DNA of 64,000 nucleotides from Cyanobacteriota bacterium (GTDB lineage: Bacteria > Cyanobacteriota > Cyanobacteriia > CACIAM-69d). Of the stretch, positions 1 to 64,000 are shown in pieces. Below the pieces are notes generated by a model, which did not search any database, had not been told where the DNA came from, and saw nothing but the letters and a program-made list of their open reading frames with translations. The first letter of the stretch is position 1, and every line of letters begins with the position of its first letter. A program made the translations under genes and the position numbers. The stretch spans positions 62,001 to 126,000 of the forward strand of contig JAKRSF010000007.1 of the NCBI GenBank assembly GCA_022402445.1. The letters are read 5' to 3'.

Positions 1-1
1 C

Positions 2-259
2 CAGAATGCATCGGGCCAGCCGGACGGGGCCGCCGCGATCGTTGAACAGCTTCGGCAGGCGGGGTTTCGGCAGGTCACCGCGATCGCGGACTGGCCCGAG
101 GTGCTCCACCAGAGCCAAACCATCGTGCAGACCGGCAACATCCCGGCGGGGGAAGCGGTGCAGCGGCGGCTGGGCACCGGTCGCCTCGTGGTGGCCGCCG
201 TGGGGGATTTGGGGGCGGATCTCACCGTGCGGGTGGGTACGGATTTGGCCACGCCCTAG
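2..259 (+). CDS. LytR-CpsA-Psr family protein, C-terminal end (LytR_C domain), partial
   Basis: An open frame runs from the window edge to a TAG at 257-259 and encodes the last 85 residues of a protein. The fragment begins with an N-A-S-G-Q-P-D-G-A-A pattern, followed by a G-F-R-Q-V strand and a late LG...V region. This fits the LytR_C domain at the C-terminus of many LytR-CpsA-Psr (LCP) proteins, which transfer glycopolymers to the cell wall or are regulators or anchors of unknown role. The catalytic LCP domain would lie upstream of the window and is not visible. A possible terminator follows about 100 bases downstream. The assignment rests only on this tail. Confidence 0.6.
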   Translation, partial: QNASGQPDGAAAIVEQLRQAGFRQVTAIADWPEVLHQSQTIVQTGNIPAGEAVQRRLGTGRLVVAAVGDLGADLTVRVGTDLATP

Positions 260-357
260 GGCCAAGCTGCGGGGCCAAGATTCAGGGCCAAGATTCAGGG
301 CGATGGGGGGCAATTGCAACGCCCTAGGGCAAGCGACTAGACTTTTGGGGGAATAGA

Positions 358-383
358 ACCCGGTTTAATCGGGTCTGTTTTCC
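358..383 (+). terminator. Possible intrinsic terminator after the LCP gene
   Basis: ACCCG (358-362) and CGGGT (370-374) form a short stem around a seven-base loop, followed by CTGTTTT. The stem is only five pairs and the T-tract is interrupted. It lies between the LCP stop and the next gene on the same strand, which fits a weak terminator. Confidence 0.35.
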
Positions 384-423
384 CTGGTTTTGATGCGTTG
401 ATGCCGTTTCCCCCGTTGCCCCC

Positions 424-2082
424 ATGGATTTTTTTGGGTTGATGCTGTTGCGATCGCTAGGCCGCTGGCCAACCCTCTGGCGGGTGGGGGTCGGGGCGAT
501 CGCGGTGGCGCTGGTGGGGGCGATCGCGGGGGAACGGACGGCGGCCAATCCGGCACCGACCACGCGATCGCAGCGATACCTCGCCTGTTTGCAGCGCTAC
601 GGCGCAGAGCCCAATAACCTCGCCCTAGAGCAATGCAGCGGCGGCGGCGGCGCAATGGGCGATCCCCTACCGGCCCCGGCTAATCCCCCCATGGCCGCCC
701 CCGCGACGGTTCCCGCCCCACCCCCAAGACCCCAGGCCCGCCCCGCGATCGCCCCGCCAGCAAGAGCCCAAACCGCAGCCCCCCAAGCCGCGATCGCCAC
801 CTCCTACCGCGCCACGGAACGGATGCAAGCGGCCCTCGCCTGCCTGAGCCGCCACGGATCCGATCCCAACGCCGTCCTCGGGGAATGCGGAGCCTGGGGC
901 AATGTCACCTTCAGCGGAGCCATGGCGGCGGCCAGCGGCGGCGGCAGCAACGGCATCTTTGGCAGCAGCGCCCTCAGTTTCGGCGCACCGGGGGCGATCG
1001 CCTCGGGGGGCAGCGCCGCCGTCAGCGCCTCGGGGGGATCAGGGGCCAGCAACGGCAACCGCAGGGGCGAAGGGCGACCCCCCACCGACGGCAATGGGGA
1101 CAGCAATGGCTTCCCCGTCGGGACCCCCAGCCGCACCCCTGGGGCACCGCGCACGGCGGAAGGGATTCCGGGCTTTTTTGATCCCGATCGCACCCCCTTC
1201 CTGTCCCCCAATGCCCAGCGCCCCGAACGTCGCCCGACGCCCTATGACGGCAATAACCTGGACACGGATCTGGGTCGCCTGGGCCTGACCCCCAGTGGCG
1301 ACGCCCTGGCGCGGGGTACCGTGTCGCCCCTCTTTGATCCGCGTCTGCTGGCGGAATTCATCTGCATCGAGTCGGGCAATGCCTACCGATTCTGTCGGGC
1401 GCGGCTGCCGGATGGGCCGTCGGGGCCGGGGGGGGCGATCGTCGCCACCGCCAGCGTTCCCTTCACCTGTGCCACGCCCGAATCGGAGTTGCAGGCGCGC
1501 AATGCGGCCCGTCTCCAGGCGGGGGAAACGACGTTTTATATCGGCTATGAGGTGAAGGAGCGGCAGAATTTTGACCCGATCGTGGCGCGGTTCGATCGCG
1601 GTCGCCAAACCTGGTGCCGCAATGACTATGAACTCACCCGCGATGACAGCACCGGCGTGGCGCTCCTGTGGGATGGGGGCGATCGCTTCTACGGAGCCTT
1701 TACGGATGCGGGGGATTTTGGCGAGGTGAGCGAAGATTTCCGGCGGTTTACGGCCTCGGGCTGGCTCAATCGCTACGGTCTGGGGAGCGGTGCCGAGGCA
1801 ACGGTGATTTTGCGGCTGGATCCGGCCACGGGTGTTCCCCGAACGGGCACCTATGTGACGGCGCTCCAGGGGAATGGGGCCAGCGGGCGATCTGTGCTCC
1901 AGCAGTGGGCTTTGGGGACGGATGGGACGGTGCAACTGCAACTGGATTCGGGCTTTTTCCCCCGCCGGGGCGATCGCGCGCCGTTCCAGTGCCGGGGCGG
2001 GTTGGGGGGCCTGACCCATAGCCTGAGCCTGTCGGAAAATCTAGATCGGGCCGTGGCGTCGTCGGCTCCGGGCTGTTCCTAG
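424..2082 (+). CDS. Predicted secreted Cys-containing protein, family not recognised (552 aa)
   Basis: I do not recognise this family. The N-terminus has basic residues and a hydrophobic run (about residues 22-36, V-G-V-G-A-I-A-V-A-L-V-G-A-I-A), consistent with export. Two copies of a short motif follow, A-C-L-x-R-x-G-x-x-P-N...L-x-x-C, at residues 54-71 and 139-155. A long Ala/Pro/Gly/Ser-rich linker leads to a C-terminal region (about 310-552) with further cysteines in WCRND, FQCRGG and near the last residue, and many aromatic and acidic residues as in a beta-rich domain. An ATG at 442 is an alternative start. Paired cysteines suggest disulfides outside the cytoplasm (inference). It stands alone between possible terminators. 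Confidence 0.65.
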   Translation: MDFFGLMLLRSLGRWPTLWRVGVGAIAVALVGAIAGERTAANPAPTTRSQRYLACLQRYGAEPNNLALEQCSGGGGAMGDPLPAPANPPMAAPATVPAPPPRPQARPAIAPPARAQTAAPQAAIATSYRATERMQAALACLSRHGSDPNAVLGECGAWGNVTFSGAMAAASGGGSNGIFGSSALSFGAPGAIASGGSAAVSASGGSGASNGNRRGEGRPPTDGNGDSNGFPVGTPSRTPGAPRTAEGIPGFFDPDRTPFLSPNAQRPERRPTPYDGNNLDTDLGRLGLTPSGDALARGTVSPLFDPRLLAEFICIESGNAYRFCRARLPDGPSGPGGAIVATASVPFTCATPESELQARNAARLQAGETTFYIGYEVKERQNFDPIVARFDRGRQTWCRNDYELTRDDSTGVALLWDGGDRFYGAFTDAGDFGEVSEDFRRFTASGWLNRYGLGSGAEATVILRLDPATGVPRTGTYVTALQGNGASGRSVLQQWALGTDGTVQLQLDSGFFPRRGDRAPFQCRGGLGGLTHSLSLSENLDRAVASSAPGCS

Positions 2083-2116
2083 AAGGGGGGCTGGGACAAG
2101 GGTTCCGCCGGTTGGG

Positions 2117-2138
2117 ACAAGGGGTTTAAACCCCTTGT
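2117..2138. repeat. Perfect 22-bp palindrome (AAGGGG family), possible bidirectional terminator
   Basis: ACAAGGGGTTT at 2117-2127 is followed directly by its exact reverse complement. It sits between the secreted-protein gene and the hsdM operon. Close relatives lie at 57049-57070 and 59536-59557, and the half-sequence recurs beside the insertion sequence at 38.4-39.4 kb, so it looks like a dispersed intergenic element. It could also end transcription of the upstream gene. Confidence 0.6.
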
Positions 2139-2274
2139 TATCTTGCTACAGTCAAAGGTTAGTTAGGGCGCTCGCTCAACCTTCGGCATAATGGTTTGTC
2201 GGTAAACGTTGCCCTAAGGGGCCGCTGGCGCGAACGCGCAACGTGCCCCAGACAATCGCAACGTACCCCTCCCT

Positions 2275-3834
2275 ATGCCCAAAAACTCTCCATCCCAGAC
2301 GAATAATGGCGCTAACCTCGGTTATGAGTCTGAACTTTTTAAGGCGGCGGATAAGCTCCGGGGCAACATGGAGCCGTCGGATTACAAGCATGTTGCCCTG
2401 GGGCTGATCTTTCTCAAACATATTTCTGATCGCTTCGAGGCAAGGCGGCAGGAACTGGAGGAGGAATACCCGGAGGGGGTGGAAGATCCCGATGAATACG
2501 CGGCGGAGAATGTGTTTTGGGTGCCCCAGTCGGCACGGTGGTCGCACCTGCAAGCCAACGCCAAGCAACCGACGATCGGTAAGCTGATTGATGAGGCGAT
2601 GCTGGCGATTGAAAAAGAAAACGCCTCGCTCAAGGGGGTGCTGCCGAAGGAATACGCCCGTCCAGCTTTGAATGCGGTGATGCTGGGGGAGTTGATCGAC
2701 CTGATTTCTAATATTGCACTGGGACAGGCGCGGGATACCGCTAGGGATGTATTGGGGCGGGTGTATGAGTATTTCCTAGGCCAGTTTGCCGGATCGGAGG
2801 GCAAGCGGGGGGGCGAGTTTTATACGCCGCGATCGGTGGTGCGGGTGCTGGTGGAAGTGCTGCAACCCTACCAGGGGCGGGTCTATGACCCCTGCTGTGG
2901 GTCGGGGGGGATGTTTGTGCAGTCGGAACGGTTTGTGGAGGATCACGCGGGGCGGGTTGGCGATATTGCCATCTACGGCCAGGAGAGCAACTACACCACC
3001 TGGCGACTGTGCAAGATGAACCTGGCGGTGCGGGGGATTGATTCGGATATTCGCTGGAATTCGGAGGGGTCGTTTCATAAGAACGAGCTGCCGGACTTGC
3101 GGGCCGACTTCATTCTGGCGAACCCGCCCTTTAATATTTCGGATTGGGGCGGGGACCGACTGCGGGAGGATGGGCGCTGGCGGTTTGGGATTCCGCCCAC
3201 GGGTAATGCGAACTATGCCTGGTTGCAGCATATCTGGCACCATCTGGCTCCGACTGGCACTGCTGGGGTGGTGTTGGCGAATGGGTCGATGTCGTCGCAG
3301 CAGAGCGGTGAGGGGGAGATCCGCAAGGCGATGATTGAGGGGGATGCGATCGACTGCATGGTTGCCTTGCCGGGGCAGCTCTTTTATTCCACGCAGATTC
3401 CGGCTTGTCTGTGGTTTTTGGCCAAGGATAAGTCGAATGGCATCGCCCGCGATAAAAAGCTGAGGGATCGCCGGGGTGAAGTCCTGTTTATTGATGCCCG
3501 CAAGCTGGGCTATATGGTGGACCGGACGCGGCGGGAGTTTAGCGATCGCGATGTGGCGCAGATTGCTGATACTTACCACCACTGGCGGGAGGGGAGCGGC
3601 TATGAGGATGTGCCGGGTTTTTGTAAGTCCGCCGATTTAGAGGCGATTCGGGGACATGGCTATGTGCTGACTCCGGGGCGGTATGTGGGGGCAGCGGCGG
3701 CTGAGGAGGACGATGTGCCCTTTGAGGAGCGGATGGCGGAACTGACGGCGAAACTGGGGGAACAGTTTAAGGAGTCGGCCCGGTTGGAGGATGCTATCCG
3801 TAAAAACCTGGAGGGGCTAGGGTATGAGTTCTAG
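2275..3834 (+). CDS. hsdM: Type I restriction-modification system methyltransferase subunit HsdM
   Basis: This is the 519-residue DNA adenine-N6 methyltransferase subunit of a type I R-M system; with HsdS it methylates the bipartite target. An HsdM_N-like helical region (about 10-135) precedes the SAM-binding motif I around residues 205-212 (D-P-C-C-G-S-G-G) and the catalytic NPPF at 283-286. Length fits the family. The start ATG follows a C-rich leader without a clear Shine-Dalgarno sequence. The gene opens the operon; its end overlaps the next gene by 11 bases, so co-translation with rhuM is likely. Base composition is less rich in HIP1 sites than the flanking chromosome, in keeping with acquisition by transfer (inference). 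Confidence 0.95.
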
Positions 3835-4936
3835 TGCAGGTGAAAGCTTGACCCCACAGCCGCCAGCGGGGCAAATCCTGATCTATGAGGATGGGGGGCT
3901 GAATTTACAGGTGCGGCTGGATGGGGAGACGGTCTGGCTGACTCAACGCCTGATGGCTGACTTGTACCAAGTCTCGGTTAAGACCATCAATGAGCATCTT
4001 ATAAACATCTATAGCGAAGGTGAACTGGACTCGTCAGCAACTATCCGGAAATTCCGGATAGTTCAAACGGAAGGGACACGGCAAGTCAAGCGAAACCTCG
4101 ACCATTACAGCCTTGAGGCGATTTTGGCGGTGGGGATGCGGGTGCGATCGGCGCGGGGGACGGTGTTTCGGCAGTGGGCGATCGCGCGTTTGGGGGAACT
4201 CCTGGTGAAGGGGTTCACGATGGATGATGAGCGGATCAAGGCGGGGCGGACGCTGGGGGATGACTATTTTGAGGAGTTGCTGGCGCGGATTCGGGATATC
4301 CGATCGTCAGAGCGGCTGTTTTATCTAAAGGTTTTGGATATTTACGCCACGAGTATTGATTACGATGGCAAGGCTGAGACATCGCAGCTATTTTTCAAAA
4401 CGGTGCAAAATAAGATGCACTGGGCGGCCCATGGCCACACGGCGGCGGAAGTGATCGCGGAACGAGCGGATGCCAGCCAGCCGAATATGGGTTTAACGTC
4501 TTGGAAAACTGCGCCCCATGGCAAGGTTCGCAAGGGGGATGTGGGGATTGCAAAAAACTATTTAAGTCAGGATGAGTTGGAGGCGTTGAATCGGATTGTG
4601 ACGGCGTATTTGGAGTTTGCGGAGCTTCAGGCGCTGAATCGCAAACCGATGTATATGAGCGATTGGATTGCTAAGTTAGATGCTTTTTTGAAGTTATCGG
4701 ATCGGGAAATTTTGACCCATGCGGGCAAGATTAAGGCGACACTGGCGAAAGCAAAGGCAGAGGCGGAATACGAAAGGTTCCATCAGTTGCGGTTGTCGGA
4801 ACCGGAGCCGGTTGATCGGGATTTTTGCGAGGTTGTGGGCAAGATTAAGGAGATTGAGGCGGAGACCAAGCGGAAAACGACTCGTAAGAAAAAAAGTGCT
4901 GATTCAGGAGAAGGTGGCGGAGGTGGCGATCAATGA
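3824..4936 (+). CDS. rhuM: RhuM family protein inside the type I R-M operon
   Basis: A 370-residue protein with the hallmarks of the RhuM ('virulence RhuM') family: E-D-G...L[13 protein letters not shown] near residues 25-46, a helix-turn-helix-like segment with N-E-H-L-I-N-I-Y, and [14 protein letters not shown]. The C-terminus is lysine-rich and ends in a Gly-rich tail. RhuM proteins often lie next to or inside type I R-M loci, but their molecular role is not established. The gene overlaps hsdM by 11 bases and hsdS by 4, so it is a translationally coupled part of the operon. A regulatory or defence-accessory role is inference from position. Confidence 0.9.
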
Positions 4937-6195
4937 GTGAATGGGCTGTTGTTCCACTTAGAGAACTTATAGATCCTGAAAGGTCAATTTGTTATGGCAT
5001 TGTACAACCAGGGTCTGCCGTATCAGATGGGATACCTATTATTCGCGTAAATAATTTTCGAGATGGGCGTATCGACTTACAAGATCATCTTAAAGTATCT
5101 AAAGAAGTAGAGGAAAAATATAGTAGATCTAGACTTCAAGGTGGCGAACTTATTGTGACCTTAGTAGGCTCAATTGGTTTGAGTGCAGTAGTTCCTGATG
5201 AACTTAAAGGATGGAATATAGCTCGTGCAGTCGGTCTTGTTCCCTTAAGAAGTGATGTTGATAAGCGATGGGTTAATTTTGTTCTTCGTACTCAAGCATC
5301 TCAAGAATTCATTTGGAATCATGCAAATACTACGGTACAAGCTACTTTTAATCTTCGAGATTTAGCTAATCTTCCAATTCCTCTACCGCCTGAATATATT
5401 CGTCAATCAATATCCAATTTGTTGTCTTCCCTCGACGACAAAATCGAACTGAATCGGCGGATGAACGAAACGCTGGAGGCAATGGCGAGGGCAATATTTA
5501 AGGATTGGTTTGTGGACTTTGGCCCGACCCGCGCCAAGATGTTGGGACGCGCTGCCTATCTGCCGGAGCATATCTGGTCGCTGTTCCCAGACGCGATCGA
5601 CCCTGAGACAGGCTTACCGCAGGGGTGGGGAGAAAGAGAAATAGGCGATTTTATTGAGTTGCTTGATCATAAGCGAATTCCTCTTTCAAAGCGAGATAGA
5701 GAAAAACGCCCCGGAGAGTATCCATACTACGGAGCCACAAGTATTATGGATTATATTGATGATTACTTGTTTGACAAAATATTATTACTTCTCGGTGAAG
5801 ATGGATCAGTAAAAAAAGAAGATGGCAGCCCTTTTACTCAGTATGTTTGGGGTAAAATTTGGGTTAACAACCATGCACACGTCATTACGGGAAGGAATAT
5901 TTCTGTAGAACAGTTAAAAATATTCTTTGATTTGTGTGATGTCTCTCCATTTGTAACGGGTGCAGTACAACCCAAGCTAAATCAATCGAATCTGAAGAGA
6001 ATAAAATTTACTTTTGGCGGTGAAAATATTCATAAATCCTTGGATCAAGTAATTGCCCCATTATTTGAAAACATTAGGTTGCAAGTTGACGAATCTCGCA
6101 CCTTGGCAGACCTGCGCGATCGCCTCCTCCCCAAGCTCATGTCCGGCGAAATCCGAGTCAACACAGCCGACAAAATGATCGAAGAGGTGCTGTAG
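4933..6195 (+). CDS. hsdS: Type I restriction enzyme specificity subunit HsdS
   Basis: This 420-residue protein reads the two halves of the recognition site. Two variable target-recognition domains (about residues 1-155 and 230-385) are each followed by a conserved helical spacer. The central spacer begins L-L-S-S-L-D-D-K-I-E-L-N-R-R-M and reaches F-K-D-W-F-V-D-F-G-P-T; the C-terminal one reads T-L-A-D-L-R-D-R-L-L-P-K-L-M-S-G-E. DNA for both recognition domains (roughly 4945-5420 and 5630-6095) is much richer in A+T than the spacers and neighbouring genes, which suggests that the recognition domains were exchanged by recombination. The ATG overlaps the rhuM stop by 4 bases. Confidence 0.94.
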   Translation: MSEWAVVPLRELIDPERSICYGIVQPGSAVSDGIPIIRVNNFRDGRIDLQDHLKVSKEVEEKYSRSRLQGGELIVTLVGSIGLSAVVPDELKGWNIARAVGLVPLRSDVDKRWVNFVLRTQASQEFIWNHANTTVQATFNLRDLANLPIPLPPEYIRQSISNLLSSLDDKIELNRRMNETLEAMARAIFKDWFVDFGPTRAKMLGRAAYLPEHIWSLFPDAIDPETGLPQGWGEREIGDFIELLDHKRIPLSKRDREKRPGEYPYYGATSIMDYIDDYLFDKILLLLGEDGSVKKEDGSPFTQYVWGKIWVNNHAHVITGRNISVEQLKIFFDLCDVSPFVTGAVQPKLNQSNLKRIKFTFGGENIHKSLDQVIAPLFENIRLQVDESRTLADLRDRLLPKLMSGEIRVNTADKMIEEVL

Positions 6196-6644
6196 TGCTG
6201 AGTCAAGAAGAATTTGAAGAATTGATCAATAACCCCAATAAGTCCATTGAAGGCGATATTGCTTGGAAAAAAGAGTGATCGCCCTGGTTAGGGTTTCGGG
6301 TAGAAATCACCAGCCCAGCGGGCTATCCTCTCTTTCTCAAAGGCAGCTATAACCCCATCATTGCTGCCCTGTCCTACCACATCATCCACCGCATCGCCGG
6401 GCGCATTTACGGACTCGACCTAGGCAAAGACCATCGCAACCCCGACGGCCAACGCATCGGCGAAAAACATAAGCACCGCTGGTATGAACCCCTGCGGGAC
6501 AAACAAGCCTACCTTCCTCCAGATATCACCGCCCCCGCTACCCAGCCAGAAAGGGTCTGGGATGAGTTCTGCCAAGAGGCAAAAGTCATCCATAATGGCA
6601 CTATGGCACCCCCTCCCGCCCAGCAGCTCAGGTTATTTCTATGA
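6195..6644 (+). pseudogene. Small R-M-operon gene interrupted by an in-frame TGA
   Basis: A GTG overlapping the hsdS stop (TAGTG) opens a frame of 150 codons that closes in an ATGA overlap with the next gene, exactly as expected of an operon member, but codon 28 (6276-6278) is TGA. The first part reads V-L-S-Q-E-E-F-E-E-L-I and the second contains F-R-V-E-I-T-S-P-A-G-Y-P-L-F-L-K-G-S-Y-N-P, then H-R-I-A-G-R-I-Y-G-L-D-L-G-K and a C-terminal V-W-D-E-F-C. It resembles small uncharacterised proteins that accompany defence loci (possibly the DUF6978 type; not certain). No frameshift is needed; a single base change from CGA would restore it. It could be a nonsense mutation, a sequencing error, or a gene re-initiated downstream. 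Confidence 0.65.
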
Positions 6645-7399
6645 CCACCGCACCCTGCCAAATTATCGCGAATACCATCGGGCAGCTCTACACCTGCTCC
6701 GAGGTAAACGGCTTTGTGCGGATCCGTACCCCCTACCTCTATCCCGATGGGGACGTGATCGATCTGTTTCTCGCGCCAGAATCCCAAACCCTCACCGACC
6801 TCGGCGAAACCCTGCGTTGGTTGGATATGCAAACCTTTAGGCAGTCCCTATCTAAAAAACAAGACTGGTTTCTTCAAGACATTCAAACCACCTATGGCAT
6901 CGAACTTTATGACGGGATGCTTTTGGTCAGAGTGCGGGACGACCTAGCAGAAGCCCTGACTCGGTTAGCTCAAGGCGCGATCGCCGTGTCCAACCTGTGG
7001 TTACTCAATAGAATGCGATTGGCGAGCACCCTGAATGATGAAATTGCCGAACTCCTAGATGAGTATCAAATCCGCTACGAGCGCGACATCAAATTAGTGG
7101 GGCGATCAACCCGTTCCTGGCAAATCGACTTTCGCACCCGACATCCCCGCCGCAGTGCCTTAGTCGAAGTGTTGAGCACCGGCAATCGGGGCGCAGCCAA
7201 TAGCAAAGTCAACAATGCAGTCGCCGCTTGGGTTGATTTGTATCAATACCAACTGACCACCGAACCTTTGCGATTTATTGCTCTGTTTGACGACAGTTTG
7301 GATGTATGGAGTAGTAGCCACATTAGCCAACTCGCTGAGTTTTCCGAGATTTGCTATGTGTCTAAGCCAGAAGGGCTGATCGAGCAACTAATGACATGA
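6641..7399 (+). CDS. DUF1828/DUF1829-like protein between hsdS and hsdR
   Basis: A 252-residue protein of unknown function. The N-terminal half (about 10-100) shows the DUF1828 pattern: [17 protein letters not shown] and [11 protein letters not shown], then a G-I-E-L-Y-D-G-M-L strand. The C-terminal half (about 130-250) resembles DUF1829, with [11 protein letters not shown] and V-E-V-L-S-T-G-N-R. Its ATG overlaps the broken upstream gene by 4 bases and its own stop overlaps hsdR by 4, so it is made together with the R-M subunits. A role in controlling restriction or as a toxin/antitoxin-like accessory is only inferred from this context. Confidence 0.8.
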
Positions 7400-10300
7400 G
7401 TTATCTATCCGAAGCCGATATTGAACAAATGCTCCTAGAGCAATTGCAACACCTCGGCTATGCTCATCTTGCTGGTGTCGTTACCAATCCTGACGGTTCC
7501 CAGCCCGAACGGGAATCCTACGCTGACACAATTCTTTCCCAACGGCTCCGGGAAGCGATTGATCGCCTCAACCCCACCATTCCCGCCGAAGCCCGCGATG
7601 ATGCCTTCAAAAAAATCATCGCCACCGAAAAACCCAATTTAATCGAAGAAAATCGGCGACTCCATCAAGCCTTAGTGGAAGGAATTGATGTGGAGTTTTA
7701 CGCCGAAGATGGCACGATTCGTGGTAATAAAGTCTACGCGATCAACTTCACCAACCCCGACCATAACGATTGGTTAGTCCTCAACCAATTCACCGTCATT
7801 GAAAACAGCCACAAACGCCGCCCTGACGTGGTGGTTTTTATTAATGGCCTACCGATCGCCGTGATCGAAATTAAAAAACCTGGCAGTTCCACCGCCCCCC
7901 TCACCGCCGCCCACAACCAACTCCAAACCTACAAAGCCCAAATCTCCCCCCTTTTTCGCACCAACGCCGTCCTAATCACCACCGACGGCCTCACCGCCCG
8001 CATCGGCTCCCTCACCGCCGACCTCGAACGCTTTATGCCCTGGCGCGCGACCGACGGCACAGCCAGCCCCAAAGGCCAACCCGAAATGGCCGTATTGATT
8101 GAGGGCGTATTTGCAAAACAACGATTTCTAGACCTCATTCAGAACTTCACAGTTTTTAGCGACTCCGGCTCCGGCATTCGGAAAATCATCGCTGGCTATC
8201 ACCAATTCCACGCCGTCAAAAAGGCGATCACCAGCACCGTTTCCGCCATTCAAGGCAACCAAAAAGCTGGCGTGATTTGGCATACCCAAGGCTCCGGCAA
8301 AAGCTTCCTGATGGCGTTTTATACGGGGCAACTGGTGCGCCATCCTGAGTTACAAAATCCCACGATTGTTGTGATTACCGATCGCAACGACCTAGATGAT
8401 CAACTCTTTGGCACGTTTTCGATGTGCCGCCACCTGATTCGCCAAACACCCCAACAGGCCGACAGCCGCGAAGATTTACAAACGATTCTGAATCGGGCCG
8501 CTGGGGGTGTTGTCTTCACCACAATCCAAAAGTTCGCCCCCACCCCAGGCGAAACCACCTATCCAATGTTGAGCGATCGCCGCAACATTATCGTGATCGC
8601 CGACGAAGCCCACCGCAGCCAATACGGGTTTAAAGCCAAGGTCGATCGCAGCACGGGCGACATCGCCTATGGCTTCGCAAACTATCTGCGCGATGCCCTC
8701 CCGAATGCCTCATTTATTGGTTTTACCGGCACACCGATCGAGACCAGTGATGTCAACACCCCCGCTGTTTTTGGCAACTACATCGACATCTACGACATCA
8801 GCCGCGCCGTGGAAGATGGCGCAACCGTACCGATTTATTACGAAAACCGCCTCGCCCGCATTCAACTGCCCGAAGATCAAAAGCCCCAAATTGACGCAGA
8901 AATTGAAGAACTTCTTGAGGACGAAGAACAATCAGAACGGGCAAAACTGAATCAAAAATGGGCAACAGTGCAAGCCCTAGTCGGTGCAGAATCTCGCCTC
9001 AAACTGGTTGCAGCGGACTTAGTTCAACACTTTGAAAATCGGGTGGCGGCCCTGACGGGTAAGGCGATGATTGTTTGCATGAGTCGATCAATTTGTGTCA
9101 AACTCTATGACCAAATTATTGCGCTCCGTCCCGATTGGCATTCTGCCGATGACAACGCTGGCCGCATCAAAATCGTGATGACGGGTTCTGCCGCTGATCC
9201 CCTCGAATGGCAACCCCACATCGGCAACAAAGCCCGCCGCGATCTGTTAGCCAAACGTCTGAAAGACCCCAATGATTCCCTACAACTGGTGATTGTGCGG
9301 GATATGTGGCTCACCGGATTTGATGCGCCCGATCTGCACACAATGTATGTGGATAAGCCCATGAAAGGCCACTGTCTGATGCAGGCGATCGCCCGGGTGA
9401 ATCGGGTTTTTCGAGATAAACCCGCTGGCTTAGTCGTAGACTATATCGGCATTGCCCAGCGGCTTAAAGAAGCCCTACGGGACTACTCCGTCCAAGACCA
9501 GCAACAGGCAGGCATCGACGAAGCCCAGGCGATCGCCTTGATGCTAGAAAAATATGATGTCGTTCGAGCCATGTTTCACGGTTTTGAGTACCAGCGTGGA
9601 TTGGCTGGAACACCTCAAGAACGGCTAGTCGTGATGGCTGAGGCGATCGAATGGATTCTCGAACAACAACACCAAGCCGCCCAGAAAGGAACCGACGACA
9701 ACGCTAAAAAGCAAGCCCACCGCCGCTATCAAGATGCGGTCCTGTCCCTCTCCAAAGCCTTTGCCCTGGCTGCCGCCAGTGACGAAGCTCGCCAAATTCG
9801 GGATGAGGTTGGCTTCTTCCAAACCATCCGCGCTGCCCTGGTCAAATCCACCACCACCCCTGGCAAGTCCACGGCAGAACGAGAATTTGCCGTCCAACAA
9901 ATTATCGATCAGGCGGTTGTCACCACTGAAATCGTCGATATTCTCAGTGCCGCAGGACTATCTTCCCCCGACATTTCTATTCTTTCCGATGACTTCTTGC
10001 TGGAAGTCCAGCAAATGGAGAAGAAAAATCTTGCCCTAGAAGCGCTCAAACGATTGCTGAATGATGAGATTCATTCCCGCAGCCGCACCAACATTACTGA
10101 AGAGAAAAAATTTTCGGAGCGATTGGAGCAGGCGATCTCGCGTTATCACACCAATGCTATTAGCACTGTTGAAGTCTTGCAAGAACTGATCGAGCTTGCC
10201 AAAGATATTCGAGTCGCGAGACAAAGAGGCGAAGAGCAAGGACTTTCTGCTGATGAAATTGCGTTTTACGATGCTCTAGCCGAGAATGAAAGCGCTGTTG

Positions 10301-10530
10301 AAGTCATGGGTAATGACAGCTTAAAAGTGATCGCTCACGAATTGCTAATTAGTTTGAAATCGAACATCACCGTGGATTGGGCACATCGAGAAAGTGCCCG
10401 CGCCCGTCTCCGCAGTACCGTCAAGCGCATTCTACGAAAATATGGCTATCCTCCCGATCTCCGAGCTGCTGCTGTTCAAAATGTGTTGCAGCAAGCAGAG
10501 GCTTTATCAGCGAGTTGGATGAGTCGCTAG
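7396..10530 (+). CDS. hsdR: Type I restriction enzyme endonuclease/translocase subunit HsdR
   Basis: This 1044-residue motor and nuclease subunit translocates DNA and cuts it away from the recognition site. A PD-(D/E)XK nuclease is visible as R-P-D (D144) and E158-I-K160. The helicase core has Walker A T-Q-G-S-G-K-S (297-303), the DEAH box (403-406), G-F-T-G-T-P and a late helicase motif with Q-A-I-A-R-V-N-R. The C-terminal region resembles the DUF3387/EcoEI-type HsdR tail. The ATG overlaps the preceding stop by 4 bases, which completes the operon. All catalytic motifs are present, so the enzyme looks functional. Confidence 0.95.
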
Positions 10531-10628
10531 GGTTTGACAACTTAAATGTCACCAACGCAACACATATTCAAAGGCGTCCGAAGCAAGATACAGCCCCCAC
10601 CTCACTTACTAAGTACAGTAGTCCATAG

Positions 10629-10645
10629 GGTGGGTACTGCCCACT
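10629..10645. terminator. Short hairpin downstream of hsdR
   Basis: GTGGG (10630-10634) pairs with CCCAC (10640-10644) around a five-base loop, within the comparatively A+T-rich 260-bp gap after hsdR. There is no following T-tract, so termination is only a possibility. Nothing else recognisable lies in this gap apart from the ribosome-binding site of the next gene. Confidence 0.3.
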
Positions 10646-10793
10646 TATAATTGCTTAATGGCATCTGCGACATGGCGTGCTAGTTGTTTTAGATAAAGGC
10701 TGTAACCATGCCGTTTGTCCGCCAGCCCTTGGATGTTCAGCGCCTAATGATGTTTTGATTTTTGTGGTTCAGACGTTTTCTCTAGAGGATCCT

Positions 10794-11293
10794 ATGGCCT
10801 TGGCTGTTCGGCTGTCTCGATGGGTGTTGGCGATCGCGATCGCGGCCCTGTGGATTTTGTTGCTAGCCCGCCCCGCGATCGCCCAGGTGGGATCGATCAA
10901 CTACAACAACACGGACCTGACGGGGCGTGATTTTGCCGGAGAAACCCTGGTGGGCACCTCCTTCGTGGCGGCGGATCTGCGGGATGCGGATTTCAGCGGC
11001 GCGGATTTGAGCAATGCCACCTTGACCAAGGGCGTGCTGCTGCGGACCCACCTGCGGGGGGCCACCCTGTCCGGAGCCCTCGCCGATCGCGCCATCCTCG
11101 AAGGGGCCGATCTGACGGACGCGATCGCCATTGGCACCATCTTCACCCGCAGCACCTTTGAAAACGCGATCGTCACCGGGGCAGACTTTTCCGACGCCCT
11201 CATCGACGCCTACGAAATCAAACGCCTCTGCCAAACCGCCGACGGCACCAACCCCACCACCGGCGTAGACACCCGCGACAGTTTAGGTTGCCC

Positions 11294-11297
<4 letters not shown>
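10794..11297 (+). CDS. Pentapeptide-repeat protein with signal peptide (probably thylakoid lumen or periplasm)
   Basis: A 167-residue protein. After an N-terminal basic and hydrophobic signal sequence (about 1-30, ending A-R-P-A-I-A-Q) come tandem A(D/N)LXX pentapeptides, for example [18 protein letters not shown], which fold as a right-handed beta-helix. Two cysteines near the C-terminus (R-L-C and L-G-C-P) are typical of the lumenal members seen in cyanobacteria and chloroplasts. The ATG at 10794 was chosen because AGAGGAT lies just upstream; an in-frame longer reading from 10677 lacks such a site. Its stop overlaps the stop of the convergent kinase gene at a CTAG. The precise function is unknown. 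Confidence 0.8.
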
Positions 11298-15538
<4,241 letters not shown>

Positions 15539-16085
15539 TGCGATAACCCTCGGTCCCGTGATTGACCGCCGCGATCGCTGTAGGACTAATGTGCCCAGCG
15601 GACGACCGGCCCCATGCCGGTGGAGTGCCGCCCTACCCTAATTGTCGCAAGTGCCTGTCTGTGACATGTCTGAGATCCGCTGGCGTTTGTCTATGATTCG
15701 TTCGCGATGTCGATATTCTTTTTGAAGATTATTTTTTGGGGATTGATTGACGGGGAATCGCTTAATTTTTTATAGGAAATTTTTATAAGAACACCTTAAG
15801 GACAGGTTTTATAGGGAGATTTTATGGGGGAATTTCTCGACCAGCCTGTAATCCTTTGTGTGGTGGTTTGCGTTCCGGCGGCGGATCCTTAGGGTGAGCT
15901 TGGGGGCGATCGCGGTTTCTCGGGGGGCAGAACCGCGATCAGCGCATCCCCAGGGCCTGTCATGGGATGGGACTCCGGTGGCGGCAACAGGGAACTTCAG
16001 CCCCCAGCCCCCACCGGATTAGCCACGGCGACAGGAGCGTTTTAGGGTTTGGGGCCATTCGCCAACAGCCCCTAGCCCCTAAAGC
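15539..16085. other. 547-bp intergenic region with an A+T-rich patch upstream of the kinase
   Basis: No convincing gene is present. Bases about 15690-15835 are strongly A+T-rich against G+C-rich surroundings and contain repeated TTTTATAGG and ATTTTTA-like strings, which could hold the kinase promoter or a protein-binding site. A 22-codon frame (15824-15892, plus strand) preceded by AGGGAGA is noted separately as weak. The right half contains CCCCTAGCCCCTAAAG-like simple repeats. Confidence 0.5.
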
Positions 16086-16838
16086 CTATGGGGCCATGTC
16101 AGGATTTTCAGCAGGATTTTCAGCCTGGTTCAAGCTATTGATCATGTCCGCCATGATGGACGCATTCGCCGAGTCGCCCGCCTCCTCGAACAGGGTCTGG
16201 GCGCGGCGATAGTCCGCCAGGGCCATCTCCTGAACGCGGCGATAGTCCTTGTCGGTCATATCCCCCGAATTGCTGTACAGATAGGCATCGGCGCGGTACC
16301 AGTGCAGCAGGCCGCTGTCGGGATTTTCGGCGATCGCGCGATCGAGCTGAGTGATCGCCCCCTCCGTATTCCCCTCAAAGAGCAGCGCCTCCGCCTCGGA
16401 GAGGGTGACATCTAGGGCCGTCGCCGGATTGACCGACACCGTGAAGCTGCCGCCGTTGCTGCCGAAGCTCCGGGCCAGAATCGTATAGGTACCGCTGCGG
16501 GGCAGGGTATGCACAATGCGGGAATTGAGGGTGCGCTCCGCGTCGTCATTGGTGGCCAGTTCCGCGCCGCTCGGATCCAGCAGCACCAGGACCGGATCAA
16601 ATTCTTCGCTGCGCAGGCGGATGGTGACCGCTTGGCCCGCCTCCCCCGTGAAGGTGTAGCGCTCTTCCATGGGGGAAAGGCTGCCGCTTTCCTCTAGGAT
16701 GCTTTGGGCCTGGGCGACGGGGGCCGCTGCGATCGCGGCGATCGCCAGGGCCAACCCCGTCAGCCGCTGGCCGTAGGGAACTCGTCGGGGCACTGAAAAT
16801 TCCTGAAACTGTTGCTGAAACCGTTGAAGCCAAGCCAT
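16086..16838 (-). CDS. Exported protein with PPC-like beta domain and TPR-like helices
   Basis: A 250-residue protein. A basic N-terminus and a hydrophobic segment ending A-P-V-A-Q-A-Q (about residue 45) form a signal peptide. Residues about 50-130 match the bacterial pre-peptidase C-terminal (PPC) pattern: Y-T-F-T-G-E-A-G-Q-A-V-T-I-R-L, then D-P-V-L-V-L-L-D-P-S-G and S-G-T-Y-T-I-L-A-R-S. The rest (about 140-235) is helical with two TPR-like units (A-L-L-F-E-G-N-T-E-G-A-I and A-L-A-D-Y-R-R-A-Q-T-L-F). The ATG at 16838 is preferred to the frame opening at 16865. It is probably periplasmic, with a protein-protein interaction role (inference); its specific function is unknown. Confidence 0.72.
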   Translation of the reverse strand: MAWLQRFQQQFQEFSVPRRVPYGQRLTGLALAIAAIAAAPVAQAQSILEESGSLSPMEERYTFTGEAGQAVTIRLRSEEFDPVLVLLDPSGAELATNDDAERTLNSRIVHTLPRSGTYTILARSFGSNGGSFTVSVNPATALDVTLSEAEALLFEGNTEGAITQLDRAIAENPDSGLLHWYRADAYLYSNSGDMTDKDYRRVQEMALADYRRAQTLFEEAGDSANASIMADMINSLNQAENPAENPDMAP

Positions 16839-17085
16839 CCCACACCGTCCTTCGAGGTATGTCACGTGATTGATTGCGATTGGGGTCGCGTCGAAATTGC
16901 CCGCCGCCCACCGGGGGGCAGGGCAACGCCGGGTGGAGCCTAGGATTTTGGGGAATCGCAGGGTTGCCTACCCCTTCGTTCATAGCAGTTTCCCCCGGCG
17001 ATCGCGCCGTTCCCGGGACAATTTGCAACCTGCCCCCATCGCTCGCGATCGCAGCCCTGGACTTGCCTAGGCGAGCGCGATCGCC

Positions 17086-18108
17086 CTAGCACCAGGACAA
17101 CTCCCCCGGCGGATTGTGCAGCAGTTCACGGATATTCGCCTCAATCACCCGATAGCCCACATTGCCATTGAGCCGCTGGCGACCTTCGTTAAACACCAGC
17201 GACGGGCTGACGGTGATGCCATAGTCCTTCGCCAGTTCCAGATCCCGCGCCAGTTCCGCGCAGGCTTCACCACTCTCGAACCGGGCCTCCAGGGCCGCGC
17301 GGGGTAGATCCAGGGTTTCCGCGAGCGCCCACTGGGACGACTGCTTTGACACATCAATGGCCTCCTCAAAAAAGCTGCGCCGCAACTCCCAGCAGGCCCG
17401 CTCAAAGCTGCCCGGTTCCACCTGCTGCGCCAACTCCAGCAGCTTCACGGCCCGCAGGAATCGATGGCAGGCCAGGGACGATCGCGGCGTTCGGATAGTC
17501 CACAGTTCCGGATGGACCACCACATGGGGAAACCGCGCCGCCACCTCCTGCACATGCTGGCCATAGGCCGCGATGCCGCCGCGATCGCGCCAGCGGGCCT
17601 CCAGCTTGCGGTGAACATCGCCAAACACGGACGTGAAGTAATACTCGATCGCCACCCGACCGCCAAAATTAGTCTTCAACTCCTCCAGACGGATCTGCGC
17701 CACATAGGCCCAAACGCACAGCACATCTGAAAAATGCAACATGCGGATCGGGTCCACCTCGCCCCCCGAGATCGCCCGATCCGTCCCCTCCCCTGGCCCC
17801 GGCTCCTCCCCCTTGGCCCGAGAGGTTCCCTTCCCCTTCGGTTTCGCCGCCCCCTTGCCCTTGCCTTTGCCCTTCTCCTTACCCTTGCCCTTCTCCGCCG
17901 ACGGACGCGATCGCCCTGGATCTGGGTCAGCCTTTTTAGTCCCCTTCGGGGCCGCCTTTCCAGTCGCCGTCCGATCCGTCGCCTGATCCGCCATGGGATT
18001 CACCGGTGGATCCAACGCCCTTTCAGCCCCCCCCAAAGACCCCTCCCCCAGGGCCGCACCGCGCACCGCAGAATCCTTCTTCGCCTTTGCCTTCGTCATC
18101 ACCATCAC
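17086..18108 (-). CDS. DsbA/FrnE-like thioredoxin-fold protein with a long basic low-complexity N-terminal extension
   Basis: The conserved part starts at residue 123 (M-L-H-F-S-D-V-L-C-V-W-A) and has the DSBA fold of the FrnE/2-hydroxychromene-2-carboxylate isomerase group: an alpha-helical insert followed by S-Q-S-S...A-L-A-E-T-L and a cis-Pro-like T-V-S-P-S-L-V-F-N. The usual CPWC site is CVWA here, leaving one cysteine, so it may not form the usual active-site disulfide. Residues 1-122 are Lys/Gly/Pro-rich with repeated G-K-G-K units. Translation may start at the ATG at 17742 instead, giving a normal-length protein of about 218 residues. The substrate is unknown. Confidence 0.75.
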   Translation of the reverse strand: MMVMTKAKAKKDSAVRGAALGEGSLGGAERALDPPVNPMADQATDRTATGKAAPKGTKKADPDPGRSRPSAEKGKGKEKGKGKGKGAAKPKGKGTSRAKGEEPGPGEGTDRAISGGEVDPIRMLHFSDVLCVWAYVAQIRLEELKTNFGGRVAIEYYFTSVFGDVHRKLEARWRDRGGIAAYGQHVQEVAARFPHVVVHPELWTIRTPRSSLACHRFLRAVKLLELAQQVEPGSFERACWELRRSFFEEAIDVSKQSSQWALAETLDLPRAALEARFESGEACAELARDLELAKDYGITVSPSLVFNEGRQRLNGNVGYRVIEANIRELLHNPPGELSWC

Positions 18109-18487
18109 CGAAAAAACACCAGCGGCAAAACCCCAGCTCGGGCCTCTCCCACGGGGCGATCGCGATCAATATCACCCTTTGCCCATGGAAGCATATTAAA
18201 ACCTCCCGGCCCCCCGCCCCGATCCAACCTCGGCTTAAATTTCTCAGCGGAGGGCTTCAAATTCCGTACCTTTAGCCCCATGATTCAAGGCCAAGGCCCC
18301 ATGGGATGAACTGGCATCAAAAGGTCCATCGGCCCCGCGATCGCGCCACCCCCAGAAATGCCCCCGAAGGACAATTCCCCCACACCTAAACGCATCCCCA
18401 TCTCCCCTTCCCATCCCCCAGACGGGAGCGCTCCACGGCCAACCTTTTCCATTCCAATCCCATCCATTCTCCGCTGCTCAATTTCCC
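18109..18487. other. Divergent intergenic region, no gene seen
   Basis: It lies between the leftward DsbA-like gene and the rightward CBS-GGDEF gene and should hold both promoters. It is C-rich on the plus strand, and I see no RNA gene, long inverted repeat or small coding frame with a ribosome-binding site. If the DsbA-like gene starts at 17742, the region would be about 370 bases longer. Confidence 0.5.
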
Positions 18488-20014
18488 ATGCAAAGCGCCT
18501 TACCCCCCATCGTTCAACCTGTCCCATTGGTTTTACCCGGCCATGAATCCGTGGCCGCCGCCGTGCGGGCGATGGATCGGGCCGCCGCCAGTTGCACCAT
18601 CGTTTTGAACCGGGAAAAAGTTGCCGGCATCTTCACGGAGCGGGATGTGGTTCGCCTCCTGTCCTATCAATTGAACTTGGATGAATTCACCCTTGAGGAT
18701 TTGATGTCCAAGGACGTTGTCGCCCTAAAGCTCTGTGAAGTGAAGGATATTTTCCAGATTTCACAGATTTTTAAGCGCCATCGCATCCGCCACATTCCGG
18801 TCCTCAGCGATCGCGGCAGACTGGTGGGCATCATCACCCCCGAAAGCGTCCGCAGCCAAATCCGCCCTGAGCACCTGCTGCGCTACATCCGCGCCAGTGA
18901 AGTGGCCATTAGTAATGTCATCAAAAGCAGCGCCCATGAAACACTCCTGACGGTTTCCCGCAAGCTGGTGCTGCATCGGGTGAGCTGTTTGGTGGTGGTG
19001 GATGACCTGTCCCAGCGGCCCATTGGCATGGTGACGGAGCGGGATATGGTGCGGCTGCGATCAATGGAGCTGAATTTTGAAGTGATCACCGTGCGGACGG
19101 CCATGAGCCAGCCGATCATTACCGCCAGTCCCAATGATTCCCTCTGGGTGATTCATCAGCAGATGCAGAGCCACAAGGTGCGCCGTCTGCCGCTGGTGAA
19201 AAGCAATGGGGCCTTGGCAGGATTGGTGACCCAAACCCAGATGCTGGAGCTGCTTAATCCGTCGGAAATCTATCAGGTGATGCGCCAAATGCAGGCGACC
19301 ATTGATCGGCAGACGGCGGATTTGCAGCAGCTCAACCGAGCCCTGAAGGCCACCAATGAGGAGTTGCGGCGGCTGGTTTCGATTGATGAGCTGACCCAGA
19401 TCCAAAACCGGCGATCGCTCAACCATCACCTGGAAAAGGAGTGGCGGCGCGCCCTGCGGGAGCAGTTGCCGATCGCGTTTATCCTCTGCGATGTGGATGA
19501 GTTCAAAGCCTATAACGACACCTACGGCCACGGGGGCGGGGATGAGTGTTTGCTCCAGGTGGCCCAAACCCTGAAGCGGGGGGTGACGCGATCGCACGAT
19601 GTGGTGGCGCGCTACGGGGGCGAAGAGTTTGCGATTCTGCTGCCGGAAACGGACCTGGCAGGGGCAAAACGGGTGGCGCGATCGCTCCTGACGGCCATCA
19701 ATACCCTGGCCCTGCCCCATGAGGGATCCCACGTGGCCCCGCACCTGACCCTTAGCTTGGGGGTGGTGGCGGTGCCGCAGGCGCAGCATACGACCCTCGA
19801 TGCCATGCTCAGTGAGGCGGATCGGCTGCTGTACTGCTCGAAGGCGAGGGGCCGCAATACCTATACGGCGGGGGTGCTCGGGCCAGCGATCGCGCGAGCC
19901 AATCCCCCGAGGGTGACCCTGCCCCCCCAGGATCCCGATCCCGGCAACGGCCTGCCAGCGGCCAGCCCCGAGGATGAACGATTCCTAGGGGAAGCGTCCC
20001 GGGGCCACGGCTAG
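18488..20014 (+). CDS. Diguanylate cyclase with four N-terminal CBS domains
   Basis: A 508-residue cytoplasmic protein. Four CBS domains (about 8-65, 68-125, 137-195, 200-255) are recognisable by repeated G-(I/L)-(F/I/V)-T-x-(R/E/S) strands such as V-A-G-I-F-T-E-R-D and G-M-V-T-E-R-D. A coiled coil (about 255-295) leads to a GGDEF domain with D-E-L-T-Q-I-Q-N-R-R and the active motif G-G-E-E-F at 377-381. An RxxD inhibitory site (368-371) lies five residues before it. Thus it probably makes cyclic di-GMP from two GTP, is feedback-inhibited, and is gated by adenosyl ligands bound to the CBS domains (family knowledge). The tail after about 455 is Pro-rich. Confidence 0.92.
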   Translation: MQSALPPIVQPVPLVLPGHESVAAAVRAMDRAAASCTIVLNREKVAGIFTERDVVRLLSYQLNLDEFTLEDLMSKDVVALKLCEVKDIFQISQIFKRHRIRHIPVLSDRGRLVGIITPESVRSQIRPEHLLRYIRASEVAISNVIKSSAHETLLTVSRKLVLHRVSCLVVVDDLSQRPIGMVTERDMVRLRSMELNFEVITVRTAMSQPIITASPNDSLWVIHQQMQSHKVRRLPLVKSNGALAGLVTQTQMLELLNPSEIYQVMRQMQATIDRQTADLQQLNRALKATNEELRRLVSIDELTQIQNRRSLNHHLEKEWRRALREQLPIAFILCDVDEFKAYNDTYGHGGGDECLLQVAQTLKRGVTRSHDVVARYGGEEFAILLPETDLAGAKRVARSLLTAINTLALPHEGSHVAPHLTLSLGVVAVPQAQHTTLDAMLSEADRLLYCSKARGRNTYTAGVLGPAIARANPPRVTLPPQDPDPGNGLPAASPEDERFLGEASRGHG

Positions 20015-20044
20015 GGCCAAACGATTTCCTGAACCCATCGCGAG

Positions 20045-20158
20045 TTAGTCATCATTCATACTGCGGACCCCGCTGGCGAGCATCAGCAGTCCCCCCAGGG
20101 CGATCGCCAGGGCCAACAAGCCCAACAGCCAGTCCAGATTGCTTGTGTCCGCGTCCAA
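20045..20158 (-). CDS. Possible 37-aa single-span membrane protein
   Basis: A TTG at 20156-20158, preceded by GGAG eight bases upstream and directly after an in-frame stop, opens a 37-codon frame. The product has a polar N-terminus with Asp residues, one hydrophobic span (W-L-L-G-L-L-A-L-A-I-A-L-G-G-L-L-M-L) and an acidic end (N-D-D). Size and shape resemble the tiny subunits of photosynthetic or NDH complexes, but I do not recognise it. It would be convergent with the GGDEF gene. The evidence is the ribosome-binding site and composition only. Confidence 0.35.
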   Translation of the reverse strand: MDADTSNLDWLLGLLALAIALGGLLMLASGVRSMNDD

Positions 20159-20463
20159 GGGTCAGGCTCCATCAAAAAGGGCAAGGGGCCAGGGCCAAAA
20201 CCGCGATCGCCCCCCGATGGCATTGACCCCCAGCGCGGCCCCCCTGTCAATTGATCGATTAGCCAGGGCAATGGATCCCCCCGGCGATCGCAAACGGTGG
20301 CGGGGCGATCGCGATCGCCAATTGCCAATCCCCGTGTCACAATAGGTCAAGGAACGTGAAGCAACTTAACGACTTTTTAGGGGTTTCAACGCATCCATAA
20401 CCCCCCATCGGTACAGGGTACCGATCGACGTTTCAAGCGCTAGGTGATAGGAGGATTTGCCCG
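20159..20463. other. Upstream region of flv3
   Basis: There is no gene. The first half is G+C- and HIP1-rich. The last 110 bases are less so and contain an imperfect palindrome CGGTACAGGGTACCG (20410-20424) and the flv3 ribosome-binding site GGAGGA just before the ATG. A promoter for flv3 is expected here, but I cannot fix its -10/-35. Confidence 0.45.
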
Positions 20464-22188
20464 ATGGTCGCCACCCAAGACCGCATTGTTGTTCAGCCCC
20501 GGTTGACGATCCAGACGGCTGACATTGCCCCAAACACCACCACGATCCGATCGTTGGACTGGGATCGCGATCGCTTTGACATTGAATTTGGCCTACAAAA
20601 TGGCACCACCTATAATTCCTATCTGATCCGGGGGGAAAAGGTGGCCCTGGTGGACACGTCCCATGCCAAATTTGAAGCGCTCTACTTTGAAGCCCTGACG
20701 GGTTTAATTGATCCGACGACCATTGATTATCTGGTCATTAGCCACACGGAGCCGGACCACAGCGGCCTAGTGGCAAAATTCCTGGCGATCGCGCCCCAGG
20801 TGACCGTGGTGGGGGCGAAGGTGGCCCTGCAATTCCTGGATGAATTGATCCACCAGCCCTACGAGAAAATGGCCGTCAAGAGCGGCTCGACCCTGGATTT
20901 AGGGGGCGGTCACCAGCTTGAATTTATCAATGCCCCCAATCTCCACTGGCCGGATACGATTTTCACCTATGACCATGGCACCCGCATTCTCTACACCTGC
21001 GATGCCTTTGGGATGCACTATTGCAGCGATGCCACCTTTGATGAGGATTTGGCGGCGATCGAGGCGGACTATCGCTTCTATTACGAATGTTTGATGGCTC
21101 CGAACGCGCGATCGGTCCTCGGGGCGCTCAAGCGGATGGAGGCGCTGCCCGGTTGCGACACGATCGCGGTGGGCCATGGGCCGATCCTGCGCCACAATGT
21201 GACGGAATTGACGGGACGCTACCGCACCTGGAGCGAAACCAAAACCAAGGCGGAAACCCTGGTGGCGGTGTTCTATTCGTCGGACTATGGCTATAGCGAT
21301 CGCCTCGCCCAAGCGATCGCCCATGGCATCACCAAAACCAGTGTGGCGGTGGAGATGATGGATCTCAATGCCGCTGATCCCCAGGAGGTCAATGAACTGG
21401 TGGGGCGATCGGCAGCGCTCATCATTGGCACCCCCGCCCAGGACAACGGCCCCGCGATCGCGGCCATCAGCACCATCCTGTCGGCGGCCAAAACCAAACA
21501 GCGCATCGGCGTGTTTGAATCCTTCGGCGGCAACGACGAACCGAGCTATCCCCTGCAAAACAAATTCATTGACCTGGGCCTCAAGGAAGCCTTTAAGGTT
21601 ATTCGCGTCACCGATCGCCCCACCGAAGCCCTCTATCAACTGTGCGACGAGGCGGGCACGGACCTGGGCCAAGCCCTGACGGTCAAGGAAACCGTCAAGC
21701 AAATGAAATCCCTCGACCAGGATCTCGACAAGGCCCTGGGGCGCTTGAGCGGCGGCCTGTATATCATCACCGCCCGCAAGGGGAATTTGTCCAGCGCCAT
21801 GTTGGCCTCCTGGGTGGCCCAGGCCAGCTTCGAGCCGTTGGGGGTGTCGATCGCCGTTGCCAAGGACCGCGCGATCGAATCCCTGATGCAGGTGGGCGAT
21901 CGCTTCGTCCTCAACATCCTCGAAGAGGGCAACTACAGCCACCTGATGCGCCACTTCCTAAAACGCTTCGCCCCCGGCCAAGATCGCTTCGAGGGCATCA
22001 ACACCCAACCGGCCCAAAACGGCTCCCCCATCCTCACCGACGCGCTCGCCTATCTGGAATGTCAGGTGATGAGCCGCATGGACGCCGGGGACCACTGGAT
22101 TGTCTACAGCAGCATTGACACGGGCCGCGTCTCGAAGGAAAACGGCATGACCGCCGTCCACCACCGCAAGGTGGGCAACCACTACTAA
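20464..22188 (+). CDS. flv3: Flavodiiron protein, Flv3 type (photoreduction of O2)
   Basis: A 574-residue cyanobacterial three-domain flavodiiron protein. The beta-lactamase-like domain (about 30-270) carries a full canonical iron-ligand set: H94, E96, D98, H99, H161, D180 and H238. A flavodoxin domain (about 275-420) and an NAD(P)H:flavin reductase-like domain (about 435-574) follow. Intact ligands exclude the Flv1/Flv4 type, and the N-terminal block S-L-D-W-D-R-D-R-F-D-I-E-F-G-L-Q-N-G is like Flv3. In cyanobacteria Flv3 works with Flv1 to pass electrons from the PSI side to O2 under fluctuating light. No partner flv gene lies in the window. The start is supported by GGAGGA. Confidence 0.92.
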   Translation: MVATQDRIVVQPRLTIQTADIAPNTTTIRSLDWDRDRFDIEFGLQNGTTYNSYLIRGEKVALVDTSHAKFEALYFEALTGLIDPTTIDYLVISHTEPDHSGLVAKFLAIAPQVTVVGAKVALQFLDELIHQPYEKMAVKSGSTLDLGGGHQLEFINAPNLHWPDTIFTYDHGTRILYTCDAFGMHYCSDATFDEDLAAIEADYRFYYECLMAPNARSVLGALKRMEALPGCDTIAVGHGPILRHNVTELTGRYRTWSETKTKAETLVAVFYSSDYGYSDRLAQAIAHGITKTSVAVEMMDLNAADPQEVNELVGRSAALIIGTPAQDNGPAIAAISTILSAAKTKQRIGVFESFGGNDEPSYPLQNKFIDLGLKEAFKVIRVTDRPTEALYQLCDEAGTDLGQALTVKETVKQMKSLDQDLDKALGRLSGGLYIITARKGNLSSAMLASWVAQASFEPLGVSIAVAKDRAIESLMQVGDRFVLNILEEGNYSHLMRHFLKRFAPGQDRFEGINTQPAQNGSPILTDALAYLECQVMSRMDAGDHWIVYSSIDTGRVSKENGMTAVHHRKVGNHY

Positions 22189-22393
22189 TCGCTAGCCCGT
22201 TGCCAGCATGATCGGGGGCGCGCGATCGCGCCTCCACCCCCAACGCATCGGCCCATCCGCAAGGTTCACAAAAAAGGGCCGGTGCGTTTCCCTTATCCAT
22301 GGCGTAGAACCACGGGAGGGCGACGGCGGCGGAGATCGCGCCCCCGGACATCCTCAAACATCCATCAACCGCGATCGGTCACGATCCACAAAA

Positions 22394-22465
22394 GCTGGTG
22401 ACAGGAATCGAACCCGCGACCCACGCATTACAAGTGCGTTGCTCTACCAACTGAGCTACACCAGC
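22394..22465 (-). tRNA. tRNA-Thr (anticodon TGT)
   Basis: The minus strand folds as a complete cloverleaf of 72 nt. The acceptor GCTGGTG pairs with CACCAGC, the D arm contains AGCTCAGTTGGTAGAGC, the anticodon loop is CTTGTAA, and the T arm has GGTTCGATTCC. No CCA is encoded. The TGT anticodon reads ACA-type threonine codons. It stands alone between flv3 and gltA. Confidence 0.95.
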
Positions 22466-22572
22466 ATCGTGCAGTAATCTGCCGTGAAGTAGTCTATCGC
22501 AAATCCCGCAAACCTTTCCAGGGGCGTCGGGGGTGCCATGGATCGCCCCCCAAACGCCCAAATCTCCCAACC

Positions 22573-23790
22573 CTAGGGCGCTAGCTGCACCGGCCCCCGC
22601 TCATCGATCGGCACATAGTGGACCCCATGCTCGCCGCCGTAGAGTTGGGTCGGGCGGAAAATCCGGTTCGCCGCCAACTGCTCCCGCCAGTGGGCCAGCC
22701 AACCCGACACCCGCGCGATCGCGAACACCGGCGTAAACAGATCCGTCGGAATGCCCAACCGGCGATACACCAGCCCCGAATAGAAATCCACATTCGGGTA
22801 AATGCCCTTATGGCCCAGGCGATCGGCCACCACCCGCTCCAGCTCTAGGGCAATGTCGTAGTGGCGATCGTGCCCCAAGCTATCAAACAACTGCTCCGCC
22901 AACTGCTGCAAAATCGTCGCGCGCGGATCCTTCACCTTATACACCCGGTGCCCGAAACCCATAATCCGAGATTTTTCGGCGATCGCGCGATCGACAAACC
23001 CCTCCACCGCCTCCACCGAGCCGATCGCCTCAAGCATCTCGATCACCTCCTCATTGGCCCCCCCATGGAGCGGCCCCGCCAGCGTCCCCACCGCCGACGC
23101 CACCACCGCATAGGGATCCGTCATCGTCGAAGCCGTCACCAGCGCCGAAAACGTCGAAGCATTGATCGTATGCTCCGCATGGAGCGTCAGGCAGGTATCA
23201 AACACCCGCGCCGCCAGCGGATCCGGCTCCCGCTCACTGAGCATGTACAAAAAATTCGCCGCATAGTCCAAATCATCCCTAGGCTGGATCGGATCATTGC
23301 CCTTGCGGATCATTTGGAACGCCGCCGTCATCGTCGGAATCTTCGCCAACAGCCGAATCACCGCCGCCCGAATGTAGCTCGGATCCAGCAGCGCCCGCCG
23401 GGAGTAAAACAGCCCCAGCGCCGCCGCCGACGCCTGGAGCGCATCCATCGGATGACCACTTTCCGGGAAGCATTTCATCATGTCCCGAATGCGGAATTTG
23501 AGCCGACGATGGAATTGAATATCATGCTGAAATTCAGCCAATTCTGCTTCCGTTGGCAGATAGCCCCAAATCAGCAAAAACGACGTTTCTAGGAACGTAC
23601 TGCGGGTCGCCAATTCCTCAATGGGAATGCCGCGATATTCCAAAATGCCAGCCTTTCCGTCCACATAGCTGATGCTCGACTGGACAGCGGGAACGCCTTC
23701 GAGACCCGGACGAAAGTCACAGACGAGGGCTCTGGGGGTGGTGGATTCGTCCGTGGCTTGAACGTTCAGATTGTCCGTTTGCGTAACCAT
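22573..23790 (-). CDS. gltA: Citrate synthase
   Basis: A 405-residue enzyme that condenses oxaloacetate with acetyl-CoA to start the TCA branch that supplies 2-oxoglutarate. Catalytic regions are present: the substrate His in H-A-E-H-T-I-N-A-S-T, the active His in G-P-L-H-G-G-A-N-E, R-I-M-G-F-G-H-R-V-Y and the Asp in N-V-D-F-Y-S-G. Length fits the short type II-like bacterial group. It is the last gene of a leftward cluster, 28 bases after sixA. The start ATG gives the conserved cyanobacterial-type N-terminus; no strong Shine-Dalgarno sequence is visible. Confidence 0.96.
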   Translation of the reverse strand: MVTQTDNLNVQATDESTTPRALVCDFRPGLEGVPAVQSSISYVDGKAGILEYRGIPIEELATRSTFLETSFLLIWGYLPTEAELAEFQHDIQFHRRLKFRIRDMMKCFPESGHPMDALQASAAALGLFYSRRALLDPSYIRAAVIRLLAKIPTMTAAFQMIRKGNDPIQPRDDLDYAANFLYMLSEREPDPLAARVFDTCLTLHAEHTINASTFSALVTASTMTDPYAVVASAVGTLAGPLHGGANEEVIEMLEAIGSVEAVEGFVDRAIAEKSRIMGFGHRVYKVKDPRATILQQLAEQLFDSLGHDRHYDIALELERVVADRLGHKGIYPNVDFYSGLVYRRLGIPTDLFTPVFAIARVSGWLAHWREQLAANRIFRPTQLYGGEHGVHYVPIDERGPVQLAP

Positions 23791-23818
23791 AGGAGTATTA
23801 GGAGACTGGTGCGTGCGG

Positions 23819-33027: not shown

Positions 33028-34338
33028 CTAGACCCTGGGGCCGAAGTGGGCGATTCGGTGCTGGGCGGCTTGGCAAAAGTGGTGGACATATTGCCGGTGG
33101 CCGTCGGGGAAGATCAAATCCAGCCGCAGGGGATCGTCACCATCGCGGGGATCGCCGGGGCCGCTGAGGACGCGATCGCGGGTTTCATTGAGCAGGACGG
33201 GGCGACGGTTTTTGACTTCGCCGCCACTGCTGTCCACGTAGGCGATGATCGTGGGGCGATCGAGGGCCTCGCCAAGCCGCTGGATCAGGGTCAGAAAATT
33301 GCGATCGCTGCCGCCGCGCCGGATGACGGGGGGATCGCTGGTCTCATCCCAAAGGCTGGTGACCGTATCGCCGACGCCGATCAGCAGGGGGAAGTGGGCC
33401 GGGTCGAAGCGATCGCGCGCCAGCTTCAGGAGGTCGTCCAAGGTGCGGGGGGCGTTGCGGCCATTGAACTGATCCCCGAGGGGGGCGACGCCCGTGCGAT
33501 CGCGGTAGTAGCGGTTGAGCAAATCCAACACCCCCGCCTCCTTGACCGCCCCCGTGAGCATGAATTGAAAATCGGTGGTGCCTGCGGTGCCCTGGCCGTC
33601 CCGCACTTCCCCGAGCCACAGCCGCTCGCGATCGCGCCGATCGCGCCCGAGGTTGGGGGCATAGTGAACAAAAAACGATTGCGAAAATCCCTGGGCCGCC
33701 GCCTCATCCAGCAGTTGCTCCAAAAAGGCCGCGATCGCCCCCTGCAACCGCCGATAAATCTCCAACTGCTCCGGCCCGAGGGCCTCATAAAACCCATTGA
33801 GGTTGGCCGTGGGGGACGCCCCATTGTCCAGCACCCCGGCGGCCACACAAGCCTCCAGGGTCTCCGGCGTCATCACCGCTGGCTGCTGGGCCAAAATCGG
33901 CGCAAAAAAACCGCGCAGCATCGCCGTCAGCCGCTCCGGCACCGCCGCCAAAAAGTCCAATTCCGCCGGATCCGTGCCGGGGTAGGCGATCTGCCCCCAG
34001 CGGTCCTGCCACTGGACGCCCCCCGCCGCCAAACCGGGCAGATACAGCCCCTCCCGCGCCATCGCCTCCCCCAGGGCCGCCGCCGCGATCGCATTGACGC
34101 CCCGCCGTCCGGTGTGTTCGCCATTGGTCAGCACATAAAAATGCCCCGCCAGCGATCGCGCCGCGTGCAGGTAGGCCGGATCCAGGGTGCGGGTGAGGGG
34201 ATCGCGCACCAGGCCCATGCACACCCCGTCGAGATCCTGGACGATTAATACATTTTCCGTCGTGGCGATCACCCCCCCGAACCGCTCCCACGCCAGGGAA
34301 TTGGGAGAGTCTTGAAGCACGGGATGGGAAAAAGTCAT
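33028..34338 (-). CDS. stpA: Glucosylglycerol 3-phosphate phosphatase (StpA/GgpP)
   Basis: A 436-residue HAD-like phosphatase characteristic of salt-tolerant cyanobacteria. The N-terminal block V-Q-D-L-D-G-V-C-M-G-L-V-R-D-P-L-T-R holds the catalytic Asp pair, followed by F-Y-V-L-T-N-G-E-H-T-G-R-R-G-V-N and L-P-G-L-A-A-G-G-V-Q-W-Q-D. The C-terminal part has I-G-V-G-D-T-V-T-S-L-W. It dephosphorylates glucosylglycerol phosphate made by GgpS to the osmoprotectant glucosylglycerol. ggpS itself is not in the window. The match to the family is strong throughout its length. Confidence 0.92.
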   Translation of the reverse strand: MTFSHPVLQDSPNSLAWERFGGVIATTENVLIVQDLDGVCMGLVRDPLTRTLDPAYLHAARSLAGHFYVLTNGEHTGRRGVNAIAAAALGEAMAREGLYLPGLAAGGVQWQDRWGQIAYPGTDPAELDFLAAVPERLTAMLRGFFAPILAQQPAVMTPETLEACVAAGVLDNGASPTANLNGFYEALGPEQLEIYRRLQGAIAAFLEQLLDEAAAQGFSQSFFVHYAPNLGRDRRDRERLWLGEVRDGQGTAGTTDFQFMLTGAVKEAGVLDLLNRYYRDRTGVAPLGDQFNGRNAPRTLDDLLKLARDRFDPAHFPLLIGVGDTVTSLWDETSDPPVIRRGGSDRNFLTLIQRLGEALDRPTIIAYVDSSGGEVKNRRPVLLNETRDRVLSGPGDPRDGDDPLRLDLIFPDGHRQYVHHFCQAAQHRIAHFGPRV

Positions 34339-34580
34339 AGGGCTTTCGGTGGGCTTTCGGTGAACGTGCGGAACCGTCGCGGGGGAGCCCCCGGCCCCTT
34401 CAGGAAAGCATCTGGCGCGATCCGTCGCAAATCGCTCGCCCTTGTCTGACCTTCCCCGCCCTTCCCCAAGCGTTGGCCCAAGCCTGATCCCAGCCGTTGA
34501 CCCAACCTTTGGCCCTATGATGCAAACCGGCGGGTTGCCCTTGCCGGCCCGTTTTTTTCCCCTCGCCCCGCCGCGCTCCC

Positions 34581-35438
34581 ATGGCCGATCCCCAAGTTCC
34601 CAGCCCCGCCGAAGCCCTAGCCCTCGACCGGATCCGCATTGTTCTGGTGGAACCGGCAGGCCCGCTGAACATCGGCGCGATCGCGCGGGCCATGAAAAAC
34701 TTTGGCCTCAGCCGTTTGGTCCTCGTCAATCCCCAGTGCGATCCCGTCGGGGGGCAGGCGCGGCAAATGGCCGTCCACGCGGGGGATCTGCTCGCTCAGG
34801 CCCAGCGGGTCGCTACCCTAACCGATGCCCTCAGCGGTTGTCAGCACATCGTCGCCACCGTCGGGCGGGATGTGTCCACCGATGAACTCGCGATCGCCCC
34901 CCCCGCGATCGCCATGGCCCAGATTTGGCAAAAGGCCACCACCGGCCAGACCGTCGCCCTCATCTTTGGCCGCGAAGATCGGGGGCTATTAAATCCAGAA
35001 ATCGCCCTAGCCCACCAACTGATCCGCATCCCCACCAGCGACGCCTACGGGTCTATGAATCTCGCCCAGGCCGCCACCGTTTGCTTCTACGAACTCTTCA
35101 GCCGCGCGATCGCCCCCCCGCCCAGCTTAGTAACAACCCCAAACGAACCAACGTCAGACGGGTCAACCGCAGCCATGGCAGACGAACTCGCGCCGCCGCC
35201 CCCCTTTGAAGCCACCGAAAGTTTCTATGGCGACCTCGAAGACCTGCTCCTGGCGATCGGCTACCTCTATCCCCACACCGCCGCCAGCCGAATGCAAACC
35301 TTCCGCAAACTCCTCACCCGCGCCCAACCGAGCGATCGCGACCTCGCCATGCTGCGCGGCATCCTGCGCCAAACCCGCTGGGCGATCGCCCACGGCCCCA
35401 CCAGCAACCCCAACAGCAACGCGGGGACATCCGAATAA
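34581..35438 (+). CDS. trmJ: TrmJ-like tRNA/rRNA 2'-O-methyltransferase (SpoU family)
   Basis: A 285-residue SPOUT methyltransferase. Three SpoU motifs are visible: E-P-A-G-P-L-N-I-G-A-I-A-R-A-M-K-N (about 16-32), A-L-I-F-G-R-E-D-R-G-L (about 130-140) and I-P-T-S-D-A-Y-G-S-M-N-L-A-Q-A (about 150-164). A helical C-terminal extension (about 215-275) is as in TrmJ, which methylates position 32 of tRNAs. The family also contains other RNA substrates, so the exact target is inferred. A low-complexity Ala/Pro linker (about 180-210) separates the two parts. Confidence 0.87.
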   Translation: MADPQVPSPAEALALDRIRIVLVEPAGPLNIGAIARAMKNFGLSRLVLVNPQCDPVGGQARQMAVHAGDLLAQAQRVATLTDALSGCQHIVATVGRDVSTDELAIAPPAIAMAQIWQKATTGQTVALIFGREDRGLLNPEIALAHQLIRIPTSDAYGSMNLAQAATVCFYELFSRAIAPPPSLVTTPNEPTSDGSTAAMADELAPPPPFEATESFYGDLEDLLLAIGYLYPHTAASRMQTFRKLLTRAQPSDRDLAMLRGILRQTRWAIAHGPTSNPNSNAGTSE

Positions 35439-35539
35439 CCAGACCGTCCCCGCGCCCTATTTATTTAAGATCCTTAAGATCTAGCCCCAAGATTCAGGCC
35501 GCCGATCGCGATCGCGCGATCGCACCGCCGGAAACCACC

Positions 35540-36193
35540 CTACTGGGCCATCGTCTGCTGGAACCGCTCCGCCGCCCCCCAGGCCGCCCCACTTTGGGGA
35601 TTTGCCCGCAGTTGCGATTGCAGCACCTCCCGCACCACCCCCGACTGGGTACTCACCTGCACACAGCTCGGCGTGAATAGAAAAATGCTCTCCCCAATGC
35701 GCTCCTGGTGACCATCGAGGGCATAGGTCCCCCCCGCAATGAAATCAACCGATCGCTGGGCCTGATCCGGATCCATCATCGTCAGATTCAGCACCACCGA
35801 CTTCCGTTCACGCAGGGCTTGAATGGCCTGGGGCATCTCCTCGAAGGACTTCGGCTCCATGACCACCACTTCCGAAATCCCGTTCACTGCACCTGGCATA
35901 CCAATTACATTGCTCATCGTAGAACTACTCGTAGAACCCATGCGTGACTCAGGGGCGCGGCTCCCCGCCACGGCCGCTTGCCCCAGGGAAGCTGCGGTGG
36001 CCGACGGCACCGAAACCGGGCGGCTGGTGCGGCGATTCGCTAAGGTTTCAGCCCCTTGGTTGCGATTGCGCTCCTCCCGATACATGTCCTGATAGTCACC
36101 GCTATCGACATAATCGTTGCCGTCCACCTCATCGTACCCGTAGGGGTCACCGAGGCCGACAAAGTCCCGCAGCTTAGAAAAGATTGCGTTCAC
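35540..36193 (-). CDS. sepF: Cell division protein SepF (Cdv2)
   Basis: A 217-residue FtsZ-binding protein that helps the Z-ring at the inner membrane. An N-terminal amphipathic segment [13 protein letters not shown] (membrane binding) is followed by a variable acidic and polar linker. The conserved SepF core (about 125-205) has [31 protein letters not shown] and [18 protein letters not shown] start at 36193 was chosen because GGAG lies seven bases upstream and it yields the typical N-terminus; a TTG at 36220 is possible. It follows pipX-pipY on the same strand. Confidence 0.93.
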
Positions 36194-36647
36194 GATGGTT
36201 CTCCGTTGCTGTGCGATCAAATAGGGTTGACGTGGATCAGGGGGCGAACGGTCCTGAACTCGGTGGTGCTGCCCGCTGAAGCGATGGCGAGGTGAGTGAA
36301 GATCCTAGCCTCAGCGGGGTGGGGCTTGGCGGCGAGGGGGATGACTCCAAAGGACGCGGTGGGGCGTCGCTGGGGGTCCGTTGATGGAAATGATCAATGC
36401 CCGAGATTTTCGGTCAATAGTTTACTCTATTTTTCCGGAGCAACGGCCTGCGGTTGAGGCCACTGGGCCGGTGGTTGACCCTAGGGAAGATGCGCCCGTG
36501 CCTCAGGATATCCGTATTTTCCGAAGGTGTGCCACTGAAACCGGATCCGGGTGGCGATCGCGGGGTCTCGGGGGGGTTGTCCATTCTGTCCCCTTCAACC
36601 TTGGGCTGATCGGGAATGGTGGGGCTAGGGCCGGGGAAACCCTGCCC
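36194..36647. other. 454-bp gap between pipY and sepF
   Basis: There is no gene on either strand that I would accept. The gap probably contains a sepF promoter, since it is too long for simple read-through; a local A+T-rich stretch at about 36412-36440 is the only candidate. HIP1 sites are sparse here. The frames seen in it are antisense continuations of the pipY region. Confidence 0.45.
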
Positions 36648-37343
36648 CTAGGGGGTGCGATCGCCAAAGAGGGTGCGGCCCAGGCGGATGAGGGTGGCTC
36701 CGGCTTCAATGGCGATCGCGTAATCATTCGACATGCCCAGGGACAAATCCGGCAGGGGCAGGGCATCCCCATGGACGGCGCGGATTTGATCGCGCAGTTG
36801 GCGGGCGCGGCCAAAGAAGGTGCGCAGGTCGTCATCGCTCAGGCCCAGGGGCGGGATGGCCATGATGCCGCGAATGTCCAGGTGTTTGAGGGTGATCAGT
36901 TGCGGCAGATCCTGCCAGAGTTCTTCGATGGTCCAGCCGAATTTGGCGGGATCGTCGAGTAGTTTCACTTGCAGGCAAATTTTGGGGTGGCGATCGCGTT
37001 CTTCGGCGAGGCGATCGAGGCGCTGGGCCAGCTTGAAGCTATCGACGGAGTGGATCCAGTCAAATAAATCTAAGGCCCGCTGGGCTTTGTTGCTTTGCAG
37101 ATGGCCGATGAGGTGCCAGGTGATGTCCGGCAGATCGCGCAGTTCGGCACGCTTTTGGTCGAGTTCCTGCACGCGGCTTTCGCCGAAGTGGCGCTGGCCG
37201 TGGCGGTAGGCGATGCGGATGGCGCTGGGATCAATTTTTTTGCTGATGGCGATCAGTTGCACCTGGGGGGGCAGGCTGGCGGTGATGGCCCGGAGGCGAT
37301 CGCCAATGGGGGAAGGGGGCACAAGTTCCAACTTTGCAGACAT
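36648..37343 (-). CDS. pipY: PLP homeostasis protein PipY (YggS family)
   Basis: A 231-residue fold-III PLP-binding protein. Its PLP lysine sits in L-I-A-I-S-K-K, and H-F-G-E-S-R-V-Q-E-L, W-H-L-I-G-H-L-Q-S-N-K and L-S-L-G-M-S-N-D-Y-A-I-A-I follow. YggS proteins control PLP and amino-acid pools and have no catalytic activity of their own. In cyanobacteria the gene pairs with pipX, as here (gap 135 bases, same strand), which supports the name PipY. Confidence 0.93.
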   Translation of the reverse strand: MSAKLELVPPSPIGDRLRAITASLPPQVQLIAISKKIDPSAIRIAYRHGQRHFGESRVQELDQKRAELRDLPDITWHLIGHLQSNKAQRALDLFDWIHSVDSFKLAQRLDRLAEERDRHPKICLQVKLLDDPAKFGWTIEELWQDLPQLITLKHLDIRGIMAIPPLGLSDDDLRTFFGRARQLRDQIRAVHGDALPLPDLSLGMSNDYAIAIEAGATLIRLGRTLFGDRTP

Positions 37344-37478
37344 CCTCGGGGGGGACCGGATCGGACGCGTCCTGGAGCTTGGCTCTCCGGGGGCGTGGGC
37401 TTAGGGGTGGGGGGTGATGCGCGGCGCGGGCTACATCCTGGGGCCGGATGGGTTGGCTGGGCGGGCGATCTAGGCGAT

Positions 37479-37754
37479 CTAATGGAAATGGAAGGTGCGT
37501 TGATAGACTTCCTGGAGGCGAGCGAGACTGTCGCGATCGCCCTGGCGGCGCAGGTGTCGGATGCGGCTTTCGACGAGGCTGCGGGCGTCGCCCCGGGTGA
37601 CGGGATCGAAGGTTAGGCCGGTGTCCAGATGGCGCACGAGGAAGAAGAGGCGCTGGGCATAGAGGGTGGTGAACAGTTCCCGCCGGTCCTCCAGGGTACA
37701 GACCATCAACAGTAAACCGAAGGTGGGGTGGTTGAGATAGGCTTCTAGGCTCAT
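37479..37754 (-). CDS. pipX: PII-interacting protein PipX
   Basis: A 91-residue protein of the PipX family, which is restricted to cyanobacteria. It starts E-A-Y-L-N-H-P-T-F-G-L-L and continues with R-E-L-F-T-T-L-Y-A-Q-R-L-F-F-L-V and R-L-x-x-V-Y-Q-R-T-F near the end, as in the known Tudor-like domain and C-terminal helices. PipX binds PII (GlnB) or, at high 2-oxoglutarate, coactivates NtcA, linking carbon and nitrogen status. The ATG at 37754 gives the canonical N-terminus; an upstream in-frame start at 37838 would add a non-conserved Pro-rich stretch. pipY follows. Confidence 0.93.
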   Translation of the reverse strand: MSLEAYLNHPTFGLLLMVCTLEDRRELFTTLYAQRLFFLVRHLDTGLTFDPVTRGDARSLVESRIRHLRRQGDRDSLARLQEVYQRTFHFH

Positions 37755-37909
37755 TCGGGGGCTCGTTGGGGGGATTAGGGGCCGTAGCGCGATCGCGGTG
37801 GGGATGGCCTGACGATTGGGCGTGGGGGCGAGGGGCACCTGGCGATGGGCCGTTTTGGGGGGCCGGGAGGGCCGTCCTTGGGGGGTAAAGTGTCCAGGGT
37901 GTAAGACGG

Positions 37910-38368
37910 CTATTCTATCGGACTCGGTTCAACCGGTAAAAGGGGCTCGCGGGGGGCGACGGTGGCGAGGGCGATCGCAACGGCAAAGGCATAGTCCCCG
38001 TCGTGGCTGATGCTGAGCTGCCAGGGGGCGGGGCGATCGCCGCAGAGGGCGCTCCAGCGGCGGTGGGCGGCGCGGTGGAGATGGACGGTGGGGGCTCCGT
38101 GGGGCGATCGCCGGATTTCGATATCGGTGTAGCCCATGCCGGTCCAGCCGGTGCCCAGGGCTTTGACGATCGCTTCCTTGGCGGCCCAGCGTCCGGCGAG
38201 CCGTTTGATCACTTCGGGCGGCGGGGCGCTGGATGGGGGGCGATCGCGCCAGCAGTCGGCCTGTTCCTGGGGGGTGTAGAGCCGCTGGAGGAAGCGATCA
38301 CCGAACCGCTCCAAAGCTTTGGAAACCCTGGGGATGTGGACGACATCGGTGCCGAGCAGGAGCGCCAT
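37910..38368 (-). CDS. acpS: Holo-[acyl-carrier-protein] synthase AcpS
   Basis: A 152-residue 4'-phosphopantetheinyl transferase that activates acyl carrier protein. It begins M-A-L-L-L-G-T-D-V-V (Mg-binding Asp8) and has the second signature G-R-W-A-A-K-E-A-I-V-K-A-L-G. A C-terminal S-H-D-G-D-Y-A-F-A-V completes the fold. The ATG at 38368 was chosen over the longer frame from 38422 because family members start at this point and the extension runs into the repeat/insertion region. It lies 155 bases upstream of pipX on the same strand. Confidence 0.93.
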   Translation of the reverse strand: MALLLGTDVVHIPRVSKALERFGDRFLQRLYTPQEQADCWRDRPPSSAPPPEVIKRLAGRWAAKEAIVKALGTGWTGMGYTDIEIRRSPHGAPTVHLHRAAHRRWSALCGDRPAPWQLSISHDGDYAFAVAIALATVAPREPLLPVEPSPIE

Positions 38369-38405
38369 GGGGATCGAGTTCCTAAAAAGTCCTAAAGCAA
38401 AGTTA

Positions 38406-38468
38406 CTAGGGCGTGTCGTCAAATCGTCCCAGATCCCGGTGAAACAAGGGGCTTAGGGGGTGTCGTCA
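38406..38468. repeat. Dispersed repeat copy at the left edge of the insertion sequence
   Basis: The stretch from CTAGGG (38406) to TGTCGTCA (38468) contains two GTGTCGTCA-like ends 45 bases apart. About 50 bases of it align, with roughly four in five bases the same, to 57012-57060. Its inner part, CAAGGGGCTTAGGGG, is shared with the right-end repeats. It may be a miniature derivative of the neighbouring transposon. Confidence 0.6.
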
Positions 38469-38918
38469 TTTAAGCCAAAAGACAATGGCGAACAGGTAGA
38501 CGGCACTCAAGAAGTGCGAGGCTCGCTTGTCGTATCGTGTCGCTAGACCGCGATACTCTTTCAGCTTCTGAAAGAAGTTCTCCACCAGATGGCGCGCCTT
38601 GTATAGCTCACGGTCGTCTTCTCGGAACTCCCTACGATGACGACGGGGCGGAATCACCGCCTCGATCTTCTGCTCTCGTAGCCGAAACAGCACACGCTTG
38701 TCCGCATCGTAGGCCCGATCTGCTATCAACGCACCTGCCTCTAAGTCCGTCAGCAGCACATCCGCTCCTTCTAAATCACAACGATTCCCAGCGGTCACAT
38801 GGAACTTCAGGGGATTGCCCAGGGCGTCCCCAAGGGTACTGAGTTTAGTGCTCTGCCCTCCCGCACTGCGCCCTATGGCCTCGTCATTCTTCTCAGAACT
38901 CCCCCTTTTTTGCCGCAC
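38466..38918 (-). CDS. IS5-type transposase, C-terminal part (OrfB)
   Basis: It encodes the second half of the DDE transposase: G-R-S-x-G-G-Q-S-T-K-L, the second catalytic Asp in I-A-D-R-A-Y-D-A-D, and the third residue in the signature Y-K-A-R-H-L-V-E-N-F-F-Q-K-L-K (Y...R...E......K). It shares 26 bases with OrfA. The shared segment contains A6G5 on the coding strand, a plausible slippery run. Joining the frames needs a +1 (or -2) shift. The full-length enzyme could come from slippage, or the gene could be broken by an indel. Confidence 0.8.
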   Translation of the reverse strand: MRQKRGSSEKNDEAIGRSAGGQSTKLSTLGDALGNPLKFHVTAGNRCDLEGADVLLTDLEAGALIADRAYDADKRVLFRLREQKIEAVIPPRRHRREFREDDRELYKARHLVENFFQKLKEYRGLATRYDKRASHFLSAVYLFAIVFWLK

Positions 38919-39240
38919 CGGCGCTGTGCTGGTGGGCTCGCACGAGAGTGGTATCGAGCATCACGTACTCTCGGTCTGCATCTTGGCTTAAAAGCCTGAA
39001 AATCTTCTCCCAGAGGCCCTTTTGGCTCCAGCGGCTAAAGCGGCGGTGGACGACTCGAAAGTCGCCGAACTTTTCCGGCAGGTCTCGCCAGGGACAACCG
39101 GTGCGATAGCGGTAGAGAATCGCCTCAATGAACAGGCGATGGTTGCGTCCTGTCGCACCGATCCGTCCTCGGTGGGCAGGCAGTAGGGGACGAATCCGTT
39201 CCCACTGTTCATCGTTGAGCACAGAGCGGTCCGGCTGCAT
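38893..39240 (-). CDS. IS5-type transposase, N-terminal part (OrfA)
   Basis: It encodes the DUF4096-like N-terminal region (D-E-Q-W-E-R-I-R-P-L-L-P, Y-R-Y-R-T-G-C-P-W-R-D-L-P) and the first catalytic Asp in M-L-D-T-T-L-V-R-A-H. The frame ends at TGA (38893) just after the A6G5 run. An ATG at 39240 starts the usual sequence; 39264 is an alternative. See OrfB for the continuation. Confidence 0.8.
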   Translation of the reverse strand: MQPDRSVLNDEQWERIRPLLPAHRGRIGATGRNHRLFIEAILYRYRTGCPWRDLPEKFGDFRVVHRRFSRWSQKGLWEKIFRLLSQDADREYVMLDTTLVRAHQHSAGAAKKGEF

Positions 39241-39303
39241 GGCACAGAGAAGATATGGAGTCAAAGAGCTAGGATCTATACTCTACAAATTGTCAGCACT
39301 GTT

Positions 39304-39457
39304 TTGACGACAGCCCCTAAGCCCCTTGCCCCTACCAGCCGATGGAAGGTGCCGCAAGGGTTTCAGCCTAATTGACGACGGCCCCTAAGCCCCTTGCCCC
39401 CAGCAGGCGATGTGCGGTCCCGCAAGGGGTTCAGCCCAATTGACGACAGTCCCTAAG
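39304..39457. repeat. Tandem 68-bp repeats bordering the insertion sequence
   Basis: Units begin TTGACGAC at 39304, 39372 and 39440, so two complete 68-base copies are followed by a partial third that ends at the cofH stop codon. Each starts with the same TGACGAC..CCCTAAG end as the insertion sequence. Each complete unit can fold by pairing CCCCTTGC with GCAAGGGG (fully in copy two, almost in copy one). They could act as terminators for cofH or be remnants of repeated insertion ends. Confidence 0.75.
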
Positions 39458-40607
39458 CCATCAGGTCGTAGAGGGTGGTCCGCTGGGCGTGGGGTCGGCC
39501 GATCGCCGCGATCGCCCCCTGGAGACTGGCGACGGTTTGGCAGGTGCCGCCGATCGCCCCGGCCATGCTGGTGATGTGTTCTTCCATGAGGGTGCCGCCG
39601 AGGTCGTTGCAGCCCCAGGTGAGGGCGGTGGCGGCCCCATCGAGGCTGAGTTTGACCCAACTGGGCTGATGGTTTTGGATCCACTGGCCCAGGTAAATGC
39701 GGGCGACGGCCATGAGTTTGAGGGCATCCTTCAAATCCGGCTGATCGCGCCCGACCCGGCGGCGCAGGGGGGCGGGGGCGAATTGGCCGACGAAGGGCAG
39801 CAAAATAAATTCGGTGATGCCGCGATCGCCGCGCGCCGCCGCCCGCTGTTGCAGTTGCCGGATTTGGTCCAGGTGGGCCACCTGCTGCGGCACCGTTTCA
39901 ATGTGGCCGGACAGGAGGGTGCTGGTGGTGGGCAGGCCGAGGCGGTGGGCGGTTTCGATGATGTTGAGCCAGGTGGCGCTGTCGATTTTTTCGGGGCACA
40001 GGATGGCGCGCACGCGATCGTCTAACACTTCGGCGGCGGTTCCGGGCATGGAGCCCACTCCGGCTTCCTGAAGGGCGGCGATCACTTCTGCAAAGGTGAG
40101 GTCATCCCGACGGGCGATAAATTCCACTTCCTGGGGCGAAAAGGCGTGGAGATGCACGTCTGGAAAGGCGTTTTTGATGGCTTTGACTAAACGCACGTAG
40201 TAGGGCAAGGATCGACCCGCGATCGCGGCCTCCGGATTCAGGCCCCCCTGCATACAAATTTCCGTGGCTCCTTGGGCAACGGCATCGGCGGTTTTTTGCA
40301 GAATTGTTGTCTCATCGAGCCAATAGGCCCCGTCCTGGTTCGCATCTCGCCGAAAGGCGCAAAAACTGCAATGTTGCTCGCAAATATTGGTGAAATTGAT
40401 ATTGCGATTGACGACATAGGTCACCACCTCCCCCGCCTGCCGCCGCCGCAGTTGATCCGCTACGGTTTGCAACTGGGCGATCGCGTCCGGATCCTGGGTT
40501 TCTAGCAGGGCGATCGCGTCATTTGGGGTTAACTCTTCATTCGCCAGGGCGCGATCAAAAATCCTTGAAAGCTGGTCTTGATTGGGTTTAATAACATCAG
40601 CAACCAT
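39453..40607 (-). CDS. cofH: FO synthase subunit CofH (radical SAM)
   Basis: A 384-residue radical SAM enzyme. The cluster cysteines are C76, C80 and C83 (C-E-Q-H-C-S-F-C), followed by [13 protein letters not shown] and later M-P-G-T-A-A-E-V-L, as in CofH/MqnC relatives. With CofG it makes the deazaflavin FO from tyrosine and a ribityl-uracil; in cyanobacteria FO can serve as the antenna of DNA photolyase. cofG is not in the window. The 3' end abuts 68-bp repeats. MqnC was considered but the sequence fits CofH better. Confidence 0.9.
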
Positions 40608-40673
40608 GGCGAACCCCCTAACTTTTAACTTACATCCCCGGTAGGGCGCATTCGCAACCGCAAGGACGCCGGA

Positions 40674-41603
40674 TTATCGGTGCGTTTGGGAAGGCGGCGC
40701 GATCGCGGGGAACGCCCCCAAGGCTTGCAGACTGCGCCGGGTCACCTCCAGACGGGCCGCCCCATCCAGACTCGCGCGATCGCTGCGGATATCGAGATTC
40801 GTCGCAAAGAAATAGACATTATCCCGCGTTTCCACATAGCCCACATACCAGCCAATCTGCTGCACCTCCGGACGACCAAACCCATACCAGCCCGTTTTCG
40901 CGCGGATGGTATAGTCCGGCGTTTGCTCACTGATCATCATATCCTTGACGATCGCCAGGGTCCGCTCCGAAAAGGGCAGATCATTGCCATGGAGCCGCCG
41001 CAAAAACTGGATCTGGGCCTCCGGCGTAATTTTCAATTGACCATTGAGCCAAAAGCGATCAATGTCCGCTGGCGTACCAATGTCCTGATTGCCATATCCA
41101 ACCCGCTCAATCCACTGTTTCATCGCGCCATGGCCCAGCCGCCGCGCGAGGACTTGATAGAACCAAACCGCTGAAATTTTGAACGCTTCCCGTAGGTTTA
41201 AATCTCGATTCCAGGTCGGGATCTCCCGCTCAATGCCATCCCAGGTCAAAACCGCCAGATCACTGGACACTATTCCCGTTTCTAGGGCAATGAGGGAATT
41301 GAGGATTTTGAAGGTGGACGCAACCGGAAATTCTTGGAAATTGCGGTCAGGATACCGTGGGGAATTTTGATAGCTAATGCCCCTTTCTTGCTGGGCGTCA
41401 TAAATCATGATCGAGCCCTCCACCCCCAACTCTCGGAAGGATTGGCCCAGGTCCGCCGTCAAACGATGGGAAGGCTCTGACTCTGAAGAATGCGGCAATT
41501 CTGCCCGATTGGATACCCCCAAGGCAGGGGCGGCCATGGCACCGATCGCGATCGCGGCGGCCCAGACATAGCAGGCAAAATTTAAGGGATTCAGAAGGCC
41601 CAT
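40674..41603 (-). CDS. Class D (OXA-like) beta-lactamase family protein
   Basis: A 309-residue exported serine beta-lactamase-like enzyme. A signal peptide (about 1-30) is followed by a Ser-rich stretch and the class D motifs S96-T-F-K99, S144-A-V, Y170-G-N and K236-T-G. W147 and F-W near 184 also fit the family. It could hydrolyse penicillins or be a penicillin-binding sensor or chromosomal homologue with a physiological role. The gene is not on a mobile element and its composition resembles the chromosome, so it looks like a resident cyanobacterial gene. Confidence 0.88.
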   Translation of the reverse strand: MGLLNPLNFACYVWAAAIAIGAMAAPALGVSNRAELPHSSESEPSHRLTADLGQSFRELGVEGSIMIYDAQQERGISYQNSPRYPDRNFQEFPVASTFKILNSLIALETGIVSSDLAVLTWDGIEREIPTWNRDLNLREAFKISAVWFYQVLARRLGHGAMKQWIERVGYGNQDIGTPADIDRFWLNGQLKITPEAQIQFLRRLHGNDLPFSERTLAIVKDMMISEQTPDYTIRAKTGWYGFGRPEVQQIGWYVGYVETRDNVYFFATNLDIRSDRASLDGAARLEVTRRSLQALGAFPAIAPPSQTHR

Positions 41604-41671
41604 GGGACGGTAGAACTGTGCAGGGGAATCAATCAGCGGGGGACCGGCCGACCGCGCCCCCCGCCCTTGGC

Positions 41672-43642
41672 CTAGCTGGCTAGGTTGTCGATCGCGATCG
41701 GCTCGATCTCATCCGCCGGGGCAAAGCCAAACACCCGAGCATAGAAATAAAATTCCCCATCCAAGGAGCGCTTCACATTGGCCGCCTGTCGGAACCCGTG
41801 CTGTTCCCCCGCAAAGGGCACATAGGCCACGGGAATGCCCTTTTTCCGCAGGGCTTCCACCATCATTTCCGCCTGGTTGGGCGGCACGATTTTGTCCTCT
41901 AACCCCTGGAAAAAGATCACTGGACAGGACAACTGATCCACCGCCGTTAGGGGCGATCGCGCCACATAAATATCCCGCCGCTCTGGATAGGGGCCAATGA
42001 GGCGATCGAGGTAGCGGGACTCGAATTTGTGGGTATCGCGGGCCAACGCCTCCAACTCACTGACGCCGTAGTAGCTCGCCCCCGCCTTGAACGTATCCCG
42101 GAACGCCAGCACCGCCAGGGTTGTGTAACCTCCCGCACTGCCCCCGGCAATGGTCAGGCGATCGCCATCCACCAGGCCGCGATCAACCAAATATTGCGCC
42201 CCATGGGCACAGTCATCCACATCCACCACGCCCCAGTTGCCATCGAGCCGCTGGCGATATTCGCGCCCGTAGCCCGTGCTGCCGCCGTAGTTGATGTCAA
42301 AGACCGCAAAGCCGCGACTGGTCCAATATTGGATCGACAGGTTCAGGGAACTGGAGGTTTGGGCCGTGGGGCCGCCGTGGATTTTGACCTTCAGGGGCGG
42401 TTTTTCCCCCTCCGGGGCCTGGTAGTCGCGGTTTTGGGGCAGATACAGCAGACCAAAGGCGGTTTTGCCGTTGCCCGTCGGAAATTCAATGGATTTCGGT
42501 TCCGAGAGGTAGCCGCGATCGAGGTCTAAAACGCTGCTGTATTTGAGGACCGAATGATCCTTTTCCGCCAGGGCCAGTTGCACCAGGGCCGTTGGCTGTA
42601 GGGCCGAGCCCCCTTTGAAGAGGACGCGATCGCCCGCAACGGTGACCCCTTCAATGGCGGTGTAGGGCAAATCAAAGCGCGAAAGGCGACCGCTGGTGAG
42701 GTTCAGCTCCGCCAGGGACCAAACCCCCTCTTGCGTGTAGGCGCAGATCAGCCGCGTGGCGCTGGCGAACCCGTAGGTGCTCATGCCAAAGACCCACTGG
42801 GGCAGGCCAAATTCCGCATCGAGGGGATAGAGGGGCTCGATCGCGCCGTCCTTTTCCCGGTACAGATTCCACCAGCCCGTGCGATCGCTCACGAAATAGA
42901 GCACACCATCGGGGGACCAACTGGGCTGAAAGATTGATTCATCGGGGCCACCGGCCACCCGCCGCGCCGTCCCCACGGTGCCATCGGCGGCCACCGGCGC
43001 GGTCCACAGTTCCGTCCCATCCCAGGGCAAATTGGGATGATCCCAGGTCAGCCACGCCAAGGTTTGGCCGTCCGGCGACAGGCGCGGCGTCGCGAAAAAG
43101 TCGTGGCCCCCCTGCAATTCCGTCACCGTGTGGGAACCGTCCAGGGCGATCGCCACCAAATCATTCATGGCCTCCGGCGCATCGGGCACCCCATGGCGCT
43201 CCCGGACGGCGATGAGGCGATCGCGATCGCGATCCAGTTCAAAATCCGCATAGCGCCAATCCTGGCCCGCCGGCGTCATCGGCTGCGGATCGCCCCCCGC
43301 CGTCGGCAAGCGATAGAGCCGCTGGTCCGCATCATGGACAAAATAGAGCCAGCCCTCCGCCACACACCACGCCCCACCGCCATATTCATGGACCCGGGTG
43401 CGAGCGTTATAGGGCATGGGCAGGAGTTCCTCCGTGGCATCCCCCTCCCCCGTCCAGCGGACAATGGCCGTGCGGCCCCCCTCTGAAGGGCGCGCCTCGC
43501 TCCAGTACAGTTCGGCCCCATCGACGCAGGCGGACCCCAACCCCACCGTACCGGAGACGATGGACTGGGACGAAATCGGAGATTTCCAACTGCCATAGGG
43601 CGCGATCGTGGGGGCATCGGACGTTGAACGGTGTTCGGCCAT
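41672..43642 (-). CDS. S9 family prolyl-oligopeptidase-type peptidase
   Basis: A 656-residue serine peptidase. An N-terminal beta-propeller-like region (about 20-390, repeated W-x-x-P/D patterns such as W-L-T-W-D-H-P-N-L-P-W) precedes an alpha/beta-hydrolase domain with nucleophile Ser502 in G-G-S-A-G-G. Likely acid and base residues lie in L-E-D-K-I-V-P-P and E-Q-H-G-F. It resembles acylaminoacyl-peptidase/dipeptidyl peptidase relatives acting on short peptides. The ATG at 43642 starts the conserved part; the longer frame from 43861 adds 73 unlikely residues. Confidence 0.88.
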   Translation of the reverse strand: MAEHRSTSDAPTIAPYGSWKSPISSQSIVSGTVGLGSACVDGAELYWSEARPSEGGRTAIVRWTGEGDATEELLPMPYNARTRVHEYGGGAWCVAEGWLYFVHDADQRLYRLPTAGGDPQPMTPAGQDWRYADFELDRDRDRLIAVRERHGVPDAPEAMNDLVAIALDGSHTVTELQGGHDFFATPRLSPDGQTLAWLTWDHPNLPWDGTELWTAPVAADGTVGTARRVAGGPDESIFQPSWSPDGVLYFVSDRTGWWNLYREKDGAIEPLYPLDAEFGLPQWVFGMSTYGFASATRLICAYTQEGVWSLAELNLTSGRLSRFDLPYTAIEGVTVAGDRVLFKGGSALQPTALVQLALAEKDHSVLKYSSVLDLDRGYLSEPKSIEFPTGNGKTAFGLLYLPQNRDYQAPEGEKPPLKVKIHGGPTAQTSSSLNLSIQYWTSRGFAVFDINYGGSTGYGREYRQRLDGNWGVVDVDDCAHGAQYLVDRGLVDGDRLTIAGGSAGGYTTLAVLAFRDTFKAGASYYGVSELEALARDTHKFESRYLDRLIGPYPERRDIYVARSPLTAVDQLSCPVIFFQGLEDKIVPPNQAEMMVEALRKKGIPVAYVPFAGEQHGFRQAANVKRSLDGEFYFYARVFGFAPADEIEPIAIDNLAS

Positions 43643-43830
43643 AGCCTCAAGATTATGAACTTGACATTGGGAATCTCGGCGATCGCGAGGCGACCCAAGG
43701 GCCGATCTCTGTGGCGATTGTAGGGCAGACTCTAGCTTGTTTTTCCCCCTTTGCGCCATGGCACGCCGATGGTGCCCCGCGATCGCGGCCCCCAGCCCCC
43801 ATCTCCCCAGCCGATCGTTCGTATTCGTAG

Positions 43831-43849
43831 GGGCGGGGTTTCCCCGCCC
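43831..43849 (-). terminator. Strong G+C hairpin after the nifJ-pyrD-like unit
   Basis: GGGCGGGG (43831-43838) pairs perfectly with CCCCGCCC (43842-43849) around a three-base loop, 17 bases past the leftward stop at 43867. There is no T-tract, but position and stability suggest a 3' end for the nifJ/dihydroorotate-dehydrogenase-like transcript. Confidence 0.45.
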
Positions 43850-43866
43850 AGCCCCACCCACACCCC

Positions 43867-44889
43867 CTAACGCAGGGTTTCCAGGTCAAACGTCGGTTCA
43901 TAGGACGACACCGCCCGCACATACTGCGCCCGCTCATAGGCACTGGCATCGGGGCAGAACCGCTGGCTCAAAATCCCCTGCATCTCCTGCACCGTGGCGT
44001 ATTCATGCTCCTCCATCCAGTGGCACAACTCCTGCTCTAGAACCCCCAGGTAGGGAATGCCGTGGCGCAGCAGGGCGGAACAGACCTGGGTGGCCTTGGC
44101 TCCGGCCATGAGCAGTTTCACGATGTCGCGCCCCCGCTGGACGCCGCCGCTGGAGGCAAAGTCCACCGGCACCCGCCCGTGCAGCAGGGCCAGCCAGCGC
44201 AACGGCAGCCGCAGATCCCCCTTGCCGCTCAGGTGGGCCTGGGGATGCACCTCCAGAACTTCGGGATCGATGTCCGGCTGCATGAACCGGTTGAACAGGA
44301 TCAGGCCGTTGGCTCCCCCGTCGGCGAGGCGTTTGGCCATGTGGGGCAGGCTGCTGAAGAAGGGGCTGAGTTTCACGGCGATCGGGCAGGTGACCTCCTG
44401 GCGCACCTGGGTCAGGGTGTCGATGAATAGTTGCTCGACCTCTGCGCCGGAGCGATCGGGGTCCGTGGGCACGAGGTAGAGGTTCAACTCCAGGGCGTCG
44501 GCTCCGGCTTCGGCCATCAGGCGGGCGTATTCCACCCAGCCGCCTGCGGAAAATCCGTTGAGGCTGGCGATGACGGGCACCGCGATCGCGGCCTTGGTGC
44601 TGCGGATGTGGTCTAGGTACAGTTCGGGGCCAACGTGGTACTCGTCCGGTTCGGGGAAATAGGAGAGGGATTCGGCGAAGCTTTCGGTGCCGTATTCCAA
44701 ATGGTGGTGCAGTTCAAATTTTTCCCGCAGGAGTTGCTCCTCAAAGAGGGAGTGCAGGACGATCGCCCCGGCACCGGCATCCTCTAGGCGGCGAATGTTG
44801 TCCAGATCCTCCGAAAGGGGGGCGGCGGCGGACGGGATGATGGGCGATCGCAGGGTCAGGCCCAGGTAGGTGGTGGTGAGGTCAGTCAT
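43867..44889 (-). CDS. Dihydroorotate dehydrogenase-like flavoprotein, next to nifJ
   Basis: A 340-residue FMN TIM-barrel protein of the DHOD-like family. It starts D-L-T-T-T-Y-L-G-L-T-L-R-S-P-I-I and has A-L-E-L-N-L-Y, V-K-L-S-P-F-F and a phosphate-binding F-A-S-S-G-G-V. The usual catalytic cysteine/serine segment of true PyrD is not clearly present, so it may not act on dihydroorotate. Its pairing with nifJ (gap 40 bases, same strand) is a recurrent cyanobacterial arrangement and hints at a redox role coupled to pyruvate oxidation. The ATG at 44889 gives the conserved start. Confidence 0.88.
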   Translation of the reverse strand: MTDLTTTYLGLTLRSPIIPSAAAPLSEDLDNIRRLEDAGAGAIVLHSLFEEQLLREKFELHHHLEYGTESFAESLSYFPEPDEYHVGPELYLDHIRSTKAAIAVPVIASLNGFSAGGWVEYARLMAEAGADALELNLYLVPTDPDRSGAEVEQLFIDTLTQVRQEVTCPIAVKLSPFFSSLPHMAKRLADGGANGLILFNRFMQPDIDPEVLEVHPQAHLSGKGDLRLPLRWLALLHGRVPVDFASSGGVQRGRDIVKLLMAGAKATQVCSALLRHGIPYLGVLEQELCHWMEEHEYATVQEMQGILSQRFCPDASAYERAQYVRAVSSYEPTFDLETLR

Positions 44890-44929
44890 GGAACCAGGGG
44901 GGTGAAGGGACGGCGGAAGGGTTTGCGGC

Positions 44930-47900
44930 CTATGCCTCGGGGTCGGGGTTGGGCGGGGCCTCCGGGGCGGGGGGCTGCTTCGGTTCGTGCAGTTGCACCA
45001 GGGCTTGATAGCGCTGCCAGCGGCTGTCCACGTCCTTTTGGGCTTCCGCCAGGAGCCGCTTGGCATCGGCGGGCTTGGTCTTGGTGAGCATCTTGAAGCG
45101 GTTTTCCGCATACATCGATTCCTGGACGCCTTTGCGGGGCGATCGCGAATCCAGATGCAGGGGATTTTGGCCCTGGGCGGCGAGGTCGGGGTTGTAGCGG
45201 TAGAGCAACCACCGGCCACTTTCGACGATCGCCTGCTGGTGGTGCATGGCCGTGGTCATGTTGATGCCGTGGGCGATGCAGTGGCTGTAGGCGATGATCA
45301 GGGACGGGCCGTCGTAGGCTTCCGCCTCCAGGAAGACCCGCAGGGTGTGCTCATCCTTGGCCCCGAGGGCGACGCTGGCCACATAAACGTTGCCGTAGGT
45401 CATGGCGATCGCGCCGAGATCCTTCTTGGCCGACGGTTTGCCGCCCGCTGCGAACTTGGCGACGGCGGCGCGGGGGGTGGCCTTCGAGGACTGGCCGCCG
45501 GTGTTGGAATAGACCTCCGTATCCATCACGAGGATGTTGACATTGCGGCCACTGGCGATGACGTGATCGAGGCCGCCGAAGCCGATGTCATAGGCCCAGC
45601 CGTCACCGCCGATGATCCAGACGGATTTTTTCACCAGGTAATCGGCCAGGGAGAGCAGTTGCAGGGCGTCGGGATCCGTTGCGCCCGCGAGTTTGCCCTT
45701 GAGGGCCGCGACGCGATCGCGCTGTTCCCAAATGTCCGCCTCGTCCCGCTGGTCCGCATTGATCAGCGCCGTTGCCAGGTCGTCGCCGACGCGATCGCGC
45801 AGCCGCTCCACCAACTCCGCCGCAAAATGGGCCTGCTTATCAATCGACACCCGGAAGCCCAGGCCAAATTCACCATTGTCCTCAAAGAGGCTATTGGACC
45901 AGGCGGGGCCGCGCCCGTGGGCATCCTGGCTCCAGGGGGTGGTGGGCAAGTTGCCGCCGTAGATGGACGAGCAACCGGTGGCGTTGGCAATCACCATGCG
46001 ATCGCCAAACAGTTGCGACAGCATTTTGAGGTAGGGCGTTTCGCCACAGCCGCCGCAGGCCCCGGAGAATTCAAACAACGGCTGCTGCCACTGCTGCTGA
46101 CGGATATGGGTGACATCGAGACTGCGGCGATCGGGGTTGGGCACCTTCAGGAAAAAGTCCCAATTCTGGCGCTCCGCCTCCCGCAGCGGTAGCTGTTCCT
46201 CCATGTTCAACGCCTTGAGGGACGGGTTGGCCCGGTTCTTCGCCGGACACACATCCACGCAGATGCCGCAGCCCGTGCAGTCCTCCGGCGCAATCTGGAT
46301 CGTGAATTTTTCTCCCCCAAAGGCGCGATCGCGGGTATCCGTCGCCTTGAAGGTGGGGGGAGCCTCCGCCAGGGCCGCCCCGTCATAGGACTTGCCGCGA
46401 ATCGTGGCGTGGGGGCACACGGCGACGCACTTGCCGCACTGGATGCACACGTCCGGATCCCAGGTGGGGATCGACTGGGCCACGTTGCGTTTTTCCCACT
46501 GGGACGTGGCGGTGGGGTAGGTGCCATCGCAGGGCAGTTGGCTCACCTTGAGGCTTTCCCCCTGCTGGACGAGCATTGGCCCCTCCACCTCCCGCACGAA
46601 GGCCGGGGCGTTGGCGGGCACGGGGGGCTGACGGCGGATGGGGCTGTCGGCCAAACCCAGGGGCACCTCGTACAGGTGATCCAACGTCGCGTCCACCGCC
46701 TTGAGGTTCATGGCGACGATTTCTTGCCCCTTCTTGCCGTAGGTTTTTTGGATGGCGGTCTTGATGGCCGCGATCGCCTCATCCCTAGGCAGCACATTGG
46801 CCAGGGCAAAGAAACAGGTCTGCATCACCGTATTGATGCGCCCGCCCATGCCGTTCTCGCGGGCCACCTGGTAGCCATTGATGGCGTAGACGCGGATATT
46901 TTTGCGGATGATGCTCTCCTGGATCTCGCGCGGCAGTTGACCCCAGGTTTCCTCGCGATCGTAGGGGCTATTGAGCAGAAACACGGCCCCCGGTGCCGCC
47001 GCCGCCAGCAGGTCCAATTTCTCCATGAACAGCCACTGGTGGCAGGCGATGAAGTTGGCCTGGGTGATCAGGTACGTGGACCGGATGCGATCGGGGCCAA
47101 AGCGCAGGTGGGAAACGGTGATGGCCCCAGATTTCTTCGAGTCATAGACGAAATACCCCTGGGCGTAGTTGGGGGTTTCTTCGCCGATGATTTTGATGCT
47201 GTTTTTGTTGGCCCCGACGGTGCCATCGGCCCCGAGGCCATAGAACAGGGCGCGCACGACGGAATCGGGCTCCGTGGAAAAACTCGCATCCCACGGCAGC
47301 GACGTGTGGGACACATCATCATCAATGCCGATCGTGAAGTGCCGTTTCGGGCGATCGCTCGCCAGATTCTCAAAAATGGCCTTCACCATCGCGGGCGTAA
47401 ATTCCTTCGAGGACAGGCCATAGCGCCCGTTGATCACCTTCGGCAGGGTGTCCCCCTCCCAGGCTTCGCTGAGAGCCGCCACCACGTCCAGGTAGAGGGG
47501 CTCGCCGCCGGATCCGGGCTCCTTGGTGCGATCGAGAACCGTGATCCGCCGCACGCTCTTCGGCAGGGCCGCCACCAGGGCCGCCGCATCCAGCGGACGA
47601 TACAGCCGCACCTTCAGGACGCCGACGGCGGATCCTTGGGCCGTCAAATAGTCCACCGTTTCATGGACCGTTTCGCAGCCGGACCCCATCAGCACCACCA
47701 CATCGGTGGCCTCCGGTGCGCCGAAATAGTCGTAAAGGCGGTAGGCGCGGCCGGTCAGGGCGGCGAACTCGTCCATGGTGCGCTGGACGATCGCGGGGAG
47801 CGCCCCATAGAACGGGTTGACGCTTTCGCGCGCTTGGAAATAGACATCCGGGTTCTGGGCCGTGCCGCGCAACACCGGGCGATCGGGCGTCAGGGCGCGG

Positions 47901-48517
47901 CTCCGGTGGGCCAACACCCATTCATCACGGATCAGCGATCGCAGCACCTCCGGCCCGATCAGTTCAATCTTTTGCACCTCGTGGGACGTGCGGAACCCAT
48001 CGAAAAAGTGCAGGAAGGGGATCCGGCTTTCCAACGTCGCCGCCTGGGAAATGAGGGCAAAATCATGGGCCTCCTGCACCGACGCGGAACAGAGCATGGC
48101 AAACCCCGTCCCCCGCGCCGCCATCACATCACTGTGATCCCCGAAGATGGATAACCCCTGGGCCGCCAGCGATCGCGCCGCCACATGGAGGGCCATCGGC
48201 GTGAGTTCCCCCGCAATCTTGTACAGGTTGGGGATCATCAACAGCAGGCCCTGGGACGCCGTAAACGTGGTCGTCAGCGATCCCGTCTGCAAGGCCCCAT
48301 GGACGGCCCCAGCGGCCCCCCCCTCGCTCTGCATTTCCACCACCGACGGCACCGATCCCCACAGGTTGGGACGGCCCTCCGAGGCCCAGGCATCGGCCCA
48401 CTCGCCCATGGGGGACGCGGGGGTGATGGGATAAATGGCGATGACTTCATTGAGGGCGTAGGCAACGCGGGCGACGGCTTCGTTGCCATCAAGGGTTGCG
48501 TAGGATTTAGCGGTCAT
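44930..48517 (-). CDS. nifJ: Pyruvate:ferredoxin (flavodoxin) oxidoreductase
   Basis: A 1195-residue single-chain PFOR converting pyruvate and CoA to acetyl-CoA and CO2 with reduction of ferredoxin or flavodoxin. Domains in order: pyrimidine-binding N-terminus (G-N-E-A-V-A-R-V-A-Y-A-L-N-E, Y-P-I-T-P-A-S-P-M), gamma and delta-like parts, two 4Fe-4S sites (C-I-Q-C-G-K-C and C-T-G-C-G-I-C) and the TPP-binding end (G-C-S-S-I-Y-G-G-N-L-P, G-G-D-G-W-A-Y-D-I-G). A further cluster is bound via G-A-C-G-G-C-G-E-T. The ATG at 48517 gives the standard start. It is used in dark or anaerobic fermentation and possibly in light. Confidence 0.97.
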   Translation of the reverse strand: MTAKSYATLDGNEAVARVAYALNEVIAIYPITPASPMGEWADAWASEGRPNLWGSVPSVVEMQSEGGAAGAVHGALQTGSLTTTFTASQGLLLMIPNLYKIAGELTPMALHVAARSLAAQGLSIFGDHSDVMAARGTGFAMLCSASVQEAHDFALISQAATLESRIPFLHFFDGFRTSHEVQKIELIGPEVLRSLIRDEWVLAHRSRALTPDRPVLRGTAQNPDVYFQARESVNPFYGALPAIVQRTMDEFAALTGRAYRLYDYFGAPEATDVVVLMGSGCETVHETVDYLTAQGSAVGVLKVRLYRPLDAAALVAALPKSVRRITVLDRTKEPGSGGEPLYLDVVAALSEAWEGDTLPKVINGRYGLSSKEFTPAMVKAIFENLASDRPKRHFTIGIDDDVSHTSLPWDASFSTEPDSVVRALFYGLGADGTVGANKNSIKIIGEETPNYAQGYFVYDSKKSGAITVSHLRFGPDRIRSTYLITQANFIACHQWLFMEKLDLLAAAAPGAVFLLNSPYDREETWGQLPREIQESIIRKNIRVYAINGYQVARENGMGGRINTVMQTCFFALANVLPRDEAIAAIKTAIQKTYGKKGQEIVAMNLKAVDATLDHLYEVPLGLADSPIRRQPPVPANAPAFVREVEGPMLVQQGESLKVSQLPCDGTYPTATSQWEKRNVAQSIPTWDPDVCIQCGKCVAVCPHATIRGKSYDGAALAEAPPTFKATDTRDRAFGGEKFTIQIAPEDCTGCGICVDVCPAKNRANPSLKALNMEEQLPLREAERQNWDFFLKVPNPDRRSLDVTHIRQQQWQQPLFEFSGACGGCGETPYLKMLSQLFGDRMVIANATGCSSIYGGNLPTTPWSQDAHGRGPAWSNSLFEDNGEFGLGFRVSIDKQAHFAAELVERLRDRVGDDLATALINADQRDEADIWEQRDRVAALKGKLAGATDPDALQLLSLADYLVKKSVWIIGGDGWAYDIGFGGLDHVIASGRNVNILVMDTEVYSNTGGQSSKATPRAAVAKFAAGGKPSAKKDLGAIAMTYGNVYVASVALGAKDEHTLRVFLEAEAYDGPSLIIAYSHCIAHGINMTTAMHHQQAIVESGRWLLYRYNPDLAAQGQNPLHLDSRSPRKGVQESMYAENRFKMLTKTKPADAKRLLAEAQKDVDSRWQRYQALVQLHEPKQPPAPEAPPNPDPEA

Positions 48518-49069
48518 AGCAGGCAACCTCACGGGCGGGGATCAGGCGGGCAAGTCGGGGCATCAGCCGAAGCTGAAATGGATCAATGGGGGACAAAAAC
48601 AACCTGGAAATTGCAAAGCTCTCGCAATAGTTGGGTGAGTCGTTGATGGCGCGATCGCGAAACGTAAATACCAGGTTAAGAAAAGCCTATTTAAGCCTAG
48701 GGATTGGCCCCTCGAACCATTACGGAGAAACGTTTTTAGCGTGATCGCGTCGCAAATTTCCCTTCTCCATCCTCTAACGAAAGTCTTGGGGCGGGGGGAG
48801 ATGTGATGCTTTTTTAATGACTAGATAAGGAACGCAATATTGTGATGCAATCGATTGCCGCGATCGCGGGGAATTTCGCCATGGACCTTAGGAAATGTGG
48901 GGGCGGGGCGAAGGGCGGGGCGATCGCGGCATTAGCCCTATTTTTGGAAACAATATGGGGTAATTTTTGCCAATTGTCTTTTCCTAGGCACCTATTCCAC
49001 AATGGACCCATGCCCCGGCGGCAACGGTTCGGGGCACCCGGCGATCGCCCCCCAGGAGGAGGAGATTCA
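48518..49069. other. 552-bp divergent promoter region of nifJ and pirin
   Basis: No gene with a supported start is seen; the longer frame 5' of the pirin ATG is non-conserved. The stretch 48665-48850 is A+T-richer, with AAGAAAAGCCTATTTAAGCC-like sequence and later TTTTTTAATGACTAGATAAGG, likely containing promoters in both directions. The pirin ribosome-binding site (AGGAGGAGG) lies at 49055-49063. Confidence 0.5.
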
Positions 49070-49786
49070 ATGATTGAGGTTCGCTATGGCCGCGATCGCG
49101 GCGCTGCAAATTTCGGTTGGCTCGATTCCCGCCACAGCTTTTCCTTCGGGAATTATTACGACCCCGCGCGCATGGGCTTCAGCAGCCTGCGGGTGATCAA
49201 TGAGGACAAAATCGCACCGGGCAAAGGTTTCGGGACCCACGGCCACCGGGACATGGAAATCGTGACCTATGTGCTCGACGGAGCCCTAGAACACAAGGAC
49301 AGCCTGGGCAACGGCTCGATCATGCGACCGGGCGATGTGCAGCGCATGACCGCCGGGACCGGCATCCTCCACAGCGAGTTCAACCCGTCGCCCACGGAGT
49401 CGGTGCATTTACTGCAAATTTGGCTGCTGCCCGGTCAGATGGATCTCGAACCGGGCTACGAACAGCGCCACTTCCCCCTCGAAGATCGCCAGAATCGGTT
49501 CCGCGCGATCGCGACCCCCAACGGCCAAGATGATTCCGTCGTGATCCACCAGGACGCCACGATCTACTCCGCCCTCATCGACGCCGATCAAACGGTCACC
49601 CACGCGATCGCCCCCGGTCGCAGCGGTTGGTTACAGGTCGCCACCGGCGCGATCAATCTCAATGGCCTCGAACTGTCCGCCGGGGATGCGGCCCTGATCA
49701 CCACCGATGGGGACGATGCGATCGCCCTCGACATCCTCAGCCACAGCGGCGACACCAACCTGCTGCTCTTTGATCTCGCTGCCTAG
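49070..49786 (+). CDS. Pirin family protein (cupin)
   Basis: A 238-residue bicupin. It starts M-I-E-V-R-Y-G-R-D-R-G-A-A-N-F-G-W-L and shows the metal-binding pattern G-T-H-G-H-R-D-M-E-I-V-T-Y-V, H-K-D-S-L-G-N-G and H-S-E-F-N, the ligands of the N-terminal cupin. Such pirins may have quercetinase-like dioxygenase or redox-sensing roles; the function is not settled. The ATG follows a strong AGGAGGAGG; a longer frame from 48842 has no such support. It is followed by a CDGSH protein gene on the same strand. Confidence 0.9.
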   Translation: MIEVRYGRDRGAANFGWLDSRHSFSFGNYYDPARMGFSSLRVINEDKIAPGKGFGTHGHRDMEIVTYVLDGALEHKDSLGNGSIMRPGDVQRMTAGTGILHSEFNPSPTESVHLLQIWLLPGQMDLEPGYEQRHFPLEDRQNRFRAIATPNGQDDSVVIHQDATIYSALIDADQTVTHAIAPGRSGWLQVATGAINLNGLELSAGDAALITTDGDDAIALDILSHSGDTNLLLFDLAA

Positions 49787-49862
49787 GATTTTTCATGACC
49801 TAGGACGCCGCGATCGCCCCGTTCACCCCCAATAAACCCATAGCCCCAAAAGGACTCAACCC

Positions 49863-50099
49863 ATGAGCGACCCCATCGTCTTTGCCCAAAAGCCCGCCGT
49901 CCTCGAACTCGAACCGGGCGACTACTGGTGGTGCGCCTGCGGCAAATCCGCCAACGGCACCTTCTGCGACGGCTCCCACAAGGGCACCGGCCTCGCCCCC
50001 ACCAAAGTCACCATCGAAGAAAAGAAAACCGTCGCCCTGTGCCTGTGCAAACACTCCCAAGGGGGGGCCTTCTGTGACGGCAGCCACACCAAACTCTAG
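49863..50099 (+). CDS. Double CDGSH iron-sulfur domain protein
   Basis: A 78-residue protein with two CDGSH 2Fe-2S motifs: C-A-C-G-K-S...F-C-D-G-S-H and C-L-C-K-H-S...F-C-D-G-S-H, each giving three cysteines and one histidine. Such proteins transfer Fe-S clusters or electrons in redox control. No targeting signal is present, so it is cytoplasmic. The gap of 76 bases from the pirin gene suggests co-transcription. The start ATG is 17 bases after a CCCCAAAAGG string. Confidence 0.92.
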   Translation: MSDPIVFAQKPAVLELEPGDYWWCACGKSANGTFCDGSHKGTGLAPTKVTIEEKKTVALCLCKHSQGGAFCDGSHTKL

Positions 50100-50152
50100 G
50101 AATGTTCATTCCCTTGCTTTCGACCTAATCAATCCCTCTCCATAACCAATCC

Positions 50153-51232
50153 CTAGGGACGTGGACGCGGCTTACCGGTGGTGGGCCGCGTTTTCGCCGA
50201 CTTGGTGCCCGTTCCCCCCGTCGCCTCGCGGGTGGTGCGCTGCTGGGCCGCCTTTTTGGCCCCCGTTTGGCCCCCCGTCTGCGTCCCGGTTTGGCCCCCC
50301 GTCTGGGTTCCCTTGCGGGCAGCGGTGACCGACCGAGTGGGGGGCGGTGGAGCCGGATCCGCCGTGGCGGCCCGCCGGGTGCGAATGGTCACATTCATGC
50401 CATCCTTCAACTGCTCCAGCACCAGCAGCGGCGTCGGTTTCGCCTTTTGATCCCAGCTCATGGTCGCCAGACGCCCCTGGAGGGTCGGCTGCCAGTGATC
50501 ATCCTCATCATCCCCGAGGCTCAGGTAGCGCTCCATGCACTTAATGATTTCCTCAATGGTTTTCGAGGTGGGCTGGGTTGGCAATTTAGCAAGGCGGATT
50601 TGAATGCGAAAGAGCACCCGCTTATTGGTCTTCTTGCCGTCGTGGGTTTCATGTTCCACGTCGAAGATGTGATCCACCTGGCGGGCCTGGTTGCGATCGG
50701 CGGCGGACTGCTGAAGGCCCACCTGCTGCTGGGGTGGCCGCAGGGCGACGGATACGAGGGTTTTGACCTTCATCTTGATCTGATTGACGATCGCGAAATG
50801 GAAGGTTTCTTCCTGCATCCGCATCCGCAGGTAATCGAGGTTAAATTCCCGAGAATCCACCAGGTCCGGATTGGTTTCCATGCGGTGGATATCTTTGAGG
50901 GCAAAATCTAGGCGCTTCTTCAATTCTCGGGTGCGAAATTCTTCCATCCGCAGCCGTTTTTCCATCTTGATCCTTTCGAGATGGAAGTAAATAATTGTGC
51001 CCAGTAGCGCGAGGGCCATCAGGCCGGTCCCCAGAACCCAGGGGTTGCTGGGGGGGCTGCTGCTGGGGGCCGCAGGGGCCGCCTGGGCAAGGTGGAGTTC
51101 GGTGGTCAATGGGCGAGAAGAAGCAAGCACGGCTGCGCTCCCGATGAACGTAGTTGCGCCGACGGCGGCAAGGGGGACGGGGGGCCATGGTCCATTGCGG
51201 CGATCGGCAAGGGGTGAACTTGCTAACGGCAA
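50153..51232 (-). CDS. Membrane-anchored protein of unknown function with repetitive basic tail
   Basis: A 359-residue protein. After a variable Pro/Ala-rich start comes one membrane span (about 66-85, W-V-L-G-T-G-L-M-A-L-A-L-L-G-T-I-I-Y), then a charged coiled coil (R-I-K-M-E-K-R-L-R-M-E-E-F-R-T-R-E-L-K-K), a conserved soluble domain (about 110-280, with F-H-F-A-I-V-N-Q-I-K and R-V-L-F-R-I-Q-I-R-L), and a low-complexity Lys/Thr/Gly/Arg-rich tail with tandem G-T-Q-T-G-G-Q-T units. The body resembles an uncharacterised cyanobacterial family. The C-terminal repeats correspond to 24-base DNA repeats near 50260-50320. Confidence 0.7.
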   Translation of the reverse strand: MPLASSPLADRRNGPWPPVPLAAVGATTFIGSAAVLASSRPLTTELHLAQAAPAAPSSSPPSNPWVLGTGLMALALLGTIIYFHLERIKMEKRLRMEEFRTRELKKRLDFALKDIHRMETNPDLVDSREFNLDYLRMRMQEETFHFAIVNQIKMKVKTLVSVALRPPQQQVGLQQSAADRNQARQVDHIFDVEHETHDGKKTNKRVLFRIQIRLAKLPTQPTSKTIEEIIKCMERYLSLGDDEDDHWQPTLQGRLATMSWDQKAKPTPLLVLEQLKDGMNVTIRTRRAATADPAPPPPTRSVTAARKGTQTGGQTGTQTGGQTGAKKAAQQRTTREATGGTGTKSAKTRPTTGKPRPRP

Positions 51233-51805
51233 ACCCTAGGCGGCAAGGGTGAGGATGCGGTGCCCTTTGCCTCGGGGTTGGCGCGCTAGGGTGGAGACCC
51301 CTGGCGACAATAGGCTTCTGGGGGCTTCTGGGGTCTAGGTGAAGGCCCGCGATCGCGGCCCCGTGAAACAAGGGACGCCCCTGACTGACGTTGCTGACCG
51401 ACGGGCCTCGCGGAGACCCGATGAGTCCAGAGTTCCTTCTAACTTGACACAAACCGTCTCCGAAACGACGGATCTGAACCTAATGGAGGTGCCCTAGGGT
51501 AGTGCCCAATGGGGGTGGCGCGCCCAAAACCCCTTGAAGGTCAGTTTAAAAATGTTAACGAATTTTGCGACCGGGCCACGGATCGTCACCGGGACCGGAA
51601 GGGCTATGGAACAATAGCCCAAGGTCGATCGCGGGTGTGTGGCCTGTATTGATTCCGTATTGATGTCCTATTGATGGGGTTTGACCCTGATGGGTTGTGC
51701 GTTGTCCCCCGCTGAGTTTCTGGCCCGCCGCGATCGCCCCCTCGTCCCCTCGCCCCCCTAATCCATAAAAATTCCGCCTAGCTCCAGAGCACCCCGCCTA
51801 AGCCC
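51233..51805. other. 573-bp intergenic region between the membrane protein gene and bciB
   Basis: No gene was accepted. It includes a fragment of the AAGGGG-type repeat near 51363-51380 (AACAAGGGACGCCCC), a TTGACA-like -35 candidate (CTTGACACAAAC, 51440-51455), and a short ATTGATTCC/ATTGATGTCC duplication near 51648-51675. Promoters for both divergent genes should lie here. Confidence 0.45.
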
Positions 51806-53011
51806 ATGACCCTCGCCAATTCCGCTGCCGCCCCCCACCACAAAGCCCGCGCCCTCAAACCGGGCAGCCGCCGTCCGGCCAAGGAACTGTGCAGCGAATG
51901 TGGCCTGTGCGACACCTACTATGTCCACTACGTCAAGGATGCCTGCGCGTTCCTCAATCAACAGGTGGCAACCCTGGAGGAGGAAGCCCACGGCCGCAGC
52001 CGAAACCTAGAGTCCGAGGATGATCTCTACTTCGGCGTTCACCAGTCCATGACGGCGGCGCGCAAGACGGAGCCGATCGCGGGGGCCCAGTGGACGGGCA
52101 TCGTCAGCAGCATCGCGATCGCCATGCTCGAAAGCGGCAAGGTGGAAGGGGTCGTGTGCGTCCAGAACACGGACGAGGATCGCTTCACCCCCAAACCTGT
52201 CATCGCCCGCAACCGGGAAGAAATCCTCGCCGCCCGAGTCAATAAACCCACCCTCTCGCCCAACCTGTCGGTGTTGGAACTGGTGGAACAGTCGGGCCTC
52301 AAAAAACTGTTGGTCATCGGCGTCGGCTGCCAAATTCAAGCCCTGCGGGCCGTCGAGAAGCAACTGGGCCTCGAAAAGCTGTATGTGCTCGGCACCCCCT
52401 GCGTGGATAACGTCACCCGCGAAGGGCTCCAGCATTTTCTCAACACCACCTCGCGATCGCCCGACACCGTGGTGCATTACGAGTTCATGCAGGATTTCCG
52501 GGTCCACTTCAAACACTCGGACGGCTCCGAAGAACAAGTCCCTTTCTTTGGCCTCAAAACCAACCAGCTCAAGGACGTGTTCGCCCCCTCCTGCATGAGC
52601 TGTTTTGATTACGTCAACTCCCTCGCCGATTTGGTCGTCGGCTACATGGGCGCGCCCTTCGGCTGGCAGTGGCTCGTGGTGCGCAACGATCGCGGCCAGG
52701 AACTGATGGATATGGTGGCCGACCAGCTCGAAACCCAGCCCGTCATGTCCTCGGGCGATCGCAAGGCCGCTGTCCAGCAGAGCATCCCCGCCTACGACAA
52801 GGGCGTCACCCTGCCCATGTGGGCCGCCAAACTCATGGGCGTCGTCATCGAACGGATCGGCCCCAAGGGACTCGAATACGCCCGCTTCTCCATCGACTCC
52901 CACTTCACCCGCAACTACCTCTACGTCAAACGCAACCACCCGGAAAAACTCGCCGATCACGTCCCCCCCTACGCCCAGCGCATCGTCGATCGCTACACCC
53001 TCCCGGACTAG
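51806..53011 (+). CDS. bciB: Ferredoxin-dependent 3,8-divinyl (proto)chlorophyllide 8-vinyl reductase, BciB type
   Basis: A 401-residue protein of the FrhB/FdhB family (F420 hydrogenase beta-like), matching the cyanobacterial slr1923 group that reduces the 8-vinyl group of divinyl-chlorophyll precursors with ferredoxin. It has a cysteine cluster C-S-E-C-G-L-C-D-T-Y-Y-V-H-Y-V-K-D-A-C near residues 31-50 and further cysteines in G-V-G-C-Q-I-Q-A-L, G-T-P-C-V-D-N and S-C-M-S-C-F-D-Y for Fe-S clusters, plus a flavin-binding region. A related plant enzyme reduces 7-hydroxymethyl chlorophyll, but length and N-terminus fit BciB. Confidence 0.88.
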   Translation: MTLANSAAAPHHKARALKPGSRRPAKELCSECGLCDTYYVHYVKDACAFLNQQVATLEEEAHGRSRNLESEDDLYFGVHQSMTAARKTEPIAGAQWTGIVSSIAIAMLESGKVEGVVCVQNTDEDRFTPKPVIARNREEILAARVNKPTLSPNLSVLELVEQSGLKKLLVIGVGCQIQALRAVEKQLGLEKLYVLGTPCVDNVTREGLQHFLNTTSRSPDTVVHYEFMQDFRVHFKHSDGSEEQVPFFGLKTNQLKDVFAPSCMSCFDYVNSLADLVVGYMGAPFGWQWLVVRNDRGQELMDMVADQLETQPVMSSGDRKAAVQQSIPAYDKGVTLPMWAAKLMGVVIERIGPKGLEYARFSIDSHFTRNYLYVKRNHPEKLADHVPPYAQRIVDRYTLPD

Positions 53012-53299
53012 GGGCGATCGCCCCCCCTCTAGATCCCTATCCCGAAGGATTTGGGCACCCTCACAACAGCCCCCAGGCTTCTTAGGGATTTCATAACCGG
53101 CGCTTAAGGGTCGCAAATGGCCCAATGCCCGAGCCCACAAGGAATCCATCGCGCTCCAGAAGGAATGCGATATATTGAACTTCGGCAATCATCCCGGTGC
53201 CATCGGGGGCCGTTGTCCGCTGAGCTTCAGCCCGTTCCACCGCGCCATTTGGCCGCACCTTTCAACTGCCCCTTGCCATCGTTTTCGGAGGTTCAACCC

Positions 53300-55447
53300 A
53301 TGGGCATCAACGCATCGATCACGGCCACCGCACCTGGGTCTTCCGAAGGGCAAGGATCAGAACATGTGAACCCCGCGCCGGACGCCGCTGCCGCCGATGC
53401 GGTGCCTCCGCCTGCACCGGAGGGGGGAGATCGCCCGGAGGCCACCAAAAAAGGACGCGGACGGCGGCAACCCCGCTGGCAGGATCCGCGCCTGACGGCC
53501 CAACTCGATGAGCAACTGGAGGCGGCAGGCAATCGCGCCTGGACCCTCGAAGACAGCGAACGGCTCTACCGCATTCAGGACTGGGGCGAGCCCTATTTCG
53601 CCATCACCGCCGACGGCCACATCACCGTGTCCCCCAAGGCGGAGCGGGGCGGGTCCATTAACCTCTACGAACTGGTGGAAGCCCTGCGGCAGCGGAATTT
53701 GGGCCTGCCGCTCCAGATTCGGTTTACGGATATCCTGGCCGATCGCATCGAGCGGCTCACGGGGGTGTTTGGTAAGGCGATCGCGCGCTACAAGTACCCT
53801 GGGGTCTATCGGGGCGTCTTTCCGGTCAAATGCAACCAGCAGCGCCATTTGATCGAAGATTTAGTCGAATTCGGCAAACCCTATCAATTTGGCCTCGAAG
53901 TGGGGTCCAAGCCGGAGTTGGCGATCGCCCTGGCGATGCTCACCACCCCCGGAGCGCTGCTGATCTGCAATGGCTACAAGGATCGCGACTATATCGAAAC
54001 GGCCATGCTGTCGCGGCCCCTGGGCAAAACGCCGATCATTGTGCTGGAGCAGTTGGAAGAATTGCGCCTGGTGCTGGCGGCGAGCCAACGGCTAAAGATT
54101 CGGCCCATTCTGGGGGTGCGCGCCAAGCTCAATGCCAAGGGCGTCGGCCGCTGGGGAGATTCGGCGGGAGATCGCGCCAAATTTGGCCTCACCATTCCCG
54201 AAGTGGTCGAGGTGGTCGAGCAGCTACGATCCGCCGACATGCTCGATTGTTTGCAACTGCTGCATTTTCACATCGGCTCCCAGATTTCGTCGATCGGCAC
54301 CATCAAGGACGCCATCCGCGAAGCGAGCCAAATTTATGGCGAACTCCACGGCATGGGGGCGGGCCTGCAATACATGGACGTGGGCGGCGGCCTCGCGATC
54401 GACTACGACGGCTCGAAGACCAATTTCCATGCGTCCAGCAACTACACCCTGCAAAATTACGCGGACGATATCGTCGCCGCCGTCAAGGAAACCTGCGCAT
54501 CCCGCAATATTCCCGTCCCCACCCTGGTGAGTGAGAGCGGCCGCGCGATCGCGTCCCACCAGTCGGTGCTTGTGTTTGACGTGGTAGGCAGCAGCCAAAT
54601 CCCCTGCTATCTCCCCACGCCCCCCACGCCGGACGAGCATCAAATCATCCGGGATCTGTACGAATGCTACGGCTCCATCTCCCCGACCAATTACCAGGAA
54701 ATGTTCCACGACGCCACCCAATGGCGCGATGAGGGGCTGAGCCTGTTTGGCTTTGGCTATTTGCGCTTGGCGGAGCGGGCGCGCATCGAGCGGCTGTACT
54801 GGGCCTGCTGCACCAAAATCCGCGAAATTGCCCGTCAGCAGCCCTATGTGCCCGATGACTTGGGGGATATCGAAGAGGCCATGGCGTCGATCTATTACGC
54901 CAACATGTCCGTCTTCCAGTCCGCCCCCGATGCCTGGGCGATCGGCCAGATGTTCCCGATTGTGCCGATCCACCGCCTCCAGGAGGAACCCACCGAGCGC
55001 TGTATCCTCGCGGATCTCACCTGCGATAGCGATGGCAAGATCGATCGCTTCATTGACCTGCGGGACGTGAAGCATGTGCTGGAGCTGCACCCCCTCGAAC
55101 GGTGTCCGGCGGGCAGCGATCGCGAATACAAACCCTACTTCCTCGGCATGTTCCTCAACGGGGCCTACCAGGAAATCATGGGCAGCCTCCACAACCTCTT
55201 TGGCGACACCAACACGGTCCACATCCACCTGACGCCCCAGGGCTACCGCATCGAAAACGTGGTGAAAGGGGACACCATGCGGGAGGTGCTGGGCTACGTG
55301 CAGTACGACACGGAGGCCCTCGTCGAGCGGATGCGCCAGCAAACCGAGCAGGCCATCCAGGAACAGAAGATCACCCTGCGGGATTCCCAGCTATTGCTCC
55401 AGAACTACGAGCGCAGCCTCAACGGCTATACCTATCTCTATCCCTAG
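53300..55447 (+). CDS. speA: Biosynthetic arginine decarboxylase SpeA
   Basis: A 715-residue PLP enzyme making agmatine, the entry to polyamines. The PLP lysine is K177 in F-P-V-K-C-N-Q-Q-R-H. Further signatures are G-L-E-V-G-S-K-P-E-L, L-H-F-H-I-G-S-Q, D-V-G-G-G-L-A-I-D-Y-D-G and E-S-G-R-A-I-A-S-H. The C-terminal catalytic cysteine region (L-A-D-L-T-C-D-S-D-G) is present. The ATG at 53300 was chosen for the GGAGG eight bases upstream; the frame continues 61 codons further up without such support. Residues 1-60 are Ala/Pro-rich and variable. Confidence 0.94.
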   Translation: MGINASITATAPGSSEGQGSEHVNPAPDAAAADAVPPPAPEGGDRPEATKKGRGRRQPRWQDPRLTAQLDEQLEAAGNRAWTLEDSERLYRIQDWGEPYFAITADGHITVSPKAERGGSINLYELVEALRQRNLGLPLQIRFTDILADRIERLTGVFGKAIARYKYPGVYRGVFPVKCNQQRHLIEDLVEFGKPYQFGLEVGSKPELAIALAMLTTPGALLICNGYKDRDYIETAMLSRPLGKTPIIVLEQLEELRLVLAASQRLKIRPILGVRAKLNAKGVGRWGDSAGDRAKFGLTIPEVVEVVEQLRSADMLDCLQLLHFHIGSQISSIGTIKDAIREASQIYGELHGMGAGLQYMDVGGGLAIDYDGSKTNFHASSNYTLQNYADDIVAAVKETCASRNIPVPTLVSESGRAIASHQSVLVFDVVGSSQIPCYLPTPPTPDEHQIIRDLYECYGSISPTNYQEMFHDATQWRDEGLSLFGFGYLRLAERARIERLYWACCTKIREIARQQPYVPDDLGDIEEAMASIYYANMSVFQSAPDAWAIGQMFPIVPIHRLQEEPTERCILADLTCDSDGKIDRFIDLRDVKHVLELHPLERCPAGSDREYKPYFLGMFLNGAYQEIMGSLHNLFGDTNTVHIHLTPQGYRIENVVKGDTMREVLGYVQYDTEALVERMRQQTEQAIQEQKITLRDSQLLLQNYERSLNGYTYLYP

Positions 55448-55505
55448 TGGGCTAGGCTCTAGGGCGTGACCTTGCCGTTTGCGCCCCAGGAGTGCTGAGC
55501 GAACT

Positions 55506-56987
55506 GTGAATACCCCCATGGGCGATCGCCCCCTTTCGACGACGGAGAAGTTGGCCTATGGGGCCGGGGATCTAGGGCCGGCCATCATGGCCAATGTCCT
55601 GATCTTCTTCCTGCTATTTTTCCTGACGAATGTGGCGGGGCTACCCCCCGGTCTGGCGGGATGGATCCTGGCGATCGCCAAGATCAGCGATGCCATCAAC
55701 GACCCGATCATCGGCGTTATGAGCGATCGCACCCAATCCCGCTGGGGCCGCCGCTACCCCTGGATGGCGATCGGAGCCGTGCCGCTGGGGGTGGCCTTTT
55801 TTTTGCAGTGGTGGGTACCGTTCCAGGATGACTGGGCGCTGTTTGTCTATTACCTGATCATTTCCGTCGCCTTCAACTTGGCCTATACGGCGGTGAATTT
55901 GCCCTATACGGCCCTGGCCCCCCAACTGACGGAGGACTACAACGAACGCACGCGCCTCAATAGCTACCGCTTCGCCTTTTCCATCGGCGGCAGCATTGGG
56001 TCGCTGATCCTGGCCCAGGTGATCTTTGCCCAGGTGGCGGATCCGATGACGCGCTATCTGCTGCTGGGGGCCATTTGTAGCCTTTTGTCCATCATCCCGG
56101 TCTATCTATGCATTTGGGGCACGTTCCGGCGGGGCATGGTGGGGGAGCGGTCCCTCGATGCGCGCCAGGAAACGGAGCCGTCCCAGCCGGTGGCGGCCCA
56201 GGTGAAGATGGCCCTGAAAAACCGCCCGTTTCTGTTCGTGATCGGGATTTATCTGTGTTCGTGGCTGGCGGCGCAGCTTACGGCGTCGATTCTGCCCTAT
56301 TTCGTCACGTCCTGGATGGGCTTGCCGGAGGCGGAATTCCCCAAAATGGCCCTGGCGGTCCAGGGGACGGCGCTGGTGATGCTGTTTGTGTGGAGTCGCC
56401 TGAGCGAGCGGCTGGGGAAACAGGGGGTATTTTTCGCGGGGGCCAGCCTGTGGGTGGTGGCCCAAGCGGGGCTATTTCTGCTGCAACCGGGTCAGGTGGG
56501 CCTGATGTATGCCCTGGCGGTGTTGGCGGGCTGTGGGGTGGCGACGGCCTATCTGGTGCCCTGGTCGATGCTGCCGGACACGATTGATCTCGATGAACTC
56601 AATACGGGCCAGCGGCGCGAGGGGATGTTCTGCGCGTTTATGGTGTTTCTGCAAAAGCTGGGCATTGCCCTGTCCCTGTGGCTGGTGAGTCAGGCGATCG
56701 AGTGGGCAGGCTATATCGAGTCGAAGCCGGGGATGCCGGTGCCGGTGCAGCCGGATTCGGCCCTGTGGGCGATTCGTATTTCTGTGGGGCCGCTGCCGAC
56801 GCTGGTGCTGATGGTGGGGGTGTTTCTGGCGGTTAAGTATCCCATCACGAAGGCGATTCATGGGGAGATTTTGCTGAAGCTGTCGGAGCGGCGATCGCGC
56901 TCTGATTCCGTTAGTTCTTCTGATGTTGCGGAAATTTCGCCGGATCAGCCGGAGCGGCGATCGCGCCTTGATTCCCTTGATCCTTAG
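55506..56987 (+). CDS. GPH-type sugar:cation symporter (MFS)
   Basis: A 493-residue membrane protein with about 12 hydrophobic spans. It resembles the glycoside-pentoside-hexuronide (MelB-like) group: K-L-A-Y-G-A-G-D-L-G-P-A, S-D-A-I-N-D-P-I-I-G-V-M-S-D-R-T, G-R-R-Y-P-W and L-P-Y-T-A-L-A-P-Q-L-T. These carriers move sugars or related compounds with Na+ or H+; the substrate is unknown. The C-terminal tail holds two E-R-R-S-R-x-D-S repeats. The start is uncertain: GTG 55506 lies downstream of AGGAG, ATG 55518 is an alternative. It follows speA closely (58 bases). Confidence 0.85.
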   Translation: MNTPMGDRPLSTTEKLAYGAGDLGPAIMANVLIFFLLFFLTNVAGLPPGLAGWILAIAKISDAINDPIIGVMSDRTQSRWGRRYPWMAIGAVPLGVAFFLQWWVPFQDDWALFVYYLIISVAFNLAYTAVNLPYTALAPQLTEDYNERTRLNSYRFAFSIGGSIGSLILAQVIFAQVADPMTRYLLLGAICSLLSIIPVYLCIWGTFRRGMVGERSLDARQETEPSQPVAAQVKMALKNRPFLFVIGIYLCSWLAAQLTASILPYFVTSWMGLPEAEFPKMALAVQGTALVMLFVWSRLSERLGKQGVFFAGASLWVVAQAGLFLLQPGQVGLMYALAVLAGCGVATAYLVPWSMLPDTIDLDELNTGQRREGMFCAFMVFLQKLGIALSLWLVSQAIEWAGYIESKPGMPVPVQPDSALWAIRISVGPLPTLVLMVGVFLAVKYPITKAIHGEILLKLSERRSRSDSVSSSDVAEISPDQPERRSRLDSLDP

Positions 56988-57011
56988 GGGTGACTGCTGA
57001 GACTGGGGAAT

Positions 57012-57070
57012 GTAGGGAGTGTTGTTAAATCGCTCCAGAACCCTTAATACAAGGGACTTAAGCCCCTTAT
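57012..57070. repeat. Dispersed repeat copy with AAGGGG palindrome
   Basis: Starts GTAGGGAGTGTTGTTAAATC and aligns with 38406-38455 beside the insertion sequence. It contains the imperfect palindrome ACAAGGGACTT/AAGCCCCTTAT (57049-57070). It lies between the transporter and the DUF3750 gene. It may work as a terminator for either. Confidence 0.6.
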
Positions 57071-57125
57071 CCCTATCGGCTCGGCCATGATGGAATAGGG
57101 TTTTGAGGCCATTCGATGACAGACC

Positions 57126-57614
57126 CTAGCATTGCCATGGCGTTGGGGATGGAAAAATGCGGTGGTGGGATTTCCCGAGGCCCCGGGGTCCAAGGTCGTG
57201 ATCGACGGCGGCGCGATCGAGGATCCACTGAGCATAGGTGTTGCTGTTGGGACCGGGCCAGTAGCGGTACCGATCGCGGTGGGGATAGGTGGTGGGGCTG
57301 GCGATGAGTTCCTGGGCGAGGCGGTTGGCGATCGCGCCGGTCCAGGATCGTTCGCACCAACTGCCCCCATTGCCGACGCCGCTGGTGGGGGCCATGAGAT
57401 TTTGGTGTAGATGGCCCCAGTGGCGACCGCCCACGCCGCGCCGCTGCCAGATTTCCCAGCGATCGCGCCGATCGCCCTGGACCACCACGAACCAATAATG
57501 CACCGCGATCGCCCCCACCCACGGGATTTTGGCGGCCCGCAGCTCCACAAGATCAAGGCCAATCAAGGGATCCACAGGAGACGGGGGGAGATGCGATCGC
57601 GGTGCTTCAGCCAT
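57126..57614 (-). CDS. DUF3750 family protein
   Basis: A 162-residue protein. It shows the DUF3750 blocks V-E-L-R-A-A-K-I-P-W-V-G-A-I-A-V-H-Y-W-F-V-V, W-E-I-W-Q, G-H-L-H-Q-N-L-M, G-N-G-G-S-W-C-E and P-N-S-N-T-Y-A-Q-W-I-L. The family has no established function; the conserved Cys/Asn set and an N-S-N-T-Y segment recall a catalytic site (speculative). The start at 57614 is provisional (57635 is possible). It lies just downstream of the porin gene (27-base gap), on the same strand. Confidence 0.82.
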   Translation of the reverse strand: MAEAPRSHLPPSPVDPLIGLDLVELRAAKIPWVGAIAVHYWFVVVQGDRRDRWEIWQRRGVGGRHWGHLHQNLMAPTSGVGNGGSWCERSWTGAIANRLAQELIASPTTYPHRDRYRYWPGPNSNTYAQWILDRAAVDHDLGPRGLGKSHHRIFPSPTPWQC

Positions 57615-57641
57615 ACCGATTCGGTCTAGGTCCAATGCCCC

Positions 57642-59210
57642 CTAGAAGGCAAACTCCGTCCGCAGGACACCAATCACGGCGGTTTCATCCTCCTCGGCAT
57701 TGAACACCGCGATCGCCCCCGGCGTAATCGACACATTATCATTCAGGGCAAAGCGATAGAGCGCCTCCACATGGAAGGGCCGCTCATCATCCTCCCGCGC
57801 CCCGCGCGCATCCACCACCGCAGGCGGCTGGCCCACCATCAACGCCCCAAAACTGCCCTCCTTGAACAGATCCGGGAACGTCAGCGCCACCGCCCAGGTC
57901 GTCGCATCCAGGTGCTGGTCGCGATCGCTCGCGTTGCGGGCGTGGGTATAGCCAAACCAGCCATTGATGCCGAAACGGTCAGAAATCAGGTAATTCGCCT
58001 GGAAACCCACGTTATCGCTAATTACCGAGCGGCCCCCAAAGGGATCCAGCGTTGCCGAGGTTCCCACGCCCCCCATCAGGCCAATCTCCTCATCGCCGCC
58101 AAAATCCTTCCGGGAGTAGTAGCTATGGGAGTAGAACAACCCGGCCCCCAGACGACCGCTGGAACTGGTGTAGTTCACGCTCACATTAGCGCTATAGCTG
58201 CCGTTGAACAGGCCATTACCCAGGTTCGGCGACGCCGCATTGCCCGCGTAATAGCCCACATTCACATTCACCGTATCGCTGAGATCCCACATCAGGCCAA
58301 ACCCCGCATCCGCAGGCTGGCGCAGGACTGGGTTGCGATCGCCAAAGGCCGACAAAGCGCCCGACCCGTCCCCATAGAGGAAATTGTTGTGGACCGGGTG
58401 GGTGTCATCGATATCGAGGCCCGTCGCCCCCACGATCGCACTCAGGCGATCGCCTAGGGGGAACGAGTAGCCCAAAAAGGTCAGGCCAAAGCTGGTATCT
58501 TCCCCGTCGCCGTAGCTCAGGCCCCCGAGGCCCGTCACATCACTCAACGGGCTTTGGACCGTATTGGATTCCAAACGGGTGACCAATAAATCCTCACCGG
58601 AGAAGCTGGTATTGAACAGCAGCCGCGTCCGTTGCCCAAAGGCGATTTGTTCGCGATCGCTCCCCTCCAGGGTCCCCCCATGGAGACTGAAAATGACATT
58701 CCCCTCCAGCTTCGTGGTGGTGGAAAACTGGTTCGCCTCCAGTTCCGACGCCCGCGCTTCGAGGGCATCGACCCGCCCGCGCAGGGTTGCCAACTCCGCC
58801 GCGAATTCCTCCTGGAGCCGCTGCAACGTCTGCAAATCCGCCTTCGTGGCCAGATCCGCCGACGCCGTACTGATCAATTCCTCCACCTTAGCGAGGCAGG
58901 CATTCAACCCCGCCGCAAACTCATAGCGGGTGAGGGCGCGGTTGCCGCGAAAGGTGCCATCCGGGTAGCCCGCGATGCAGCCGTAGCGCTCCACCAGCGA
59001 TTGCAGCGCCTGAAACGCCCAGTCCGTCGGCTGCACGTCCGATAGCTGCGAGACGGACGTGACCTGTTCGAGGCCATCGCCCCCGTCACTGCCGATCGCC
59101 AAAAATTCCATCTCCTGCGCGATCGCGGGGGCCGCCCCCACCGCCAGGGCCGCCGACACCAGGGCCGCCGACGCGATCGCCCGATTCGTTCCCATCCGTT
59201 GCATCGCCAT
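57642..59210 (-). CDS. SLH-domain porin of the cyanobacterial OprB / iron-uptake porin family
   Basis: A 522-residue outer-membrane protein. The signal peptide ends A-P-A-I-A-Q (about residue 32). One SLH domain (about 55-115, W-A-F-Q-A-L-Q-S-L-V-E-R-Y-G, G-Y-P-D-G-T-F-R-G-N-R-A-L-T-R-Y-E-F) is followed by a coiled coil (about 120-165) and a beta-barrel that ends in F. Such porins bind the peptidoglycan layer by the SLH part and admit ions or small solutes; some members take up iron. The ATG at 59210 was chosen for GAGGAG just upstream; the longer frame starts at 59234. Confidence 0.9.
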   Translation of the reverse strand: MAMQRMGTNRAIASAALVSAALAVGAAPAIAQEMEFLAIGSDGGDGLEQVTSVSQLSDVQPTDWAFQALQSLVERYGCIAGYPDGTFRGNRALTRYEFAAGLNACLAKVEELISTASADLATKADLQTLQRLQEEFAAELATLRGRVDALEARASELEANQFSTTTKLEGNVIFSLHGGTLEGSDREQIAFGQRTRLLFNTSFSGEDLLVTRLESNTVQSPLSDVTGLGGLSYGDGEDTSFGLTFLGYSFPLGDRLSAIVGATGLDIDDTHPVHNNFLYGDGSGALSAFGDRNPVLRQPADAGFGLMWDLSDTVNVNVGYYAGNAASPNLGNGLFNGSYSANVSVNYTSSSGRLGAGLFYSHSYYSRKDFGGDEEIGLMGGVGTSATLDPFGGRSVISDNVGFQANYLISDRFGINGWFGYTHARNASDRDQHLDATTWAVALTFPDLFKEGSFGALMVGQPPAVVDARGAREDDERPFHVEALYRFALNDNVSITPGAIAVFNAEEDETAVIGVLRTEFAF

Positions 59211-59354
59211 CCAATCCAATCTCCTCATCTCCACCCCTGCGTTGATTGTCTAAAGCTTGAGATCCCGAAACCCAAAGGCCCACGGCCCCACTGCATCCAT
59301 GGACCGGGCCTGGGGATTTCCAGAAATCTCAATAGGATAGGGGCCATTCTCAAC

Positions 59355-59366
59355 ATTATTGATAAT
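59355..59366. promoter_or_regulatory. Possible Fur-like operator upstream of the porin gene
   Basis: ATTATTGATAAT is an inverted repeat of ATTAT and ATAAT around TG, followed by AATTAAG. It contains one perfect TGATAAT half of the Fur 7-1-7 consensus but the second half is poor. It lies about 145 bases upstream of the porin start. Iron control would suit the porin family, but this is weak evidence. Confidence 0.25.
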
Positions 59367-59535
59367 TAAGTCAATAGTTAAGATTTTATGAACCCCGCCC
59401 CTGGGCCATCGGAACGGGTTCACCATGGCAGACTGGCCCCGATTGTTCTATGCCTCGGGGGGGTATTGGGGGCCTGAGGGGCTGGTGTTGATCGGGCTGG
59501 AATCCGGGTGGCCCCCTGGCTCGAACCGGTGGGGA

Positions 59536-59557
59536 ACGAGGGTCTGAAACCCCTTGT
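59536..59557. repeat. AAGGGG-family palindrome after the YvcK-like gene
   Basis: ACGAGGGTCTG at 59536-59546 is followed by AAACCCCTTGT, an imperfect inverted repeat matching the palindromes at 2117-2138 and 57049-57070. It lies 44 bases after the leftward stop at 59601, so a terminator role for that gene is plausible. Confidence 0.5.
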
Positions 59558-59600
59558 CTCACGGAATTTCAGAGGATTTCAGGAACTTGGGCGGCGCATC

Positions 59601-61010
59601 CTAGGGGTCTTCCTGGAGTTCCTGGAGGCGATCGTACCAGCGCAGAAGCATCCGCCCGAGTTTGTGGGAATGGTGGCGCACGAGGCCCGTTTGGGGATCT
59701 TCGTCGATGACATTCGCTAAAACCACCCGGCGACCGAGGCGGGCGATGATGTCGCGATCAACTGCGACGGGGTGGGAGTCTTCGCGGGCGTAGCGATCGA
59801 GGGCCCTGGGGGAGGGGGGATCCTTCTGAACCAGGACCGTATCAAATAAAATCCGGCCACAGGCCCGGTCGATCGCGGCGATGTGGTCCCCGACGCTGTA
59901 GTGGTCCGTTTCCCCCGGCTGGCTCATGACGTTGCAGACATAGATGCACGGGGCGATCGAGGCCGCGATCGCGTCGGCAATCCCCGGCACCAGGAGATTC
60001 GGGATGATGCTGGTGTAGAGACTGCCCGGACCAATGATGATGTAGTCCGCCCGTCGGATCGCTTCGACCGCCTTGGGCAGGGCCGGGGGATTTTCCGGCG
60101 TGCAGCCGACCCGGGCAATGCGGCCCTTCGCCTCAGGGATATTGGATTCGCCCTCAATGCGGCGGCCATCGTCCAGTTCCGCCCACAGGCGCACATCGCT
60201 GAGGGTGGCGGGCAATACACACCCTCGGATCGCCAACACCTGGGAACTGGCCGCGATCGCGGCTTCAAAATCCCCCGTAATCTCCGTCATGGCCGACAGG
60301 AACAAGTTGCCAAAACTGTGGCCCGTCAAGCCATCCCCCACCTCGAAGCGATATTGGAATAGCGCCGTCATCAGCCGCTCCTCCGCCGACAGGGCCGCCA
60401 GACAGTTGCGGATATCCCCCGGCGGCAGCACCCCCATCTCCCGCCGCAGCCGCCCCGACGAGCCCCCATCATCGGCCACGGTGACGATCGCCGTGACATT
60501 GGAACTGTAATTTTTGAGGCCCCGCAGCAGAGTCGATAGGCCCGTCCCGCCCCCGATCGCCACAATGCGCGGCCCCCGATTCAGGCGGCGGTGGGTCAGC
60601 AGGCGATCAACCAAATCCTCCTCATGGTCCGGCATCAGCACTTCCGTGATGCTCTCAAACGTCCGCGTTTGGCCCCAAAACACCAACGCCAGCCCCGCCG
60701 CCACCAGCGCCGGTCCCGACACGGAATGGGGCAGCCACACCGCGATCGCACTGACGAAGGAGCCCATCACCTGGGTCACGTAAAAAACCGGCGTCTGCTT
60801 CGTCCAGATCAGCACCCCCAGCCCCAGCAGCAGCACCCCCCCCGCGCTCACCAGCAGCCACCGTTTAACGAACAGTCCGGGCGACAGCCATTTAAACCAC
60901 TGGTTCACCTGGCGTGGGGTGCGGTGGCGCATCATCCGATGGCGCAGGGCCACCATACGAGCAAGGGGGGACGGGTAAGGATAGTGCTTCAAGGATTTAA
61001 GCAGGGGCAA
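59601..61010 (-). CDS. YvcK/CofD-like family protein with N-terminal membrane segments
   Basis: A 469-residue protein. Two hydrophobic spans (about 50-69 and 78-112) precede the YvcK core with G-G-G-T-G-L-S at 153-159, [12 protein letters not shown] and P-P-G-D-I-R-N-C-L. Later blocks are G-H-S-F-G-N-L-F and [11 protein letters not shown]. The family binds UDP-GlcNAc and affects carbon flux and cell-wall synthesis in other bacteria; the membrane-anchored form is usual in cyanobacteria. It is unrelated in role to CofH despite the CofD-like fold. Confidence 0.9.
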
Positions 61011-61814
61011 GGGGACGATTGAAGGATGGGGAGGCGTGGGCAGTGCTTAGGGGCAACTCTAAAGAACAATCGCCGTTTCGATCAACCGCAGGCCCGGTTG
61101 CTGATCCAGTCGCGGGGTTGCCCTAGTCCGGAGCCGTGGCCTTTGGGTCCATCGATCCAGTACGCCAGCGGATGCCGTTGATCAGGGCCAAGGGATAGGG
61201 CTAGGCGAGCTAGGGGAGTGACTAGGCTACAGCATGCCACAGGTCCTTGGGGCGATCGGGCGCGATCGCCCCTGAAACCGCCCTTGAAACCACCCTTTAC
61301 GGCGGTCTTGGGGTAGGTTTTGGGACTGCCAATGGGCGCGATCGCCCCCAGCCCCCGGACAGTCCCCCCCACCTGAGGCAAGATCAAGAAGAGCCCCCCG
61401 GTTAGCCACTTCCACCGATGCCCCCCCCAGGGACCACGGCCCTGTGGCACCCCAACAGCCGTCCCGTGCTGCCATGTCACTTCCCCAGTTCGCGCCTAGA
61501 ATTTAAGGAATTTCAAGCAAGGAACCCACCACCAACCCACCGACCAACCCAGCCATCAACCCACACACTAGCCCTTGGCGAGCCCAGCAGTGATTGAATA
61601 CAACCCCCTCGGCGGGATTTCCCTCAACCCTCTGCTACGGCCGCCCCCGGTTCGCGCCGCCAGCGTTCCGGCTGCCCCCTTGCCGTCAGGCCCTTGATCC
61701 CCAGGGAAGCATCGGACCCATGAGCTAGATTTCAGGATGATTCCAGATCGCCCAGGGATGCACACGCCCTCGCCCAGCGGCCCAAGCCGATCCACCCCCA
61801 GGAGTTTCACCCCC
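61011..61814. other. 804-bp intergenic region, no gene accepted
   Basis: G+C-rich, with CCAACCCACC-type simple repeats near 61528-61565 and paired GAAACCGCCCTTGAAACCACC direct repeats near 61270-61295. A leftward frame of 132 codons at 61082-61480 lacks a ribosome-binding site and any recognisable domain. On the right, the AGGAG at 61800-61804 serves the ATPase gene. Promoters of the divergent yvcK-like and MlaF-like genes are expected here. Confidence 0.45.
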
Positions 61815-62741
61815 ATGCTCAACGCAACGGACCAATCCTTCACCCGACCGGCGGTGCCGATGGCCCATCCCCACGGGGTCACGACGGCGACGCTCGATCG
61901 CCACGGCCCCCACGAGTCCCACCAGGGCCATCCCCACCGCGATCGCCCCCCCTGCACGACGCCGTTGATTGAACTGCGGGGCGTCACCAAGCGCTTCGGC
62001 TCGAAATTGGTGCTCGATGGCATTGACCTCAAGCTCTATGCCAACCAGGCCGTCGCTTTCATTGGCCCGTCGGGCACGGGGAAATCGACGATTATGCGGA
62101 TCATCAGCGGCCTGCTGGAGCCCGATGCGGGGGAGGTGTATGTGGCGGGCCAGCGGCGGCAGGGGCTCATGGGGGACACCCGGGAGCCGGAGGGGGTGGA
62201 TCTGCGGCTGGTGTTTCAGCAGGCGGCCCTTTTTGATTCGTTGACGGTGGCGGAGAATGTGGGGTTTTCGCTGCTGCAACATTCGTCGTTGAGTGCGGCG
62301 GAGATTTTGCCCCTGGTGGAGCGGGCGCTGGCGCGGGTGGGGTTGCCGGGGGTGGGCGATCGCTATCCGGCGGAGTTGTCCGGGGGGATGCGCAAGCGGG
62401 TGAGTTTTGCGCGGGCCATCATCGAAAATCCCACCAGTGACGATACGCGCCCGGAACTGCTGCTCTACGATGAACCGACGGCGGGCTTGGATCCGATCGC
62501 GTCGACGATCGTTGAAGATTTGATGCGGGATCTGAGCCGCCAGGTGGATAACTGTTCGACCTATGCGGTGGTGACCCACCAGGACAGCACGATTCGGCGG
62601 ACGGCGGATCGGGTGGTGTTCCTTTATGGGGGGCAGATCCGCTGGGATGGGCCGGTGACGGAAATTGACCGCACGGACAATCCCTATGTGCGCCAATTTT
62701 TCAGCAGTGCGGTGGATGGGCCGATCCGCGTGGCAGGCTAG
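61815..62741 (+). CDS. ABC transporter ATP-binding subunit, MlaF-like (lipid transport)
   Basis: A 308-residue ATPase. Walker A is G-P-S-G-T-G-K-S-T (84-92), with signature L-S-G-G-M-R-K-R and Walker B L-L-L-Y-D-E-P-T-A-G-L-D. The L-S-G-G-M-R-K-R form and the gene order are those of MlaF/Ttg2A lipid transporters, which move lipids between membranes. The N-terminal 50 residues are unusual: His/Pro-rich and not part of the fold. The ATG at 61815 was chosen for AGGAG ten bases upstream; 61737 or 61860 are alternatives. An MCE protein gene follows after 38 bases. Confidence 0.9.
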   Translation: MLNATDQSFTRPAVPMAHPHGVTTATLDRHGPHESHQGHPHRDRPPCTTPLIELRGVTKRFGSKLVLDGIDLKLYANQAVAFIGPSGTGKSTIMRIISGLLEPDAGEVYVAGQRRQGLMGDTREPEGVDLRLVFQQAALFDSLTVAENVGFSLLQHSSLSAAEILPLVERALARVGLPGVGDRYPAELSGGMRKRVSFARAIIENPTSDDTRPELLLYDEPTAGLDPIASTIVEDLMRDLSRQVDNCSTYAVVTHQDSTIRRTADRVVFLYGGQIRWDGPVTEIDRTDNPYVRQFFSSAVDGPIRVAG

Positions 62742-62779
62742 ACAGGCGCAATTGTTGGACTGGGTGATGGGGGTTGACC

Positions 62780-64000
62780 GTGCGATCGCAAACCATGCGG
62801 GAAGGGGCAGTGGGGCTGTTGGCGTTGGTCAGCCTTTCGGCGTTGGTGGCGCTGGTGGTGTGGCTGCGGGGGGTGGCCCTCACGCGCGATAGCTATCGGG
62901 TGCGGGTGGAGTTTCCGTCCGCCGATGGGCTGGATGTGGGGACGGTGGTGACCTATCGCGGGGTGCCGGTGGGGCGTATCGAGCGGCTGGAGCCGGGATC
63001 GAATTTGGTGGCGGTGGTGGTGCGCATTTCGCCGGCGAGTCTCCGCATCCCGAGGCAGGTGGAGGTGGAGGTGGACCAGACGGGGTTGATTGGGGAGGCG
63101 GTGCTGTCGATTGTGCCGGAGGGGACGATCTCGGGGATTGAGCGGCTGCCGCTGCCGACGGATGAGGGCTGTTCGGCGGTGCGGGTGCTGCTGTGCGATG
63201 GCGATCGCGTGGCGGGCAATCCGCCGATTAATTATGGGTCGCTGATCCGGGCGATGGTGAAGGTGGCGGATCTGGTGACGGCTTCGGAGTTCCAAGATCG
63301 GATGGATGGGCTGCTGGACAGTGTGGAGGCGACGTCGCGGGAGATTCGGGGCCTGAGTCGCAATGGGGCGAGTTTGGCGCGATCGCTGGAGCGGGAGTTG
63401 CGGGTGTTTAGTGCGACGGCGCGATCGCTGACGAATACGTCGGAAACGGTGGGGGCGATCGCGCGATCGTCTGGTGGTGAAATTGCGCCCACGGCGGCGG
63501 CGATTCGCGGGGCATCGAACCAAACGGCGGCGACCCTCAGTACGCTCAATGGTTTGCTGGTGAATAATCGCACGTCCATTACGACGACCCTGGGCAGTAT
63601 TTCGCGCACGAGCGATAGCCTGCGGGAGGTGTTTCAGGAGGTGGCTCCCCTGCTGCGGAATATTAATGAAAGTGGGGTGCTAGCCAGTCTGGATGCGCTG
63701 GTGGATAATGCGGCAGCGGCGATCGGGAATTTGCGCCAGTTGACGGGGGCGGCGAGTGATCCGTCAATGATTTTGAATTTGCAGGAAACCCTAGATTCGG
63801 CGCGGACGGTGCTGCAAAATGTGGAGAAAATTACGGCGGATCTGGAAAGTTTGACGGGGGACGAAAAGTTTCGCGAAAGTCTCCGCAAGATTATTACGAC
63901 GCTCGGGGATTTGCTGTCGTCGGTGGAGGAGCTCGATCGTCAGGTTGCGATCGCGAAGCACCAGGCCGTTGAAATTCAAGCCGCCGCGATCGCCCGAGGA
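62780..64000 (+). CDS. MCE/MlaD-like substrate-binding protein, 5' part (runs off the window)
   Basis: An open frame from GTG 62780 to the window edge (407 codons so far). One membrane span (about 10-30, L-L-A-L-V-S-L-S-A-L-V-A-L-V-V-W) is followed by the MCE domain: F-P-S-A-D-G-L-D-V-G-T-V-V-T-Y-R-G-V-P-V-G-R-I and Q-T-G-L-I-G-E-A-V-L-S-I-V-P. Long helical repeats with Ser/Thr and Asn come after about residue 160. It is the periplasmic lipid-binding partner of the upstream ATPase. An ATG at 62795 could be used instead; family members start a few residues earlier, favouring GTG. Confidence 0.88.
   Translation, partial: MRSQTMREGAVGLLALVSLSALVALVVWLRGVALTRDSYRVRVEFPSADGLDVGTVVTYRGVPVGRIERLEPGSNLVAVVVRISPASLRIPRQVEVEVDQTGLIGEAVLSIVPEGTISGIERLPLPTDEGCSAVRVLLCDGDRVAGNPPINYGSLIRAMVKVADLVTASEFQDRMDGLLDSVEATSREIRGLSRNGASLARSLERELRVFSATARSLTNTSETVGAIARSSGGEIAPTAAAIRGASNQTAATLSTLNGLLVNNRTSITTTLGSISRTSDSLREVFQEVAPLLRNINESGVLASLDALVDNAAAAIGNLRQLTGAASDPSMILNLQETLDSARTVLQNVEKITADLESLTGDEKFRESLRKIITTLGDLLSSVEELDRQVAIAKHQAVEIQAAAIARG

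Follow-up and report, generated by a model that had tools for sequence, protein, structure and literature searches.

Insertion of IS elements into REP-like palindromes, either at the axis or inside a MITE, is already established. ISRm22, ISPpu9, ISPpu10, ISPa11 and ISNm1106 have all been found in REP sequences; ISRm22 inserts exactly at the axis of the palindrome, and ISNm1106, a member of the IS5 family, prefers REP-containing spaces (Tobes and Pareja 2006, PMC1525189). In Coxiella burnetii, IS1111 targets a palindrome inside QMITE2 that is itself a GTAG REP (review, PMC10969869), the GTAG/CGTC tag being the feature by which REPs are defined (PMC3733652). For cyanobacteria, small dispersed repeats have been described by Elhai and co-workers (cited in PMC3116915 and PMC3733652).

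Here we took a 64,000-nucleotide stretch of cyanobacterial DNA (the window; G000 C10:62001-126000), which is part of a 4.08-Mb genome in 13 contigs, and compared it with the rest of its own genome (G000) and with relatives from the same family (G001 to G005). Counts for the window's own genome come from sequence searches, and those for the relatives also from ∼1.6 Mb of stretches. The window has a GC content of 61% and contains 213 copies of GCGATCGC, and on these grounds we take it for cyanobacterial. An IS5-type element with GGGNNTGTCRTCA ends and a TA duplication lies in the axis of a palindrome which forms the core of a like-ended MITE (∼115 bp if uninterrupted), and sister genomes show this palindrome to be a recurrent landing site. 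We consider it likely that the arms now surrounding the element arose by nesting of MITEs, with the IS arriving last.

The IS, delimited by reading of the sequence and by profile searches, is 862 bp long (38456-39317, minus strand) and was the only copy returned by a search of its own genome. Comparison of its ends gave 13-bp terminal inverted repeats of the form GGGG[G/C]TGTCGTCA, identical at 12 of 13 positions, namely GGGGGTGTCGTCA on the left (38456-38468, plus strand) and GGGGCTGTCGTCA, read on the minus strand, on the right (39305-39317). They are bordered by a duplicated TA (38454-38455 and 39318-39319). The transposase is divided between two minus strand ORFs. ORF A encodes the N-terminal part (38893-39264, with an alternative start possible at the ATG at 39240; PF13340, E=3.5e-29; NF033580, 139.9 bits) and ORF B the DDE domain (38466-38918; PF01609, E=2.2e-13; NF033580, 135.4 bits). 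Both ORFs thus score above the 110 bit cut-off of NF033580 (NCBIfam transpos_IS5_3), as expected of a member of the IS5 family, and the 13-bp ends with their TA duplication match the ends of relatives that lie at CTA/TAG sites. These relatives, from other cyanobacteria and from other phyla, start with GGGCRTGTCRTCA or similar and occupy CTA/TAG or TTA/TAA targets within unrelated flanks. One of them, from the Chromatiaceae, has AAGGGACTTA as its left flank and was considered as a further insertion into the palindrome, but was rejected since its right flank is TAGCAGCC and no palindrome is formed. We take the window element to resemble the IS427 subgroup of the IS5 family, in the sense of resemblance only.

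A AAAAAAGGGGG run lies where ORF A and ORF B overlap (38901-38911, minus strand). Most two-ORF relatives have a run of A and/or G at the corresponding position, so that the run here is probably a site of frameshifting or slippage and not simply the mark of decay. Counted by hand, passage from ORF A into ORF B takes a shift of +1 (or -2) here versus -1 in most two-ORF relatives, and for this reason the window copy may be inactive, or dependent on slippage. The G072 relative has one fused ORF.

The preliminary description had reported a 24-base motif at the ends of the IS which recurs in 68-bp units on the right, once more on the left and again at 57.0 kb. All of these copies were found in place, and the recurrence stands, whereas the reading of all 24 bases as IS sequence does not. 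Each 24-base end is a composite of 11 bp of an older palindrome half (CAAGGGGCTTA) and the 13-bp inverted repeat of the IS. With CAAGGGGCTTA as its left and TAAGCCCCTTG as its right flank, removal of the IS and one TA yields the 20-bp palindrome CAAGGGGCTTAAGCCCCTTG, and it is at the central TA, the symmetry axis, that the IS is positioned. Since the flanks of the IS relatives are unrelated to CAAGGGGCTTA, we assign it to the target and not to the IS; the same comparison places CAAGGGGC outside the IS. The duplication, anticipated as being of a TTA/TAA type, is TA, and the TTA/TAA appearance comes from the palindromic target CTTAAG.

The whole composite measures 1045 bp (38409-39453) and occupies the interval between acpS and cofH. 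Direct reading shows the same TA on either side of it (38407-38408 and 39454-39455), the target duplication of the outer MITE. The holo-ACP synthase gene acpS (37910-38368, minus strand; profile matches) starts ∼40 bp from the composite, and cofH (39453-40607, minus strand; profile match) overlaps its end with its stop codon. This TAG (39453-39455, minus strand) is built from the TA of the target duplication and the first base of the MITE end, which places the insertion exactly at the end of the gene. The left arm extends from the terminal repeat GGGCGTGTCGTCA through the left palindrome half (38409-38455, plus strand, the half itself at 38445-38455), a layout also seen in the uninterrupted MITE described below and in L004. 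Sequence comparison identified two right arms where there is one left arm: the first (39318-39385, plus strand) begins with the right palindrome half and ends with TTGACGACGGCCCC, and the second (39386-39453, plus strand) ends with TTGACGACAGTCCC. Between these arms 57 of 68 sites are identical (84%) and 11 are not, and the right-hand units are therefore not a recent tandem duplication; of the repeat array described earlier the repeats are real, and nested MITEs is the better term for them. The MITE ends carry the same TGTCGTCA repeat as the IS.

The motif at 57.0 kb, correctly described as having no transposase, proved on pattern search and reading to belong to an uninterrupted MITE of the same family (57015-57126, plus strand). 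It is 112 bp long, with terminal repeats GGGAGTGTTGTTA and TGACAGACCC, and its palindrome (57051-57068) is intact with one mismatch. Like other MITEs it is shorter than ∼500 bp, noncoding, bounded by terminal inverted repeats and present in multiple copies, with more in the genome and in the relatives. Pattern search also revealed a solitary palindrome variant, AAGGGGTTTAAACCCCTT, with a TTTAAA centre and no recognisable MITE arms (2119-2136, plus strand). Allowing up to 3 mismatches, the pattern AGGGNNTGTCGTCAAATCG gave 6 matches in the window against 0.14 expected, a number reached in 0 of 100 shuffles, and the palindrome AAGGGGCTTAAGCCCCTT gave 2 uninterrupted matches against 0.02 expected.

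That the IS had inserted into an already existing repeat, one of the two possibilities raised in the preliminary description, is borne out by the abundance of uninterrupted copies. There are ∼49 such palindromes in the window's own genome at up to 3 mismatches, 28 of them exact 20-mers; some are contained in ∼115-bp MITEs with ends like TAGGGNNTGTCRTCAAATC, and many have no recognisable arms. Of 291 cyanobacterial genomes sampled from the class, representing 130 genera, 59 genomes from 26 genera contain the 20-mer, some of them with no relative of the window transposase at E<=1e-20; a reversed control pattern was found in none. Among the relatives, 18-mer copies number 109 in G002, 252 in G004 and 281 in G005, with up to 272 exact 20-mers (G005). 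A relative of the window transposase was not detected in G002, G004 or G005 (E<=1e-20), an observation that we count against our main explanation. As an extragenic palindrome within the 20-40 bp range and present in many copies, the repeat has the copy number of a REP; the GTAG/CGTC tag is absent, the flanks of the palindrome being RAC and GYCC, and no PF01797 match indicative of a RAYT (Y1 transposase) was obtained at E<=1e-5 in G000 or G002, both of which are palindrome-rich. The HIP1 sequence GCGATCGC is not contained in the palindrome, and the one Rfam hit, at E=0.38, fell far short of its cut-off and is not meaningful. A search of open literature for the core sequence gave no match, although it would have overlooked sequences broken up in print. 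In G013, a distant cyanobacterium, the palindrome forms part of short repeats, tandem or clustered, that have flanks of another kind, CTAGAC...GCTCCTGACTGACACAAGTCCCTGA (L181, L186, L191).

In the sister genomes, elements with ends of the GGGNNTGTCRTCA type are strongly concentrated in the palindrome and have thus used it repeatedly as a landing site. IS or MITE ends abutting a palindrome half make up 2 of 16 in G000, 7 of 29 in G002, 20 of 111 in G004 and 57 of 176 in G005 (18-32% in the latter three), counts that may include copies duplicated together. The corresponding figures are 0 of 94 and 0 of 238 (together 0/332) in the palindrome-free G001 and G003, where MITEs with these ends have, as far as read, a different middle. 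Expressed per YTAR site, the excess is ∼36-fold in G004 (6 of 17 ends) and ∼129-fold in G002 (3 of 5 ends), both from small numbers. Complete MITEs with a palindrome half on each side are present in G002 and G004. We regard a choice of site shared by the IS and the MITEs as well supported. A second MITE type of ∼189 bp, with TGTCRTCA ends and no central palindrome, was also seen inserted in palindromes (G002 C1:238031 and C19:18742; position 9637 of L329 in G004 C53).

The arrangement in the window could have been reached in four steps. A first MITE with a palindromic core would have landed beside cofH at a TA, and a second would have entered the core of the first, giving left arm A, half palindrome, the complete second element (left arm B, palindrome, right arm B), half palindrome and right arm A. 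One left arm would then have been lost by recombination or slippage between the palindrome halves or the left arms, and the IS would have entered the remaining intact core last, an order that we infer. This choice of a common site by the MITEs and the IS may reflect related transposases that take YTAR as target and would favour TTAA at the axis of a palindrome. The 16% difference between the right arms is as expected of two different MITE copies.

Empty sites and intermediates of this kind come from G002 and G004, for which ∼200 kb of sequence is orthologous, mostly at 92-97% identity (G002 C2 and C19 versus G004 C63, C16, C45 and C53; G002 contig C1 has essentially no overlap with G004 C24 and C35). 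Three MITE families were distinguished in these genomes, with terminal repeats that are mutually unrelated by eye: TGTCRTCA in family A, GAGGATGTYTGAAAAG with flanking TNA in family B, and TGACAGGCTTAATACATTGGGTCAA / GGCTTAATACATTGGGTCAA in family C. A family-A MITE at G004 C63:129299-129615 is absent from the orthologous G002 site, and a family-B MITE at G004 C63:11375-11509 is likewise absent in G002, with a clean junction; both empty sites, which lie elsewhere than the window locus, show the mobility of these families. Comparison with relatives, as proposed in the preliminary description, thus yielded clean empty sites between G002 and G004 but none for the window locus itself; cofH was found in four relatives, with no shared acpS neighbourhood in the sequence read around it. 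At G004 C16:97314 the palindrome of a family-B MITE holds a whole family-A MITE, whereas the orthologous site, G002 C19:53520, has only a half palindrome, one arm and a whole palindrome. Going by its sequence, this half-element is the expected product of recombination between palindrome halves, and such recombination would also give the arm layout of the window.

There is a lesser but appreciable chance that no nesting was involved: the IS would have entered a single MITE, and slippage between TGACGACRGCCCCTAAG repeats would have duplicated the right arm in tandem, before or after that event. The boundary TGACGACRGCCCCTAAGCCCCTTG is present at the right end of the IS and at both arm ends, which makes slippage possible, but with 11 differences between the arms the duplication would have to be old; moreover, a composite of one left and two right arms exists in G004 with no IS (L188), and nested MITEs are common in the relatives.

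The core itself was surveyed in 1.58 Mb of G002 and G004 (stretches L271-L350), accepting palindromes with up to 5 mismatches. Of the family-A MITEs 8 of 15 had it at their centre, as did 27 of 30 in family B and all 11 in family C. One variant, AAGATGCTCAAGCCCCTT, was counted 15 times in the sample from G004 but a single time in that from G002, and is found in cores of A, B and C. At G004 C63:57358 and G002 C2:85646 the flanks are near-identical, yet the palindrome is AAGGGGCTGAAGCCCCTT in G002 and AAGATGCTCAAGCCCCTT in G004, three bases apart. The occurrence of this variant across families, and in place of AAGGGGCTGAAGCCCCTT at an orthologous site, suggests that cores have been homogenised between elements, either by conversion or by insertion and collapse. 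It is a more doubtful proposition that the 20-bp palindrome is itself mobile or homing. It would then have made its way into the middle of three or more MITE families unrelated to one another, and its variants would spread and overwrite other copies via conversion, or via insertion of a MITE into the palindrome and subsequent loss of its two arms.

An older repeat, the palindrome lies mostly at gene 3′ ends, as determined with our own gene calls from codon statistics, and this location raises the question of whether survival, not target choice, accounts for the insertions: palindromes would mark tolerated gene 3′ ends, perhaps terminators, and insertions elsewhere would have been purged. We think this unlikely. 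It would agree with the avoidance of divergent intergenic regions (0 of 29 intergenic palindromes in the window's own genome, and 7 of 77 in G002 and G004 versus 30% of intergenic bases, p=1.7e-5), with the excess between convergent genes (24 of 77 in G002 and G004 versus 13% of intergenic bases, p=5.9e-5), and with the stable RNA hairpin that the palindrome can form (-15.4 to -20.1 kcal/mol), for which a position at gene 3′ ends fits a terminator. However, survival alone should not put insertions exactly at the central TA, the 36- to 129-fold excess per site is greater than a bias towards 3′ ends would give, and most copies, by eye, have no U-tract after the stem.

The least probable explanation is that the ends of the IS, including CAAGGGGC, were amplified and that the repeats are deletion derivatives of the window IS, for although MITE and IS have TGTCRTCA terminal repeats in common, the IS is single-copy, most palindromes are without IS ends, palindrome and MITEs are abundant in G002, G004 and G005, where this transposase is lacking, CAAGGGGC is absent from the IS relatives, and the similarity of MITE and IS extends, by eye, little beyond the terminal repeat and the TA. 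For the palindrome, which lies outside the IS, this idea is largely refuted; copies with no IS-end motif and copies in genomes that lack this IS, the very observations named in advance as contradicting it, both exist. What survives of amplification into miniature elements is more modest: the MITEs have the TGTCRTCA terminal repeat in common with the IS family and are presumably movable by a transposase of this kind.

This type of transposon and its miniature relatives carry their own landing site, and each inserted MITE brings a fresh palindromic target for further MITEs or for the IS. Nested composites, half-elements and the swapping of arms can arise naturally in this way with no damage to genes. 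The presence of the palindrome in three unrelated MITE families raises the testable question of how very small repeats spread, and this shared core is the part that may merit follow-up.

Compared with the NF033580 group of the IS5 family, the window element has a transposase of the same family, likewise in two ORFs and with a homopolymer run, has the short terminal repeats and the TA duplication, and shows no essential difference apart from the ORF shift of this copy. The small dispersed repeats of Elhai and co-workers, which are reportedly ∼20-27 bp long and present in many cyanobacterial intergenic regions, are like the palindrome in being very short, intergenic and cyanobacterial, a likeness drawn from their description. 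The REP-inserting IS elements share with the window IS a target that is a short repeated extragenic palindrome; here, however, the palindrome is not a tagged REP, the genome has no detectable RAYT, and the palindrome forms the core of a MITE that has the IS's own terminal repeats. IS1111, a member of the IS110 group, offers a close parallel, since with QMITE2 as at our locus an IS lies in a palindrome within a MITE. That IS is unrelated to the MITE ends, whereas here IS and MITE share their ends, MITEs enter each other's cores, and the core recurs in three MITE families. Less expected from the described systems is this last feature, a palindromic core common to three MITE families with unrelated ends, one variant of which is shared among them.
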